From NCBI GenBank assembly GCA_025054955.1, contig JANWZE010000101.1:1-64000 (forward strand): DNA of 64,000 nt, in the 5' to 3' direction. Position 1 is the first letter of the stretch, and each line of letters starts with the position of its first letter. Made by a program: the position numbers and the translations under genes. Below the pieces are notes generated by a model. It had not been told where the DNA came from. It searched no databases and was given only the letters and a program-made list of their open reading frames with translations. Positions 1 to 64,000 of this stretch are shown here, piece after piece. This DNA comes from Blastocatellia bacterium. Its GTDB lineage: Bacteria > Acidobacteriota > Blastocatellia > HR10 > J050.

Positions 1-1
1 A

Positions 2-685
2 GGCATTCTGCCGGCCTCTGATGATGATCCATATCCTTCGACGACCAACGGGATTGACGGCGATAATTTATCCGCTTATGAGGAATACCGCGGTTTCGTC
101 GTCCTGTCTGGAGGTATTGACAGGCACAGAAGAACAAACCCAAGTAATAAAGACCTGTTCATTTGGAGTGATGTGTTTTCTGATAACGTTTATGACGCCA
201 CCAATCTCCCCTTTCCGAAGCATAGGGTCACGAACGCTGCAAAGGATGCAAACCGTAGAATTAACTTTAATCGTAACAATTCTGGCTATGGTGGCCCCAT
301 ACCTGGTACTGATCGGCGGTGCTTAGTCGTGGTCAAGGATGATATGGAATTCCGCGACGTATGTTTTGGACAAGGCTTCCCTGACGGAGCCCCTCGACCA
401 CCTAACGGGATGGATCGCCTCGAAATATATATTAGGAACCATCGTTGGGCGAGCCCGCCGACTTATCACCCTGACATTCCGGAGCCACTTGACGATGAGG
501 GGATCAAACACACCCAGGGTCACGAGGTGGGGCATGGGATCAATATCCCTCATCGCGCTCCTATTTCACCGCTGTCTGTTATGATAATTGACTATCTCAC
601 GCCGGGGTTTAACGTGGAGAGCGATATGCAACGGTGGACCAACATGCCCCATAACGATGTCATACCGCATCTGCGGCTGAAGTAA
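2..685 (+). CDS. Putative secreted zinc metalloprotease, 5' end outside window
   Basis: The reading frame is open from the left edge, so the N-terminus lies outside the window; the internal ATG at 173 is probably not the start. A zinc-binding motif of the form HExxHxxxxxH (HEVGHGINIPH) is encoded at 521-553, as in metzincin-like proteases, although the usual Gly at the eighth position is Asn here. Upstream, an acidic stretch (DGDNLSAYEEYRGF) precedes the protease core. The substrate is unknown. An extracellular location is inferred from the family type; the signal peptide cannot be seen. The next gene starts 59 bp downstream and could be co-transcribed. Confidence 0.65.
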   Translation, partial: GILPASDDDPYPSTTNGIDGDNLSAYEEYRGFVVLSGGIDRHRRTNPSNKDLFIWSDVFSDNVYDATNLPFPKHRVTNAAKDANRRINFNRNNSGYGGPIPGTDRRCLVVVKDDMEFRDVCFGQGFPDGAPRPPNGMDRLEIYIRNHRWASPPTYHPDIPEPLDDEGIKHTQGHEVGHGINIPHRAPISPLSVMIIDYLTPGFNVESDMQRWTNMPHNDVIPHLRLK

Positions 686-744
686 CGGCTCAGAGGTTCA
701 TGATGTCAATGTTTATGATGGTGACTAAAATGTGGAGGTGAGTT

Positions 745-1647
745 ATGGTAGGAAGTAAGTGGGTTGCAGTTTATGCGATTTTGAGTCTATTTTCACCCGT
801 TGTTAGTAATCAAGATGCGTGGAAGCACCTTGAGTTGAGCTTCTCGGCAGGTACTGGTGTGGCTGAGGAGTTTGTCATGCCGCGCGGCCAAGTTCGCAAA
901 ATTTTTTATCCAGGGGAAGAAATCAGGGTTCGGATTAGCCTGTATAATCACATGGAAGAGGAAGTATGGGTGAATTTACCAGAGACCAAGATCACGCAGC
1001 ATTTTGCTATTGAGTGGGTTGAAGTGCCTGACAAGCGGTTGCGAGCCCGCCCCAGTCTCCAGCTAGGGAAAGTGTACAAAGGCGGGGATATCCAACCCTC
1101 AGCCGAGATTGAGAATGTGATTAAACTAGGGCCAAGAGAGATGATTACAACTGAAGGGACGTTCCCTGCGAGGAATATGTCAGTTTTAGTCCCAGGCGAA
1201 TATGAGATCAAGGTAACGTATGTCGTTCCCCCGGAGATTGAGCAACAGCTACGGCGGTTAGGCCAGAGGATAGTGGTACACGAGCAAAGTTTCAGATTCG
1301 AGTTTAGGAAACCGACTACTGTTGAAGATCAATTGGAGATCATGCATAGAGCCGCAGTGCTCCACTATCTCAGTAAGAACTATGAAGAAGCAATAGCGAA
1401 GGTAAAGCAGTTGCTCGCCGTCTATCCGAACAGTTCCGCTGCTTATACTTTGCTTGGGAACATCAGTTTTGAGAAAGGCGACTACTTGCAAGCTATCAAG
1501 CATGATGAAAAGGCTATAGAGTTGCTTGAATCGGGTGCTGATGTGATTAGGCTGAGGTTTAGAGCGGCTGACCATAATAAAGATCATTTAACTGGATTTC
1601 TTAAAGGGAGAATCCAAGCGTCGAGGGAACGGCTTCAGCGCCGATAA
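745..1647 (+). CDS. Secreted TPR-repeat protein of unknown function
   Basis: A 300-residue protein with a hydrophobic N-terminus (about residues 5-21) that looks like a signal peptide. The middle is beta-rich, probably an Ig-like domain (residues 45-185). The C-terminal third carries about two TPR motifs (around residues 200-265). The start is supported by GGAGGTGAG just upstream of the ATG. It follows the truncated zinc protease closely, so an exported protease plus partner arrangement is possible but not shown. No enzymatic motif was seen. A/T-rich codons are more frequent than in the core genes of the window. Confidence 0.6.
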   Translation: MVGSKWVAVYAILSLFSPVVSNQDAWKHLELSFSAGTGVAEEFVMPRGQVRKIFYPGEEIRVRISLYNHMEEEVWVNLPETKITQHFAIEWVEVPDKRLRARPSLQLGKVYKGGDIQPSAEIENVIKLGPREMITTEGTFPARNMSVLVPGEYEIKVTYVVPPEIEQQLRRLGQRIVVHEQSFRFEFRKPTTVEDQLEIMHRAAVLHYLSKNYEEAIAKVKQLLAVYPNSSAAYTLLGNISFEKGDYLQAIKHDEKAIELLESGADVIRLRFRAADHNKDHLTGFLKGRIQASRERLQRR

Positions 1648-2191
1648 GCATGTTTCAAAGAGCGTCGCTGATCTGAAGCCATTGGCGATTCAACAGGTGA
1701 AAAAGTAAAAATAGAAGTGCAAGCGGTTCTCTCCGCTCAGGAGTCTCCCCAACATCTTCACCACAACATCCAATCAACCTCAAAATCAAGTCGTCCACAG
1801 AACCCCTTTAGTGATTTCTGGCCGATCACGCCATTCGTCCCGAAATCCTCCTTGGATGTGCTTCACGAAGCCTCTGGCAGGGTTGAAACATTTCTTTCCT
1901 ACGCGCATTTTGCCATTACTTACTCCTGAAACTGACCTGGAATCTGGCCGGTTTTAACGAAGGTTGGTACGGGCTCTTGAAACCATACAATTAACGGTTG
2001 ACCGCCAGTCAATGGCTGTTTGAAAATCGGTATTGGCTAGTATGAAGCACCTTTTTGTGTGAGGAAAAAGTGGGGGAGAGATGAATCAATAGGGGAGAAA
2101 TGGTGGTAGCAAAGCCTCTACGCAGAAAGCCAAAGAACTCAGAGAGCCGGTCACAGGGCCAGACAAACTGTGAGACGCTTGGCCGCCGGAG
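1648..2191. other. Gene-free stretch, nothing recognised
   Basis: No convincing coding region, RNA or repeat was recognised. Short open frames here have no recognisable domain and no good ribosome-binding site. Confidence 0.4.
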
Positions 2192-2212
2192 TTGATCTCT
2201 GAGTATCTCAAC

Positions 2213-2383
2213 ATGAGTGAGCCGGAGGGGCGGAGGAACGTGGCCAGTGTAAAAGATGTGGCCGTGTTGGTGGCGAAGAGTGAAGGTACGATTCGGAATT
2301 GGTCTGTCAAAGGCCTCCTGCACTACGTCCGCCTTAATGGTCATTGGCTGATTGATGCGCGTCCTTTCAACCCCCGCCCGTAG
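2213..2383 (+). CDS. Small excisionase/MerR-like helix-turn-helix protein, possibly a remnant
   Basis: A frame of about 56 residues whose core (SVKDVAVLVAKSEGTIRNW, then a GLLHYVRLNGHWLIDARPF-like wing) resembles the HTH_17 DNA-binding domain of excisionases and small regulators: helix, turn, helix ending in TIRNW, then a short basic wing. An in-frame ATG also exists at 2192; 2213 is chosen because the domain starts soon after it. No strong ribosome-binding site is seen. It sits alone in a repeat-rich region, so it may be a decayed mobile-element gene. Confidence 0.4.
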   Translation: MSEPEGRRNVASVKDVAVLVAKSEGTIRNWSVKGLLHYVRLNGHWLIDARPFNPRP

Positions 2384-2559
2384 GGACTAACCGTGCTGTG
2401 ATGTTGGCTATGCTCGGTGGTTCGTTGCCGTTGTTGGTAGTCGCGCCACTGATGGCGCGTCAGCGGTGGCGATCAATTGCCTGACTACGAACCTTGACCA
2501 CGCACTACGGGCAAATGACAAAGGGCCGATTTCGCGTGCTGGCAGTGAGTGTCTTCCCA

Positions 2560-2975
2560 AATCCTCCGCGCCCTGAAGGGGCGCCAGCAGCTCTCCCATG
2601 GGGTCGTTCATGCTGGTGAGCCGCTCGCCGCGAACACCCATCTCTTGGCGCGTCTCCAACGCGCTACGATCGTGTGGCCTGCTGTTCCAGACGTTGCACG
2701 TCTGGCGACCTGCTCTGAGGCCGCTTGCGCGGCCACATCCAAACTTCATCTCTCCAGATGTTGCACGGCAGGCGACCTGCTGTTTGCACCTCCGGCCCAC
2801 GTTGAGCTTCGTTCTGTTCCAGATGTTGCACGTGTGACAACGTTGTCACCAGCCGCTTGCGCGGCCTCCGAAGGGTGAGCCACCATCATGACAATGTCAT
2901 GAATTCCCACTTGAAGACGGCTCGAACAGAGCGGGTCGCCGGAGGGTGACCCACCATCACAACAATGTCATACAA
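2560..2975. repeat. Cluster of GACGTTGCACGTC-type palindromic repeats, left of topoisomerase VI
   Basis: Three related copies begin with CCAGAYGTTGCACG at 2687, 2754 and 2819. The first is a perfect palindrome (CCAGACGTtgcACGTCTGG, 2687-2705). GCCGCTTGCGCGGCC hairpins and a TGACAACGTTGTCA palindrome lie between and after them. A further block, aGGGTGAGCCACCATCAtgACAATGTCAT at 2872, recurs about 69 bp later at 2942. The same motifs recur in inverted orientation at 6.5-6.8 kb. The stretch 2384-3496 has no convincing gene. Confidence 0.7.
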
Positions 2976-3134
2976 ATGTGCACGGAAAATCGGAGGCTGC
3001 CGCTTAGGACGTTCTGCTGCTTGCGGATTATGCTGCTGAATCCATCGGGCGACTCAGTAGCATGAGCAATCCCATAGGACTTACTGCTGCGCTCTCCATG
3101 TCGCTTCTCAAACATGGCCTTTCTACGGACTATT

Positions 3135-3225
3135 AGAGCGGTTTGTGAATGGGGTTACGATGGGAGGGCACACTTCCAGCGTCCATCAGCGAAGCCCCAG
3201 GCTAAATGCAGTTGGAAATCGCTCT
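3135..3225. repeat. MITE-like element, copy 1
   Basis: A 91-bp element starts AGAGCGGTTTGTGAATG and ends AAATCGCTCT, giving imperfect terminal inverted repeats. It is flanked by T and A so that the ends read TAGAGCG and CGCTCTA, suggesting TA target duplication as in mariner/IS630-type MITEs (inference). A similar element lies at 38293-38395 with matching ends and a matching internal segment before the right end. Confidence 0.5.
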
Positions 3226-3230
3226 AGTTT

Positions 3231-3392
3231 GATGAACGGCACGCGGACGGTGCGCCTGTTTGTGCAAGGGCTGATGGACTGCGGCCAGCCCTGTTCCAAC
3301 ACGGCAGCATTGGTCTGATGAACTGCACACGGACGGTGCGCCTGTTTGTGCAAGGGCCGATGGACTGCGGCCAGCTCTGTTCCGATACAACG
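3231..3392. repeat. Imperfect tandem duplication, 86-bp period
   Basis: Two copies of an approximately 76-86 bp unit start at GATGAAC (3231 and 3317) and share CGGACGGTGCGCCTGTTTG and GATGGACTGCGGCCAG with few differences. The repeat lies directly downstream of the MITE-like element and about 100 bp before the topoisomerase VI genes. It has no coding signal. Confidence 0.75.
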
Positions 3393-3496
3393 ATCGCCCA
3401 CTAGGCAGACTGCGCTCGCCAGGCGAAACACGGTGTCACACACGTCACTTGTTTCGACTATTCGTCTTATGCTAAGCTGCCGCTTACAGGTGCTCA

Positions 3497-5248
3497 TTGG
3501 GTGAAAGCAAAGAACTGAGTGCTATGAAACAAGCCAACGTAACCATGCGCCGCGCGCAAGCGAGGAAAGCGGCCACGGCTCCTCTGTTCGACTTCATGCA
3601 ACCCGCGGAGAAGGAACCGGCGCCTGAATCGGTCATTGAACAAGCGGTATCGGTGTTGCCGGCGTCGCCGCCAGCGCGTGAGAAAACCGCGAGCGCGCGA
3701 CGTCGCGAAACGGCTCAGACACTGGCGCAGAAGCAGCGCGAGATTTCGGTCTCTGAATTTTTTCTGAAGAACCGGCATCTGCTCGGTTTCGATAATCCGC
3801 AAAAGGCGCTATTGACGGCGGTCAAGGAAGCTGTTGACAACAGCCTGGACGCCTGCGAACGAGCCGGCATTCTGCCGGAGATTGCCATCGAGATCACGCA
3901 ACTTGGGGAAGAGCGATTCCGTGTGGCTGTGCAAGACAATGGTCCGGGCATCGTGCGCGCGCAAATTCCTAAGGTGTTTGGCAAACTCCTTTACGGCTCA
4001 AAATTTCATACGCTGTTGCAGCAGCGTGGCCAACAGGGCATTGGCATCAGCGCCGCCGGTATGTACGGCCAGTTGACCACAGGCAAGCCGGTGGTCATTA
4101 CGTCTCGCGTTGCTGGACGCAAGGATGCCCATCACTTCGAGATCATGATGGACACGGCGAAGAACGAGCCGAAAGTGTTGGTGGATACGACGGTGGGGTG
4201 GGATGCGCCACATGGCACCCGGGTCGAAATTGAATTGGAGGGCATCTATCGCAAGGGCGCGCGTTCAGTGGATCAATACGTGGCGCAGACAGCGATGGCC
4301 AATCCACATGCGCGGATCATTTACAAGCCGCCGAAAGATGATCAGATCATTTACGAACGAGCCGTCAACGAGCTGCCGGCTGAACCGATCGAGATCAAGC
4401 CGCATCCGTATGGCGTGGAGCTGGGCGCGCTCATTAAGCTATTGCGCGAAACGAAAGCGCGTAATCTGAAGTCCGCCTTGCAGAGCGATTTTTCGCGCGT
4501 CTCGGCGAAAGTGGCCGAAGAGATTTGTCAGCAAGCGGGACTGGAGCCATCACGTCGGCCATCGTTGATGACGCCGCAAGAGATCGAGCAGTTGTTTCGG
4601 GCGATTCCTCGCGTCAAGATCATGGCTCCGCCGACCAATTGTCTCTCGCCGATTGGTGAGCAACAAATTCTGGCCGGGCTCAAACACCTGAACGCCGAGT
4701 TTTACACGGCGTTGACGCGCGCGCCGGCCGTCTATCGCGGCAATCCATTTCAGATCGAGGTGGGCTTAGCTTACGGTGGTCAACTGCCATCCGATCAGTT
4801 GGTGGAATTGATGCGCTTTGCCAATCGTGTGCCGCTCCTGTATCAGCAGTCGGCCTGCGCGACGTTCAAAGCGGCGCTCAGCGTGGATTGGCGCAGCTAT
4901 GGACTCTCGCAATCGAAAGGCGCATTGCCCACCGGCCCATGCGCGCTCTTTGTTCACATGGCCTCGGCTTGGGTGCCGTTCACCTCGGAGTCCAAGGAAG
5001 CGATTGCCTCATATCCGGAAATCCTGCGTGAGATTCGCCTGGCCTTGCAAGAATGCGGGCGTCGGCTCTCCATGCACATCAAGCGCGGTCGTCGGTTGGC
5101 TGATGAGCACCGCAAGCGGTCGTATATCGAGCGCTATTTGCCGGTCATCGGTGAAGCGTTACAAAACATCCTCGACTTGAGCGATCAGCAGCGCGACGCT
5201 GCGCTCATCCAACTGGAAGATATTTTGGAGCGGAGCCGCAAGCTATGA
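3497..5248 (+). CDS. top6B: DNA topoisomerase VI subunit B (ATPase)
   Basis: ATPase subunit of type IIB topoisomerase VI, which passes one DNA duplex through another. The GHKL ATPase motifs are clear: N-box with EAVDNSLDA (residues 111-119), DNGPG (147-151) and GQQGIGISAAGMYG (178-191). A central helix-two-turn-helix/Toprim-linker region and the transducer domain follow. The N-terminal 80 residues are a basic, low-complexity extension. The start given is a TTG; an ATG at 3524 is an alternative, and neither has a strong ribosome-binding site. The stop overlaps the start of the A subunit by 4 bp. Topoisomerase VI is typical of archaea and plants and uncommon in bacteria. Confidence 0.95.
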   Translation: MGESKELSAMKQANVTMRRAQARKAATAPLFDFMQPAEKEPAPESVIEQAVSVLPASPPAREKTASARRRETAQTLAQKQREISVSEFFLKNRHLLGFDNPQKALLTAVKEAVDNSLDACERAGILPEIAIEITQLGEERFRVAVQDNGPGIVRAQIPKVFGKLLYGSKFHTLLQQRGQQGIGISAAGMYGQLTTGKPVVITSRVAGRKDAHHFEIMMDTAKNEPKVLVDTTVGWDAPHGTRVEIELEGIYRKGARSVDQYVAQTAMANPHARIIYKPPKDDQIIYERAVNELPAEPIEIKPHPYGVELGALIKLLRETKARNLKSALQSDFSRVSAKVAEEICQQAGLEPSRRPSLMTPQEIEQLFRAIPRVKIMAPPTNCLSPIGEQQILAGLKHLNAEFYTALTRAPAVYRGNPFQIEVGLAYGGQLPSDQLVELMRFANRVPLLYQQSACATFKAALSVDWRSYGLSQSKGALPTGPCALFVHMASAWVPFTSESKEAIASYPEILREIRLALQECGRRLSMHIKRGRRLADEHRKRSYIERYLPVIGEALQNILDLSDQQRDAALIQLEDILERSRKL

Positions 5249-6399
5249 GCAGGCAAACGACCACTAAGACAACACGACAGACAACAAAGAACGGACGCGA
5301 CGAGATTGATCGGCTGACCGTGGAGAAGATCAGGGAGACGGCCGGCCACGTCCACAGTATGATCCTGAGCGGTCGGAAACCGGAATTGAAGTTTCCGGTG
5401 CGCGCATTGTCCAATGTTCGCTATAGTCCGGCAAAGGGCTACTTCGAGATCGGCCGCCAGAAGAAAGAACGCACGTTGACCGTCACGACGATCAAAACGT
5501 TCGCGCAAACGCTCAAGTTGATGGAACTGTCCAAAGAGCTGATCGAGACGGACGATTTCGCCACTAAGCGAGACGCTTACTATCAGTCGAAGAATTGGAA
5601 TGAAGCGCGATTTGATGCCCAGGAAGAATCGGACGCTGTCATGGATGACATTGAGGCGTTATTCTCTCTCTACAACATCAATCGCGAGCAATTGCGCTTC
5701 TACCCAGAAGAGCACGGCGGCGCGGTGGCTGGCGAGCTGATCGTGATTGATCGTGACCCGGAAACCGGGGCGCGTATCGAAATTGATTGCACGCGCTTCG
5801 GCACCGGCTCCTACTCGATTCCTCATTCGGTTGAGCATCTGCAGTTCAAGACCAGCGCCAAATTTATCCTGGTGATTGAAACGGGCGGCATGTACCAGCG
5901 GCTACAAAACCAAAAGTTCTGGAAGAAGGCCCATTGTATTCTTGTGGAGATGGGCGGCGTGCCCACGCGCGCGACGCGCCGCTTTGTGCGACGGCTGAGC
6001 GATGCTGCCGGCATTCCGGTCTACGCCTTCGTGGATTGTGATCCGTATGGCATTTCGAACATCTATCGCACACTGAAAGTTGGCTCCGGCAACGCCGCGC
6101 ACTTGAATCAATTCTTCTGTGTGCCACAGGCGACGTTCCTCGGCGTCACGCCGCAAGACATCATTGACTACAAACTGCCGACCCACCCGCTGAAAGAGGT
6201 AGACATCAAACGCGCCAGAGACGCGCTCAAGAACGATCCATTCTTCCAACAGCACCGTGAATGGGACAGAGCCATCAAGCAACTGCTCAAAATGGGTGTG
6301 CGGGCAGAGCAGCAGGCATTGGCCAAGTGGGGCTTGAATTACGTCATCGAAGAATACTTGCCGAACAAGCTCAAGAATCCCAAAAAGTTTTTGCCGTGA
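5245..6399 (+). CDS. top6A: DNA topoisomerase VI subunit A (Spo11-like DNA cleavage subunit)
   Basis: DNA-cleaving subunit of topoisomerase VI, homologous to eukaryotic Spo11. The 5Y-CAP domain shows the RDAYY motif (residues 109-113) carrying the tyrosine that forms the covalent link to DNA. The Toprim domain follows with its acidic residue in VIETGGMY (about residue 210) and the DxD pair in VDCDPYG (about 264-266). At 384 residues it has normal family length. The ATG overlaps the B-subunit stop (ATGA), so the two are translationally coupled and should form the A2B2 enzyme. Both subunits look intact. Confidence 0.95.
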   Translation: MSRQTTTKTTRQTTKNGRDEIDRLTVEKIRETAGHVHSMILSGRKPELKFPVRALSNVRYSPAKGYFEIGRQKKERTLTVTTIKTFAQTLKLMELSKELIETDDFATKRDAYYQSKNWNEARFDAQEESDAVMDDIEALFSLYNINREQLRFYPEEHGGAVAGELIVIDRDPETGARIEIDCTRFGTGSYSIPHSVEHLQFKTSAKFILVIETGGMYQRLQNQKFWKKAHCILVEMGGVPTRATRRFVRRLSDAAGIPVYAFVDCDPYGISNIYRTLKVGSGNAAHLNQFFCVPQATFLGVTPQDIIDYKLPTHPLKEVDIKRARDALKNDPFFQQHREWDRAIKQLLKMGVRAEQQALAKWGLNYVIEEYLPNKLKNPKKFLP

Positions 6400-6529
6400 C
6401 CGTTTGGTCTGACGCCAATGGTCCGCAGAAAAACCATTTTGAGAAGCGACACAGCTAGCAGAACAGCCCAAGCGGCACTCTACGATTTTCTATGCGCATT
6501 TTATGATGACATCCTCACGATGGCGGGTC

Positions 6530-6790
6530 GCCCTCTGGAGGCCGCGAAGCGGCCGGTGACAACGTTACCAAACGTGCAACATCTGCAACAGCAGCTCAAA
6601 CAATCGTGGCGCGTTGGCGACGCGCCGAGTGTGCGCATGCGTGGCCAGCGACCAAGCAGCATGAACGAGCCGGTGGATGAACGAGGTGGCGCCTCGCCAA
6701 GGCGCGGTGCATCATTGGTGAGCGATTCCAGACGTTGCACGTCTGCCTACCCTCTGGTGAGCGGCTATCGCCGCTGGGGTCCAGCGGGCG
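6530..6790. repeat. Cluster of GACGTTGCACGTC-type repeats, right of topoisomerase VI
   Basis: This cluster has the same motif family as 2.56-2.98 kb, partly inverted: GGCCGCGAAGCGGCC, TGACAACGTT, then GTGCAACATCTG (reverse complement of CAGATGTTGCAC) near 6573-6586. A direct copy CCAGACGTTGCACGTCTG lies at 6728-6745. The phrase AGCAGCATGAACGA here is an inverted version of TCGTTCATGCTGGT near 2604. The whole gap 6400-7048 has no convincing gene. Confidence 0.7.
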
Positions 6791-7048
6791 CTCACACAGC
6801 GGCGCCCTACAAAGAACGTGATCTTTTTCTCCACAATCGGTATTATTCCGCGCACTCTGCGCTCATGGCCACGGTCCGCTTCCAACCGGTGAGGAGCTGA
6901 ACCTCACCTTGATACGAACTACTATGATGACCAACTGTTGATGATGAGTGAGCTTGCAGGCAGGTGTCTTGGCTCGGCTGCCTGAGTTGGTTCGTCTCTT
7001 GCTCATGCCGGTAATACTGCGGTAACTTGACGGGGGAGAGATACGAAG

Positions 7049-7912
7049 ATGAGTAACTCAGAATTTGTGATTGATGTTTCAGAGGCAGAGTTTGCCGACG
7101 CCGTCGTGCAACGGTCGCGCGAGCAGCCGGTAGTGGTTGATTTCTGGGCGCCGTGGTGCGGGCCATGTCGCGCGCTGGGGCCGGTGTTGGAACAGTTAGC
7201 CGAAGAGTTTCAGGGCGCCTTCATTTTGGCGCGTGTCAACACGGATGAAAATCCGAACCTGGCCAGAGAGTTCGGGATCCAAAGTATCCCCAATGTGATG
7301 ATGTTTCAAAATGGTCAGGTGGTAGACCAATTCATCGGCGTATGGCCAGAAGCGCAAATCCGGCAATGGCTCCGTCCGTACTGTCCGAGCGAAGCGGATC
7401 GGTTGGTGGCCATAGGAAATCGCTTTCGTGAACAGGGTCAGGCTGACGCGGCCGCCGAAGCGTTCGAGCGCGCGCTGACGCTCGATGCGACACACGCGGG
7501 CGCGCACCTGGGTTTGGCCTGGCTGGCTTTTGCGCGTGGACAGGAAGATCAAGTCGAGCAACATGTGGCTATGATTCCGCCATTGGCGCCGGAGTTCGAC
7601 GCCGCCCAGCGGTTGCGCGAAGCGATGGCGTTTCACCGAGAGTGCCGCGCAGCCGGTGGAGAGCAGGTGTGTCGTCAACGATTGAGCGAGAATCCCAACG
7701 ATCTGGATGCGCGGTTTGGGCTGGCTTCTTGTTTGGCGGCAGCAGGCAAATATGCGGACGCGCTGGAAGAGTTTCTGGCGATTGTCGCCAAAGACAAACA
7801 TTATCGCGATGAAGCGGCGCGCAAAGCGATGCTGACCATTTTCAGCCTGGTAGGCGAACGAAGCGAACTTGCCGAAGAATATCGCAAGCGACTTGCCTGG
7901 ACATTGTATTAG
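7049..7912 (+). CDS. Thioredoxin-domain TPR protein (CnoX/YbbN-like co-chaperone)
   Basis: 287 residues. The N-terminal thioredoxin fold has an intact active site WCGPC (Cys37, Cys40). A C-terminal alpha-helical TPR-like region follows (about residues 125-285). This is the architecture of CnoX/YbbN, which holds unfolded proteins and passes them to chaperones. E. coli CnoX has lost the first cysteine, whereas this protein should be redox active. The start is supported by GGGGGAGA upstream. The next gene encodes an Hsp70-like ATPase, so a chaperone partnership is plausible but inferred. Confidence 0.88.
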   Translation: MSNSEFVIDVSEAEFADAVVQRSREQPVVVDFWAPWCGPCRALGPVLEQLAEEFQGAFILARVNTDENPNLAREFGIQSIPNVMMFQNGQVVDQFIGVWPEAQIRQWLRPYCPSEADRLVAIGNRFREQGQADAAAEAFERALTLDATHAGAHLGLAWLAFARGQEDQVEQHVAMIPPLAPEFDAAQRLREAMAFHRECRAAGGEQVCRQRLSENPNDLDARFGLASCLAAAGKYADALEEFLAIVAKDKHYRDEAARKAMLTIFSLVGERSELAEEYRKRLAWTLY

Positions 7913-8022
7913 CCATCGCTCGTATGCTGCTGCGTGTCACGAACGGTCAATCCGTCGGGAGACGAAGAGCGGAGATACTTTCCGCTCCTCGGTTCTCTGC
8001 TCTCTTCACACAAGGAGGTTGA

Positions 8023-9594
8023 ATGCGTTTTGGAATTGATTTTGGGACAACACGGACTGTCGTAGCGGCGGCCGACCGGGGTAATTATCCGGTGGTGAGT
8101 TTTCATTTGGAGTCAGGCGACGTGCAGCCGTGGTATCCGTCGTTGATCGCTACCCGTGGTGAGCAGTGTTTCTTTGGCCTCGATGCTCAGGCGAAGCCGC
8201 AAGAATCAGGTTGGTCTTTCTTGCGTTCGCTCAAACGTCTGCTGGCCGATGCCGGCCCTGAGTCACTGATTCGGGTGGGAGAGGTTGAACTCGGCGCGTT
8301 GGAATGGGTGAGCCGGTACTTGACGCAACTGCGCATTGACCTGTGCATGCGCTCCAATATCGGCGTGTCGGCTCATGAGCCGCTCGAAGCGTTAGTTGCC
8401 GTGCCGGCCAACGCCAATAGCAACCAACGCTTCATCACGTTGGAAGGGTTTCGTCAGGCGGGTTTCCGCGTGCTGGGATTGGTTAATGAACCGTCGGCAG
8501 CCGGCATCGAGTATGCGCATCGTGACGCCGCCAAAGGGAAAACAGGCCGCAAGGAATACCTGGTCATTTATGATCTCGGTGGAGGGACCTTTGATGCTTC
8601 GGTTATCAGCATGAAAGACCGGCATCATGAAGTCCTGACGGCAGAAGGAATCGGGCGCTTAGGGGGCGATGATTTTGACGAGCTGCTGTTAGAGCTGGCA
8701 TTGCAGCGCGCGTCGCACATAGGAGAACTCTCGGCAACGGTTCGCCATCACCTGTTAGAGATTTGTCGTGAACAGAAAGAGGGATTGCATCCCAATACGC
8801 GCAAGATGGTGATTGATCTGGGCCGTGCCATACCTGGCGCTGGCGAGGTCATGGTGACGACCGATGAGTTCTATGAACGATGCCGCCCGCTGGTGGAGCG
8901 CACTATCGAGACGATGGAGTTGGCCATGAGCAACTCGCTGCGCGGCGAGGCGCTGGAATGGGCTGGCGTGGCCGGTATCTATTTGGTGGGTGGATCGAGC
9001 GATCTGCCATTGGTCAGCCGATTATTGCGGGAGCGGTATGGTCGCCGCGTTCGGCGTTCCCCCTACCCGTATGCGGCAACCGCCATCGGATTAGCCATCG
9101 CCGCCGACGCCGCGTCCGGCTATAAACTTCAGGAGCGATTCACCCGCTACTTCGGCGTGTGGCGCGAGGCCGATAGCGGACGACGCATCGTGTTTGATCC
9201 GATCTTTTTCAAAGATACGCCGCTGCCAGCCGCTGGCGAGCCGCCGCTGATCTTCACACGCGCTTATCAACCGGTTCATAACATCGGCCACTTTCGCTAT
9301 CTGGAATGCAGTCAGGTGAACGAGGATCACCAACCCAGTGGTGAAGTCACGCCGTGGGATGAAATCTTCTTCCCCTTTGATCCGGCGTTGCAACACGAAA
9401 CGAATCTTCATCGCATTGCTGTGACTCGGTCTGAGAACGACGTGGCACCGCTGATTCAAGAGCGTTACGTCTGCCATAGCCACGGCGTCATTGAAGTGAC
9501 CATTGCCCACCATACAGCCGGATTTCAACGAACGTATCGCTTGCGCGAGCTGCCAGAACGGCGCCGTGGCAAGCAAAAACGAGTCGGTCAATGA
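8023..9594 (+). CDS. Hsp70-family ATPase, short divergent form
   Basis: All three Hsp70/actin nucleotide-binding motifs are present: phosphate-1 FGIDFGTTRT at the N-terminus, phosphate-2 YDLGGGTFDAS (about residue 185) and adenosine motif LVGGSSDLP (about residue 325). At 523 residues it is shorter than DnaK (about 640). The C-terminal part after residue 370 is beta-rich and divergent, without a DnaK-like lid, as in YegD/HscC-type proteins. AAGGAGG precedes the ATG. It follows the thioredoxin-TPR gene and overlaps the next gene by 4 bp. The client is unknown. Confidence 0.9.
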   Translation: MRFGIDFGTTRTVVAAADRGNYPVVSFHLESGDVQPWYPSLIATRGEQCFFGLDAQAKPQESGWSFLRSLKRLLADAGPESLIRVGEVELGALEWVSRYLTQLRIDLCMRSNIGVSAHEPLEALVAVPANANSNQRFITLEGFRQAGFRVLGLVNEPSAAGIEYAHRDAAKGKTGRKEYLVIYDLGGGTFDASVISMKDRHHEVLTAEGIGRLGGDDFDELLLELALQRASHIGELSATVRHHLLEICREQKEGLHPNTRKMVIDLGRAIPGAGEVMVTTDEFYERCRPLVERTIETMELAMSNSLRGEALEWAGVAGIYLVGGSSDLPLVSRLLRERYGRRVRRSPYPYAATAIGLAIAADAASGYKLQERFTRYFGVWREADSGRRIVFDPIFFKDTPLPAAGEPPLIFTRAYQPVHNIGHFRYLECSQVNEDHQPSGEVTPWDEIFFPFDPALQHETNLHRIAVTRSENDVAPLIQERYVCHSHGVIEVTIAHHTAGFQRTYRLRELPERRRGKQKRVGQ

Positions 9595-10280
9595 AGCAGA
9601 ACGTGAAAAGACTAAGGCGACGGATTGTGGTTGACGAGTACACGACGATCTCATCGGTCTGGGCCGTGCCCGCTCACTTTCAGCCCGGCTTGACCGATGC
9701 GCTAATCCTGGCGCATGGCGCTGGCAATGATATGACCAACCCGTTTCTGAGCTTTGTGCATGAGTCGCTGGCAGCGGAAGGCTGGTTGACGATCAAATTC
9801 AATTTTCCCTACAAAGAGCAGGGCAAGGCGGCGCCTGATCCTCCGGCCAAACTGGAGCGGGCGTTTAAGGCCGTGTTGATCATCGCGCGACAAAGCCGGC
9901 TCAAGCCGCGCCGTGTGTTTATCGGCGGCAAATCAATGGGCGGACGCATCGCTTCACATCTGGCCGCGCAAGGAGAAGACGTCGCCGGACTGGTGCTGCT
10001 TGGCTACCCGCTTCACCCACCATCGCGGCCAACGCAACTGCGCTCCGTTCATCTCAAAGAGATCGCCTGTCCGATGTTGTTCATCTCCGGCACGCGCGAT
10101 GCGTTTTGTCAATTGACGTTACTGGAGCAAATTCTTAAAGAGCTCAGCACGTCGGCGACGCTCCATGTGGTCGAAGGCGCTGATCATTCATTTGTCGTGC
10201 CCAAGCAACTTGGCCGAACGACCAAAGACGTCTGGCAAGAGATTGTCCGTGTGACCGCAACGTGGCTCAAACAGGTGTGA
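9591..10280 (+). CDS. Alpha/beta hydrolase (KANL3/Tex30-like)
   Basis: A compact 229-residue alpha/beta hydrolase. The catalytic triad is visible: nucleophile Ser115 in GGKSMGGR, Asp170 in SGTRD and His199 in GADHSF. An oxyanion-type HGAGNDM motif lies near residue 42. This pattern matches the KANL3/Tex30 (dienelactone-hydrolase-related) family of predicted hydrolases, whose substrates are mostly unknown. The ATG overlaps the stop of the Hsp70-like gene (ATGA), indicating co-expression. No signal peptide is seen, so it is probably cytoplasmic. Confidence 0.85.
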   Translation: MKQNVKRLRRRIVVDEYTTISSVWAVPAHFQPGLTDALILAHGAGNDMTNPFLSFVHESLAAEGWLTIKFNFPYKEQGKAAPDPPAKLERAFKAVLIIARQSRLKPRRVFIGGKSMGGRIASHLAAQGEDVAGLVLLGYPLHPPSRPTQLRSVHLKEIACPMLFISGTRDAFCQLTLLEQILKELSTSATLHVVEGADHSFVVPKQLGRTTKDVWQEIVRVTATWLKQV

Positions 10281-10301
10281 GTCGGCGATCGGCGACGCCC
10301 T

Positions 10302-11858
10302 ATGCCAAACTTTCTGATCTCCACCGGGAAGATGCGACGATGGAGCGGCTACCTCATTGGAGTATGCGGCATCATTGGAGTATGCGGCTGGAGCCTGATG
10401 CTTGGCGCTTTGACCTGTCCGGCTCAGGATGTTGGATCGTCTTCGATTGCTGAAGCAGCAGCCAATCCGCGCGTGACATCGCCCGAACAACTCGCCCGAC
10501 AGATCGAGCAATACTCCCAGCTCGCGTCTACGCTGCAACTGACGGTCGGGTCGCCCGCTGTGGATCAATCGGCAGCCAAAGCGATCCAGCGATTTTTAGC
10601 GTTCGCAAAACCTGCGCCCGGCTGGGAACGGATATTCGTTGATCAGCGCCTGGTCATACAGCTTCCTTCAGGATTCGATCAAACAACCAGACAACACATC
10701 CTCGAGCATGTTCAAGCAGCCTACGAGGCCGTCAGCCGAAGATGGCATGCCGACCTCAAGCTGGAGCGCCCGCAGGGCTTCGTTTTTATCAAGGTGTATG
10801 ACCAGCGAGAGCGCATGGCGCAGGAATTTCAGTTGGGGCCGGAAACGGTTGGCGTAGCTTTTCCCTGTCGGTATATTGCCGTGGCGCTGCCTGTGCAACC
10901 ACCGCTTGTGGGAGAATCACAGCACTACGTGATCGGCGCAGAATTTCAACAGACGGTTGCTCACGAATTGGTTCATAGCTTTTGTTTCATGCAACTGGGA
11001 TGGCGCGATGCCGCTCTGTTACCACGTTGGTTTATGGAAGGCCTGGCGCTCTATATGAGTGGCGAACGACACGTCCGTACTGTGATCGAAGGGCCGGGCG
11101 GTGTGATCATTCGTGACTTTGATTCTTCGGACGAATACAAGGGATTCCGACAACTGTTTCGATTCCTTCACGAGCGGTATGGACCGCAGCGCACCTACGC
11201 TTTTGCGCGCGCGGCGCTCGAACAGAAATCGGCCGACCATGCCCTGGTGTCCGTGTTGAATCTGGCCAACCATACGGCGCTGGTCGGCGCGGCAGTCATC
11301 TGGCGTCAAGAGAAAGAGCGATTCCAACGGCGCCTGATTCTGCTGGTCAGCGTGTTGATGTTGGCAGCATGGCTTGTCGGTCGCCGCCATTGGCATTCGT
11401 TGCGATGGGTTATGATGTCAGGCATCGTGTGGGGCGCTGTGGTCTATGCGGCCCGGTCTGCTTATTACATTCACACAACGCTGTGGCAACTAGCTGTATT
11501 GCTGGCTGTGCCGTTTGGCTATGCGATGGTTGAGTACTCGCGCCAGCGGCACGCGTTGGCAGAAAGCCGACTCCGGCTCATGGTGCTTTCGGATTGGCCA
11601 CGCCAGGATGAGCTGATGCAGCCGTGGCCCTATGATGATGTAGATGTGGCGGAGATCGCGAGCGCAGAGACCGAATTAGGATGGCTCTGGGGCGAGCGAG
11701 AATTCAGTGGCGAGCTGGCGCGCCGACTGAAGGCATTCCTCGATGCGCAGACAACGTCAGCTTTTTACTTTCAAGGCCGCGCCTATCGAATCTGGTATCA
11801 GTGGCTCGACACCAACGTGACAGGTGACACAGATGGCCGAATTGAGACAGACCAATGA
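10302..11858 (+). CDS. Membrane-anchored zinc peptidase (peptidase MA-like)
   Basis: 518 residues. A hydrophobic N-terminal segment (about 15-40) is followed by an outer domain with the zinc-protease motif HELVHSF (about residues 221-227) and a downstream Glu in RWFMEGLALYM (about 240-250), as in gluzincin/peptidase MA-like proteins. Two or three further membrane helices lie at about residues 345-410, and a cytoplasmic tail ends the protein. The start is uncertain: an in-frame ATG at 10332 is also plausible. The N-terminal hydrophobic segment is encoded by an 18-bp tandem duplication (10356-10391) that yields GVCG twice. It lies 21 bp after the hydrolase gene. Confidence 0.75.
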   Translation: MPNFLISTGKMRRWSGYLIGVCGIIGVCGWSLMLGALTCPAQDVGSSSIAEAAANPRVTSPEQLARQIEQYSQLASTLQLTVGSPAVDQSAAKAIQRFLAFAKPAPGWERIFVDQRLVIQLPSGFDQTTRQHILEHVQAAYEAVSRRWHADLKLERPQGFVFIKVYDQRERMAQEFQLGPETVGVAFPCRYIAVALPVQPPLVGESQHYVIGAEFQQTVAHELVHSFCFMQLGWRDAALLPRWFMEGLALYMSGERHVRTVIEGPGGVIIRDFDSSDEYKGFRQLFRFLHERYGPQRTYAFARAALEQKSADHALVSVLNLANHTALVGAAVIWRQEKERFQRRLILLVSVLMLAAWLVGRRHWHSLRWVMMSGIVWGAVVYAARSAYYIHTTLWQLAVLLAVPFGYAMVEYSRQRHALAESRLRLMVLSDWPRQDELMQPWPYDDVDVAEIASAETELGWLWGEREFSGELARRLKAFLDAQTTSAFYFQGRAYRIWYQWLDTNVTGDTDGRIETDQ

Positions 11859-12031
11859 TGCCGCAAGGATTATCTTTGGACCTTCATTCATTCCCAAATC
11901 CCATATCACCGCACGTCCATGTCGAGCTACCCAAGCAGCAGGGCACGCATTACACTGATACATTGATTGGGACCATAGCTCACACTTATGGGAGGTGAGC
12001 CACGGGGAAGACATTTCCTGAATCCAGCGCT

Positions 12032-12349
12032 GTGTTGTTGTCAGCGGAGGACGTGCATGGGGAGGTGGCTTCGTTGAGGGCGGCGTTGGAACGGCGACGC
12101 GCCGAGCGATGGGCTTACGATCTTTTAGCGCGTCCCGAGGTACGCGCCATGCCGGACAAATTGATTGCCGGCGGGGCGTGTGCGAACGAAGAAGAGGCGA
12201 TCGAGAGAGCTTTGAAGACGCTGGTGACGGCAGTCACGCGGGAGCCATCCAAATTGTCGTTAGGAAATCAAATGAAGGCATTCAGCGCCAAATTGACGCC
12301 ACCGACCGGCAGATTGGCCGATCGGTGTATGATCTATATTGACGGATGA
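12032..12349 (+). CDS. Hypothetical protein, possibly a decayed gene
   Basis: A frame of 105 residues with a helical, charged N-terminus (ALERRRAERW) and no recognised domain. The best Shine-Dalgarno sequence, GGAGGTGA at 11991-11998, sits just before an in-frame ACG at 12002, not before the GTG used here. The original start may therefore have mutated from ATG to ACG (inference). It lies in the spacer before the accessory island and could be a remnant or an unrelated small gene. Confidence 0.3.
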   Translation: MLLSAEDVHGEVASLRAALERRRAERWAYDLLARPEVRAMPDKLIAGGACANEEEAIERALKTLVTAVTREPSKLSLGNQMKAFSAKLTPPTGRLADRCMIYIDG

Positions 12350-12752
12350 GGCGATCAAAATTATTGACGAAGGAACCCAATAAGCATGGAATCGCCCATG
12401 TGCAACAGCACGCCACGAAGGATGATAACGTGGGAGCGCCCGCATCTTGCTGGCCCCGGCACGACCGCAGGCGTACACTTCCAGCGATTTTCACAGAAGC
12501 AGCACTATAAGTGAGGCAAAGAAAACTGATGGGAGTTCGATGTTCAGGCCAATGTCCCGGCATGCTCGTGTCGTGCTTCACGATGCAGGCGCTTGAGTGA
12601 CAACTGAGCCTGCGTTGCTTTCTTGACCAGGTGGCCACATCTTCGACCAAGCATAGGCAAAATGACTTTATAGTTTGCGCGGGTACCTTTGAGGTCGCGG
12701 TAGAACTTGCTGCGGGTAAGAGCATCTGCTAAATTCCACCGTTAAAGCGCAA
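12350..12752. other. Spacer before the DruA-NurA-HerA operon, nothing recognised
   Basis: No convincing gene or RNA was seen in about 400 bp. It probably contains the promoter of the downstream operon, but no confident -35/-10 pair was identified. Confidence 0.35.
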
Positions 12753-13982
12753 GTGTACATGCGGCAATTTAAGCCTAAACGCTCAACTGGCATACTGAGC
12801 TTGGAAGCCGAGATCAAAAGGGACTTACAGCGTCACTTGAAATGGTTGGGATTTAGCAAAGATGGAAGCGGACTGCTCTGCCCGCCTGAGTTGACAAAGG
12901 AGTGCTTTAAGGCACTGCACGCTTCTCACCGGGACGAGCGCCTCGCCAGAGAAACTGGATTTATAGCCCGCGCCTGGCCGTCACTGTCCTGTTATTTTGC
13001 GGATGGATGTGAAGTGCAGCCCTCACACATCTCTCCAAGACTTGAACTCATTCAAGGGGGCACTTGGCAATCCGAGTTGTTTCGCCTTGCCGCACTGACA
13101 TGGAGTGTACCTGTCTCCCAGGGATATGGTCGGCGGATGCGGTTCCTTGTCTGGGATGACTATAACGAGAGGTTGATTGGTCTGCTTGCCTTGGGTGATC
13201 CTGTCTTCAACCTCCGTGTCCGCGATGAGTGGATAGGCTGGAATGTCAAACAGCGTGAAGAACGCTTGGTGAACGTGCTGGATGCATACGTCCTTGGCGC
13301 CGTTCCACCATATAACATGATGCTTGGCGGTAAACTAATCGCTTGCCTTGCGCGCACAAGGGACGTTAGGGAAATTTTTACAGAACGCTATCGTGATACA
13401 TGTGGCATTATTTCTGGAAAGAGGAAGCGCGCGGACCTGTGTTTGATTACAACCAGTTCTGCGCTTGGGCGCTCATCTTTATACAATCGCCTATCACTCG
13501 ATGGGAACAGGATATTTATCTCAATCGGGTACACCTCTGGGTGGGGTCATTTTCACATTCCCGACGCCTTGTTTGCCAAGATGCGGGAATACCTGAGCAG
13601 AATAGATGACAGATACGCCCGTAACTATGGATTTGGTGAAGGGCCGAACTGGAAATTGCGTGCAACTCGAAAGGTGTTGAGCAGGATTGGAATGGACCCA
13701 GACCTCTTGCGACATGGAATCTTGCGCGAAGTTTTCGTGTGTCCGCTTGCTTCCAATGCGCGCGAATTCCTAACAGGAAAGGTAGAGCATCCCTGCTTCC
13801 CCGACCTGAAGACGAGCAATGAAGTGGCCAAGGCAGCTCTTGCCCGCTGGGTTATTCCAAGGGCAGAGCGCCGTCCAGAGTTCCAAGCGTGGCGTCGGAG
13901 CGACACTGAAAGGTTGCTACATCCGCAACTTGGCTGGTCATCTCGGAATGGAGCGGATAGAATCAAGCCTCGGAGGGCATGA
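12753..13982 (+). CDS. DruA-like protein (DUF4338 family), candidate anti-phage component
   Basis: 409 residues. The core at about 119-215 (GYGRRMRFLVWD, LIGLLALGDP, DEWIGW, then a helical segment ending FTERY) and the later TTSALGRSSLYNRL and GYTSGWGHFHIP stretches resemble the DUF4338 family named after DruA of the Druantia anti-phage system. The molecular activity of the family is not settled. It starts at GTG 12753 or ATG 12759; neither has a strong ribosome-binding site. The stop is one base before the next start, so it is the first gene of a three-gene operon with NurA-like and HerA-like proteins. No DruE-type helicase is nearby. Confidence 0.75.
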   Translation: MYMRQFKPKRSTGILSLEAEIKRDLQRHLKWLGFSKDGSGLLCPPELTKECFKALHASHRDERLARETGFIARAWPSLSCYFADGCEVQPSHISPRLELIQGGTWQSELFRLAALTWSVPVSQGYGRRMRFLVWDDYNERLIGLLALGDPVFNLRVRDEWIGWNVKQREERLVNVLDAYVLGAVPPYNMMLGGKLIACLARTRDVREIFTERYRDTCGIISGKRKRADLCLITTSSALGRSSLYNRLSLDGNRIFISIGYTSGWGHFHIPDALFAKMREYLSRIDDRYARNYGFGEGPNWKLRATRKVLSRIGMDPDLLRHGILREVFVCPLASNAREFLTGKVEHPCFPDLKTSNEVAKAALARWVIPRAERRPEFQAWRRSDTERLLHPQLGWSSRNGADRIKPRRA

Positions 13983-13983
13983 A

Positions 13984-15147
13984 ATGGCTTTGGCAAATTT
14001 TGACTTGGACGATCTGCGCGAGAAGGTACGCGCTGCATACATGGCCGATGATCCAGTTTTGCATAAGTTTCGTAGTTATGCTCGCAGGTTGCGGGAAGCC
14101 GTCAGGCCATTGAAAACCTATGCTGTAAATGCTGTTTCATTCGTTTCAGCAGACGGTGGTGACAACCGCTTGATCTTCAACCCAGCAATCGTAGAGCTAG
14201 TTCGAGTTGTTGATTCTCGGGGAAATCAGTGTGCTTTGGATGTCATTCCGAGCACGGTAAGTCTCGCGGAAATGGAGCAGCGTGCCGTTGATGGAAATAC
14301 TAATTCTGTCGCACCACTGTCACGCCTCTGTCGAGATTTGGGTAAAAGCCTAGAGGAGATGTCATATTTGATTCGTGGGCTCGGACAACCAGGCAAGAGC
14401 ACTGGAGCTATTCGCTGTTATAGGGACATAGTCGAATGGGCCGTTCTTTACGATCTAGTTGCCAATCCGAGTATCCAATGGGGATCTGATACGATCCTTG
14501 TCCGGGACGGGCTGCTGCGAACGAAATCGTTCACTCGTGAGGTCTTCCCCCTCATTGATCAAAAATTACGAAAAGGGGTTGACGCGCATACAAAGCGAAA
14601 CGTCACCCTATCTCTTGTTGGCGTTGCGAAACAAAGTGCTGTGCTGAGCCGGCTCGCTGTAGCCCTAGAGTTGGAAGAAACTTTTCACAAGCCATTTCCC
14701 TGTTACGCGCGGGTTGACGAGGACATTGAAGCAGATTGCTACAATTTCGACAGGACTTGGCTCGACACTTATGAAACGACCGAGGCGGATGAGGATGGAA
14801 GGAAATTATATCAGTCAATGGGCAAGCTCTTCCTCGTTAAATTCGGAGACCGCCCTTATGACCCCGTGTGGCCGGTTGACATTGCTGAATGGCAGGTGGG
14901 TAATGTTGAGAAAATTCTGGGGCAACTCACTGTCGATGCACAGCAGGGTTTCCCCATTCCAGATTATCCAATGTGCATCCAGCGAGCGCATGGTTTTGCT
15001 AAGCTGACTGGCTTGGAGGTGGAAGTGCTGCAAGACATCCTCGTTCAGGAGATGAGTCAGAAACTGACCGACAAGGAGACAGAAAAGCTGCTTAGGATGA
15101 AGCATCTGGGAAAATCCCTAGCGGCGATTCGATACAAGGAGGGATGA
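13984..15147 (+). CDS. NurA-like nuclease
   Basis: 387 residues with the NurA nuclease pattern. The first acidic motif is SADGGD (Asp57), the second ILVRDGLL (Asp175), then LVGVAKQS (Lys216), and a C-terminal FPIPDYPMCIQRAH segment (His336) typical of NurA. NurA is a 5'-3' nuclease that works with the hexameric translocase HerA in archaeal end resection, and NurA-HerA pairs also occur in bacteria. The ATG at 13984 is chosen over upstream starts because GGAGGG lies six bases before it and the upstream frame overlaps the DruA-like gene. HerA follows with no spacer. Confidence 0.8.
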   Translation: MALANFDLDDLREKVRAAYMADDPVLHKFRSYARRLREAVRPLKTYAVNAVSFVSADGGDNRLIFNPAIVELVRVVDSRGNQCALDVIPSTVSLAEMEQRAVDGNTNSVAPLSRLCRDLGKSLEEMSYLIRGLGQPGKSTGAIRCYRDIVEWAVLYDLVANPSIQWGSDTILVRDGLLRTKSFTREVFPLIDQKLRKGVDAHTKRNVTLSLVGVAKQSAVLSRLAVALELEETFHKPFPCYARVDEDIEADCYNFDRTWLDTYETTEADEDGRKLYQSMGKLFLVKFGDRPYDPVWPVDIAEWQVGNVEKILGQLTVDAQQGFPIPDYPMCIQRAHGFAKLTGLEVEVLQDILVQEMSQKLTDKETEKLLRMKHLGKSLAAIRYKEG

Positions 15148-17199
15148 ATGTTATTTGCCGATTCGGAGGTGTTCGGTACTTTTAAGGGATTCAACGAGAA
15201 GGGACTAGAATTTGCTGCCGAGATCGTCGCTCCCTACAATGCCTCGATGCTGGAACGTCCTCAGCTTGGTCAATTCTTACTCGTTGAGCTTGGCTCACCC
15301 GAAGAGGCGGCGCTGGGGCGAATTACGCGATTTGTTCCTACTGGTTTGCTCACAACACCGGAGGGTGAAGATTACATCAATACCATGCAGCGCCGCCAAC
15401 AGCCTGTTCCCGAGGACTTGAAGCAGCAACGTTTGAAATACCGCGTGCAAATCAAGCTGCTCGGCGCTGTGCGAATGAATGGCGATGAGGTGATGTATGT
15501 GCCTTCACAGAGGCGATTGCCACACCTTGGTGCAAGAGTTGCGCTCCCAAGTGAGAAGGTTCTCGGCGCGCTTTGCAAACTGAGTGGAGGGCAAACAGAG
15601 CTAGGCGATTACGTCCTGGGCGAGTTTGTCTATTGCGGTAGCAAAAATATTCCCAAAGCGCCTGTCTTCTTCCGGGCGCTCGATCCGAAACTGCCTGTCA
15701 TGTTTGACATTCACAACCTAGTTTCCCGCCGGTCGGTTGTCTTCGCTAGAGCCGGTTACGGAAAATCCAACCTCATCAAATTCCTCATCTCCGAACTGTA
15801 CCGCATGCCTCCCAAAACTGAGAACGGACGAGATGTGGGAACCTTGATATTTGACCCTGATGGCGAGTACTTCTGGCCTGACACTGTAAAGGGGCGTCCA
15901 GGGTTATGTGACGTGCCCCACTTGCAAGAGAAGCTTGTAGTTTTCACCAATCGCCCAGCACCCAATCCTTACTACGGAAGCTGGAAAGCTGGCGAAGTTA
16001 AACTGGATATTCGTGATTTGCCTGCCCGTGATGTCATCAGCATCGCAGTTTCTCCAGAGCGACAAGCGCAGCAAAATGTTCTAAAGTTGAAAGCCCTGTC
16101 ATCGAGTGATTGGCGTGGGCTTGTTGATCTGATCCACACTCAGGGGCTTCAAGCGTCTGACAATGATGTGGGTGATTTGCTAGGCTATTCGCCAGAGCAG
16201 ATTCGTAATAGTACGGCAGAAATCGCGGCAGCCAGAAGCAACATGTTTGCAGTGGTCAGAACGCTTCATGACCCCAATAGCCGCGTGCTCGCTGGAACCC
16301 TTGCGGCTCTGGAACGCGGTGGTATTGTCGTACTGGACATTAGCCTCTTGAGTACAGGAGCAGGAAACATGCTGGCGGGCCTCGTGTTGCGGCGAATCTT
16401 CTCTCACAATCAAGAATACTTTACGGGCGGACTTCGCGTCCTTCCAACAATAATGGTTCTCGAAGAAGCGCAAAGCGTGCTTGGCCGAAATCTGGAAGAG
16501 GGGAGTCCATTCGTGGAATGGGTCAAGGAAGGGCGGAAGTATGACCTGGGGGCAATTCTGGTTACGCAACAACCTGGTTCAATGGCTCCGGAACTGCTAA
16601 GTCAAGCGGACAATTGGTTCTGCTTTCATCTCCTGTCTGACGGAGACGCGGGCACTTTGGGAAAATACAATAGCCACTATTCAGATGACATCCTTGCGCA
16701 CCTAATCGGAGAGCCCATAAGCGGGAACTGCTACATGTGGAGCGCACCTGATCAGCCCTTTGTGCTACCCGTTCGAATCCGCAACTTTGAAGACCTTTAT
16801 CGTGAGAAAGTGAACAAAGATCCAGGGACGCCGCCTTTGAAGAAAACCATGGCCAAGGACATTGTGGAATTGGTGAGTCAAGCTGAAGGAAGGCTTGCCG
16901 AGGCGCTAATTGAAAAACTGAAACAGCCCATCGTAGCGTACGTTGAGCTCCCAGGCGTACTTTCTGGTGGAGCGACCGGTATCGGGGTCGGTTCCGGCCA
17001 GTTGTATTATCTTATCCGCGAAATCAAAACGACGGCAGACGCAACGCCAGAAGATGAATTAAAGGTGCTGCTCTTCAATCGAATCTTCGGCGAGGGAAAC
17101 TATGTCATAGCCAAGGACCCGGGCACGAACAAAGATTACTTCTGTGCATCGGCGCAGGAATGGGAGAGAGTGCTGGGACAAAAACCCAAAGTTCGCTGA
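15148..17199 (+). CDS. HerA-like hexameric DNA translocase ATPase
   Basis: 683 residues. The N-terminal HAS-barrel-like beta domain (about 1-110) precedes a HerA/FtsK RecA-type ATPase: Walker A ARAGYGKS (about 200-208), Walker B TIMVLEEAQSVL (about 433-445) and a sensor-like VTQQPGS (about 471). The C-terminal part after residue 560 is a separate alpha/beta region of unknown role. The ATG directly follows the NurA stop (TGAATG) and is preceded by AAGGAGGG. It is expected to form a ring that feeds DNA to the NurA nuclease. The DruA-like gene at the operon head is the unusual part. Confidence 0.88.
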   Translation: MLFADSEVFGTFKGFNEKGLEFAAEIVAPYNASMLERPQLGQFLLVELGSPEEAALGRITRFVPTGLLTTPEGEDYINTMQRRQQPVPEDLKQQRLKYRVQIKLLGAVRMNGDEVMYVPSQRRLPHLGARVALPSEKVLGALCKLSGGQTELGDYVLGEFVYCGSKNIPKAPVFFRALDPKLPVMFDIHNLVSRRSVVFARAGYGKSNLIKFLISELYRMPPKTENGRDVGTLIFDPDGEYFWPDTVKGRPGLCDVPHLQEKLVVFTNRPAPNPYYGSWKAGEVKLDIRDLPARDVISIAVSPERQAQQNVLKLKALSSSDWRGLVDLIHTQGLQASDNDVGDLLGYSPEQIRNSTAEIAAARSNMFAVVRTLHDPNSRVLAGTLAALERGGIVVLDISLLSTGAGNMLAGLVLRRIFSHNQEYFTGGLRVLPTIMVLEEAQSVLGRNLEEGSPFVEWVKEGRKYDLGAILVTQQPGSMAPELLSQADNWFCFHLLSDGDAGTLGKYNSHYSDDILAHLIGEPISGNCYMWSAPDQPFVLPVRIRNFEDLYREKVNKDPGTPPLKKTMAKDIVELVSQAEGRLAEALIEKLKQPIVAYVELPGVLSGGATGIGVGSGQLYYLIREIKTTADATPEDELKVLLFNRIFGEGNYVIAKDPGTNKDYFCASAQEWERVLGQKPKVR

Positions 17200-17420
17200 G
17201 CGGACCTGTCAGCAAGGTATACCGGAGCACAGCCAATAAGAACGGGAGTCATCTCGGAGGAGGCATTATAGGCGAGGAACCCCACTCTTGGAGTTTAGCA
17301 ATTGAATACACCGACTTGGAAGGTTAATGTGGAGGAGGGGGGTGAAGGAAGATGAGGGGGCCAAACAGAAATGAGCCAGCAGGAGAGACGAGATGCTGCC
17401 GATAGGGGAAGTGCCCCCAG

Positions 17421-18194
17421 ATGATCCGGCGAGGGATGGAGAGGTATCGTGGGGTGTCTTGTCGAGACGAATGGTTTGAGCCTATGAGCCAGTATGTGGC
17501 GGGATTGGTGGTGAGTCCTAACAAGACGGTACAAGGCATCTACGATCAGCAGGTTGACGAGTGGGGAAAGCCAAGTCGGCGAGCGATGCATGAGGTGATC
17601 TTTGAGGCGGGGTGGGATGATGAGGAGTTGATGGTGCAGCATCGGGCGCGAGTGGCTGAGGATGATAGAGGGCGAGGGCGCGAGGTGATCAGCTTAGACT
17701 CTCGCGCTGGCGCATCAGCAGCGGAGGCCGCAGATTTATGGGGTGAGGTGCGGTTGAACGGTATGGACGGAAGCGGTTGGTGATCGTACATGAGGAGCCG
17801 GATTTGAGCGATTGGCGGCGGTTTTTGCTGACGGATGCGCTGCATTGGGAGAGCGGGCGAGTAATGGAGACGTGGCAGTTTCGGTCTCGCGTCGGAGACT
17901 TTTCAGGAGTTCGGCAAGCAGGTGAATGGGTTGGAAGCGGCGCAAGGAAGCACGGAGGAAGCGGTCAGACGCCACTTCCGGTTGAGCTGTGGAACGCCGT
18001 CGTTGATTGAACGGGCGCCGGCCTCTGGTTCGACATCGGAAAGATTCCAGTTGGCAAGGGAGAGCCAACCTTGGGACAACGATGCCGCACAATGGCTCGC
18101 GAAGTGTTACGCGCGCTGCTGCACCGAGCGAGAGTGCCTGTTTGCTGAGGGCCGCTCCGCTGATCACGTCTTGGAGGTGCTCATGCCTGCGTGA
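17421..18194 (+). pseudogene. Decayed IS701-like DDE transposase
   Basis: The first frame (17421-17783) encodes a transposase N-terminus (SQYVAGLVVSPNKTVQGIY, SRRAMHEVIFEAGWDDEEL, then EVISLD with the first catalytic Asp). Just after that Asp the continuation shifts frame: another frame reads TLALAHQQRRPQIYGV. C-terminal pieces (DWRRFLLTDALHWESGRV, then GLEAAQGSTEEAVRRHFRLS) lie in other frames up to 18194. Much of the catalytic core is missing. This is an insertion-sequence relic with deletions and frameshifts, between the two candidate defence modules. The flanking 17200-17420 and 18195-18326 hold no gene. Confidence 0.75.
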
Positions 18195-18326
18195 AGCTGA
18201 TGAACCTTCCAAGTCGTGTAACCTTTCAAGTCCTAATGGGCAGGGACTGCCTGGAAATGACTACATCCTACAAAAGCTTGCCAAAGATTTTCGGTTGCTC
18301 GCACAATGTAGGGGAGGTGAAAAGAT

Positions 18327-19667
18327 ATGCTGACCAAACTACGAATTGTCAACTTTAAGTGTTTAGCCGATACTGGGGAGCTTGAGATTCGCCCACTGAC
18401 GTTTCTGGTTGGACCGAATTCGTCCGGTAAGAGTAGCCTTTTTCAGGCGCTCTTGGCGTTGCGTCAAACGGTGGATAGCGCCGATATTGAAAATCCACTG
18501 GCTGCTAATGATGGCTGGGTCAAGTTAGGGGGATATTCCGACTTCGTTCACCGACACGAAACGAACCGAAGACTTGAATTCTATTTGGACTTTTTCTGGC
18601 TTCTACCCGAGGAGCTACAAAAACTGTTTCCCACATGGCGTGTCACATCACAATCAGATTTCCGGCTTAGAGTCGCATTTCACTACGACCCCCAAACCAC
18701 ACAAGTGAAGTTAGCCGAAGGCGAACTGAGTGTGGCGCGGCCCGCTCAGTTTTCTCAACGGGTTAGGCTTCAGGATGTCCCCGAAGCGCACTATGAATGC
18801 CAGCTCAAATGGCCACAAGATGGAGACGAGAAGGAATGGAGATTCGAGACCGTACAACCAATCAAGTTTTATGGTTTTGCTGTATCGCCACAGCAGGTAC
18901 AAGAAGGGATGCTTGGACTTCTCTACTCCCAGATACTCTCTCTGGCGCTCCAGAATGAACTGCAAAACCTTTTGTATATCGGTCCTCTACGAGAGTATCC
19001 CCAACGGGTTTACGTAACGAGCGGACAGGTTCCTCAACATGTTGGTACCAGAGGTGAAAGAGCCGTAGAAGTGTTGTGGGCAGCCCATCGGACTGAACGA
19101 CTGAGCCAGCTGCTTAGACGAGTTCAGGACTGGGTTAAAGAGTTCGGTATCGCCTCGGGGCTTAAACTCAACCGACTCGGCAAGACAAATCATTACACGG
19201 TGGTGCTCATTGATCCGAACACCGGACTTGAGGTGAACTTAAGCGACGTCGGTTTTGGAGCATCGCAACTCGTGCCCATTATCGTAGGCTGCCTCTATGC
19301 ACCGTTAGGTTGTCTTTTGCTCATCGAGCAACCTGAGATTCACCTACATCCCAAAGCCCAAGCCCAATTGGGAGACTTATTCATAGAGGCAACACAGCAA
19401 AAAGACCGGCGAGTAATCATTGAAACGCACAGCGAACACATCCTAGCACGAGTGCGCCGTCGCATCGCGGAGGGGAAGATCGGACGAGAAGACGTAGCCA
19501 TTTACTATTTTCAACCAACTCCAAGAGGCTCTCAGGTTCGGGAAATCATGCTCAATAAGTATGGTCAGTACGAAGACTTTCCCGAGGGATTCTTCGAGGA
19601 GGATTTTGAGGAGGCTTTTGCCCACCTCCAGGCCATGCGCAACAAGATTAAAAAGGAGAGCCGCTAG
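18327..19667 (+). CDS. AAA15/DUF3696-type ABC-like ATPase, candidate defence sensor
   Basis: 446 residues. Walker A GPNSSGKS (29-36) follows the typical N-terminal RIVNFKCL strand. The ABC-like signature region LSDVGFGASQ, Walker B LLLIEQPEIHLHP (about 330-342) and the H-loop IIETHSEHIL (about 365-373) are all intact. The C-terminal tail matches the DUF3696 extension. Such AAA15/OLD-like ATPases are common sensor subunits in phage-defence modules with a toxic effector. GGGGAGGTGA precedes the ATG. A PIN-like gene starts three bases after the stop, so the two form one operon. Confidence 0.85.
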   Translation: MLTKLRIVNFKCLADTGELEIRPLTFLVGPNSSGKSSLFQALLALRQTVDSADIENPLAANDGWVKLGGYSDFVHRHETNRRLEFYLDFFWLLPEELQKLFPTWRVTSQSDFRLRVAFHYDPQTTQVKLAEGELSVARPAQFSQRVRLQDVPEAHYECQLKWPQDGDEKEWRFETVQPIKFYGFAVSPQQVQEGMLGLLYSQILSLALQNELQNLLYIGPLREYPQRVYVTSGQVPQHVGTRGERAVEVLWAAHRTERLSQLLRRVQDWVKEFGIASGLKLNRLGKTNHYTVVLIDPNTGLEVNLSDVGFGASQLVPIIVGCLYAPLGCLLLIEQPEIHLHPKAQAQLGDLFIEATQQKDRRVIIETHSEHILARVRRRIAEGKIGREDVAIYYFQPTPRGSQVREIMLNKYGQYEDFPEGFFEEDFEEAFAHLQAMRNKIKKESR

Positions 19668-19670
19668 CTT

Positions 19671-20132
19671 GTGGAGGAAAAAGAGTGGACGATTGATACC
19701 TATGTGCTTTATAAAGCCGCCGACGTTGAGTGGTCCGCCATTATGTTTCTTGGTAACGTGCGCAAGCGACATAAGGTAGCCTTTGACCTTGAAGCGCATA
19801 TCGAAATCGAGTACCGCACCTGCATCGAAACCACGCAAACGCAAAACAAGCCAGGCTCAGAACTGATCAAGAGATGGTTCGCAGACGTTGTCGCTAAGAA
19901 GGCTAGAATCTTTCATAGTGGGAAACTTCCTGTGAAGCACGAAAAGGCACTTCGCGAGCTTGGATTTGACGATGATGACTTGCCCTTCGTGGCCGTGTGT
20001 CGGCGAACAACATCGAGGCTGCTCGTCAGCGAAGACTCCGATTATACGGATGCAATAAAGGACTACCTCGTTCAGAAGATGGGTATCCGCGTCTTAACAA
20101 TTGCTGAGGCAGAGGAAGAATCTGCGCAATGA
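19671..20132 (+). CDS. PIN-like nuclease partner of the AAA15 ATPase
   Basis: 153 residues with the acidic layout of a PIN-domain nuclease: Asp9 in WTIDTYVLYKA, Glu45/Glu47 in AHIEIEY, Asp103 in DDLPFVAVC, and Asp122/Asp124 in LVSEDSDY followed by a final alpha/beta unit. PIN proteins are usually RNases and often act as toxins. The start is GTG, with AAGGAG at 19652-19657 inside the end of the ATPase gene, so translation is coupled. The pair resembles ATPase-plus-effector defence modules (as in PARIS), but the PIN effector and the pairing are inferred from sequence only. Confidence 0.7.
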   Translation: MEEKEWTIDTYVLYKAADVEWSAIMFLGNVRKRHKVAFDLEAHIEIEYRTCIETTQTQNKPGSELIKRWFADVVAKKARIFHSGKLPVKHEKALRELGFDDDDLPFVAVCRRTTSRLLVSEDSDYTDAIKDYLVQKMGIRVLTIAEAEEESAQ

Positions 20133-20280
20133 AGCCTTCTCACCATTCCAATGCGCGATCAGCTTGTTAATAGCGTGGGTTTGGCCAGCAGCTTCTTGAC
20201 CACGTGTTTTCAGCCAAAGCCGATTTATGCCGACCGCGGAGGAATCATCCTTATGCTATGGCACGCTACGAAGTCAGAAA

Positions 20281-20318
20281 AATGAAGCACAGGCAGGAAT
20301 GTCTGTGCCACATTCTCA
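20281..20318. repeat. GCACAGGC palindromic repeat, copy 1
   Basis: AATGAAGCACAGGCAGGAA followed by TGTCTGTGCCACATTCTCA forms an imperfect hairpin. Three related copies lie at about 29119, 35066 and 62248. This copy sits just downstream of the truncated end of the regulator gene (20352-21608, minus strand). Confidence 0.75.
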
Positions 20319-20351
20319 AGGGCATCCCGAATTTGCATTGCGCCCTCGGCA

Positions 20352-21608
20352 TCACACGATCACTTGTTTCCTGGCTTCTGCTGCGATTAGCTCAGTAGAT
20401 AAACCCGGCATGCCACGAACATGGCTGCGCCGGTCTTGAATGTAGGGAGGCAGATGAACGCTCTTGATATGACCCGTCTTGGCCAACAGCACGGCTCGCT
20501 CGATGGCGTTCTTCAGTTCACGCACGTTGCCCGGCCATGAGTAATCCTTCAAAATCTGGAGCGCCTCGTCCTCTAGCGTGTCTATGCTCAGGCCATATCG
20601 GTGATTGAACTCACTAATGAAGTGCTGCGCCAGTAGGAGAATGTCTTCATGACGGCCACGCAACGGTGGCAAGGTGATCGTAAAGACATTGAGGCTATAG
20701 TAAAGGTCCTCGCGCAACCGACCGATGTTGACGGCAGCCCGCGGGTCTTGAGAGGTCGTGGCTATCACCCGCACATCAACGACTCGGTCACAGTGGCCGC
20801 CTAGTCGGCGAATGCATCTCTCCTCCAACACTCGCAGCAGTTTCGATTGCAGCGCCAATGGCAGTTGCGTGATCTCAGCCAGTAACAGCGTGCCGCCGTC
20901 GGCTAGCTCAAAGCAGCCTGCACGAGCTGTTGCTGCGCCGGTCAATGCGCCTGACTCGTGACCAAAGATTTCGCTTTCCATCAGGTGGTCAGCGATGCCT
21001 GAGATGTTGAGCGAGATGAACGGTTCCTGCGCGCGTCGGCTCAGGTCATGGATCGTCCGCGCGACAAGCGCCTTGCCCGTGCCGCTCTCGCCGGTGATCA
21101 ACACAGGAGCATCGCTGCCTGCCGCCACTTCGATCAGATCGTACACCTCTCGCATGACCCGGCTCACACCGAGAAACTCACCGAATCTGGCCCGCGTGGT
21201 TGGTCGTGAAATCACGTTGCGCATCCGCCGACGTTGTTCAATCTGGTTACGCGCATTGTCCAGGATGACTTTCAGCTTGGCATAATCCAATGGCTTGGTC
21301 ATGAAATCCTGCGCTCCTTGCTTCATAGCTTGGACGGCCAGCTCCACGTTGGCGTAGGCTGTGATTAAAATCACAGAGCGTGGTCGTCCCGCCTTGAGAC
21401 AATGAAGCAGTTCCAGCCCTGATAAGTGCGGCATGACTACATCTGAGATGATGATGTCCGGATCATACGATTCAACCAGAAGGCGCGCCTGCAAACCATC
21501 GGCAGCGACACACGCATCGAAGCCCCATGCCTGCAAACGCATCTGCAAGACTTCGCGTATGGCGGCATCATCGTCAACGACTAAGATACGTATCGGGTCG
21601 GTCGCCAT
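20352..21608 (-). CDS. NtrC-like response regulator, degenerate and lacking its DNA-binding domain
   Basis: The N-terminal receiver domain is complete (VVDDDAA, phospho-acceptor in ISDVVMP, Thr in LITAY, Lys in MTKPLD). The sigma54-interaction AAA+ domain has Walker A GESGTGKA. Its GAFTGA loop reads GALTGA, and Walker B reads LLLAEI where LFLDEI is usual, so the key Asp is Ala (codon 20877-20879). The protein ends at AEARKQVIV right after the AAA+ lid, without the Fis-type helix-turn-helix. A GCACAGGC repeat lies just beyond the stop. An alternative start is TTG at 21629. It may be a decaying gene or a non-activating regulator. Confidence 0.8.
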   Translation of the reverse strand: MATDPIRILVVDDDAAIREVLQMRLQAWGFDACVAADGLQARLLVESYDPDIIISDVVMPHLSGLELLHCLKAGRPRSVILITAYANVELAVQAMKQGAQDFMTKPLDYAKLKVILDNARNQIEQRRRMRNVISRPTTRARFGEFLGVSRVMREVYDLIEVAAGSDAPVLITGESGTGKALVARTIHDLSRRAQEPFISLNISGIADHLMESEIFGHESGALTGAATARAGCFELADGGTLLLAEITQLPLALQSKLLRVLEERCIRRLGGHCDRVVDVRVIATTSQDPRAAVNIGRLREDLYYSLNVFTITLPPLRGRHEDILLLAQHFISEFNHRYGLSIDTLEDEALQILKDYSWPGNVRELKNAIERAVLLAKTGHIKSVHLPPYIQDRRSHVRGMPGLSTELIAAEARKQVIV

Positions 21609-21755
21609 CCTCTTGCACGCTCCCGTCAACTGACCAGGTCTTTGCTAGTGTAGCGCAAGCCTGCGCTGTCACGCTACTTTCTGGACACATTCACGCCCAA
21701 TGCGCTATGATGAGCCGCCCTAGCAAGAATTCCAAAATATATCGCGGAGGTTCAA

Positions 21756-22559
21756 ATGCTCAGAAAATATGCCGGGGTAGTTCTCGCGTTGAGCTCGATG
21801 CTCAGCCTCCTTATCGGCTGCGGCAGCGAGGTCTCCAAACAACAAACGGCGACGTCCACTGCGAGCCATGAGTCATCTAATAAAGCCGACAGCGCAACGC
21901 CCGGCACAGCCACGCCAGCCGCCAGCGCCGAGCAACCTGCCAAACAACCGGCCACGCCATCTACAACGAGCGACCAAATAACCGAGCAATACGCGGTGAT
22001 TAAAACTAACCTCGGCACCATCAAGCTCCGCCTGTTTCCAGACAAAGCGCCTAAGACAGTGGCCAACTTCGTTGGCTTGGCCGAAGGCACGAAAGAATGG
22101 AGAGACCCGCAAACCAACCAACTCGTCAAACGACCATACTATGACGGATTGATCTTTCATCGGGTTATACCAGGATTCATGATTCAAGGCGGCTGCCCGT
22201 TGGGCACGGGCACGGGCGATCCGGGCTATCAGTTCGAGGATGAATTTTCTCCCGATTTGAAATTCACCAAGCCGGGCCTGCTGGCGATGGCCAATCGTGG
22301 GCCGAACACCAACGGCAGTCAATTCTTCATCACGGTGGCGCCCACCCCCCACTTAAACAATCGCCACACGATTTTCGGCGAGGTCGTCGAAGGTATGGAC
22401 GTGGTGAACAAGATCGCTAACGTGACACGGGACTCACGCGACCGGCCTGTCACGCCGGTGACGATGCAAAAGGTCACGATTGAACGCGTGTCGGCCAAAC
22501 CTGCCGGCAAGCCACCAGTCGCGGATAAAACCAAGCCCACAGGAGGTGGCAGGCCATGA
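21756..22559 (+). CDS. Cyclophilin-type peptidyl-prolyl isomerase, lipoprotein
   Basis: 267 residues. The N-terminal signal ends in a lipobox LIGC (Cys22), so the protein should be lipid-anchored in the envelope. A low-complexity Ala/Thr/Pro/Ser linker (about 25-75) precedes a complete cyclophilin domain with [13 protein letters not shown] and [20 protein letters not shown], which carries the catalytic Arg and the Gln/Phe pocket residues. GGAGG precedes the ATG. It is the first of three tandem cyclophilins and overlaps the second by 4 bp. It probably folds exported proteins. Confidence 0.92.
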
Positions 22560-23236
22560 GCAAAGCACGACGCCGATCAGGGAGCCGCGGCGGACGATCC
22601 GCGCGCTCACGGCCGGCTGAGAGCACAACCAAAAGCACGCTGCGCCGTTGGTATCGAGGTCCACTTTTGTGGATATTCGTCGGAGTGCTGCTGATCGGCG
22701 GCATTGTCGCTGCCTATGTTCTCACTCGTCGTCCTCAATACGCTCTGATCGAAACCAGTATGGGCACGATCAAGTGTCAACTCTTCTGGGATAAAGCGCC
22801 GGAGACCGTGGCCAACTTCGTCGGCCTGGCTCAGGGCACCAAGGAGTGGACAGACCCAAAAACTGGCCAGAAGGTTAAACGACCCTTTTATGATGGGCTC
22901 ACATTTCACCGCGTCATTCCAGGATTCATGATCCAAGGCGGCTGTCCACTGGGCAATGGCACGGGTGATCCGGGTTATAAGTTCAAGGATGAGTTCGATC
23001 CCTCATTGCGCTTCGATCAGGTTGGCCGACTCGCTATGGCCAATTCTGGGCCGAATACCAACGGCAGTCAATTTTTTATCACCGTTGGAACGCCGACGCA
23101 TCTGAACAATCGTCACACAATTTTCGGTCAGGTCGTTGAAGGGCAGGACGTCGCTGAAAAAATCGCCAATGTCCCCCGCGATGGCAATGATAAGCCGCTC
23201 TCGCCGGTGACGATCAACCGCGTGAGCATTCAATAA
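22556..23236 (+). CDS. Cyclophilin-type peptidyl-prolyl isomerase, membrane-anchored
   Basis: 226 residues. A very basic N-terminus (about 1-35) and one hydrophobic helix (about 36-58, [20 protein letters not shown]) indicate a signal anchor with the cyclophilin domain outside the cytoplasm. The active-site motifs [13 protein letters not shown] and [10 protein letters not shown] are intact. The domain is very similar to the preceding lipoprotein, including the shared TKEWxDPxTxxxVKRP insertion, so the two arose by tandem duplication. The start overlaps the first cyclophilin's stop (ATGA). Confidence 0.92.
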
Positions 23237-23250
23237 AAAACGGAGAGCTG

Positions 23251-23799
23251 ATGAGCGAAGCAAAAATCTATGCCATTTTTCAGACCAGTCGCGGGCGCAT
23301 CGTTTGTCAACTGTTCCCCCAGTATGCGCCTAAGACGGTGGCTAATTTTATCGGGCTCGCCCAAGGCGAAACCGAATGGACACATCCGCGCACACGACTC
23401 AAGACACGAGAGCCGTTTTATGACGGTCTGATCTTCCATCGGGTGATTGCTGATTTTATGATCCAGGGCGGCTGCCCGTTGGGTACAGGGTTCGGCGGGC
23501 CGGGCTATCAATTCGAGGACGAGTTCCATCAGGACTTGCGATTTGATCGGCCGGGGCGATTGGCAATGGCCAATTCAGGGCCCAATACAAATGGTAGCCA
23601 ATTTTTCATCACCCAGGTCGCCACGCCGTGGCTTGATAACCGCCATACGATCTTCGGCCAGGTTGTCGAAGGGCAGGATGTGGTCAATGCCATCGCGAGC
23701 GCGGAGACGACGGCACAGGATCGTCCGCTTGATCCGGTGGTGATTGAGAAAGTCACCATCGAGCGCGTCTTCACCGACGACTCGTGTGATCGTGAATGA
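23251..23799 (+). CDS. Cyclophilin-type peptidyl-prolyl isomerase, cytoplasmic
   Basis: 182 residues, essentially only the cyclophilin domain, with no signal sequence, so it is probably cytoplasmic. [13 protein letters not shown] and [20 protein letters not shown] carry the usual catalytic residues. ACGGAGAG lies just before the ATG, 14 bp after the second cyclophilin. Its 3' end overlaps the convergent NTF2-like gene by 29 bp. It completes a three-gene set whose members differ mainly in predicted location. Confidence 0.92.
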
Positions 23800-24238
23800 T
23801 CTTCCAGCCGCGACCGGTCTTGCGCAGCACCAAGGTGAATAAGCCGCCTTGCTCTCCTGTCAAGGTGCGCAGTTGCCAGCCGCCTCGCACCAATGCGCTG
23901 TTTGGTCCTAGTAGCTGAATATCCAGATCAACGAATTCCAAGTGACCCATCTCGGCGCCTTCACTTTGATAGGATTTTCGATACCGGTCCAACGTCGCCT
24001 GCCAGCCACGTGTCTTGGAACCGCCGGAGAAAAATGTCAACTGCTCAGACGCCCAGTAACCGTCCATGAAGCCCTCTAAATCGCCGCGATTCCAAGCTTC
24101 TACTTGCGCGTTGAGCAGGGCGCGAATGGCAGCAACTTCCCCTTTGCCGGTGATCCGTTGTCCGTGAGCGGTCGTCGCTGCGCTGAGCGTCACAACCAGT
24201 ATCGCCACCAAGCTAGTCCTGTGTGTCTGCTGCTTCAT
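23771..24238 (-). CDS. Secreted NTF2-like (SnoaL/DUF4440) protein
   Basis: 155 residues with a signal peptide (hydrophobic about 8-22, cleavage likely after TTAHG). The NTF2-like cone fold follows: [21 protein letters not shown] then a C-terminal [20 protein letters not shown] strand, characteristic of DUF4440/SnoaL-like proteins. The ligand or activity is unknown. The gene converges on the third cyclophilin with a 29-bp overlap at their 3' ends. Confidence 0.8.
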
Positions 24239-24252
24239 GCTCAGCTCCTCAG

Positions 24253-24441
24253 CTATTTTTTGAACGACTGCCAGACCTGCTCTCGTTCAAGTTTGCGCAC
24301 GATTTCCAGCGCCTCCAGCATGTTCGATTTGACGACACTCCAGTCAGGATATGTCTGCGTATCAATCGCCATCTCGACTTCAACGAGGATGGGATGCAAT
24401 AACTGATGAAGCTTTTGTAGCTCGATTTTCAGCTTGGCCAT
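24253..24441 (-). CDS. Small hypothetical helical protein
   Basis: 62 residues, almost entirely helical and charged ([19 protein letters not shown]), with no recognised domain. The ATG at 24441 is preferred over the in-frame GTG at 24450 because GGAGGTGA lies just ahead of it. The good ribosome-binding site and compact position support a real gene. It lies 14 bp upstream of the NTF2-like gene on the same strand. Confidence 0.55.
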
Positions 24442-24540
24442 CTGCCTCACCTCCGATGTGTGTCCTTCGATGCGTGCCTTGCGTAGAGGAGAATCATAGC
24501 ATAGACGGCCTTGATCAGATCAGCAGGCGCACCAGCCTGT

Positions 24541-24642
24541 ACAAGCGTTGAGCCATTTTGCGCTCACTTGCTTGCTTGCGGCGTCCGAGTTCGGTATTAA
24601 GCAACCCTCCCACAAGCGTTGAGTGCACTTTGCGTTCACTTG
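24541..24642. repeat. Imperfect duplication spanning the trmD stop codon
   Basis: Two related blocks start with ACAAGCGTTGAG and end with TTTGCGYTCACTTG, at 24541-24570 and 24612-24642 (71-bp spacing). The second contains the trmD stop codon (24636-24638). This is one of several duplications in this window that include a stop codon. Confidence 0.65.
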
Positions 24643-25460
24643 TTTGGCGTAAGGTCTGAGGTCCGAGGTTTGAGGCCTGAAGTCTGAGGGCTGAAATCCG
24701 AGGACTGAATCTCGGTGTTTGAGGCCTGCTGCTTGATCTCTTCGAGCAAGGCGCGGTCAGCAGGGGTCAAATCAGCTTGAGCGAGCAAATCAGGTCGAAC
24801 GCGCCACGTCTTTTGCAGCGCCTGACGTCGCCGCCAGCGTTCAATCTCCTTGTGGTTTCCATTCAAGAGGACGTCGGGAACACGCATGCCGCGATACTCG
24901 GCCGGACGGGTGTAGTGAGGACAATCGAAAATGCCCTGAGTGAACGAGTCGTGAGAGGCGGATTGATCATGTCCCAGCGCGCCAGGTAATAGTCGCGTCA
25001 CGGCATCAACCACCACCATCGCTGGGAGCTCTCCGCCGGTCAGAATATAATCGCCAATGGAAATTTCGTCAGTGATCAGATGCTCGACCACCCGTTCATC
25101 AACCCCCTCATAGCGTCCACAAATCAGCACAAGATGCTCCATCCGGGCGAGTCGTTGAGCCTCTTGTTGGTTGAACGTTCGTCCCTGCGGCGAAAGCAAG
25201 ATGATGGCGCGCGCTTCAGTTTCCGGGCGATCTTGGCACAACTTCTCCACAGCCTGAAAAATCGGCTCCGGCTTGAACACCATGCCGGCGCCGCCGCCGA
25301 ATGGACGATCATCAACCATGTGGTGCTTGTCGGTTGTGAAGGCGCGCAGATCGTGAATGCGAATCTGGATAATGCCGTGTTCCTGCGCCCGCTTGAGAAT
25401 GCTGAAATCGAGCGGGCCACGGAACATCTCAGGAAAGATTGTCAAAATATCGAACAGCAT
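24636..25460 (-). CDS. trmD: tRNA (guanine-N1)-methyltransferase TrmD with repeat-derived C-terminal tail
   Basis: TrmD methylates G37 of tRNAs from S-adenosylmethionine and prevents frameshifting. The knotted SPOUT methyltransferase core is complete: LTIFPEMF start, [13 protein letters not shown] (about 110-122), [11 protein letters not shown] (about 132-142) and the C-terminal domain with RPAEYRG. The last 25 residues ([18 protein letters not shown]) are low-complexity and encoded by a GGTCTGAGG-type tandem repeat at 24651-24727, so they are probably non-native additions. It is last in the minus-strand series ffh-rpsP-khpA-rimM-trmD. Confidence 0.95.
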
Positions 25461-25549
25461 GGCAATGGTTGCAGCTCATGGGATCATTGATTCTGGTCAA
25501 TACCATCGTTGTGTCAACGAGCTTGGTGACGCCGTGAAGCCAGTGCGCT

Positions 25550-25603
25550 CGTTGAGTGGCCAATCATTGATTCAACCGTTGAGTGGCCAATCATTGATTC
25601 AAC
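25550..25603. repeat. Perfect 27-bp tandem duplication spanning the rimM stop codon
   Basis: Two identical 27-bp copies (CGTTGAGTGGCCAATCATTG plus ATTCAAC) occupy 25550-25576 and 25577-25603. The second includes the rimM stop codon at 25591-25593, so the duplication extends from the end of the gene into the spacer. Confidence 0.9.
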
Positions 25604-26160
25604 TCGAGTAATCCTTCAGGAGGGTCTACGATGATCTGCTGAGCAGCCACATCCACATGTGGGCAAATATCGCTGGCAAACGGGATGAGATACTCTCTGT
25701 CCGAGTCATGTCGAACCATCAGCAGCGGTGTTCCACCCGTTTCGATGACCTCTACGACACGTCCGAGCGTGGCGCCGTCGGCCAATTTCACCTGACAGCC
25801 GATCAGATGAAACTGAAAAAATGTGTCTTCCGGTAGAGCGACAAGCTCATTCTCGCTGACCATGACAAGGCTTCCCACCAATGGAGCAGCCTGCTCAATG
25901 GTGTCATAGCCGGTGAACTTCAAGATGATCCGGCCTTGGTGGAACCAGTGGTTCTCCAGACGAACCATCAGACGCTCTCCATCAGGCCGTTGCACCCACA
26001 GGTCAAGCAGGTGCGTGAACCGATCAGGAAAATCGGTCAACAGCTCGGCCTTAAGCTCTCCTCGCAAGCCGCGCGTCTTGGTGATGCGAGCGACGCTGAT
26101 CAACTGGCCCTGACACGTTGTTGACATGTTGGTGCCAGCGCGATCCTGTTGAGGTTTCAT
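25591..26160 (-). CDS. rimM: Ribosome maturation factor RimM
   Basis: RimM helps mature the 30S subunit head and binds ribosomal protein S19. The N-terminal RimM domain (SVARITKTRGLRGELKAELL) and the C-terminal PRC-barrel (GCQVKLADGATLGRVVEVI, then PFASDICPHVDV) are both present. Length is typical. A second in-frame ATG at 26127 could be the true start, just before the domain begins. It lies 6 bp after the KH-domain gene in the standard rpsP-khpA-rimM-trmD order. Confidence 0.93.
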   Translation of the reverse strand: MKPQQDRAGTNMSTTCQGQLISVARITKTRGLRGELKAELLTDFPDRFTHLLDLWVQRPDGERLMVRLENHWFHQGRIILKFTGYDTIEQAAPLVGSLVMVSENELVALPEDTFFQFHLIGCQVKLADGATLGRVVEVIETGGTPLLMVRHDSDREYLIPFASDICPHVDVAAQQIIVDPPEGLLELNQ

Positions 26161-26166
26161 GTGGGA

Positions 26167-26397
26167 CTACTCAATAATTTCCAACAACAGCCGCTTTTTC
26201 AGCTTCATCCCCGCCGCGTTCAAAATGGTACGGATGGCTCGGGCGGTGCGCCCCTGTTTGCCAATGACTTTGCCAAGGTCTTTCTGTGCGACGCGCAACT
26301 CTAACACCGTTGTGGCCTGACCCTCGACCTCTCTCACCTCAACTTGCTCCGGATAATCCACCAAGGCTTTCGCCATCATCTCGAGCAGCTCTTTCAT
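26167..26397 (-). CDS. khpA: KH-domain RNA-binding protein KhpA
   Basis: 76 residues. A single KH domain with the [18 protein letters not shown] motif, the GxxG loop that binds RNA. Proteins of this family (KhpA/YlqC) sit between rpsP and rimM in many bacteria and act in RNA regulation and cell-envelope growth. The ATG at 26397 is chosen because AAGGGGGG precedes it. The upstream in-frame extension (to 26490) has no family resemblance. Confidence 0.92.
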
Positions 26398-26545
26398 AGC
26401 TCTGGCCCCCCTTAAGTTATCATCATGCATCTTGTCGTAAGCGTTCGTGCAGACCGGTCGAACTCTCGCTATCTGCTTCGCGCACTTCACACCATCGCTC
26501 GATCCTGTGCGGGGGGAGAAAGCCTGCCCAGTTGATGAGGAGAAA

Positions 26546-26791
26546 TTAACCGGTTGTCGCCGGCTGCCGCTTCAATAACCGACGGACTGTATCTGTTGGC
26601 TGAGCGCCATGCCGCAGCCAATACTCAACCCGCTCTCGGTCAATTTGAATTTCCGCCGGCTGCTTCACCGGGTCGTAGTAACCAACTGTGTCAACGAATC
26701 TCCCGTCCCGCCGAGACCGCTTTTCCGCAACAACAATACGATAAAACGGTCGCTTTTTTGCTCCCATCCTTGTCAATCTTATTGCTAACAA
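26546..26791 (-). CDS. rpsP: 30S ribosomal protein S16
   Basis: 81 residues, normal S16 length. The sequence opens with the family pattern [19 protein letters not shown], followed by [14 protein letters not shown] and a C-terminal VRRLLKR stretch. It assembles early into the 30S subunit. AGGAGGTTTAAG lies upstream of the start region. It sits between ffh and khpA, the standard position. Confidence 0.97.
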
Positions 26792-26854
26792 TGCCTTAAA
26801 CCTCCTAGATTATATGCTGATCGTAAAAAAATTCCAATAACTTTTTTCGCCGGC

Positions 26855-28246
26855 TCAACGCTTGCGGCGATTCTTACGGCGTCGTCGCGCTTTGCGCGAA
26901 CCGCCATGGGCTGCCGCACGCAACTGAGGTATCTGACCCGTGGCCAGGTCTCTCATCATGGCACGCATCTGTCTGTACTCCATGAGCAGTTGGTTGACGT
27001 CCTCAACCGATGTGCCGCTGCCGCGGGCAATGCGTTTGCGACGGCTGCCGTCAATGATCTTGTCGTTGGCTCGCTCCTTGGGCGTCATCGAGTTGATGAT
27101 CGCCTCAGTTTTCTTCAACTGCTTATCAATCATGGCCATGTGCTCAGGGGTCAACTTGTCTATACCAACCATTCGGAGTAAATCGGCTGGTAGGAAGTCC
27201 AGGAGCTTGCCGAGCGAACCAATCCGCTTGGCCATCTTGAGCTGGTCGCGAAAGTCCTCCAGCGTGAACTGATTTCGCCGTAGCTTCTCTTCCAGGCGTA
27301 AAGCCTCCGACTGATCCACTTCGGCTTGCACCTTCTCGATCATCGAGAGCACGTCGCCCATCCCCAGAATGCGCGAGGCCACTCGATCCGGATAGAACAG
27401 CTCCAGCGCATCATATTTTTCACCGACACCGATGAACTTGATCGGCTGACCAATGACCGCCTTGATCGAAAGAGCAGCGCCGCCGCGTGTATCCCCGTCC
27501 ATTTTGGTCAAGATGACCCCTGATAACCCAAGACGGTTGTGGAAAGCTTCGGCGCTTTTGACAGCATCCTGGCCGGTCATGGCGTCGGCCACGAACAGAA
27601 TCTCAATCGGGCGCAGCTCCCGCTTCAATTCTTGCAATTCCACCATCAGCTCTTCGTCAATATGCAGCCGGCCAGCCGTGTCAACGAGCAACGTATCAAA
27701 TCCTCTCAATTCGGCGTGCTGTCGCGCCTGACGGGCTAATGCCAGGGGATCATTGATTGCCGGATCATCATACACTGGGCGATTGAGCTGGCGAGCGATA
27801 ATGGCCAGTTGCTGCCGTGCCGCCGGACGGTACACGTCGGTTGACAGCAGCAGCGGATTGCGATTCTGTTTATACAGGTAATGAGCCAATTTTCCGGCGG
27901 TCGTTGTCTTGCCCGATCCTTGCAGTCCAACGATCATAATCACGTTGGGAAGACGTGGCGTGAACATCAGATGCGTGGACGTGCTGCCGAGCATCTCTAC
28001 CAGCTCGTCGTAGACGATTTTGACGACCTGCTGGGCTGGTGAAAGTGAACCGAGAACGTCCTGACCAAGGGCTTTTTGCTTAATGGTCTCAGTGAACTGC
28101 TTGACGACCTTGAAATGGACGTCAGCTTCCAGTAGAGCAATACGAATCTCGCGCATTGCCGCCTCGATCTGCTCAGCGGAGAGCCGTGATTGCCCTCGCA
28201 GGTCGCGGATGACGCGCTTGAGTTTTTCTGAGAGTGCCTCAAACAT
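26855..28246 (-). CDS. ffh: Signal recognition particle GTPase Ffh
   Basis: 463 residues. Ffh binds 4.5S RNA and signal sequences on ribosomes and delivers them to the membrane receptor FtsY. The N domain begins at MFEALSEKLKRVI, and the GTPase G domain has GLQGSGKTTTAGKLA, DTAGR and TKMDGDTRGG. The methionine-rich M domain follows, ending in a very basic tail (RRRRKNRRKR). The start at 28246 matches the family N-terminus; the longer upstream open frame is not conserved. It heads the ffh-rpsP-khpA-rimM-trmD series. Confidence 0.96.
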   Translation of the reverse strand: MFEALSEKLKRVIRDLRGQSRLSAEQIEAAMREIRIALLEADVHFKVVKQFTETIKQKALGQDVLGSLSPAQQVVKIVYDELVEMLGSTSTHLMFTPRLPNVIMIVGLQGSGKTTTAGKLAHYLYKQNRNPLLLSTDVYRPAARQQLAIIARQLNRPVYDDPAINDPLALARQARQHAELRGFDTLLVDTAGRLHIDEELMVELQELKRELRPIEILFVADAMTGQDAVKSAEAFHNRLGLSGVILTKMDGDTRGGAALSIKAVIGQPIKFIGVGEKYDALELFYPDRVASRILGMGDVLSMIEKVQAEVDQSEALRLEEKLRRNQFTLEDFRDQLKMAKRIGSLGKLLDFLPADLLRMVGIDKLTPEHMAMIDKQLKKTEAIINSMTPKERANDKIIDGSRRKRIARGSGTSVEDVNQLLMEYRQMRAMMRDLATGQIPQLRAAAHGGSRKARRRRKNRRKR

Positions 28247-28409
28247 ATTCGCGCATTCGGCTGCAAAGCCAAAGCAGCAAAGGTATCTGCCGAACCGGTG
28301 ATTGTCAAGCAACGCGCCGGATGCGATAAAAGTTGCTTGTGCCTCTTCCAACCCTAATGATACAATCCCACGCTTTGAGTTACCCTTATCTTTTGCAAAG
28401 AGGTATGCG

Positions 28410-29042
28410 ATGAAGTACTTGTCATGGATCATGATTGGTGTGGCGTTGGCCCTCTGGCCGACCGTCGCCTTAGCGCAAGGAGTCACGGCTTCACAGTCAA
28501 CGACGCCGGTGAGCAGCGCTTCGCCGATAAATTTACCCACCGGACGCTTCGCCGTCATCAATACGGGCGCGTTTACTGGCCAAAACGGTATTGAACAATT
28601 GAAACAACAAATTGATCGCGTCGAAGAGATGTTCAAAGACCGCAAAGCGGAGTTGGTTGCTCTACAGCAACGCGCTGATGCGCTCCAGCGGGAACTCCAG
28701 GTGCAAGGTTCAAACCTGACGGCAGCGGCTCTGGAAGCGAAACAAGAGGAGCTGGAGAACCTTCAGTTAGACATCCAGCGCAAGAAAGAAGACTTCGAGA
28801 AGGATTACACCAAAGTGCTGCGAGATGCGACCGATCCGGTGGTCGGACGGATCAACGATTTTTTGACCAAATATGCTAAAGAAAACAACATCACATTGGT
28901 CCTGGAGGCGGGCGTGCTCTATCAAGTGCGTGGCTTGGCCTATGTTGATCCGGGCCTGGACATCACCAGGATGTTCATTGAGGCATATAATGCCGCCCAT
29001 CCGGTCACGCCAGGCTCTCCCAGGCCAGGAACGAATCGTTGA
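28410..29042 (+). CDS. OmpH/Skp-family periplasmic chaperone
   Basis: 210 residues with a clear signal peptide (MKYLSWIMIGVALALWPTVALAQ-type, cleavage near residue 23). The mature protein has a short beta strand (RFAVINTGAF) and a long coiled-coil region (about 75-150), as in Skp/OmpH, which escorts outer-membrane proteins through the periplasm. AGAGG precedes the chosen ATG. fabZ, lpxA and lpxI follow on the same strand, as in many diderms where skp is next to lipid A genes. Confidence 0.85.
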   Translation: MKYLSWIMIGVALALWPTVALAQGVTASQSTTPVSSASPINLPTGRFAVINTGAFTGQNGIEQLKQQIDRVEEMFKDRKAELVALQQRADALQRELQVQGSNLTAAALEAKQEELENLQLDIQRKKEDFEKDYTKVLRDATDPVVGRINDFLTKYAKENNITLVLEAGVLYQVRGLAYVDPGLDITRMFIEAYNAAHPVTPGSPRPGTNR

Positions 29043-29118
29043 TCAATTCGTTGAACCGGTTTTTGTTGTTCTACCCAGGGATCGCTCATGAGCTCCGCGC
29101 TCGCCACGAAGCATGAAA

Positions 29119-29156
29119 AATGGCGCACAGGCGGGAACGCCTGCGCCACATTCTCA
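29119..29156. repeat. GCACAGGC palindromic repeat, copy 2
   Basis: AATGGCGCACAGGCGGGAAC followed by GCCTGCGCCACATTCTCAT forms a hairpin related to copies at 20281, 35066 and 62248. It lies in the ompH-fabZ spacer, which also holds two similar GTCATGG...TTTGCC...ACRGGGCTA blocks near 29168 and 29237. Confidence 0.8.
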
Positions 29157-29273
29157 TTAGGAAGACGTCATGGTTATTTTGCCCAACGGGGCTATGCAAC
29201 AGCGGTTGGCGGCAGTTGAGCCGGATGATAGGAGAAGTCATGGCTGGTTTGCCAACAGGGCTAGGGTCACTCT

Positions 29274-29777
29274 ATGGAGACGATGCTTGATATTACCGAG
29301 ATCATGAACATTTTGCCCCACCGATACCCGTTCCTCCTGGTTGATCGGGTCATCGAGTATCAGCCGCGGCAGCGCATTGTGGCCATCAAAAACGTCAGCA
29401 TCAACGAGCCGTTCTTTCAGGGGCATTTTCCTGGCGCGCCGGTCATGCCCGGCGTTCTTGTTTTGGAGGCGATGGCGCAAGTGGCTGGCATTCTGATGTA
29501 TCAAGAAGTGACCGATCATGCCACCAAACTGATGTTCTTCACCGGATTGGACAAAGTTCGCTGGCGCCAACCTGTGTTTCCCGGTGATACCCTACGGATG
29601 GAGTTGACCGTCATGCGAATGAAAGCGCGCTTCTTCAAATTGCGGGGCGAAGCGTTTGTGGATGGTCAACTGGTCGCTGAAGCCGAAATCACCTCGGCCT
29701 TGGTTGATAAACATTCGGCTCGTAAAGCGAATCACGCCGTCGCTCAACGACCGAACTTGACATTACCAACGTCATGA
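29274..29777 (+). CDS. fabZ: 3-hydroxyacyl-ACP dehydratase FabZ
   Basis: FabZ dehydrates beta-hydroxyacyl-ACP in fatty acid synthesis and balances supply with lipid A. The hot-dog fold shows ILPHRYPFLLVDRV with the catalytic His and GHFPGAPVMPGVLVLEAMAQ with the catalytic Glu. At 167 residues it has normal length plus a short tail. The start could also be the ATG at 29283. The stop overlaps the lpxA start by 4 bp, the usual fabZ-lpxA arrangement. Confidence 0.95.
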   Translation: METMLDITEIMNILPHRYPFLLVDRVIEYQPRQRIVAIKNVSINEPFFQGHFPGAPVMPGVLVLEAMAQVAGILMYQEVTDHATKLMFFTGLDKVRWRQPVFPGDTLRMELTVMRMKARFFKLRGEAFVDGQLVAEAEITSALVDKHSARKANHAVAQRPNLTLPTS

Positions 29778-30550
29778 CCACGATTCATCCCACCGCGATT
29801 GTGAGCCCCAAAGCGGAGCTTGGTCAGGATGTCACGGTTGGCCCCTACAGCGTGATCGGCGATGACGTCGTCATTCATGATGGTGTTCGGATCATCTCTC
29901 ACGTGACGATTGAAGGCCCGACGGTCATCGGCGCCGATTGCACCATCTTCCCCTTCGCCTCAATTGGGTTGGCGCCGCAAGACTTGAAATATCGCGGCGA
30001 GCGAACTGTTCTGGAGATCGGCCAGCGGAACACTATTCGCGAGCATGTGACGATTCATCGCGGCACCGAGCAGGGTGGCGGTATCACCCGCATCGGCCAT
30101 GACAACCTGCTGATGGTCGCAGCTCATGTCGCCCATGATTGCCAACTGGGCAACCACATCATCCTGGCCAATGTCGCTTCGCTGGGCGGACACGTCACCA
30201 TCGGCGATTACGCGACCTTAGGCGCTCACGTCGGCGTGCATCAGTTCTGTCGGATTGGTCGTTATGCCTTCGTGGGCGCTTACGCCGTGCTGGTCAAAGA
30301 TGCGCTCCCGTATGCTACCACCTGGGGAAATCATGCTCGCTGCTATGGCCCCAATGTGGTTGGGTTGCGCCGCCGTGGATTCTCCCGCGAGCAAATTCAT
30401 CTGATTCACCGCGCGTTCCGGCTGCTGCTGCAATCCAAGCTCAACACGTCGCAGGCCGTGGAGGCCATTCGCGCCGAGCTGGGAGGCCAACCCGAAATAG
30501 ATTATTTGCTCGAATTCATCGAATCATCTACGCGCGGCGTGGCAAAATGA
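29774..30550 (+). CDS. lpxA: UDP-N-acetylglucosamine acyltransferase LpxA
   Basis: First enzyme of lipid A synthesis; it transfers a 3-hydroxyacyl chain from ACP to UDP-GlcNAc. The left-handed beta-helix hexapeptide repeats run from residue 5 to about 190 (HPTAIVSPKAELGQDVTVGP and onward). The catalytic-His region is near AAHVAHDCQLGNHIILANVA, and a C-terminal helical domain follows with GLRRRGFS. At 258 residues it has the usual length. Coupled to fabZ by a 4-bp overlap. Confidence 0.96.
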   Translation: MTTIHPTAIVSPKAELGQDVTVGPYSVIGDDVVIHDGVRIISHVTIEGPTVIGADCTIFPFASIGLAPQDLKYRGERTVLEIGQRNTIREHVTIHRGTEQGGGITRIGHDNLLMVAAHVAHDCQLGNHIILANVASLGGHVTIGDYATLGAHVGVHQFCRIGRYAFVGAYAVLVKDALPYATTWGNHARCYGPNVVGLRRRGFSREQIHLIHRAFRLLLQSKLNTSQAVEAIRAELGGQPEIDYLLEFIESSTRGVAK

Positions 30551-30748
30551 GCAGAAAAGCTGATGGCTCAGCCATTGCACCAGCGAGACAATAACGGGGG
30601 CATGCCAACTGCGCAGGCAAAGACTACGTTCATGGAGCCACAAAGCATGGCACAACCTGAACTGACTGAGCAGGGGTGTGCGATCTTCGCTGGGCATTTG
30701 GTATCAGTTTCAAGCCCCACCGCTGATCTGTGACCGCTGGAGTCTGGT

Positions 30749-31558
30749 ATGCGCTACGGGTTGATTGCGGGCAACGGGCAGTTCCCTTTCCTCGTGCTGG
30801 ACGGCGCGCGGCAACACGGCATCCAGATGGTGGTCGCGGCCATCAACGAAGAAACTGACCCGGCTATCAACGACAAGGCGGCCTGCATTGAATGGATCAG
30901 CGTCGGCCATCTTGGCCGATTGATTCAATTTTTTCATCGTCAAGGTGTGACCCATGTCATCCTTGCTGGGCAGGTCAAACACGTTCAAATTTTCGGCTCG
31001 GCATTGCCTGATTTGAGAATGATTAAAATGCTGGCCAAACTGCGACACAAAAACACCGATAGTTTGATCGGCGCTGTGGTGCAAGAGCTGGAGAACGAGG
31101 GCTTCACTGTGGTTGACTCAACCCAGTTCATTGAACCATTGCTCGCGCCGGCAGGACCGTTGACGCGACGTGCTCCCTCGGCCAATGAGCAGAAGGACAT
31201 CGCCTATGGGTTGGCCGTCGCCCGTGAGATTGCCCGGCTTGATCTGGGTCAAACAATCGTTGTTAAAGACCAAGCGGTCGTCGCAATCGAGGCGATGGAA
31301 GGCACGGATGCAACGATTCTGCGCGCTGGCCAATTAGCTCAAGGCAAGCCGCTCACGGTCGTCAAAGTGGCCAAGCCCAATCAAGATATGCGATTTGATG
31401 TGCCTGTCATCGGCGTGGCCACGATCGAGACGATGATCCGCGCTGGCGCGACAGCCTTGTCTATCACCTCTGGCAAGACCGTCCTGCTGGGTCGCACTGA
31501 ATTGGTGGAATTGGCCAATCAACACAGCATCGCCATCGTTGGCACACCGGCTGTTTGA
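30749..31558 (+). CDS. lpxI: UDP-2,3-diacylglucosamine pyrophosphatase LpxI (DUF1009)
   Basis: 269 residues. LpxI hydrolyses UDP-2,3-diacylglucosamine to lipid X, replacing LpxH in several lineages. Family hallmarks are the N-terminal YGLIAGNGQFPFLVL and the C-terminal part with VVKDQAVVAIEAMEGTDATI and KPNQDMRFDVPVIG. The 198-bp gap after lpxA has no gene. Together with fabZ-lpxA it shows that the organism makes lipid A by the LpxI route. Confidence 0.95.
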   Translation: MRYGLIAGNGQFPFLVLDGARQHGIQMVVAAINEETDPAINDKAACIEWISVGHLGRLIQFFHRQGVTHVILAGQVKHVQIFGSALPDLRMIKMLAKLRHKNTDSLIGAVVQELENEGFTVVDSTQFIEPLLAPAGPLTRRAPSANEQKDIAYGLAVAREIARLDLGQTIVVKDQAVVAIEAMEGTDATILRAGQLAQGKPLTVVKVAKPNQDMRFDVPVIGVATIETMIRAGATALSITSGKTVLLGRTELVELANQHSIAIVGTPAV

Positions 31559-31798
31559 GTATAAACACTGCGGCCGCCACATGCATGCTCGGCACACTGC
31601 TGCGCGATCCGAGAACGTTCGTAGGCTTCTGAGAAACACTGCGCACACGCATGTTTGGCACAGCGTGCCGACACGCGGCTGCTGCATGGGTTAGTGATTT
31701 CACCAAACAAGGCAACTCACGATGCGCTGGGCTGCGCGACGGCTGTGCATCAGCTTCATCGTTGCTCCCGACAGGCTCAGTGTGCCATACTGCCCCGC

Positions 31799-34207
31799 GT
31801 GATTGGGATCAAGTCGAATCAACGTGGGCCGTCAAGGCAGAACCGAGGCCAAAACAACGGCCGGTCTTTGACCGCTCGATCGGTGCGGTTGATCTCGTGG
31901 CGATTCGTCTGGCTGATGGTGCTCGGCCTTGGACTTGTCGCGCTCGTCAGCGCTCGCTTCCCAACCAAGACGTCAGCAATTGTGCCGACGCCGGCCACCG
32001 TCATCGGATTTGAGCCGGGTGAGGATCGCAAGCTGGCCAGTTGGGATCAAGTCGTTCAGTATTTTCGCAGGCTGGACGCCTCCAGCAATCGCATCCTCGT
32101 TGAAGAATTGGGCCGTTCGACGCTTGGCCGTCCATTCATCGCGGCGACGATTTCGTCTCCGCAGAACATGCAACGACTCGACCGCTTTCGTCAGATTCAG
32201 CGGCGGCTCGCTGATCCTCGCCTGATCGCCAATGGGGCTGAAGTAGACCAACTCATTGCCGAAGGCCGGACGATTGTGCTGATCACATTCGGCATTCACT
32301 CAACAGAGGTCGGCTCGACGCTCTCCTCGCTCAATCTCGCTTATCGGCTGGTGAGCGAAGACTCGCCGGAGATGCGAGAGATTCTTGACGGTTGCATCAT
32401 CCTGCTGGTTCCATCGCTCAATCCTGACGGCGTGGACATCGTCAAGCAATGGTACGACCGGACGCTCAACACGCCCTACGAAGGCACATCGCCGCCTCAA
32501 CTCTATCATCACTACGTCGGCCACGATAATAACCGCGATTGGTACGCATTCACGCAGGTTGAGACGCAACTGACAGTTGATAAATTGCACAACGTCTGGC
32601 ATCCCCAGATCGTCCATGATGTGCACCAAATGGGAACGACGGGCGCGCGCATGTTCGTGCCTCCATATCTTGATCCAATCGAGCCGAATGTTGATCCGTT
32701 GATCGTACAAGGTGTCAACTTTCTTGGCACATCGGTAGCGTGGGAGCTGACTGCACAAAGATTGCCCGGCGTTGTATTCAACGCGATCTTCGACGCATGG
32801 GCGCCAGCCCGCGCCTATTCACATTATCATGGCGGTCTTCGCATTTTGTCGGAAACGGCCAGCGCTCGGCTGGCTACACCCATCACGATAACGCCTCAGC
32901 AACTGCGGCCAGGGCGCAACTATGATCCGCTACGCTCGTCGTGGAATTTTCCCATGCCGTGGCCTGGCGGCCAGTGGCGGTTGCATGACATCACGCGCTA
33001 CATGGAAGCCGGCGCAGTGGCCCTGTTGCGCAACGCAGCGCGGTATCGTCAGCACTGGCTGCGCCATTTTTACTTGATCGGCAAGCGAGCTATTGAACCG
33101 CGTCAAGACAAGCCATTTGCCTTTGTCATTCAGCCGGAGACGCCTACCAGCGCGGTTGGCCGCGCCTGGATGGTCAATACATTGCTGCGCGGCGGCGTAG
33201 AAATTTGGCAGGCCATAGAGCTTACGGAGAACGGAAGACGTTTTCCACCCGGTTCGCTGTTCGTATTTCTCAACCAGCCCTACAGCGCATTTGCCAAGAC
33301 GTTGATGGAGTCCCAGCAGTACCCTGATTTGCGCCAGTATCCCGGCGGGCCACCAATACCGCCGTATGATGTCACAGCTCACACGCTGCCATTGCTAATG
33401 GGCGCGCCTGTGACCACGCTCGGCGAGCGAATCACCGGAGATTTCATAGAGGTCGGTCAACCGCTCCGAATCAATCATCGCGCGTTAGTGCCGGCAAAAA
33501 CGGCCCGGTTGGGCATCTACCAAAGCTATACGGCTTCGATGGACGAAGGATGGACGCGGTGGGTGCTCGATCAGTTTCAAATTCCTTACACGGTGCTTCG
33601 TGATGGTGATATTCGCCGGGGGAATCTACGGACTCGCTGCGATGTCATTATCATTCCTGACGGCTCTCCCGATGCCATTGCCCGAGGTCTGCCAGAAGGT
33701 CGTTATCCCCCGGAATATGTCGGTGGATTGTCAGCCGCCGGCGTGGATGCGCTCAAACAATTTGTTCAGGCAGGTGGTCGGCTCGTCGCGCTGAATCGCG
33801 CATCCGATTTCGCGATTGAGTATCTGGGGCTACCAGTGAGGAACGTGTTACGAGGACTGACCAGTAGCCAGTTTTATTGTCCCGGCTCCATTTTGCGAAT
33901 GCAGTTAGAGACGAGTCATCCGCTGGCTCGGGGTATGCCGGCTCAGTCCATCGCCTGGTTTGAATATGGCGGCGCATTTGAGGTAGCGCCGGAGCAGCAG
34001 GCCAGCGTGCAAGTTGTTGGCCGCTACGGCGCTGACAATCCATTGTTATCTGGTTGGATTCTGGGACATGAGCGCCTGGCCAACAAAGCGGCAGTCATCC
34101 AGATCAGTGTCGGGCGCGGACACGTCATTCTGTTTGGGTTTCGTCCGCAATATCGGGGACACAGCGTCGCCACATTCCCGCTGTTATTCAACGCGCTGGC
34201 TGAATAA
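31799..34207 (+). CDS. Exported M14-family zinc carboxypeptidase-like protein
   Basis: About 802 residues. A signal-anchor/signal peptide (WLMVLGLGLVALVSARF) precedes a peptidase M14 domain: zinc ligands in TFGIHSTEVGS (HxxE-type), substrate region SLNPDGVDI and HDNNRDWYAF, and a third zinc His in HPQIVHDVHQMG. The long C-terminal half contains a glutamine-amidotransferase-like fold region, as in large secreted M14 proteins. The start is uncertain; GTG at 31799 is chosen because upstream residues show no signal-like pattern. The substrate is unknown. Confidence 0.85.
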   Translation: MIGIKSNQRGPSRQNRGQNNGRSLTARSVRLISWRFVWLMVLGLGLVALVSARFPTKTSAIVPTPATVIGFEPGEDRKLASWDQVVQYFRRLDASSNRILVEELGRSTLGRPFIAATISSPQNMQRLDRFRQIQRRLADPRLIANGAEVDQLIAEGRTIVLITFGIHSTEVGSTLSSLNLAYRLVSEDSPEMREILDGCIILLVPSLNPDGVDIVKQWYDRTLNTPYEGTSPPQLYHHYVGHDNNRDWYAFTQVETQLTVDKLHNVWHPQIVHDVHQMGTTGARMFVPPYLDPIEPNVDPLIVQGVNFLGTSVAWELTAQRLPGVVFNAIFDAWAPARAYSHYHGGLRILSETASARLATPITITPQQLRPGRNYDPLRSSWNFPMPWPGGQWRLHDITRYMEAGAVALLRNAARYRQHWLRHFYLIGKRAIEPRQDKPFAFVIQPETPTSAVGRAWMVNTLLRGGVEIWQAIELTENGRRFPPGSLFVFLNQPYSAFAKTLMESQQYPDLRQYPGGPPIPPYDVTAHTLPLLMGAPVTTLGERITGDFIEVGQPLRINHRALVPAKTARLGIYQSYTASMDEGWTRWVLDQFQIPYTVLRDGDIRRGNLRTRCDVIIIPDGSPDAIARGLPEGRYPPEYVGGLSAAGVDALKQFVQAGGRLVALNRASDFAIEYLGLPVRNVLRGLTSSQFYCPGSILRMQLETSHPLARGMPAQSIAWFEYGGAFEVAPEQQASVQVVGRYGADNPLLSGWILGHERLANKAAVIQISVGRGHVILFGFRPQYRGHSVATFPLLFNALAE

Positions 34208-34410
34208 CACGGTGAGACCGGGTGCATGCTGCAACACGTAAGAAGGTGAGGCCTGGCCGATATATGCCGCAACAATCCGACGCGATCTGAAATAATCAGA
34301 ACGCGCGATTCAAAACGGTTCATCAGCAGTGGCTGAATCTATTTCGATCTGGCATTTCGGGATTGCGTCGGAGTTTGTGGGTCGTTTTCAAGTTTGGCGC
34401 GTCAACCTAA

Positions 34411-34872
34411 ATGAAGCCCAGCAAACTTAAGCAGGTGGTGATCGTCTGCGACGGCAGCAGCCTCGGCAATCAAACGGAAAGTCAACGGCGCGCCGCAGCG
34501 GTGGCGATTCTCGATTATCAGGGCAAACGCAAAATCCTAGGAGAATACCTGGGAGCGAAAACCAATCAGCAGGCAGAAATTGTGGCCGCCTGTCTGGGGC
34601 TGGAAGCTCTCAAACAACCATGTCAGGTGACGGTCATTTCGGATTCCGAGTATCTCATTCACACCATGAACGGTAAGTACAAACGCAGAAGCAATCACGA
34701 GTATTGGTTGCGACTAGACCGAGCGGCAGCGCCACACCGGGTAACCTGGACTTGGACGCGCGGCCATGCCGGTCATGAGCTGCAAGAGAAATGCGACCGA
34801 GCAGCCCGCCTCATTGCTGCTACCGGCCGCGTTGATCCTGACCAGTTACAACAGATTCTTGAAAACGGATGA
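34411..34872 (+). CDS. RNase HI-like ribonuclease
   Basis: 153 residues with the RNase H fold. The acidic active-site set is visible: Asp in VIVCDGSS (about 14), Glu in NQQAEIVA (about 55), Asp in VISDSEY (about 76) and Asp in KCDRAARL (about 130). It should cut the RNA strand of RNA-DNA hybrids. A 31-bp segment at the 3' end, including the stop, is duplicated 70 bp downstream. Confidence 0.85.
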   Translation: MKPSKLKQVVIVCDGSSLGNQTESQRRAAAVAILDYQGKRKILGEYLGAKTNQQAEIVAACLGLEALKQPCQVTVISDSEYLIHTMNGKYKRRSNHEYWLRLDRAAAPHRVTWTWTRGHAGHELQEKCDRAARLIAATGRVDPDQLQQILENG

Positions 34873-34942
34873 GCGACCCGCCTCGCTCGCTCCTGTGGAG
34901 CACAGACTTCTCCAGTTACAACAGATTCTTGAAAACGGATGA
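34842..34942. repeat. Direct duplication spanning the RNase HI stop codon
   Basis: CCAGTTACAACAGATTCTTG plus AAAACGGATGA occurs at 34842-34872 and again, identical, at 34912-34942. The first copy is the end of the RNase HI gene with its stop; the second lies in the spacer, 70 bp away. Confidence 0.9.
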
Positions 34943-35065
34943 CCGACGCGCCCGCCTGCCGATCGGCTGTGCTGATCCGGGACGGGTGCTCAAACAGGCT
35001 ACAATAGCGCTTCACTTTTTTCAAAAGAATCGCTCCATGTGTTACCACACACCACAAAGCATCAA

Positions 35066-35102
35066 AGCGGAGCACGGGCAGGAATGCCTATGCCACAATC
35101 TC
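35066..35102. repeat. GCACAGGC palindromic repeat, copy 3
   Basis: GCGGAGCACGGGCAGGAATG then CCTATGCCACAATCTCAAG is a more diverged copy of the palindromic family seen at 20281, 29119 and 62248. It lies in the RNase HI-nrdJ spacer (34873-35456), which holds no gene. Confidence 0.65.
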
Positions 35103-35226
35103 AAGCGAGCGCAACCCACTTTCTGACAACGGATTGGCTCTCTTCTGTGGAAAAGTTGTTAAAAAGCTGTGGATGAGGTGTGGAAAAAATTTTATTTCGT
35201 TTGCCCTGATTCACTTAGCCTCAAAA

Positions 35227-35279
35227 CCACAATATGTAGTGATTTTTCTTGTTGACAATTCATCATGTTGTGGTATACA
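35227..35279 (+). promoter_or_regulatory. nrdJ promoter with two NrdR-type operator boxes
   Basis: CCACAATATGTAGTGA (35227-35242) fits the NrdR box pattern acaCwAtATaTwGtgt well. A weaker box, ATTCATCATGTTGTGG, lies at 35258-35273, exactly 31 bp later, the usual spacing of paired NrdR boxes. A promoter, TTGACA (35252-35257), 16 bp, TATACA (35274-35279), overlaps the second box. This predicts repression of nrdJ by NrdR when dATP/ATP is sufficient (inference from the known NrdR mechanism). Confidence 0.65.
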
Positions 35280-35456
35280 CTGAGGCCACCGTTTAGAGAA
35301 AAGCGGGGCACCCGGCAGTCGAAACTGCTGAGGAAAAACAAAACGTTGAACAACAAGGAGCAATCATCAGGCGGTGAGAGAGGGGCGAGGTTTCTGGCGC
35401 GGACAACCGTGAGTGAAGCCCGGGGCGAAAATTCAACGTGGTGAGGTGAGAGGGCT

Positions 35457-38294
35457 TTGACGCAAACAAAACTCACAAGGGGAGACGAAGCGGATATGGA
35501 ACGAATCAAGGAGCTGCAGCAGAATGCAGAGGTGATGGCGGGTGGTATTCAGGTGGAACGCTACTTTACCATTCCGGGGATTGATCCATTCGAGCAAGTT
35601 GAGTGGGAACGGCGCACCGCCCGTATTATGGGAAGCGGAGGCGCGGTCGTATTTGAGCAGCCGGATGTTGAGTTCCCGAAGTTTTGGTCTCAGCGAGCCA
35701 CGGACATTGTTGCGCAGAAGTATTTTCGCGGGAAGCTCGGCAGTCCTGAGCGTGAATGGAGCGTCCGTCAGATGATTGGTCGGGTGGCCGATACCATCAC
35801 CCGTTGGGGCATCGGTGATGGCTATTTTGATTCGCCTGACGATGCCGCCGCGTTTCGAGCGGAATTGACCTATTTGTTATTGCATCAGATGGCTGCTTTC
35901 AACAGCCCCGTTTGGTTCAATGTCGGGTTTGAAGAAAAGCCGCAGTGCTCAGCGTGTTTCATCCTTTCGATTGAAGATAACATGGAATCAATCCTGGAGT
36001 GGTATCGCAACGAAGGGATGATCTTTCGCGGCGGATCAGGTTCGGGCATCAACCTATCCAATCTGCGCTCATCTCAGGAGCAGCTCTCCAAAGGCGGCAA
36101 AGCGTCGGGGCCGGTCTCGTTCATGCGCGGGGCTGATGCCATTGCCGGCACGATTAAGTCTGGAGGAAAAACAAGACGGGCTGCTAAGATGGTAGTCCTC
36201 AACGTAGATCATCCTGACATCCTTGAATTCATCTGGTGCAAGGCCAAGGAAGAGCGCAAAGCATACGCATTGGGCGAGGCTGGCTATGATATGTCCTCGT
36301 TGGATTCGGATGCCTGGATTTCGATCCAGTATCAGAATGCCAACAACTCAGTGCGCGTCAGCGATGAATTCATGCGGGCGGTGCTCGAGGACAGAGATTG
36401 GCACTTACGGGCGGTGACCACCGGTGAGATCGTTGCTACGCACAAGGCGCGTGAGCTGATGCGACAAATCGCCGAAGCGGCCTGGGAATGCGGCGATCCA
36501 GGCATGCAATACGATACGACAATCAACGAGTGGCATACCTGCCCCAATAGCGGGCGCATCAATGCGAGCAATCCGTGTTCCGAATACATGCACCTGGATA
36601 ATTCAGCGTGCAATCTGGCGAGCTTGAACTTGATGAAGTTTTATGACACGGCCACAGGCCAGTTTGACATCGCTGCGTTCCGACATGCAGTGGACATCAT
36701 CATCACTGCGCAAGAAATCATCGTGGGCAATTCCAGCTATCCGACGGAACGAATCACGATGAATGCCAAAGCCTATCGTCAATTAGGCATCGGCTATGCC
36801 AATCTGGGCGCGCTGCTGATGGCGCGAGGCCTGCCGTATGATTCCGATGAGGGCCGCGCCTATGCGGCGACGATTACAGCATTGCTGACCGGCGAAGCTT
36901 ATGCCATGTCGGCGCGAATCGCTGAGAAGATCGGCCCATTTGCCGGCTATGCCATCAATCGTGAACCGATGCTGCGCGTCATCCGCAAGCACCGCGAGAG
37001 CGTGGAGAAAATTGACAACAAGCTGGTGCCGGATGAACTGTTGCAGGCTGCCCGCCAAGCATGGGATGAGGCGCTCATGCGCGGCGAGCTGTTCGGTTAT
37101 CGCAATGCGCAAGCCAGTGTGTTAGCGCCGACGGGCACCATCGCGTTTCTCATGGATTGCGATACGACAGGCATCGAACCTGATATTGCACTGGTCAAGT
37201 ATAAGAAATTGGTTGGCGGCGGTCAGATCAAGATGATTAACCACACTGTGCCTGTGGCGCTGCGCCGGCTTGCCTATAGCGAAGAGCAGATCGCGGAGAT
37301 CATGGCCTACCTCGATGAACACGGCACGATCGAAGGCGCGCCACACTTGCGACCGGAGCACTTGCCCGTGTTCGATTGCGCGTTTCGCCCGGCCAATGGG
37401 ACGCGCTCCATTCATTACATGGGTCATATTCGCATGATGGGCGCCGTGCAGCCGTTTATTAGCGGCGCCATCTCCAAGACCTGTAACTTGCCTCACGACA
37501 TCACACCGGAGCAAGTCGCCGAAGTCTACATCGAAGGCTGGAAGCACGGCCTCAAAGCGCTGGCGATCTATCGGGACGGTTCCAAGCGGATTCAGCCGTT
37601 GACTACGAGCAAGGAGAAAACCAGTCAGAAGCAAGCAGAGGCAGCAACGCCGGCGGCTGATGCGGAGCGGTTGGCAACGATGCCCGCCAAGGTGGCCGAG
37701 CCGGTTCGCCGCCGCTTGCCGGATACGCGGCGCGCGATCACCCATCACTTCACCATTCACAGTCAGGATGGCTCCACCCATGACGGATACATCACCGTTG
37801 GCATGTACGAAGATGGTTCTCCCGGCGAAATCTTCGTCACGGTGGCTAAAGAAGGCAGCACCATTTCGGGTTTGATGGATGCGTTTGCCACGGCCATTTC
37901 TATTGCGTTGCAATACGGCGTGCCGCTGGAAGCCTTGGTGAAAAAATTCAGTCACATGCGGTTTGAGCCATCAGGGGTCACGACGAATCCAGAAGTGCGT
38001 GTTGCCAAATCGCTGGTTGATTACATCTTTCGCTGGCTCGCTTCGCAGTTCCTTGACGTGCAATCACAAGAGCAGCTCGGCGTCATGACGGCGGCTGTGC
38101 GCGCGAAACTGAGCCAAGAGTCGAATGGTCACCCACCACCAACAGAACCGTTGGCCTCGGCTGCTGTAGCGCCGAAGACAACATTCATCAGTCAAGCGGA
38201 CGCGCCGCCATGTCCTGATTGCGGGCAGATCATGGTGCGCAATGGGTCATGCTATAGGTGTCACAACTGCGGCAGCACGAGCGGCTGTTCTTAG
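35457..38294 (+). CDS. nrdJ: Class II adenosylcobalamin-dependent ribonucleotide reductase NrdJ
   Basis: Reduces ribonucleotides to deoxyribonucleotides using vitamin B12, with no need for oxygen or an iron subunit. The catalytic barrel shows FNSPVWFNVG, NPCSEYMHLDNSACNLASLNL (active-site Cys and Glu) and ASVLAPTGTIAFLMDCDTTG. The C-terminal part (about 750-900) is a TSCPD-type domain, and the end has a four-Cys zinc ribbon (CPDCGQ, CYRCHNC). At 945 residues it is a typical long NrdJ. The start is TTG 35457 after GAGGTGAGAGGG, or ATG 35496 after AAGGGGAG. The stop overlaps a MITE-like repeat. Confidence 0.95.
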   Translation: MTQTKLTRGDEADMERIKELQQNAEVMAGGIQVERYFTIPGIDPFEQVEWERRTARIMGSGGAVVFEQPDVEFPKFWSQRATDIVAQKYFRGKLGSPEREWSVRQMIGRVADTITRWGIGDGYFDSPDDAAAFRAELTYLLLHQMAAFNSPVWFNVGFEEKPQCSACFILSIEDNMESILEWYRNEGMIFRGGSGSGINLSNLRSSQEQLSKGGKASGPVSFMRGADAIAGTIKSGGKTRRAAKMVVLNVDHPDILEFIWCKAKEERKAYALGEAGYDMSSLDSDAWISIQYQNANNSVRVSDEFMRAVLEDRDWHLRAVTTGEIVATHKARELMRQIAEAAWECGDPGMQYDTTINEWHTCPNSGRINASNPCSEYMHLDNSACNLASLNLMKFYDTATGQFDIAAFRHAVDIIITAQEIIVGNSSYPTERITMNAKAYRQLGIGYANLGALLMARGLPYDSDEGRAYAATITALLTGEAYAMSARIAEKIGPFAGYAINREPMLRVIRKHRESVEKIDNKLVPDELLQAARQAWDEALMRGELFGYRNAQASVLAPTGTIAFLMDCDTTGIEPDIALVKYKKLVGGGQIKMINHTVPVALRRLAYSEEQIAEIMAYLDEHGTIEGAPHLRPEHLPVFDCAFRPANGTRSIHYMGHIRMMGAVQPFISGAISKTCNLPHDITPEQVAEVYIEGWKHGLKALAIYRDGSKRIQPLTTSKEKTSQKQAEAATPAADAERLATMPAKVAEPVRRRLPDTRRAITHHFTIHSQDGSTHDGYITVGMYEDGSPGEIFVTVAKEGSTISGLMDAFATAISIALQYGVPLEALVKKFSHMRFEPSGVTTNPEVRVAKSLVDYIFRWLASQFLDVQSQEQLGVMTAAVRAKLSQESNGHPPPTEPLASAAVAPKTTFISQADAPPCPDCGQIMVRNGSCYRCHNCGSTSGCS

Positions 38295-38395
38295 AGCGGA
38301 TCGTGAATGAGTTTACTCTGGGCGTGCACCGCCCGCAGCGTGCAAGAGCCCGCAAGATGTGGCGGCCCCCAGCTAAAGGCAATTGAAATCGCTCT
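38293..38395. repeat. MITE-like element, copy 2, starting in the nrdJ stop codon
   Basis: A 103-bp element with ends AGAGCGGATCGTGAATGAG and AATTGAAATCGCTCT matches the ends of the 3135-3225 element. The flanking bases again read TAGAGCG and CGCTCTA. The left TAG is the nrdJ stop codon (38292-38294). Additional AGAGCGGTTG/TAGAGC fragments follow to about 38480. Confidence 0.55.
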
Positions 38396-38939
38396 AGAGC
38401 CGGTTTGGAGCGGTTGTAGAGCGGCGTTCGGCTGGTTTTAAGCCGGCTTTAGAGCGGTTGTAGAGTAGCTTCAGAGCGGTTTGCTCGCCCGTTTGACCGA
38501 TGGCGTATCTCAGTGCTCACAGATTGGACGCATCTGGATCGCCGCTCACTCTGTGCACTCCAGTGGGTTTTGTGTGCTAGCGTGTCTCAGTGCTCAGATT
38601 GAACAGGATTGAACAGGCAGAGGCTGCGCCTGTCGGTTCAACGCACATGAATCTGGCACTAGCTGGTGTTGCTGAACGCCGATTCTGGTGTGGGCTTCAT
38701 GCAAAGTGGCTTGCCATCTGAGTAGTTGCGCGGGCTTGCCATTGAGCTGCCAGGCTGCGCGGGATTGCAAAGTGATTTTCAGGTGAGGGACGAGGGCAAG
38801 CGGCAGTCGGTGACCGGTTGCTCAGGCAGTTGCGCTGAGTGGCTGGTCATCGGCGCGCCGGCGTAATCAAAGCGCCCAGCTTTCTGAGACTAACCAATGC
38901 CCCGTCGTCTTTTATTTGCTGCGTACTGATGTGATCAAT
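38396..38939. repeat. Repeat-rich spacer with duplicated murA 3' end
   Basis: No gene was seen. AGAGCGGTTTG/TAG fragments recur near 38396-38480. CTCAGTGCTCA(CA)GATTG occurs twice (about 38510 and 38588). Near murA, the 28-bp TTTATTTGCTGCGYAYTGAY-type unit is tandem at 38911-38938 and 38939-38966, and ATCAAAGCGCCCAGCTTTCT occurs at 38866 and 38962. The second member of each pair lies in the 3' end of murA. Confidence 0.8.
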
Positions 38940-40271
38940 TTATTTGCTGCGCATTGACGTGATCAAAGCGCCCAGCTTTCTCAAGCGTTCATCAAGGTCC
39001 TCATAGCCACGCTCGATATGCTCAACGCCGGAGAGGATGGTTTCTCCTTGCGCTGTCAGCGCCGCTTGCACCAGCGTGGCTCCGGCGCGGACGTCTTTTA
39101 CTTCCGCTCGAATGCCGTGCAGTAGCGTCGGCCCGTGAATGCGCGCAGCGTGTTGATAGTCCGGGCGATTATCTTCCCAGTTGAAGTTGTAAAATGCCTC
39201 TGGTTGCTCGACCGGCGGGTTGAACAACTCGATATTCGCACCCATTTCTCGAAGCTCTTGAACATAGCCGAATCGCTGCTCGAACACCGTTTCATGGATC
39301 ACGCTTGTGCCGTGAGCTTGCGTCATCAATGTGGTCAGCAGCGGCTGCCAATCGGTCATGAAACCCGGATAGGGAGCAGTCACCACATTGGTCGGGCGGA
39401 GCGGGCCTTGATACCAGACATGCAACGATGAACGCCCTACGTCCATTCCTGCACCGATTCGCTCCAGTTGTTCGAGGAAGGCTCCCAGATATTCAGGTTG
39501 CACGCGATCAATCCACACATCGCCTTGAGTGGCCAGCGTCATGCAAGCGAACGAGACAACCTCGTTGCGATCTGACATCACTTGGTGATCCGCCCCTTGC
39601 AGCTCATCAACCCCATCAATCACGATGGTTCTAGGCTCGGCGCGACGAATCTGAGCGCCCATTTTGTTGAGCATGGCGATCAGATCATCAACCTCCGGTT
39701 CCTGTGCAGCATTCTCAAGGATCGTTTGGCCTGGCACCCTGACGGCGACCAAAATCAGCGTCTCAGTGCCGGTGTGTGTGTTTTTCGGAAACCGATAGCG
39801 CGCTGCTTTCAGGTGGCCGCCGCGCACCGTGATCTGGTTGCGATGCTGATCAATCTCTGCGCCCATTGCCAGCAGGCCGGCAAGATGACGATCCAGAGGA
39901 CGTTTGCCGATTGGATCGCCGCCCGGCAACGGCAGCGTCACATGTTCACAACGAGCAATGAGCGGTCCGATGAACATGAAAGAGGCGCGCGACTGTTTGG
40001 CCAGTTCCGATGGGATCGTACAATGTGTGAGGCCGCGAGGATCAATGCGAAGCGTGTGACGATCAAGACGCTCGACGCGACCTCCCAGCAACTCGATCAT
40101 CGTCGCCGCCAGATGGACGTCACCAACATCTGGCACATTGCTTAGCGTCGTTTGTTGCCGTCCGAGCAGCGCGGCAATCATGAGCTTAAAGGCCACGTTC
40201 TTAGCGCCGCTGATTGTCACGCGGCCCCGCAGCGGCTGCCCGCCTTGGATGATCCACCGGTTCACGACCAC
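38940..40271 (-). CDS. murA: UDP-N-acetylglucosamine 1-carboxyvinyltransferase MurA, Asp active-site variant
   Basis: First committed step of peptidoglycan synthesis: it transfers enolpyruvyl from PEP to UDP-GlcNAc. The two-domain EPSP-synthase-like fold is complete (SGAKNVAFKLMIAALL start; C-terminal RGYEDLDERLRKLGA). The catalytic loop reads PLPGGDPIGKRPLD: residue 119 is Asp where most MurA enzymes have Cys (Cys115 in E. coli), the variant linked to intrinsic fosfomycin resistance in mycobacteria and chlamydia. It overlaps murB by 10 bp. Its 3' end is duplicated in the downstream spacer. Confidence 0.95.
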   Translation of the reverse strand: MVVNRWIIQGGQPLRGRVTISGAKNVAFKLMIAALLGRQQTTLSNVPDVGDVHLAATMIELLGGRVERLDRHTLRIDPRGLTHCTIPSELAKQSRASFMFIGPLIARCEHVTLPLPGGDPIGKRPLDRHLAGLLAMGAEIDQHRNQITVRGGHLKAARYRFPKNTHTGTETLILVAVRVPGQTILENAAQEPEVDDLIAMLNKMGAQIRRAEPRTIVIDGVDELQGADHQVMSDRNEVVSFACMTLATQGDVWIDRVQPEYLGAFLEQLERIGAGMDVGRSSLHVWYQGPLRPTNVVTAPYPGFMTDWQPLLTTLMTQAHGTSVIHETVFEQRFGYVQELREMGANIELFNPPVEQPEAFYNFNWEDNRPDYQHAARIHGPTLLHGIRAEVKDVRAGATLVQAALTAQGETILSGVEHIERGYEDLDERLRKLGALITSMRSK

Positions 40272-41176
40272 TCTCCCAGATAACGGATCTCTTCTTCCAG
40301 CGTGATGCCGAAGCGACGTTCAACTTCAGCTTTAGCTAGATCAATCAGCGCTTTGATGTCGGCTGCCCGGGCGCCGCCCAGATTGACGATGAAATTGGCG
40401 TGCATCTCTGAAATTTTCGCCCTGCCGATCTGGTGCCCTTTCAATCCGCATTGCTCGATCAATCGTCCGGCGAAATCGCCCGGCGGATTCTTAAACACTG
40501 ACCCAGCGCTCGCTCCGGGCGGTTGGTTTTTGCGCTGAACCAGCAGCTCATTCATGGTGCGTTCGATATTGGCTCGCTCATCAGGTCGGCCTCGCAGCCA
40601 GGCCGTAAGCACAATCTCGCCTGACTCCTTCAAGCGGCTATGGCGATAGGAAAATGCTAAGTCAGAGGGGGCCAGCTCATATTCTTGTCCATCGGTTCCC
40701 AGCACGCGAACTCTTTCTAGCACAGTTTCGATCCAGCACTGACGTGTGCCGGCGTTGCCGGCTACGGCCGCGCCAACCGTTCCTGGAATGCCGATCAGGA
40801 ATTCGAGTCCTCCAACCTGTTGCTCAGCCGCGCGCCTGGCCAGCACCGCCAGATTCGTACCCGAATCGGTTTCAACAAGACAGCCCGCATGAAACACGAT
40901 GCGCTCAGCCCGATTCACGATGACCAGTCCTCGAATGCCTTTGTCAGCAACGAGCGCATTAGCGCCAAAGCCGATCACCGTTACCGGTTGATGATGCGCG
41001 TATGCCAACCGCAACGCTCCAACCAGCTCACCCGTTGTTCGGGCAACCACGAATAGATCGGCTGGGCCGCCCGTTTTCCAATTGCAGTGTCGGGCTAACG
41101 GTTCATGAACGCGGATACGATCTGGGCCGAACCGGTTGGCCAGTTCCTGCCGAAGCGCTGACAGAGCGGGCGTCAT
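40262..41176 (-). CDS. murB: UDP-N-acetylenolpyruvoylglucosamine reductase MurB
   Basis: FAD enzyme that reduces the MurA product to UDP-MurNAc with NADPH. The FAD-binding PCMH domain has [11 protein letters not shown] and [30 protein letters not shown] and SYRHSRLK follow. The C-terminal region has AGSVFKNP with the proton-donor Ser, and LEEEIRYLG with the final Glu. The ATG at 41176 (MTPALSAL) is chosen because it overlaps the dapD stop by 4 bp; the longer frame is not needed for the domain. It overlaps murA by 10 bp. Confidence 0.95.
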
Positions 41177-42006
41177 CTGAGCAACTCTTCCAACTGAATC
41201 GAGCCAGCCGTTTTCGCGTCGCGGTATTTGATGATGACCGGCGTGTAGAGCGACAATCCCCACTCGCGCCCGCGCCCTTTGCTGATGGCACGCGAGCCCG
41301 GCACCACAACGGCGTTAGCAGGGATTTCCAGTGGCGCCTCGTCCGTTTTGCGATAGACGGCCTCACGGACCATGTCATACACCGGCGTGGAACCTGTCAA
41401 GATCGTGCCGGCACCGAGAATCGCGCCCTGGCGCACAATCGCGCCTTCATAGACGCCGCAATTGCCGCCGATCAGCACATCATCTTCGATGATGACAGGC
41501 ATTGAACCAACCGGCTCCAACACACCGCCGATTTGCGCGCCGGCGCTCAGGTGTACCCGCTTGCCAATTTGCGCGCACGAGCCGACCAGCGCGTGCGAGT
41601 CAATCATCGTGCCGTCGTCCACATACGCGCCGACGTTGATATACATCGGCGGCATGCAAACCACGCCGCGTCCGACATAACAACCATCGCGGATGGCCGA
41701 CCCGCCCGGCACAATGCGGACGCCATCTTCGATACGAATTCGCTTCAGCGGATAGGTGCTCTTGTCGAAGAACGGAAACTTGTCATTAACGGAGACGTCC
41801 TGAATGACACCGATGCGAAAGCCGAGCAGGATGCCTTTCTTCACCCACTGGTTTACAACCCACCGGTCGCCCTGCTTGACGGCGGCGCGGACAGTACCCT
41901 CATTGAGGTTCCGTTTCAACTCATCGAAAACGTCGAAATACTCCTGACCATACTGATCCGGCTCGGCAGCGAATAGCTCTTCGATGCGTTGCTGTAAGTC
42001 CATCAT
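41173..42006 (-). CDS. dapD: Tetrahydrodipicolinate N-succinyltransferase DapD
   Basis: Transfers succinyl from succinyl-CoA to tetrahydrodipicolinate in the succinylase branch of lysine/DAP synthesis. The N-terminal helical domain precedes a left-handed beta-helix of hexapeptide repeats ([20 protein letters not shown] through [20 protein letters not shown]). At 277 residues it has the usual length. Its stop is coupled to murB, and it starts 4 bp after dapA. It needs a DapE-type desuccinylase, which the M20 gene at 45.3 kb may supply. Confidence 0.95.
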
Positions 42007-42010
42007 CAGT

Positions 42011-42934
42011 CTACCCGGTTGCTGAAGGTTGCCCAGTGGCCTGTAGTAAGCCGGTGGCCAACAACACCTGCCGCACTCTCTCTCTGTTTTCCGGCTTCAG
42101 TGGCACAAGGGGCAGCCGGTAATGTTCTTCGATCAAGCCCATCATGCTGAGCGCCGCTTTGACTGGTATCGGATTCGACTCGATGAAATTCACCTGCATC
42201 AGCGCCCACAATCGCCGATTCAACTGCCTGGCTTCTTCAAATCGGCCTTCCAGGCACAGGCGAGTGAGCTTGGTCATCTCGGCCGGCGCTTCGTTGGACG
42301 CAACCGAAATGACGCCAACGCCGCCTAGTGCCACAATCGGCAGCGTCAGCGCATCATCACCGGAGAACACTTTGAAGTCGTGAGGGAGTCGGTTCAGGAT
42401 TTCGGCAATTTGTAGCACGTTACCCGAAGCCTCTTTCACGCCGATGATGTTGGCAATACCGGCGAGCCGCGCCAACGTGTTCGGTTCGATATTGCTGCCC
42501 GTGCGACCGGGGACGTTATACACAATGATCGGCAAAGCGACGGCATCCGCGATGGCGCGATAATGTGCAACCAGTCCATCGGGCGTCGGCTTGTTGTAGT
42601 ACGGCGACACAGAGAGCAATCCATCTACGCCAAGTTGTTCGCAGCCTTTGGCCAGCTCGATGACGCGCTGCGTGTTGTTGCCACCAGCGCCGGCTATGAC
42701 CGGCACACGCCCGGCAGCCTGTTGCACAACGATTTGAACCACGCGCCAATGTTCTTCAGCCGATAGCGTGGCTGCTTCGCCAGTGCTGCCGCAGGGCACA
42801 AGGAAATCAATTCCGTGGCTAATCTGATACTCAACCAACCGCTTCAGAGCCGGTTCGTCAATGCCACCATCTGATGTGAATGGCGTGACGAGCGCCGTCC
42901 CGCACCCGGTCATCGAACGAAGGTCTTTCATCAT
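42011..42934 (-). CDS. dapA: 4-hydroxy-tetrahydrodipicolinate synthase DapA
   Basis: Condenses pyruvate with aspartate semialdehyde. The TIM barrel shows [23 protein letters not shown], a Tyr in YNVPGRTG and the Schiff-base Lys in [15 protein letters not shown] lies just before two adjacent ATGs (42934 and 42931); the second has the better spacing. It sits in lysC-dapB-dapA-dapD-murB-murA order, 4 bp before dapD and 41 bp after dapB. Confidence 0.95.
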
Positions 42935-42975
42935 TGCCTCCCAATCGTTGCTGACTGGCCGACATTATAAATGAT

Positions 42976-43671
42976 TCATTGCAGTTCTTCCACGATGTGA
43001 CTGAATTCATAGAAGCCTTTCTTTCCGACGATCCACCGAGCAGCCAGGAGCGCCCCATCGGCAAAACCTTCTCGAGTGCGCGCCACATGTCTCAGCATGA
43101 TCGTCTCGACCTCTGAATCAAAACTGACCGCGTGAGTGCCCGGTATGTAGCCAGCTCTGACGCTGGTGATGGGCACTGACCGCCCCGGATACCACGCTTC
43201 AAGCAGCCGCCCAAGCGTCACGGCAGTTCCCGAAGGAGCGTCTTTCTTAAATTTGTGGTGCGCTTCTTCAATGAACGGATCAAACCCGCCAAATCGGTGA
43301 AATAAACGACCAGCCTGCTCGATCAGCTTGAAAAAGAGATTCATGCCAATCGAGAAGTTCGGTCCGTACACCAATCCAATGCCATGCGTGCAGACGATCT
43401 GCTTCACTTCGTCCAAATGCTCGTACCAGCCAGTTGTGCCGACGACCATGTTGACTCCCGCAGCAGCCACACGCCGTATGTTCTCCACCACGGCACCAGG
43501 CGTAGAAAAATCAATAGCCACATCCACGCCCGACAGGTTCTCCGGCGTCACCCCTTGGAACTGATCGTTGTTAGTTGCATCCAGAACGAGCGAAACCGTG
43601 ATCGCTTGACTGATCGCTCGTTGCTCAATGAGCTTGCCCATCCTACCGTAGCCGAGAAGCGCGATGTTCAT
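42976..43671 (-). CDS. dapB: 4-hydroxy-tetrahydrodipicolinate reductase DapB
   Basis: Reduces the DapA product with NAD(P)H. The Rossmann motif LGYGRMGKLI opens the protein, and the family signature EAHHKFKKDAPSGTAVTLG is intact. At 231 residues it is shorter than E. coli DapB (273) but in the range of shorter bacterial forms. It is the second gene of the lysine/peptidoglycan cluster. Confidence 0.93.
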   Translation of the reverse strand: MNIALLGYGRMGKLIEQRAISQAITVSLVLDATNNDQFQGVTPENLSGVDVAIDFSTPGAVVENIRRVAAAGVNMVVGTTGWYEHLDEVKQIVCTHGIGLVYGPNFSIGMNLFFKLIEQAGRLFHRFGGFDPFIEEAHHKFKKDAPSGTAVTLGRLLEAWYPGRSVPITSVRAGYIPGTHAVSFDSEVETIMLRHVARTREGFADGALLAARWIVGKKGFYEFSHIVEELQ

Positions 43672-43699
43672 TTCCCTCTCCTTCTGCTGCTGGTCTTCT

Positions 43700-45061
43700 T
43701 CAATAAAACAATGCTGGGTCTGGGTTCTGAAACAACAACTCGTGTAATCGCTTCAATGCTGTTTCGAGGTTTGCTTCGTGCACAATCAGCGCCAAGCTAT
43801 GCTCAGACGCGCCCTGCGAGATCAGATCGAAGCGCATGTCGTTGAGAGCCTGGAATACGTCGGCAACAATCCCCGGCCGCTGCTTGAGGCGCTCGCCAAC
43901 CAAACAGACAATGGCGTGATTGTGTGTCACCATTGTTTGAGCTGCATGCCGTAGCTGGTTAATCAATGCTTGCGTCATCTCTGAGGAATCAACAGCCAGC
44001 GCCACACGCAGCTCAGAGATCGCAGCGATGTAGGCAAAAAGCCCTGCGCGTTCCAGCGCGTCAAACACCAACTTGAAGAACCGCAGCCGCGGTAGCGAAC
44101 CGTTGGAGATGATCGTCACGAGCGAGATCGGCTTTTTGTAGGCGAGCGATTTGACGGGCGTTCGTGCCGGTGGCGCTTCCAACGCAATGACAGTGCCGGG
44201 CGCGTCGGGCTGCTTGGAATTGTAGATGTGCACGGGAATGGCTTTCTCGTGAGCAGGGAAAAGCGTCTTGGGATGAAGCACCTTGGCGCCAAAGTGGGTC
44301 AGTTCTTTGGCCTCGGCAAACGAAAGGATTTTGACTGTGCGCGCTTCGGGCAGCAAGGCCGGATCGGCTGTCATGATGCCGTTGACGTCCGTCCAGATTT
44401 GAATGTCTTGCGCATCGAGCGCTGCGCCAATAATCGCTGCCGTATAATCGGATCCTTCAAAACCGAGCGTGGTGGTGATGCCGTCAATGGTTGAGCCAAT
44501 GTAACCTTGCGTCACGGGAATCTGCCCGGCTTCCAGACATGGTCGCAGCGCGTGAACGATTTTCGGATTCGCCATGTCAAAGAGTGGTCGCGCCCGCGTG
44601 TGGTCGTCGTCGGTAATGATGAACTGACGCGCATCGAGCCATCGAGCATTAACACCGGCGCGCCGCAGCGCTTCGACCAGGATTTTTGACGAGATCAGTT
44701 CACCATAAGCAGCAATGCGGTCGCGCCCGCGCGGAGTGAACTCACGTAGAATGGCCAGCCCACTGAGCAGCCGCTCAATCTCGTTGAAGTAGCCGTCTAC
44801 CTCTGATTCCACCGCCGTTGCCCGCAGCCCGCGAATAACTTCCATGTGGTATGCCTTCAGCTCTTCCAGTTGTGTTGTGCCTGCCGCCAGATCGCCGCCA
44901 GCAGCCAGCTCAGCAGCCCGCAGAAGCTTCCTCGTTGTCTTGCTCATTGCCGACACGACGATGACGGGATGCTGCGGTAGATAGCCACGAATAATGTTCA
45001 CGACGCGCTCAATTGATGGTGCATCGGCAACAGAACTGCCACCAAATTTCATCACGATCAT
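43700..45061 (-). CDS. lysC: Aspartokinase LysC
   Basis: Phosphorylates aspartate, the first step toward DAP and lysine. The kinase domain opens with VMKFGGSSVADA and contains EGSDYTAAIIG; two C-terminal ACT domains for allosteric control follow from about residue 300. At 453 residues it is a single-function aspartokinase. The ATG at 45061 is preceded by GGAGG six bases away; the longer upstream frame is repeat-derived. Its place upstream of dapB suggests feedback control by lysine or DAP (inferred). Confidence 0.95.
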   Translation of the reverse strand: MIVMKFGGSSVADAPSIERVVNIIRGYLPQHPVIVVSAMSKTTRKLLRAAELAAGGDLAAGTTQLEELKAYHMEVIRGLRATAVESEVDGYFNEIERLLSGLAILREFTPRGRDRIAAYGELISSKILVEALRRAGVNARWLDARQFIITDDDHTRARPLFDMANPKIVHALRPCLEAGQIPVTQGYIGSTIDGITTTLGFEGSDYTAAIIGAALDAQDIQIWTDVNGIMTADPALLPEARTVKILSFAEAKELTHFGAKVLHPKTLFPAHEKAIPVHIYNSKQPDAPGTVIALEAPPARTPVKSLAYKKPISLVTIISNGSLPRLRFFKLVFDALERAGLFAYIAAISELRVALAVDSSEMTQALINQLRHAAQTMVTHNHAIVCLVGERLKQRPGIVADVFQALNDMRFDLISQGASEHSLALIVHEANLETALKRLHELLFQNPDPALFY

Positions 45062-45099
45062 AGCGTTCCTCCGGTCAGAACCAACTCCGAAGCCCTCTT

Positions 45100-45255
45100 T
45101 GATGGAAATTCCAAATCCGAATACCGAAATCCGAAACAAGCTGAAACGTCAAAATCTCAATGTTCCAAACACTGCCACTCCTTGTTTCACATTGGAGAGT
45201 TTGGTCATTGGAATTTGTTTCGGATTTCGGATTTCGTGCTTCGGATTTCCTCGCA
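45100..45255. repeat. ATTCGGATTTCGG-type low-complexity inverted repeats
   Basis: AAATCCGAATACCGAAATCC lies at the left and TTTCGGATTTCGGATTTCG at the right, so the region folds on itself. When translated it gives the KSEARNPKSE-type pattern seen as scattered repeats in many environmental genomes. It occupies the dapE-lysC spacer and creates spurious open frames. Confidence 0.75.
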
Positions 45256-45273
45256 GGGGCTTGGGATTTTCCT

Positions 45274-46269
45274 TCATTGTAACAACCCCTTCGCCAGTCG
45301 CACATAAAGAGCAACGGCTTCGGTCAGTTCTTGCTTGGAGACCTTTTCGTGATCAGTATGCGCATCCAGGATCGAGCCGGGGCCGAGTAAGTAGGGCTGC
45401 CCCAGATTGGTGAGCCACGGCACATCGGTTGTAAACGAGACGACACATGTCTCAAACTCGTCGGCACTCCTGAGAAACACCGGCGGCGTTTCGGAGCGAA
45501 TCTGCACATCAGCCCGACCTTGCACAACAGCGAGCAGCTCAGCTTTGAGCGCCGCCGCATCCTCGACCAAACGAAACATCAACCAAGCATGAGCCTCGTC
45601 AGCAATCACATTCGGCGCGATGCCGCCGGCTATCATACCGATGTTGAAATTCGTCTCGCCAAGCAGATCATGGCGCGGCAGCGGCATACGACGTATGTCA
45701 TTCAACACATCGAGCAGCTTCTCAATCGCCGACTCGCCCATCTGCGGATAGGCAGAATGCGCCGCCCGTCCACGTGTCGTAATCTGCACGCGCATCGAGC
45801 CTTTGGAGGCGATAGCCAGTTTATTGCCGGTCGGCTCGCCGTTGATCAGGAAGGCGCTGCCAAGCTCAAGTTGATTAGCCAGCTTGGCTCCGTCGCTGTC
45901 GCCTTCTTCGCCGACGACAAAGAGCAGCCCGATGTCTTCAATGCCCTGTTGGCGCAATTCTGCCGCTGCATGAATCTGCGCAGCGATGATGCCTTTGGCG
46001 TCGCACGCTCCACGACCATAAATGTTCACGTCATCTTCATGAGACGCTATGAACGGCGGCACGGTGTCAAGGTGAGTGGAAAAAATCAACCGCGGCGACT
46101 GCACAAAAGCATAGACATTGAACCGGTCAAGTTGGACTTCTTGCCGCCTCACGCGGTAGCCATGTTCCGCCAGATAGGCTTCCAAAAATACGCCGATGGC
46201 CAGCTCATGGCCTGTTACAGATTCAATGTCAATCAAGTGTCGCGTCAAATGAAACAGGTCCATACGCAT
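45274..46269 (-). CDS. M20-family metallopeptidase, DapE/ArgE-like
   Basis: 331 residues, complete M20 zinc peptidase pattern: first zinc His in FSTHLDTVPP, bridging Asp in GRGACDAKG, catalytic Glu in VVGEEGDS, zinc Glu in INGEPTG and final His in DAHTDHE. A lid/dimerisation domain sits between. Family members hydrolyse N-acyl amino acids. Next to dapD and with no other DapE in the window, succinyl-diaminopimelate desuccinylase is the most likely role, but an ArgE- or LysK-type activity cannot be ruled out. It starts 3 bp after the GH3 gene. Confidence 0.8.
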   Translation of the reverse strand: MRMDLFHLTRHLIDIESVTGHELAIGVFLEAYLAEHGYRVRRQEVQLDRFNVYAFVQSPRLIFSTHLDTVPPFIASHEDDVNIYGRGACDAKGIIAAQIHAAAELRQQGIEDIGLLFVVGEEGDSDGAKLANQLELGSAFLINGEPTGNKLAIASKGSMRVQITTRGRAAHSAYPQMGESAIEKLLDVLNDIRRMPLPRHDLLGETNFNIGMIAGGIAPNVIADEAHAWLMFRLVEDAAALKAELLAVVQGRADVQIRSETPPVFLRSADEFETCVVSFTTDVPWLTNLGQPYLLGPGSILDAHTDHEKVSKQELTEAVALYVRLAKGLLQ

Positions 46270-46272
46270 CGG

Positions 46273-48123
46273 TCAGTCTTTCCGCGTTCCTTGAAATTCA
46301 ATGACCAGGCCGTGGCCGCGCGGATAGAGGCCGGGCAGAGCCACTGGCAACTTACCGCTAATCGGAATTTCTCTGAATAAGGCTCGCGCGACAGCCACCT
46401 GTGAGTAAATAGACTCTCTCGCGTCGCCAAACGCACACAAGTAAGTAGGAATGGTGGGAGCATCGAGCAAGAGATAAGGACTGCCAAACGAAATGACAAT
46501 CAGGGGGCGTTCGCTCTCTGCAAGCTGGCGCAACAGCGTGGCGCCGACCGCCGGCAACGTCGCCGTCGCCCCATCCAGTTGCGGACGAATGAAGAGCGAG
46601 ACAATCACCAGCTCAGCCCCGCGCGCAACATTGACAATCGTCGGCACACGCTCGACGGGTGTCGTGGTGTCCAGCACAATGCGATCCACCTGCCTGATCT
46701 TCCTCTGTAATTCGGCAGTGAGCATGCGTCCAATGCTCTGGCGCTCTGACGCGTTGGTGTCCGTGTTTGTGACCACGATGTGAAAAATAGAACGTAGTGT
46801 CGCCGCTTGCAGCGGGACTAAGCCGCGATCGTTGCGCACCAGTGTAATGGATTTGCGGGCGATAGTGTGAGCGATTTGCTGCAATTCACTGCGGGCAATG
46901 AAACTGTCCAATATGTCAATGCCAGCGAATCGCTGATAGGGTAATCCCAAACGCATTTTGGCTGTCAGAATCCGGCGCACCGATTGGTCAATCTGTTCCT
47001 GTTTGATTTCACCCTGACGAACGGCATCCATAACAGCGCGGATGGCCTCATCCGTGTTGACCGGCATTACAATCACATCAACGCCAGCCTTGATCGCTTG
47101 AATGACCGCGCTCGCTCCTTTGAAAGAAGCGAGGCTGCCATGCTGAAGTGAATCGGTCAGGAGCAATCCATCAAACTTCATGCCGCGGCGCAACACATCC
47201 GACACCACAACGGCGGAGAGCGAAGCCGGCAATGAACCGGCAGTCGAGCCTGCTGACAACGGCGTCGGGTCAACGCTAGGAACAGCAATATGACCCACCA
47301 TGACGCCACCAACGCCTTCAGCAATGGCAGAACGAAACGGCACAAATTCGGCCGCCTCCAGTTGATCGCGGGCCGCTCCCAACGTCATGAATCCGCCGCT
47401 GGTCGGCACGCTCGCACGCGCATAACCGGGAAAGAATTTGGCCACTGCCATCACGCCATACCTCTGTGCGCCACGAACGAAAGCGGCAACATACTGAGCG
47501 ACCTGCGCCGGATCGTCGCCATACGAACGCACATTGATGGAGTCAGTAGGCTCATAGTGGACGGCCTCGGCCACCGGAGCCAGCAACATGTTGACGCCCA
47601 GCACGCGCGCTTCCTGCGCCACGGCTTCCGCTTGCTGTTGAGCCAGTATTGGGTCTCCTGTCGCGCCAACGGCCATGTTCCAAGGAAAGTTCGTTGCACC
47701 ACGCAGCACCATGCCCGTTCCCGCTTCAACTTCGGCGGCCACAAACAGCGGATAGCGGGACAACTCTTGCAGGCGGTCCACCAACACCGCCGCTTCGTAC
47801 ACTTCGCCAGGCTGCAAGATAATCCCGCCAACGCGCTGCTCTAGCACGCGCTGGCGCAGCTCTTTGAACCCCTCACTCTCTATGTTCAAAAAACTCGTCG
47901 GCACGCTGATCATGAACATCTGCCCGACTTTTTCTTCCAAGCGCATCTTCTTGAAGCGCTCGTCAATCCATTGCTGTTCATCCGAAGTGAGCCGACGCTG
48001 ATAGCGATACTCTTCAACCTTAATCTGCGCGTGGAATGAGGCAGCGCCCAGAGCCGCCACACCTAAGGCCCATGCGAGCAAGAAAATTCCTATGTGAACC
48101 AGACGACATACTAAACTCCTCAT
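46273..48123 (-). CDS. GH3-family glycoside hydrolase (NagZ-like) with altered catalytic loop
   Basis: 616 residues. A signal peptide (about 8-30) is followed by a GH3 TIM barrel and a second alpha/beta domain. The nucleophile region DGLLLTDSLQHG (Asp) is present. The loop that in NagZ reads KHFPGHGDT with the catalytic His/Asp pair reads KFFPGYARA here, so His and Asp are missing. The enzyme may act by a different acid/base or be inactive. Export suggests an envelope or scavenging role. It is 3 bp upstream of the M20 peptidase and likely co-transcribed with it. Confidence 0.85.
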   Translation of the reverse strand: MRSLVCRLVHIGIFLLAWALGVAALGAASFHAQIKVEEYRYQRRLTSDEQQWIDERFKKMRLEEKVGQMFMISVPTSFLNIESEGFKELRQRVLEQRVGGIILQPGEVYEAAVLVDRLQELSRYPLFVAAEVEAGTGMVLRGATNFPWNMAVGATGDPILAQQQAEAVAQEARVLGVNMLLAPVAEAVHYEPTDSINVRSYGDDPAQVAQYVAAFVRGAQRYGVMAVAKFFPGYARASVPTSGGFMTLGAARDQLEAAEFVPFRSAIAEGVGGVMVGHIAVPSVDPTPLSAGSTAGSLPASLSAVVVSDVLRRGMKFDGLLLTDSLQHGSLASFKGASAVIQAIKAGVDVIVMPVNTDEAIRAVMDAVRQGEIKQEQIDQSVRRILTAKMRLGLPYQRFAGIDILDSFIARSELQQIAHTIARKSITLVRNDRGLVPLQAATLRSIFHIVVTNTDTNASERQSIGRMLTAELQRKIRQVDRIVLDTTTPVERVPTIVNVARGAELVIVSLFIRPQLDGATATLPAVGATLLRQLAESERPLIVISFGSPYLLLDAPTIPTYLCAFGDARESIYSQVAVARALFREIPISGKLPVALPGLYPRGHGLVIEFQGTRKD

Positions 48124-48458
48124 GACATCATCACCTCCGGCAAACCTGGGGCATAGATATTAGCCTAGCCACTCGTGCATGTAAAACATCCGTAGGAAAG
48201 ATGTAAAAAGCGGAAGAAAAATGTCCTCGCGCGGATGGCGCGCAACGGCGCTTCTTTGTCTGCTTGCTGGCAGCATAGCGCCCACGTTGCCGCCCGGATT
48301 GATCGCGCCACGTGCGCTTGGATAGATGCCCGTTTGTGGCCGGATGCTATCGGGTTTTATCGCGCCGCAGCTCGGTGATCCGCGCTAGAGGACTTCGCGT
48401 CACCATCCACGCCCGCCCCCACGTTGATACGAGCAGAGTGCACTGCCCACAGAGAAGC
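48124..48458. other. Gene-free stretch between GH3 and terC, nothing recognised
   Basis: About 335 bp between the GH3 gene start and the terC 3' end. No gene, RNA or clear repeat was recognised. It should contain the promoter of the GH3 gene. Confidence 0.35.
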
Positions 48459-49523
48459 TTATGGAACATCAGCCGGATGAGTCGCTGCATGTGGAGACTC
48501 AGTTGATGGTCGTTTCTTAGGAAATACCAACGAGAGAGTGATCGAAACAGTAATCACAGTCGCAATAATGCCGAGTGATAGCCCAATAGGAAACTTGCCG
48601 CCGTATAGATCGTTGAGCCATACCATCTTTAATCCGACGAATATTAACACGAGCGCCAATCCGTACTTGAGCATGTGAAACTTGTCCACCGCGCCCGCCA
48701 GCATAAAGTACATAGCACGCAGACCAAGAATGGCAAGAATGTTTGAGGTGAAAACAATCATTGGCTCATGAGTCAACGCAAAGATGGCCGGCACGGAATC
48801 AATCGCAAAAGCAATGTCCGACATCTCGATGAACAACAGTGCTACCAACAACGGCGTCGCCTGCCACAGACCATTGACGCGGACAAAGAATCGTTGGCCG
48901 TGCAATTGAGGTGTGACCGGCACATAGCGCCGGAATAATCGAATCAAGCTGTTCTTCTCCGGTTCCACTTTCGTTTCTGGCGCAAAGATCATCTTAATGC
49001 CAGTGAATATCAAAAATGCGCCGAAGAAGAGCAACACCCAATGGTACCGCATCAACGCTGCACCCATGGTGATGAAAATAGCTCGGAAGACGAGCGCACC
49101 TAGGATGCCGTAGTACAAAACGCGATGTTGATAGATCGCTGGAACGGCAAAATAGTTGAAGACCACTACAAAGACGAAAATGTTGTCAACAGCCAGTGAT
49201 TTCTCGACGAGGTAGCCTGCTAAGAACTCTAATCCAACCTGTTGAGCTGCTGCTGCTGGATCAAACCCGGCAATCGCGCTCAGGCGCGGATCACGAGGGA
49301 ACTTCCAGAGCGCGAAGCGATAGAGCGCGTAATTAAAGACGAGCGCCAGCGTTACCCAGACGGCGCTCCATGCGGCAGCCTCACGGAACGAGACAACATG
49401 TGCATGACGATGAAAGACACCTAGGTCAAGCGCCAATAGAAATAATACGAAGCCAGTGAAGGCAGCATAAAACCACCAATACTCTGCAAATGGAAAAAGG
49501 TAAATGGTCGCCATGCCGGGCAT
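48459..49523 (-). CDS. TerC/Alx-family membrane protein (putative metal exporter)
   Basis: 354 residues with about nine membrane helices. The TerC pattern is clear: ALDLGVFHRHAH near residue 32, FLAGYLVEKSLAVDNIFVF with acidic Glu/Asp in helices, and FIEMSDIAFAIDSVPAIFAL. TerC/Alx proteins export manganese in bacteria and load metal onto exported enzymes. The start may be MPG or the next Met (MATIYLF). It lies 38 bp after a zinc-ribbon gene. The yybP-ykoY riboswitch two genes upstream fits manganese control if the transcript reads through. Confidence 0.92.
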   Translation of the reverse strand: MPGMATIYLFPFAEYWWFYAAFTGFVLFLLALDLGVFHRHAHVVSFREAAAWSAVWVTLALVFNYALYRFALWKFPRDPRLSAIAGFDPAAAAQQVGLEFLAGYLVEKSLAVDNIFVFVVVFNYFAVPAIYQHRVLYYGILGALVFRAIFITMGAALMRYHWVLLFFGAFLIFTGIKMIFAPETKVEPEKNSLIRLFRRYVPVTPQLHGQRFFVRVNGLWQATPLLVALLFIEMSDIAFAIDSVPAIFALTHEPMIVFTSNILAILGLRAMYFMLAGAVDKFHMLKYGLALVLIFVGLKMVWLNDLYGGKFPIGLSLGIIATVITVSITLSLVFPKKRPSTESPHAATHPADVP

Positions 49524-49561
49524 GCTTTGAAAGCGATGGTGCAGGCTAGTGTGATGACCTC

Positions 49562-49816
49562 TCAGTCGAACAGCTCTTCGAGGAATGATTTGCGGCGTTT
49601 GTACTTGTAGGGCTCATACCCGCGCGGTGGCTCGTAGTTTGACGGCGCTGACCACCGCTCCACCAGCGCCTGTTGTTCGGCTGCTGCGCGCTCCAGAATC
49701 TTATCCAGTTCACCGCGGTCCAACCACACACCGCGACATTGAGGACAGTAGTCAATCTCTACGCCCTGCCGTTCGGACATTCTCAGTTCTACATGTTGAC
49801 ATACCGGACAATTCAT
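49562..49816 (-). CDS. Small zinc-ribbon (zf-TFIIB) protein
   Basis: 84 residues. CPVCQ (Cys3/Cys6) and CPQC (Cys24/Cys27) with the GVWLDRGELDKIL motif match the TFIIB-type zinc-ribbon family of bacteria (unknown function). A basic C-terminal tail follows (KYKRRKSFLEELFD). GGAGGTGA precedes the ATG. It is directly upstream of terC. The gap to htpX (49817-50158) has no gene and includes an 18-bp tandem duplication at the htpX 3' end. Confidence 0.85.
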   Translation of the reverse strand: MNCPVCQHVELRMSERQGVEIDYCPQCRGVWLDRGELDKILERAAAEQQALVERWSAPSNYEPPRGYEPYKYKRRKSFLEELFD

Positions 49817-50125
49817 CAGCTCACCTCCATATTAGTTAGACCCGGCCGCTATTGACTCATCAGCATCCACGATGCTAGCTACCGATCACGCCCCGCGACA
49901 TCGCCACGCATAACGAACGGGAGGGACTGGGTGATCGGCTCACACTGGCCTTATGGTCCTCACAGCCAGTAGCGTTCTTTGAGGCCGCATCAAAGCGCCA
50001 GTCACCTCCGTCGCCATTAGACCCAAAAACTCATTGATGAATCCTCGCAGCCGGTCCGGTCGCCTCCGAGGTGGTGCATCGTTTTCAAAGCGAAAAACTC
50101 CTCGTTGGCGAATCTCGCTCAACCA

Positions 50126-50161
50126 TCACATCGTCTTACTTCGTCACATCGTCTTGCTTCA
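50126..50161. repeat. 18-bp tandem duplication spanning the htpX stop codon
   Basis: TCACATCGTCTTACTTCG (50126-50143) is followed by TCACATCGTCTTGCTTCA (50144-50161). The last bases of the second copy (50159-50161) are the htpX stop codon on the minus strand. Confidence 0.85.
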
Positions 50162-51028
50162 GAAGCTGGCCGCCATCCCTGTGCGAGCCATGGCTTCCAA
50201 TCGTCTGATCCGTTCCTCGGTGGCCGGATGCGTGCTGAACAGCCGCAGCATGCCTCCACCAGAAAACGGATTGATGATGAACATGTGCGCAGTGGCTGGC
50301 GTGCCGCTGGTCATGGGCACTTGTCGGCTCCATGCTTCAATCTTGCGTAAGGCACTAGCCAGCGCCAGAGGACGACCTGTCAGCCGGGCGCCCGCTTCAT
50401 CTGCCATAAACTCGCGTGAACGAGAGATGGCTGCCTGAATCAGTACTGCTGCGATCGGCGCTACGATCACGCCTAACAAGCCGGCTGCCGGATGGCTCTC
50501 CTCTTCGTCGCTGGATGAGCCACCCAAAAGAGAGCGCCACATAGCCATCTCCGCCAGCATGCTCAACGCGCCCGCAATGGTGGCAGCAACCGTCATCACC
50601 AGTGTATCGCGGTTTTTAACATGTCCCAATTCGTGAGCAAGGACGCCAGCTAACTCATCCCGATTGAGCAACTGCAACAGCCCTTCTGTGACAGCCACCG
50701 CTGCGTGCTGTGGGTTGCGTCCCGTAGCAAATGCATTGGGCGTGGCTTCTGGGATGATATAAACCTTTGGCATAGGCAGCCCGCCACGAATGGCAAGCTC
50801 CCGCACGATCGCGTATAACTCTGGTGCGTCTGCTTCGGTGACCGGCTGCGCGCCGTACATGCGTAGCACAATCTTATCGGAAAACCAGTAGGCGCTGAAG
50901 TTCATGACCAGTGCCAGCCCCAGGGCAATCATCAGCCCGCTTTGTCCACCCAACGCCTGACCACCCCACAACAACAAGGCTGTGAGGGTCGCTAGCAAAG
51001 CTACAGTTTTGAATCTGTTCATAGTCAA
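50159..51028 (-). CDS. htpX: Membrane zinc protease HtpX
   Basis: M48 peptidase that degrades damaged membrane proteins. 289 residues with two N-terminal membrane helices (about 8-50), the zinc motif [10 protein letters not shown] (about 133-142) followed by another hydrophobic pair, and a downstream Glu in [21 protein letters not shown] precedes the start. A yybP-ykoY manganese-type riboswitch with a terminator lies in its leader, suggesting that translation of the protease is tied to Mn2+ level or to the TerC exporter downstream. Confidence 0.93.
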
Positions 51029-51048
51029 GCTCCTTCATTGATAGCCAT

Positions 51049-51085
51049 AAAAAAGACCTTTTGTAGCTTCTGCCACAAAAGGTCT
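51049..51085 (-). terminator. Intrinsic terminator of the htpX leader riboswitch
   Basis: On the minus strand, AGACCTTTTGT (51085-51075) pairs with ACAAAAGGTCT (51064-51054) across a 10-nt loop, followed by six U (51054-51049). Its 5' arm contains the P1 3' strand of the riboswitch (CCTTTT), so aptamer P1 and terminator exclude each other. Confidence 0.8.
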
Positions 51086-51191
51086 TGATCCCTTAGCTCA
51101 TTCGAGCTTGGTTGGTTGACCGGGTTGCCCTATGTCAAGCAACCGTGTTGACGATCTAACCAAACCCCTCGGGGTGATCTACTCCCCTTTT
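51077..51191 (-). ncRNA. yybP-ykoY-type (Mn2+) riboswitch in the htpX leader
   Basis: Minus strand 51191 to 51077. The yybP-ykoY hallmarks are present: AAAAGGGGAGTAG at the 5' side, CGTCAACACGG in the middle, and GATCAAGACCTTTT at the 3' side, with P1 formed by AAAAGG and CCTTTT. These riboswitches bind Mn2+ and typically control manganese exporters, including TerC/Alx-type proteins. The 3' P1 strand is shared with the terminator, so Mn2+ binding should prevent termination. The downstream genes are htpX, then (342-bp gap) zinc-ribbon and terC. Confidence 0.72.
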
Positions 51192-51289
51192 CTGCGTTTT
51201 TAAGAACAGTCATTTTATGAATGTAGTTGGCTGGTGTCAACAGTTTATACGGGTGGATTTTTATTTATGAAAAAATTTTTGAAGAAAAC

Positions 51290-51318
51290 TTGACAAACTC
51301 ATACTAAGATTTTATTAT
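51290..51318 (+). promoter_or_regulatory. Strong sigma70-type promoter of hsp20
   Basis: TTGACA at 51290-51295 and TATTAT at 51313-51318, separated by the ideal 17 bp. The 5' leader then has a hairpin CTGACTCGA...TCGGGTCAG (about 51339-51372) before the ribosome-binding site GGAGG. No CIRCE element was seen. Confidence 0.7.
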
Positions 51319-51401
51319 ATTGTCGCAATAAAAAATTGCCTGACTCGATAGAGGAACAACTCGGTCGGGTCAGAAATCTAGTAATGTAGGAGGATAAGAC
51401 A

Positions 51402-51875
51402 ATGATTCTGGCACGACGATATGATCCGATTCGAGAACTGACCACATTCGATCCATTTCGCGATTTGGTCACGTTGCAACAGAGGATCAATCGCATGTTT
51501 GATGAAATCTTCCCGTCGGCTGAACCGTCTGGATTGAAGATGCACACATGGTCGCCGTCGGTTGATATTTATGAGCAGCCGGAAGCGTTGGTCATTGAAG
51601 CGGAGCTTCCCGGCCTGAGCAAGCAGGATGTCTCGGTGAAGCTGGAGAATAATACGCTGACAATCCAAGGTGAGCGGAAGCTGGCTCACGAAGACAAGCG
51701 TGAGAACTATCATCGTATTGAGCGGGCGTATGGCTCATTTGTGCGCAGCTTCACGCTTCCCACCAATGTTGACACAGAAAAGATCAATGCTGAGTTCAAG
51801 GATGGCGTCCTACACATTGTGTTGCCCAAGCGGGAAGAGGCCAAACCGCGAGAGATCGAAGTCAAGGTCGGTTGA
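51402..51875 (+). CDS. Small heat-shock protein Hsp20
   Basis: 157 residues. The alpha-crystallin domain (about 47-145) is complete: SPSVDIYEQPEALVIEAELP, then LTIQGERK and the conserved GVLHIVLPK motif. The C-terminal tail is short and the IXI motif is not obvious. Hsp20 oligomers hold unfolding proteins for later refolding or degradation. GTAGGAGG precedes the ATG. The gene has its own near-consensus promoter and lies upstream of lon. Confidence 0.93.
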   Translation: MILARRYDPIRELTTFDPFRDLVTLQQRINRMFDEIFPSAEPSGLKMHTWSPSVDIYEQPEALVIEAELPGLSKQDVSVKLENNTLTIQGERKLAHEDKRENYHRIERAYGSFVRSFTLPTNVDTEKINAEFKDGVLHIVLPKREEAKPREIEVKVG

Positions 51876-52193
51876 AACACAGCGGCCTGGAAGCGAGCAC
51901 AGCGACCCTCGTGCCGTCGTGGTGGTTGGCGCTGTGCTCGCCCAGGATAATAGATGAGGTTGAATGGTTAATCGAGGGGAGAGCTGCTGGCTGGCATGCG
52001 GTTTGACTCAGCAGTTGTTCCCCATTCCGCATCCGTATCGAGTACTCAGCAATCGGTTTGACGCACTAGTTGTTTGTGAACAGATGGGCAAGCCAATAAT
52101 GGACATGGATGGACACGGACAAGTTCGCTCAACGGATCAGGCCATGCCCACGGTCAATCTCGTTCTTCGTTCATTCGTGTCCAAGGAGAGATC
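51876..52193. other. hsp20-lon spacer, nothing recognised
   Basis: About 318 bp without a convincing gene. It includes the lon ribosome-binding site (AAGGAGAG near 52182) but no clear terminator or operator was recognised. Confidence 0.35.
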
Positions 52194-54596
52194 ATGAACG
52201 ATTCGGAATCTCTGCAAGAGCAACTAGAAGTTCTGCCTGTGCTGCCGGTGAAAAATACGGTGCTTTTCCCGTATTTAGGCCTTCCGCTTGCTGTGGGTCG
52301 GCCGGCCTCGCTGGCGGCGGTCGAAGCGGCGCTACAAAGTGAAGAGAAAGAAATCGTCGTGGTGGCGCAGCGTGATGCATCCATCGAAACGCCGACGCAG
52401 GACGACCTCTACACAATTGGCACAAAGGCGATCATCAAACGGTTCTCTCGCTCAGCAGAGAACCTTGTGCAAGTGATTGCCCAGGGAATCGAACGAGTGG
52501 TCGTCTTACGAGTTGTCCAAACCGAACCTTATTTGCAGGCGCGTATTCAACCACTGCCGTTACCAACAGACAGCAGCCCAGAGGTAGAGGCGCTTTATCG
52601 TGCCGTTCTTGATTTGGTCAATCAAGCTTTGGGGTTGATCCAGCCGCAGGTACCGTTTGATCTGGCTCAGGTGCTGGCCACGACAAAGGACCCATTGCAA
52701 CTTGTTTATTTCATCGGCTCGATTCTGAATCTGGATTTGGATAAGGAGCAACGCATCCTGGAAGCCCCAACACGAGCCGAGGCGCTGCGTCTGGTGCATT
52801 CTTACCTCGCTCATGAGGTGCAGGTACTCGAACTGCGCCAGCAAATTACCAATCAAGCGCAGAGCGAAATCAGCAAACAACAGCGCGAGTACATGCTTCG
52901 CCAACAACTGCGCGCTATTCAGGAAGAATTGGGCGAGAAAGATTCCGAACAGGCAGAGATCGAAATGCTGCGCCAGCGCATCGCGGAGACCGATCTTCCT
53001 GACGAAGTTCGCAAGGAGGCTGAGCGGGAGCTGAAGCGGCTGGAAAAATTGCCGATGGCCTCCCCCGAATACAGTGTGATTCGCACCTATTTAGACTTGG
53101 TGGTGGAGCTTCCCTGGCGCAGGGGGACGGATGAGCTGATTGACATTGCGCGCGCGCGACAGGTGTTAGACGAAGACCATTTCGGATTGAAAGAGGTCAA
53201 GGAGCGGATTCTGGAACATCTGGGCGTGCTCAAGCTCAATCCCGATGCCAAAGCCCCCATTCTCTGTTTCGTTGGGCCGCCCGGTGTAGGAAAGACATCG
53301 CTTGGTCAATCCATCGCGCGGGCGCTCGGACGCAAGTTTGAACGATCAAGTCTGGGTGGCATGCACGATGAGGCGGAGCTGCGCGGGCATCGTCGCACCT
53401 ACATTGGCGCTATGCCCGGACGGTTAATTCAAGCGTTGCGTCGCGCCGGTGTCAACAATCCGGTGCTCATGCTCGACGAGGTTGATAAAATCGGTCGCGA
53501 TTTCCGCGGCGATCCGGCGGCAGCGCTGTTGGAGATTCTAGACCCTGAACAGAACAAGGAATTTCGCGACAATTATCTGGACCTCCCGTTTGATTTATCC
53601 AAGGTGTTTTTCATCACGACGGCGAACACGCTCAGCACGATTCCTCAACCGTTGCTCGATCGAATGGAGATCATCCAGTTATCGGGCTATAGCGAGGAAG
53701 AGAAGATCGAAATTGCCACACGGTACTTGATTCCTCGACAATTGAAGCAAGCCGGATTAAGCGATCAGCAATGTTCAATCGAGCGTGATGCGTTACGCTA
53801 TGTGATTTCGCGTTACACGCGCGAAGCGGGCGTGCGACAACTGGAGCGTATGATTGGCCGATTGATGCGCAAAGTAGCGTTGCGTTTTGCCGAGGGCGCA
53901 ACGGAGCCGGTTGTCGTTCACGTCTCTGATTTGGCCGAGATGCTGGGCCCGGCGCGATTTTCGCCTGAACAGATGCGCAAGCAGTTGCCGCCCGGCGTTG
54001 CTACGGGCTTAGCTTGGACGGAAACAGGCGGTGATGTATTGTACGTTGAGGCGACGCAACTGCCCGATGGTCGCGGCTTGACGCTGACGGGACAACTTGG
54101 CGATGTGATGAAGGAATCGGCTCAGGCAGCGCAAAGTTACATCTGGTCGCACGCTGACGAATTTGGCATTGACCGTCAGGTCTTCCGGAAGTCGGGCGTC
54201 CATATTCACGTTCCAGCAGGCGCTATCCCCAAGGATGGGCCATCAGCCGGCATCACGATGGCGACGGCGTTGGCCTCGCTTTATACGAAGTGCCCGGCGC
54301 GGAGTGATATTGCGATGACCGGCGAAATCACGCTCACCGGCTTGGTGTTGCCGGTTGGCGGCGTGAAAGAGAAAGTCTTAGCTGCCCGGCGTGCCGGCAT
54401 CAGCCGCGTCATCCTGCCGAAAGAAAATGAGAAAGACATGCGCGACTTGCCCGATGAAGTGCGTCAAGAGATGGAATTCATTTTTGTTGAACGAATCGAA
54501 GACGTCCTGGCAGTCGCGATTCCAGGATTGGAACGACGCCCGTTGACCCATCTTCCCGAAGGGCCGGACACGTCGCACACCAGACCGCTGGCGTAA
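52194..54596 (+). CDS. lon: ATP-dependent protease Lon
   Basis: 800 residues. The N-terminal substrate-binding domain starts VLPVLPVKNTVLFPYLGLPL. The AAA+ domain has Walker A GPPGVGKTSLG (about 361) and Walker B MLDEVDKIG. The C-terminal LonP domain has the Ser-Lys dyad: KDGPSAGI (Ser about 681) and GGVKEKVLAARRAG (Lys about 724). It degrades damaged and regulatory proteins. It follows hsp20, forming a stress pair. A strong terminator-type hairpin lies at 54769. Confidence 0.96.
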   Translation: MNDSESLQEQLEVLPVLPVKNTVLFPYLGLPLAVGRPASLAAVEAALQSEEKEIVVVAQRDASIETPTQDDLYTIGTKAIIKRFSRSAENLVQVIAQGIERVVVLRVVQTEPYLQARIQPLPLPTDSSPEVEALYRAVLDLVNQALGLIQPQVPFDLAQVLATTKDPLQLVYFIGSILNLDLDKEQRILEAPTRAEALRLVHSYLAHEVQVLELRQQITNQAQSEISKQQREYMLRQQLRAIQEELGEKDSEQAEIEMLRQRIAETDLPDEVRKEAERELKRLEKLPMASPEYSVIRTYLDLVVELPWRRGTDELIDIARARQVLDEDHFGLKEVKERILEHLGVLKLNPDAKAPILCFVGPPGVGKTSLGQSIARALGRKFERSSLGGMHDEAELRGHRRTYIGAMPGRLIQALRRAGVNNPVLMLDEVDKIGRDFRGDPAAALLEILDPEQNKEFRDNYLDLPFDLSKVFFITTANTLSTIPQPLLDRMEIIQLSGYSEEEKIEIATRYLIPRQLKQAGLSDQQCSIERDALRYVISRYTREAGVRQLERMIGRLMRKVALRFAEGATEPVVVHVSDLAEMLGPARFSPEQMRKQLPPGVATGLAWTETGGDVLYVEATQLPDGRGLTLTGQLGDVMKESAQAAQSYIWSHADEFGIDRQVFRKSGVHIHVPAGAIPKDGPSAGITMATALASLYTKCPARSDIAMTGEITLTGLVLPVGGVKEKVLAARRAGISRVILPKENEKDMRDLPDEVRQEMEFIFVERIEDVLAVAIPGLERRPLTHLPEGPDTSHTRPLA

Positions 54597-54637
54597 CGGC
54601 CCCCCACAAATCACAATGGCATTTAATTAAGAAGCTC

Positions 54638-54724
54638 ATGGAACGCGGATGACACGGATTCGGCTGATCAACACGGATTAATCCGTGAAAAAAATCGGCC
54701 GCATCCGTCTCATCGGCGTTCCAT
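54638..54724. repeat. Large imperfect inverted repeat after lon
   Basis: ATGGAACGCGGATGACACGG plus ATTCGGCTGAT (54638-54668) matches the reverse complement of 54694-54724 at about 27 of 31 positions, with an inner CACGGAT-TA-ATCCGTG palindrome between. Outer CAATGGCATT/AATGCCATTG pieces extend it. It is a dispersed-type palindromic element; the 54597-55315 gap also contains a terminator and a gene fragment. Confidence 0.85.
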
Positions 54725-54768
54725 CCAACCCCACAACTTAATGCCATTGCTGACAAATCCTCAGCCGA

Positions 54769-54816
54769 CCAAGAATGACCACGAGTGTCATTGATCGTGG
54801 CATTCTTGGCGGTTTT
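54769..54816 (+). terminator. Intrinsic terminator-like hairpin downstream of lon
   Basis: CCAAGAATGACCACGA pairs with TCGTGGCATTCTTGG (one bulge) and is followed by CGGTTTTAT. It lies about 170 bp after lon and is a strong hairpin with a short T-run. Confidence 0.65.
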
Positions 54817-54926
54817 ATTCATGTTATACCAATTGCGGATTGGAAACCGCGGATGGCCCCGGTAAGTTCATGTCCTACCGTTTTCTGTCCTTCGTGAAGT
54901 GCGCCCTTTCGCGGGCTAATTGGTAG

Positions 54927-55133
54927 GAGGCCGAGATTGAGTTTCGGATCGAGAGTGACCGGTTGGTGTTGAAGATGAGTGACAATGGGAAGGGGCTTGA
55001 CCTGACCCACGAGTGTGAGCGTCAAGGTCTACTCAGCATGCGCCAACGGGCCAAGAAACTCGGCGGCGGGTTGGACATCCGCTCACCTGATGGCCAGGGG
55101 ACGAGCGTGACGCTGCGGGCGCCGATGAAGTGA
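54927..55133 (+). pseudogene. Fragment of a sensor histidine kinase ATPase domain
   Basis: About 68 codons between an upstream stop (54924-54926) and TGA at 55131-55133 encode the end of a HATPase_c domain: LKMSDNGKGLDL, then QGLLSMRQRAKKLGGGLDIR and GTSVTLRAPM. This is the N/G1/G2 end of a NarX/LuxR-type kinase. The rest of the kinase is absent, so this is a truncated gene relic. Confidence 0.75.
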
Positions 55134-55225
55134 ACGATGAAGGTAGAATGATGAATGATGAACTGGTCACGACACTGTGGACCTTTGCATCTATTGTTCC
55201 GCATTCATCATTCATCGTTCATCAT
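55134..55225. repeat. ATGATGAATGATGAAC-type inverted repeats
   Basis: AATGATGAATGATGAAC near 55147 pairs with GTTCATCATTC near 55218. When translated these give the HHSSFIIHHS-type pattern seen as scattered repeats in many environmental genomes. There is no gene. Confidence 0.7.
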
Positions 55226-55315
55226 TCCGGTTCGCTCTTGCCCCAACCTACCGAGCATAGTAGTATCAAGCCATGAAGCGAGTTGCGGAACAATTCGGTG
55301 TGAAAGGAGGAGACG

Positions 55316-56143
55316 ATGCCATCACCGTTTCCCGGCATGGACCCTTATCTTGAAGGCGAGATGTGGCAGGAATTTCATGAAACGCTAGCCGGTGCCATTC
55401 GCGCTCAACTGCTACCGCTCTTGACGCCCAAGTATGTGGCTCTGCTGGCCAAACGTTTTGTGCTGGACCGAGCCGACATCGGTATTGTTGGATTACCGCC
55501 GGAGCGCGTGATTTATCCCGATGTTCATGTGGCTGCACCGCCGAGCACAGCCACGATGCCACTGGCGAGCCGCGCGGGTGTGGCGGTAGCTGAGCCGGCC
55601 GTGGAATTGGCCAGTCCCATGATGGAAGAAGTCCCCTTGCTGAGCATCGAGATTCGCGACGTCGCCCAGCGTCGGTTAGTCACGCTCATCGAAATCCTCT
55701 CGCCGGTGAACAAGCGCGGGGAGGGCTGGCGCGAGTATGTGGATCGGCGCACGGAAGTGCTGCAAACGAAGACGCACCTGCTGGAAATAGATTTGCTGCG
55801 GCAGGGCCAGCGGTTGCCCTTGTTGGGCCAGTTGCCGCCGGCCCCGTATTACGTTTTTCTGACTCGATGGCAGCGTCGGCCTTGGACGCAGGTCTGGCCG
55901 CTGTCGCTGCGTGAGCCGTTGCCCGCTGTGCCTGTTCCGCTGTTGCCGCCCGATCCGGACGTTCCACTGGATTTGCAACAGGCGGTCACGGCCTGTTTCG
56001 ATCTGGTCGGGTACGAACGCCTGTTGGATTACTCGGCTCCGCCTCCACCCCCGCCGCTTAGTGATGAAGAGGCCGCGTGGGTAGCCGAGCGGGTTCGCGC
56101 CTTCAGGTCGCCCCAGCGCCCTGCCGAACGTCAGACCTCGTAA
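55316..56143 (+). CDS. DUF4058 family protein
   Basis: 275 residues. The family signature opens the protein (PSPFPGMDPYLE), and the core contains LVTLIEILSPVNKRGEGWREYV and a later YYVFLTRW. The function is unknown; such proteins are common in cyanobacteria, planctomycetes and similar genomes. AAAGGAGGAG precedes the ATG, so it is expressed from a good site. Its 3' end overlaps a cytochrome c peroxidase-like fragment on the other strand. Confidence 0.85.
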   Translation: MPSPFPGMDPYLEGEMWQEFHETLAGAIRAQLLPLLTPKYVALLAKRFVLDRADIGIVGLPPERVIYPDVHVAAPPSTATMPLASRAGVAVAEPAVELASPMMEEVPLLSIEIRDVAQRRLVTLIEILSPVNKRGEGWREYVDRRTEVLQTKTHLLEIDLLRQGQRLPLLGQLPPAPYYVFLTRWQRRPWTQVWPLSLREPLPAVPVPLLPPDPDVPLDLQQAVTACFDLVGYERLLDYSAPPPPPPLSDEEAAWVAERVRAFRSPQRPAERQTS

Positions 56144-56445
56144 CCACAGAGCGTGTTGTGGGTCACCACCGTCCGTAAGAATGTGGCCGCCGCGCGCCCA
56201 ATCGTGTCGTCGTTGATCAGATCATCAAGATTGCCCGACCGAGCGAATCGTGCGGCTTCTTCCGGGAACGCTTCCTGAAAGAGCTTGACATACACAGGCG
56301 ACTCTTGCGGCGCGTCCTTTTGCGTTTCTAGCATGCGGTAAACATCAAAGGCAATCTCCGCCAGATTCTCACCAGCGGGCAATCCGCGCGGATTGGAGGG
56401 GCTGCCGGCTGGTTCGCCCGCCTTGCCTCCAATGTAACGTGACAA
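56131..56445 (-). pseudogene. Fragment resembling a di-haem cytochrome c peroxidase
   Basis: About 104 codons. The stretch SPVYVKLFQEAFPEEAARF and TIGRAAATFLRTVVTHNT matches the conserved middle of di-haem peroxidases (MauG/CcpA type), where a haem-binding CxxCH would lie nearby, but none is present. The N-terminus merges into a repeat (YIGGKAGE), so it is a probable relic. Confidence 0.45.
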
Positions 56446-56745
56446 AAGTTCGTGGCGTTTTTGGAGTGTTGCGACTTGTCGCAGGTTTGGCCGGAAAGCG
56501 GTGACACGTCACCGCACTCCAAAACGTCCCGTCCCCCCAACCCGTCCCCTCAAAATGTCCCGGAACTTTTGTCAACCTACTTAGCAGATCAAATGCGAAT
56601 GAACGGTCGGCCATCTTAATAGGGCAGCCTTGTTTTGAATAGGGCAACTGCGGGACGGACGAGTCATCGGCCAGAGGCGGCCTTGGCTGAGAGTTGACGC
56701 TCTTTCGCTCAGGCGGTCGGCATCCTCGATAATAAACGGAACTAA
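56446..56745. repeat. Palindromic spacer with GCGGTGAC-AC-GTCACCGC hairpin
   Basis: GCGGTGACACGTCACCGC at 56498-56515 is a perfect hairpin arm pair, flanked by CACTCCAAAA-type sequence and by GGAGTGTTGCGAC. It looks like a dispersed repeat; there is no gene in the stretch to the ilv leader. Confidence 0.6.
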
Positions 56746-56766
56746 TTGGAGGCAAAAAACAATCAA

Positions 56767-56796
56767 TTGTACAAACTCATGCGTTCTTGGTACACT
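56767..56796 (+). promoter_or_regulatory. Possible promoter of the ilv leader
   Basis: TTGTAC (56767-56772), 18-bp spacer and TACACT (56791-56796) give a moderate sigma70-type promoter about 130 bp before the leader peptide. Spacing and position fit an attenuator leader, but the boxes are not perfect. Confidence 0.4.
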
Positions 56797-56922
56797 GCTA
56801 GCGAAATGTGCAAGCGATTGAACAAGACGGAGCCGTCGGTGACACGCAGTTGGCACGTCTGTCGTCCAAGATCGAACCAGCCGCTCCGATCAATCTGGTG
56901 GTGGATTGCTAGCGCATGCTCG

Positions 56923-56976
56923 ATGAAGATTAACGGGCTAGCCGTAATTATTGTAGGCCTCATCAACAGCGGATGA
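56923..56976 (+). CDS. ilv operon leader peptide
   Basis: A 17-residue frame reads MKINGLAVIIVGLINSG, in which 8 of 17 residues are Leu, Val or Ile (a cluster LAVIIVGLI). This matches classic attenuation leader peptides of branched-chain amino acid operons: scarcity of Leu, Val or Ile stalls the ribosome. Its stop codon lies inside the segment that can form the antiterminator. The ribosome-binding site is weak. ilvB starts 131 bp downstream. Confidence 0.75.
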   Translation: MKINGLAVIIVGLINSG

Positions 56977-57006
56977 TGGCGCATCCTGGATCAGTATCTG
57001 ACAGGA

Positions 57007-57043
57007 GGCCATGATCCGAACAAAGTGGATGATGGCCTTTTTT
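57007..57043 (+). terminator. Attenuator terminator in the ilvB leader
   Basis: GGCCATGATCC (57007-57017) pairs with GGATGATGGCC (57027-57037; one mismatch) across a 9-nt loop and is followed by six T. The 5' arm can instead pair with GGATGATGGC at 56971-56980, which overlaps the leader stop codon, so terminator and antiterminator exclude each other. Confidence 0.8.
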
Positions 57044-57107
57044 ATTGAATGGAGCCAAAGGAAACACGCGATGGGTCATAGATGTTGAACGGAGATGAGA
57101 ACAGGTT

Positions 57108-58832
57108 ATGAAAGGAGCTGAGATATTTGTCCAATGTTTATTGCAGGAGAACGTCGAGGTCATCTTTGGTCATCCGGGTGGCGTTGTGCTTTCGATTTAT
57201 GATTGCCTCTACGATGCTCCGATTCGGCATATCTTGATGCGGCATGAGCAAGCCGCTGCGCATGCGGCTGATGGCTATGCGCGCGCGTCGGGCAAAGTCG
57301 GTGTCTGCATCGGGACGTCGGGTCCTGGGGCGACCAATTTAGTCACAGGCATCGCGACGGCGCAGATGGATTCGATTCCGATTGTTGTATTCACTGGGAA
57401 TGTGCCGACCCACCTGATCGGCAGCGATGCGTTTCAGGAAGCGGACATCGTCGGTATCACGCGGCCATGCACCAAGCATAGTTATTTGGTGCGTCGCGTT
57501 GAAGACCTGGCGCGCACGATTAAAGAGGCCTTCTATGTGGCCGCCACGGGCCGTCCTGGTCCGGTGCTCGTGGACATGCCGAAAGATGTGTTGCTGGCCG
57601 AGACCGAGTTTGACTATCCCAAGACAGTCAATCTGCGCGGCTATCATCCGCCATCGGAAGGCGACTGGGCGCAGGTGGAGAAAGCGGCCCAATTGTTGAT
57701 GGAAGCCAAGCGACCGGTGATCTACGCTGGCGGCGGTGTGATTAGTTCAGGCGGATCAGCAGAGCTGGTGGAGACCGCTGAGTTGCTCCAAGCGCCTGTA
57801 ACCACAACGTTGCTGGGGATGGGTTGCTTCCCCAGCGCGCACCGGCTCTCACTCGGTATGCTCGGCATGCACGGCACATGGTATGCCAACACGTCTATGA
57901 GTCATGCTGATGTGATTTTGGCTGTTGGCGTGCGCTTTGATGACCGTGTGACGGGCCGGCTGGCTGCGTTTTGCCCGAATGCCAAATTCATTCACATTGA
58001 TATTGACCCGTCGGAAATCAACAAGAATGTGCAAGTCCATGTCCCGATCATTGGTGACGCCAAGACTGTGCTGCGGCAGTTGAATCAACTGCTCGTGGAA
58101 CAGTGCGCCAAGACGACTGAAGAGTGGCAAGCGGAGCGTCGCGCCTGGCATGCGCAAATTGATCAATGGAAGGAGCAGTATCCGCTCTGTTACGACGATT
58201 CAGACGAAGTGATTAAGCCGCAGCGGTTGATGGAAGAGCTTTCCAACGTGACGGACTCGGCGGCGATCATCGCCACCGATGTGGGACAACATCAGATGTG
58301 GGCTGCTCAGTATTATCGGTTCACGCAGCCGCGCACATGGCTCTCGTCTGGCGGACTTGGCACGATGGGCTTTGGTTTTCCGGCAGCCATTGGCGCGCAG
58401 ATGGCCTATCCTGACCGACAGGTAGTGGCGATTGTCGGGGATGGCGGGTTCCAGATGACGATGCAGGAGCTGGCCACGGCGGCTGAGCATCGCCTGCCGG
58501 TGAAGGTCATTATCATGAACAATGCTTTTTTAGGCATGGTGCGGCAGTGGCAGGAGATTTTCTTTGAGCGGCGCTATTCGGCTGTTGATTTGAGTTTGTC
58601 GCCGGATTTCGCCAAGCTAGCCGAGGCATTTGGCATCGTCGGCATGACAGTGACGAAACCGGCGGCGCTGGCTTCGGCCTTGCGCGAAGCGATGGACTTG
58701 CCAGGCCCCGTGCTCGTTGATGTGCGCGTGGCGCAAGAGGAGAATGTCTACCCAATGATTCCGCCTGGAGGCGCCATTCATGAAATGATCGTGGGCGAGT
58801 ATAAATCTCCGAAAGTTGTTCACATGAGTTGA
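57108..58832 (+). CDS. ilvB: Acetolactate synthase large subunit IlvB
   Basis: Catalytic subunit that makes acetolactate or acetohydroxybutyrate from pyruvate, first common step of valine, leucine and isoleucine synthesis. The TPP-binding domains are intact: HEQAAAHAADGYARASGK with the catalytic Glu and GDGGFQMTMQELATA with the diphosphate motif; the FAD-binding middle domain lies between. 574 residues is normal length. It is the first structural gene after the attenuator, followed 7 bp later by the small subunit. Confidence 0.96.
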   Translation: MKGAEIFVQCLLQENVEVIFGHPGGVVLSIYDCLYDAPIRHILMRHEQAAAHAADGYARASGKVGVCIGTSGPGATNLVTGIATAQMDSIPIVVFTGNVPTHLIGSDAFQEADIVGITRPCTKHSYLVRRVEDLARTIKEAFYVAATGRPGPVLVDMPKDVLLAETEFDYPKTVNLRGYHPPSEGDWAQVEKAAQLLMEAKRPVIYAGGGVISSGGSAELVETAELLQAPVTTTLLGMGCFPSAHRLSLGMLGMHGTWYANTSMSHADVILAVGVRFDDRVTGRLAAFCPNAKFIHIDIDPSEINKNVQVHVPIIGDAKTVLRQLNQLLVEQCAKTTEEWQAERRAWHAQIDQWKEQYPLCYDDSDEVIKPQRLMEELSNVTDSAAIIATDVGQHQMWAAQYYRFTQPRTWLSSGGLGTMGFGFPAAIGAQMAYPDRQVVAIVGDGGFQMTMQELATAAEHRLPVKVIIMNNAFLGMVRQWQEIFFERRYSAVDLSLSPDFAKLAEAFGIVGMTVTKPAALASALREAMDLPGPVLVDVRVAQEENVYPMIPPGGAIHEMIVGEYKSPKVVHMS

Positions 58833-58839
58833 GTCGGTT

Positions 58840-59334
58840 ATGAGTCAAACAATTTCTCTGTTAGTGGAAAACAAATTCGGTGTGCTGGCTCGCATTGCCG
58901 GATTGTTCAGCGCACGTGGTTATAACATTGACAGTTTGAGTGTGGCGCAGACGGAAGACCCGACGCTGTCACACATCACGCTGGTCACCGATCTAGAACC
59001 GAAGGCGTTTCAACAACTGTTGAAGTTGCTCGATAAGCTGGTGGATGTCGTGAGCGTAGCCGATCTGTCCAATGGCCACAGCGTGGCGCGCGAGCTAGCC
59101 TTGCTCAAGGTCAAAGCCGATCAAGCCCAGCGGGTGGAAATACTGAAAGAAGCAGAGCTGTTCCGCGCTCGTGTCATTCACGCCGGCATAGATGCTTACA
59201 TTTTTGAAGTGACCGGCGATACGGGCAAGATTGAGGCCTTCATTCGATTATTCCAAAAGTACGAGATTCAAGAAGTCGCCCGCACCGGCGCGGTCGCCAT
59301 GGCCCGCGACAGTCGTCAGGGACATGCAATTTAG
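58840..59334 (+). CDS. ilvH: Acetolactate synthase regulatory subunit IlvH
   Basis: Regulatory subunit that activates IlvB and gives valine feedback. 164 residues with the N-terminal ACT domain ([26 protein letters not shown]) and the C-terminal domain (about 85-160). Normal length. It lies between ilvB and ilvC; the ilvC start is 22 bp after its stop. Confidence 0.95.
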
Positions 59335-59356
59335 GATTTCGCCAGGAGAAACCACT

Positions 59357-60382
59357 ATGGCCAATGTTTACTATGAACATGATGCGGATCTTTCTCGCTT
59401 GCAAAAGAAGACGGTTGCCATCATCGGGTATGGGAGTCAAGGGCACGCGCACGCCTTGAATCTACGCGACAGCGGCGTTGCTGTGATCGTTGGCTTATAT
59501 CCGGGCAGTCGGTCTTGGTCGAAAGCTCAAGCAGATGGCTTGAATGTGGCAACAGCGGCAGAAGCCGCTGCTCAGGCTGACATCATCATGATGCTCGTAC
59601 CTGATCAGACGCAGCGGCAGATTTACGAAGACAGCATTCAAGCCAATCTGGCGGCTGGCAAAACGCTGATGTTCGCGCACGGGTTCAACATCCATTTCAG
59701 TCAAATCGTGCCGCCACCGCATGTGGATGTCTCGATGATTGCGCCGAAAGCGCCCGGCCATCGCATGCGCGAGCTGTTCACTGAAGGTGTCGGTGTGCCA
59801 GCGTTGCTGGCCATCCATCAGGATTTCAGCGGTCATGCCAAAGCCGATGCGTTGGCGTATGCGCGTGGCATCGGCTGCACCAAGGCCGGCGTGATTGAAA
59901 CGACCTTCAAAGAGGAAACGGAAACCGATTTGTTCGGCGAGCAGACCGTGTTATGTGGAGGCATCTCGGCGCTAATCAAAGCCGGCTTTGAAACATTAGT
60001 GCAGGCTGGCTATCAACCCGAGGTCGCCTATTTCGAGTGCTTGCACGAGCTGAAGTTGATTGTAGATTTGATCCACGAAGGTGGATTGAGCTACATGCGA
60101 TATTCCATCAGCGACACGGCGGAATATGGCGATTATTCGCGTGGCCCTCGCGTCATCAACGAACAGGTTCGAGCTGAGATGCAGAAGATTCTCCGTGAAA
60201 TTCAAACTGGCGCGTTTGCCCGCGAATGGATTTTGGAGAATCAGGCTGGGCGACCTAGTTTCAATGCGTATCGTCGGCAAGAAGCCGAGCATCCGATTGA
60301 GCAAGTCGGCCAGAACCTGCGTCGGATGATGGGTTGGTTGAAGAACGCCAAGCCGAAAGCGCAGACCACCTCGGCTGATTGA
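59357..60382 (+). CDS. ilvC: Ketol-acid reductoisomerase IlvC (class I)
   Basis: Isomerises and reduces acetolactate with NADPH and Mg2+. 341 residues, class I length. The Rossmann motif is [19 protein letters not shown]; the metal-binding region has [14 protein letters not shown] (Asp and Glu), and a second set lies in the C-terminal domain. CCAGGAGAAACCACT precedes the ATG at 59357; the longer upstream frame overlaps ilvH and is not used. Confidence 0.96.
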
Positions 60383-60507
60383 TGTCGGCAGGACGGACGG
60401 TTGAACGCTGGTAACCACGCTGCGGGGAAGAAGACTTGCAGCGCGTTGATCGGTGTTGATCCGTTGGTTGTTTTTGGTCCCCATGCCATTTTGAACGGAG
60501 AGAAGCA

Positions 60508-62175
60508 GTGGCACTGAATGAACGGAGTCGCGTTTTAGTCGAAGGGCTTGCCCGCGCGCCGGCGCGCGCCATGATGAAAGCAGTCGGATACACCGATGAG
60601 GACCTCAGCCGACCCCTGATTGGTGTTGCGCATTGTTGGATCGAGATCATGCCGTGTAATTACAACCATCGTCGTCTCGCTGAAAAGGTCAAGGAAGGCA
60701 TTCGCGCGGCCGGCGGCACGCCCGTCGAGTACAACACGATTGCTATTTCTGACGGCATCGCGATGGGCACGGAAGGCATGAAAGCCTCGCTGGTCAGTCG
60801 CGAGGTTGTTGCTGATTCGATTGAGCTGGTGGCGCGCGGTCACCTCTTTGACGCGATGGTCGTCATCTCCGGTTGCGATAAGACGATTCCCGGAACAGTC
60901 ATGGCGCTGCGCCGGCTTGATCTGCCTGGATTGATGTTGTACGGAGGTTCGATCTATCCGGGCCGGTTTCAAGGGCGGGACGTTACCATTCAAGACGTAT
61001 TTGAAGCTGTCGGCGCATGCGCAGCAGGTCGGATGACGCCCGCTGAATTGAATGAGCTTGAAGCACAGGCATGCCCCGGCGCTGGCGCTTGCGGCGGCCA
61101 GTTTACAGCTAACACGATGGCCACTGTGTTTGAAGTGATGGGCATCTCGCCGATGGGCAGCGCCATGGTGCCGGCTGAAGACCCGCGCAAAGACGACGTG
61201 GCCTTTCAGTGCGGACAGATGGTGATGGAGTTATTGCGTCGTAATATTCGCCCCAGTCAGATCATCACGCGCAACTCCATTGAGAATGCTATCGCTGCGG
61301 TGGCGGCCACGGGCGGTTCGACCAATGCCGTATTGCACATTCTGGCGCTGGCGCACGAATCAGACATTGAATTAGCCATTGATGATTTTGACGTGATCAG
61401 CCGGCGGACGCCATTGCTGGCCGATTTGAAGCCATCAGGCCGATACGTTGCCACGGACGTATATCAGGCCGGTGGGATTGGTGTCATTGCCAAGCGGTTG
61501 CTTGAAGCAGGGCTGCTGCATGAACAGGAACTGACCGTGACCGGCCGCACAATCGGCGAAGAAGCGCGCGCTGCGCAAGAAACGCCTGGGCAAATGGTCA
61601 TTCGTCCGCTCTCTGATCCGCTTTCGCCCAGTGGCGGCCTGGTGATCTTGAAAGGGAATCTGGCGCCAGAAGGATGCGTGGTGAAAATTGCCGGCAAAGA
61701 GAAGTTGAGTCATCGCGGTCCGGCGCGTGTTTTCGACAGAGAAGAGGATGCGTTCGCTGCTGTGCAACGTGGTCAGATCAATCCCGGTGACGTAGTTGTC
61801 ATCCGCTACGAAGGCCCCAAGGGCGGACCCGGCATGCGTGAGATGCTCGCCGTGACCGGCGCTCTTCAAGGCGCGGGATTGGGTGGCTCCGTAGCCTTGC
61901 TCACCGATGGCCGATTCTCCGGCGCGACGCACGGGTTGATGGCAGGACACGTCGCGCCCGAAGCGGCCGTGGGTGGACCGATCGCCGCATTGCGCGACGG
62001 CGACATCATCGTCTTTGATGTGAACGAGCGACGGCTGGACGTCGAGCTGTCCGATCAAGAAATCGGAGCCCGATTGGCCCAATGGTCACCGCCGCCGCCA
62101 CGCTACCTGAGCGGTGTCATGGCCAAGTATGCTCGGCTGGTCTCATCAGCGTCGCGTGGGGCAGTCACCGGATGA
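60508..62175 (+). CDS. ilvD: Dihydroxy-acid dehydratase IlvD
   Basis: Iron-sulfur enzyme that dehydrates dihydroxy acids to 2-keto acids. 555 residues with the conserved ISGCDKTIPG (Fe-S Cys), GACGGQFTANTM and C-terminal TDGRFSGATHG with the catalytic Ser. It starts with GTG after GGAGAGAAGCA. It completes ilvB-ilvH-ilvC-ilvD; leuA and ilvE are not in the window. Confidence 0.95.
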   Translation: MALNERSRVLVEGLARAPARAMMKAVGYTDEDLSRPLIGVAHCWIEIMPCNYNHRRLAEKVKEGIRAAGGTPVEYNTIAISDGIAMGTEGMKASLVSREVVADSIELVARGHLFDAMVVISGCDKTIPGTVMALRRLDLPGLMLYGGSIYPGRFQGRDVTIQDVFEAVGACAAGRMTPAELNELEAQACPGAGACGGQFTANTMATVFEVMGISPMGSAMVPAEDPRKDDVAFQCGQMVMELLRRNIRPSQIITRNSIENAIAAVAATGGSTNAVLHILALAHESDIELAIDDFDVISRRTPLLADLKPSGRYVATDVYQAGGIGVIAKRLLEAGLLHEQELTVTGRTIGEEARAAQETPGQMVIRPLSDPLSPSGGLVILKGNLAPEGCVVKIAGKEKLSHRGPARVFDREEDAFAAVQRGQINPGDVVVIRYEGPKGGPGMREMLAVTGALQGAGLGGSVALLTDGRFSGATHGLMAGHVAPEAAVGGPIAALRDGDIIVFDVNERRLDVELSDQEIGARLAQWSPPPPRYLSGVMAKYARLVSSASRGAVTG

Positions 62176-62247
62176 CGGATTGGCATGAGAGGCTCATTCG
62201 GCACTCATTGGCGGAGAGGAAATCACCCGCTATGTACGCCGAAGAAT

Positions 62248-62289
62248 GAGAATGGAGCACAGGCGTTCTCGCCTGTGCTCCATTCTCAT
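62248..62289. repeat. GCACAGGC palindromic repeat, copy 4, perfect
   Basis: TGAGAATGGAGCACAGGCG (62248-62266) and its exact reverse complement (62271-62289) enclose a 4-base TTCT loop, a perfect 19-bp-arm hairpin. It lies 72 bp after ilvD and may also act as a terminator-like hairpin, but it has no T-run. Confidence 0.9.
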
Positions 62290-62344
62290 CATCTCTAGGC
62301 GTTGCTGCGGCGACAGGGACATCCAACGCGCGGTGCACTCAGCT

Positions 62345-62380
62345 AACGATTCGAGACGTTGCACGTTTAGCTACCCACCT
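62345..62380. repeat. Diverged copy of the GACGTTGCACGTC repeat
   Basis: AACGATTCGAGACGTTGCAC followed by GTTTAGCTACCCACCT resembles the copies near 6728 (GATTCCAGACGTTGCACGTC then CTACCC). It is a single diverged copy far from the two clusters. Confidence 0.6.
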
Positions 62381-62460
62381 ATGGCCAGGTGGTGGCATGC
62401 CACGGTATGCGCCAACGCTCTGGCAGGCGGCTGAACGATTTGCTGCTACTGATGCTCTGG

Positions 62461-64000
62461 TCAAGGAATCACGACCACTGCCCCTGCTTGAGGCAGCAAC
62501 CGCATCAAGTCCCCGTTTGATTTGAGCGCCACCACATCGCTGATTTCCAGGAGACTGATTGTGCCTGGCCGCGCCTGTGGCAAAATCCTAAACCGGACAT
62601 GCACCAACACGCCGGAGAAGCTGTTCAGTGTGGCTCTCAAATTGGTCAACGGCGGCGTAATGGTAACCGTCACCTGATTGCTGCTCAGCTTCAGCGCCGT
62701 GACCGTGAAATTATTCGGAACCACAGGGCCGCGGCTGACGGCGCCGCTGTCGAGCACACTGAGCGTTTGCGGATCGTACGTCACGTTAAAGGCGAGCCAA
62801 CTGATTTCACTGGCGTCGGTAATCAAGACAGGAACTTCAACGATCGTGCCTGGCCGACCTTGGACGCGAGTTAGGCTCAACATGCGCGCGTTGATGGCAA
62901 TATCAACGCCGTCGGTGACGCTGGACGGCAACACATGCAAGCGTGCCCCTTCGCTGGGATTGGCGCTGGCCGGTTGCGCCGGCGCGACGTAAAACTGCGT
63001 TTCGGGCAGCGCGGCTGGCGGACTCAACGGTCCGACGCTGGAGCCGCCGCGAAACTGTGGATTGATCGGTGAAATCTCAATGGTGTAGGTGCCAGGAGGC
63101 AATCCATTCAATTCGTAATATCCGCGCAACGCCGGATCGTCTGAGCCGAAATCCGGGCCCCGTTTGGTCCCTGTATGCAGGAACCCGGAAACACAGGAGA
63201 CGGCCGTGTTCAACGGATCGTTGATATTTCGCGCCACGACGTTAGCGCCTTGAAAGCCGCTGCCATCGGGAAACAGCACGCGCCCGCGGATCGTGCTCTT
63301 TGACCACAAGTACTCAGGCGTCGGATAGAGTTCGGACACTGCGACAATGTCATCCAGATGAAGCGTAGCTTGCTCATCGCTGACGAGCTGCGGGAACATG
63401 GTGGGAACGGCTGTGTCGTTTGTCGTGTCGTTATCTAGCGCCTCGCGTGTGTTCAATGCCGAGTGATCCAAGCCGATGAAATGGCCAAATTCGTGAACGA
63501 ATGTGGTGCGATACCGCGAGAGGGGAATCTCGGGGTTTCTCAGCAGCTCGTTGACGCCATCAATGAAGAGGCCGTTGAGGATGGCCACTGATTGTAGGAT
63601 TTCGCCAGTCTCTGGATTGCCCAGCAGCGGCGTAGCAGCCCCCGGCGCCAGCAATCGCGCCCCTGCGCCGATCAGTGCATCAATCACGCTTCCATCCGTG
63701 TCATAGATGATTGGATTGACGCCCGGCGGCGCGTTGTTGAGAAACGGCATCACGTTTGATCCGGTGATGTCCATTGGCAACGAAGCCGCTCGTTGAAACT
63801 CAATGCTGGCAGTTCGCACGTCCTGCCAGACCTGGAATAACTCGCCGGTTAACGCCACGGCTTGTTCATTTGAGAGTCTCCCTAGAGTTCCTTGATCGGG
63901 ATTGAATGGCACGGGCCGCGATGTATCCCACGCATAAGGAGTGGCGCGTTTGGTGACGATCAACGGACCGCCGGCTTGTGTTGACTGCGGCAGTGAGAGT
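62461..64000 (-). CDS. Secreted zinc metalloprotease with cohesin-like domain, N-terminus outside window
   Basis: The frame stays open to the right edge, so the start (and any signal peptide) lies outside; the TTG at 63963 is not convincing. A metzincin motif HEFGHFIGLDHS (HExxHxxGxxH) sits in the first third, with a Met-turn-like TMFPQ downstream. A middle beta region follows (RGRVLFPDGSGFQGANVVA, carboxypeptidase-regulatory-like). The C-terminal about 150 residues (PGTIVEVPVLITDASEISWL to the end) resemble a cohesin-type fold. It may be an exported matrixin-like protease, similar in type to the one at the left edge. Confidence 0.8.
   Translation of the reverse strand, partial: LSLPQSTQAGGPLIVTKRATPYAWDTSRPVPFNPDQGTLGRLSNEQAVALTGELFQVWQDVRTASIEFQRAASLPMDITGSNVMPFLNNAPPGVNPIIYDTDGSVIDALIGAGARLLAPGAATPLLGNPETGEILQSVAILNGLFIDGVNELLRNPEIPLSRYRTTFVHEFGHFIGLDHSALNTREALDNDTTNDTAVPTMFPQLVSDEQATLHLDDIVAVSELYPTPEYLWSKSTIRGRVLFPDGSGFQGANVVARNINDPLNTAVSCVSGFLHTGTKRGPDFGSDDPALRGYYELNGLPPGTYTIEISPINPQFRGGSSVGPLSPPAALPETQFYVAPAQPASANPSEGARLHVLPSSVTDGVDIAINARMLSLTRVQGRPGTIVEVPVLITDASEISWLAFNVTYDPQTLSVLDSGAVSRGPVVPNNFTVTALKLSSNQVTVTITPPLTNLRATLNSFSGVLVHVRFRILPQARPGTISLLEISDVVALKSNGDLMRLLPQAGAVVVIP

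Follow-up and report, generated by a model that had tools for sequence, protein, structure and literature searches.

Manganese riboswitches are thought of mainly as controls of exporter genes. In the DNA studied here, an initial annotation placed one of them in front of a protease gene instead. This DNA, called the window below, is a stretch of 64,000 nucleotides from a Blastocatellia bacterium (assembly GCA_025054955.1, contig JANWZE010000101.1). The annotation described a yybP-ykoY RNA directly upstream of htpX, with terC further down. The question is whether this RNA really belongs to the family, and if so, whether it is there for htpX or for the gene of the TerC protein behind it.

The three motifs on which the annotation was based are present on the minus strand and in the order given, within 51191-51077. 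They are AAAAGGGGAGTAG (51191-51179), CGTCAACACGG (51153-51143) and GATCAAGACCTTTT (51090-51077). Table 1 lists the features, with refined coordinates for the aptamer and for the terminator and its T tail.

Table 1 Features of the putative manganese-responsive operon in the window.
Feature	Position	Strand	Basis or remark
Predicted yybP-ykoY (Mn2+) riboswitch aptamer, four-way junction	51077-51191	-	R1 and R2 models, constrained fold
P1.1 5' strand, AAAAGG	51186-51191	-	
L1 5' strand, GGAGUA	51180-51185	-	identical in 71-72 of 72 relatives
L3, UCAACA	51146-51151	-	A at 51149 conserved in 72 of 72
P1.1 3' strand, CCUUUU, common to aptamer and terminator	51077-51082	-	
Intrinsic terminator, perfect 15 bp, -21.9 kcal/mol, then T-rich tail	51053-51086	-	
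Sigma-70-like promoter TTGACA-N17-TAAAAT, 11 of 12 consensus matches	51212-51240	-	consensus scan; by itself no evidence of function
htpX, M48 membrane zinc metalloprotease, 287 aa	50159-51022	-	PF01435; NF002826
znR, small zinc-ribbon protein, Zn_ribbon_TFIIB, 84 aa	49562-49816	-	PF13453
terC/alx, TerC/Alx family metal homeostasis membrane protein	48459-49523	-	TIGR03718 'R_switched_Alx', PF03741

The RF00080 model in the Rfam copy used here (177 positions) finds no match in the window, either at the gathering score or at E ≤ 10. The same copy, however, leaves the E. coli alx leader unmatched at E ≤ 10, and both alx and mntP unmatched at the gathering score. Both leaders are reported as Mn2+ riboswitches (PMC9603457), so the Rfam negative carries no weight. 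Over L086 8376-8499, L087 7466-7572 and further loci, the model misses alx, mntP and the relatives tested, an annotation gap worth reporting. Weak RF00080 matches in four genomes (G001, G045, G070 and G122) were taken as false: the GGGGAGTA matches in L083, L084 and L085 come without an aptamer, and two of them (L083 and L085) coincide with coding sequence.

Searching with a regular expression for the motif gave false matches as well (L002, L041, L046, L061(-) and L069(-)), and covariance models therefore took its place.

The first covariance model, R1, is built from ten leaders of other genomes, nine before htpX and one before a P-type ATPase gene. The window is excluded from it. Against the window, R1 scores 49.2 bits (E = 3.3e-11), and it also finds alx (32.4 bits) and mntP (28.1 bits). 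Because its training set had been gathered with the motif of the initial annotation, a second model, R2, was made, again with the window left out; its members are solely terC-family leaders and the two E. coli leaders, alx and mntP. R2 scores the window at 65.8 bits (E = 1.1e-14) and matches nothing else, there or in the rest of the genome. It also matches every other htpX-associated leader tested (E ≤ 4.4e-10) and the exporter leaders of locus L021 and genome G161. Since R1 was used to collect the members of R2, each model is only partly independent of the other; independence does hold for the gene context and for the E. coli members. The window shares its aptamer with alx and mntP in that one model, R1, finds all three, and R2 finds the window again.

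Family and strand thus stand as annotated. The annotation had named a covariance-model search as the check on its assignment. With Rfam this check came out negative, formally a result against the assignment, and with the purpose-built models it came out positive. As a yardstick Rfam is invalid here, because it misses alx and mntP, which the purpose-built models detect.

When P1.1 is enforced, the leader folds into P1.1, L1 and P1.2, then P2, P3.1-L3-P3.2 and P4. The four-way junction of P1, P2, P3 and P4, with L1 splitting P1 and L3 splitting P3, is present in folds, model alignments and pair counts alike, and constrained folds of 10 relatives follow the same plan. None of 200 shuffles is as stable as the whole leader (z = -5.7). 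The 24 base pairs were counted over 72 sequences, in an alignment that is fitted to the R1 structure and somewhat favours it: 92% of the pairs are formed versus 73% in shuffles, and the covariation score is 0.511 versus 0.166. Changes on both sides occur in 20 of the 24 pairs, and the pairing drops to about half when the partners are shifted one column. On the ten training leaders as aligned by MAFFT, the R1 structure is 93% paired, against 79% in shuffles. A direct DNA search of the two other genomes of the window's family found no copy.

The annotation also had P1 and an intrinsic terminator compete for one strand. This is borne out: the 5' arm of the terminator, AAGACCUUUU, includes the 3' strand of P1.1, which makes the two structures mutually exclusive. 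The same sharing is found in all 22 leaders examined, 20 before htpX and two before exporter genes adjoining htpX. The promoter-like site lies some 20 nt upstream of the aptamer. Beyond the terminator, and outside the alternating structures, sits a Shine-Dalgarno-like GAAGGAG; this favours transcriptional over translational control. Thermodynamic folding favours the terminator over the P1.1 state by about 10.6 kcal/mol. Switching must therefore rely on co-transcriptional kinetics and the energy of the ligand, as is general for the yybP-ykoY family.

The gene order is as annotated, with htpX directly downstream, followed by znR and terC on the same strand. HtpX scores 402 bits with NF002826 (cut-off 369), and its HExxH zinc site is present as AHELGHVKN in the translation. 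For TerC/Alx the scores are 390.8 bits with TIGR03718 (cut-off 246) and 171 bits with PF03741 (cut-off 27.8). On this strand, a consensus scan of the stretch from htpX to terC found no promoter-like or terminator-like site. The gap between htpX and znR measures 342 bp and may hold a separate, unrecognised promoter; we infer readthrough across it. The genome's sole TerC and its sole switch are both in this operon.

The window's htpX is not the only one in the genome: a second (L175, G000:C152:41351-42187), 54% identical to it, lies on a different contig. This copy has no switch, and the HtpX tree places it on a separate branch. Divergent from the htpX of the window, on the plus strand, are hsp20 (51402-51875) and lon (52194-54596), with a promoter-like TTGACA-N17-TATTAT before them at 51290-51318. 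This places a proteostasis cluster (window 51290-54596) beside the putative Mn2+ operon.

By R1, at least 50 of the 162 genomes of the window's class have the switch, and the Rfam copy used overlooks it across this class. There are 59 such matches, 28 directly before terC and 8 before htpX. Local searches add a switch in G149 and a second copy in G161. Among the HtpX proteins of the class that are at least 63% identical to the window's, and counting the window's own, 10 of 12 have the switch, versus 0 of 10 for more distant copies. The nearest named HtpX, from an uncultured Acidobacteria bin, is 68% identical.

Two close relatives, in G148 and G144, have no detectable switch. The htpX leader of G144 (L174) keeps a terminator-like hairpin, GACCTTTTGTGC...GCAGAAGGTCTTT, and a GTCA element, and GGGGAGTAG is absent. 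It resembles a switch that has decayed or has diverged strongly.

Outside the class, the switch is found at 10 of 80 htpX loci, a sample in which HtpX proteins resembling that of the window are over-represented. The carriers are Geomonas, Geobacteraceae, Desulfuromonas, Geopsychrobacter, two 'Deltaproteobacteria' bins and the Nitrospirota bin Mn-Nitrospirae-1. In total, 20 htpX genes with the switch are spread over Acidobacteriota, Desulfuromonadales/Geobacteraceae, a Nitrospirota lineage and a further 'Deltaproteobacteria' lineage.

It could be that the switch really serves terC, and that htpX is a passenger which happens to come first in the operon. terC is the classical target of the switch, and 28 of the 59 switches of the class are directly before it. 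We nevertheless give this reading only a small chance. Within 2.5 kb of 7 of the 20 htpX genes with a switch there is no exporter gene, two of these judged on less than 700 nt of sequence. At L021, htpX and a P-type ATPase gene each have a switch of their own, and in G161 (L152) the same goes for htpX and znR-terC, so htpX is itself a target of the switch. On the HtpX tree, six gains or losses of the switch are the minimum that well-supported branches allow, so the link with htpX is not one frozen accident. The initial annotation had presented htpX at the head of the operon as an oddity. The position is correct; the comparative data show a recurrent, direct target and not an oddity.

The htpX gene adjoins terC or a P-type ATPase gene in 13 of 20 cases with the switch versus 5 of 81 without it (Fisher p = 5e-8, relatedness ignored). 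L053 and L069 have an mntP-like gene upstream as well. That the pairing of switch, htpX and exporter recurs in distant groups suggests that HtpX is a partner in coping with Mn2+ excess. At three further loci (L003, L005 and L035, from Nitrospirota and Bacterium BMS3Bbin05) htpX adjoins a P-type ATPase gene and no aptamer was detected; L003 keeps a hairpin, AGGCCTTTA...TAAGGCTTTTTTA, before htpX.

The window matches every listed core position of L1 (GGGGAGUAG / AAGACC) and L3 (CGUCAxxAC). The core residues are conserved in 69-72 of 72 relatives, and all of them are intact in the window. The A at 51149 is the counterpart of the invariant Mn2+-contacting adenosine, A41 in L. lactis and A48 in X. 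oryzae. The Mn2+-contacting role of this L3 adenosine comes from solved aptamers (PMC6754395). Judged by its sequence, the RNA is a regular yybP-ykoY member, of a class already known, and the intact core points to Mn2+ as the ligand.

It is conceivable that the family fold has come to bind another divalent metal, for example Fe2+, Co2+, Ni2+ or Cd2+, and that htpX belongs to another metal response. In favour, HtpX is a zinc protease with heat-shock genes among its neighbours, and a ligand is not readable from sequence with certainty. This is quite improbable, since the L1 and L3 core, including the Mn2+-contacting A, is identical to that of relatives before TerC exporters, and since terC/alx is in the same operon. 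A plain terminator or attenuator hairpin, or a leader that senses no ligand and resembles the motif by chance, would agree with the lack of an Rfam match at the gathering score, but Rfam equally misses alx and mntP, and this reading is hardly credible: two window-blind models match with E-values of 1e-11 and 1e-14, the pairs covary over 72 sequences and the match is the sole one in the genome, so chance resemblance is refuted.

Very probably, then, this is a transcriptional, Mn2+-activated (ON) yybP-ykoY riboswitch that controls the htpX-zinc ribbon-terC operon; we infer the ON direction. At low Mn2+, the GACCUUUU strand would pair forward into the 15-bp terminator, and transcription would stop before htpX. 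At high Mn2+, the ion would dock L1 and L3, contacting adenosine 51149, and P1.1 would be stabilised. Stabilised P1.1 would withhold the strand from the terminator, and RNA polymerase would read into htpX, znR and terC. TerC/Alx would then export Mn2+, or load it onto exported proteins. HtpX is presumably of benefit under Mn2+ excess: it probably removes damaged or mismetallated proteins in the membrane or in translocation, or works with TerC at the translocon. Such joint work at the membrane is plausible because HtpX co-immunoprecipitates with the TerC proteins of B. subtilis (PMC10550928).

The arrangement resembles the transcriptional type of RF00080, as in Lactococcus lactis yoaB. Both have the four-way junction, the GGGGAGUAG L1, the UCAxxAC L3 with its invariant adenosine, the AAGACC strand and a P1.1 that is shared with an intrinsic terminator. 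In the L. lactis switch, the terminator is kept from forming by a P1.1 that Mn2+ has stabilised (PMC11087558). Unlike in the yoaB type, the first gene here encodes a membrane protease, and not an exporter or P-type ATPase; a further difference is that the Rfam copy used does not recognise the window RNA.

E. coli alx is a homologue of the terC in the window operon. The E. coli leaders act differently downstream, however, with mntP described as a translational riboswitch (PMC11647493), and no htpX is under the switch there. In B. subtilis, the TerC proteins MeeF and MeeY metallate exported enzymes, and it is with these that HtpX co-immunoprecipitates (PMC10550928, available part). As is predicted for terC here, meeY is under a Mn2+ riboswitch. 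That part of the source does not describe B. subtilis htpX as riboswitch controlled, whereas in the window htpX and terC are in one operon, behind one switch.

PMC10550928 is also the sole work among the open-access papers searched that pairs yybP-ykoY with htpX, and the portion available does not propose regulation of htpX by the switch. The main text of a 2013 survey of RNA regulons is without htpX. As a target of the switch, htpX appears to be undescribed in the open-access papers searched.

Through the recurrent, independent placement of the switch on htpX, a protease of membrane quality control would directly join the Mn2+ response. The TerC-HtpX contact of B. subtilis would also gain genetic backing from other phyla. 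Whether one can go further is an even call. A dedicated HtpX paralogue might be a core part of the response to Mn2+ excess, repeatedly placed under Mn2+ riboswitches and working with TerC at the membrane or translocon, within a wider Acidobacteriota regulon that includes an exported carbonic anhydrase, DUF2490 and an unnamed family.

Other genes are found behind the switch in the same class. An exported family of 180-207 aa without a Pfam match follows it four times (L089, L092, L095 and L110 (~1500-1600)), DUF2490 three times (L105, L108 and L119) and an exported beta-carbonic anhydrase once (L091). We know of no manganese link for any of these exported proteins. The switch also stands before TerB-like and universal-stress-protein genes (L112, L116, L123, L126, L130, L132; L106, L111, L122, L125), and several of these cases have terC or a P-type ATPase gene adjoining. 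Finally, L145 (G101) has two switches on one strand, at 235-338 and 2067-2171, about 1.8 kb apart, the first of them upstream of terC.
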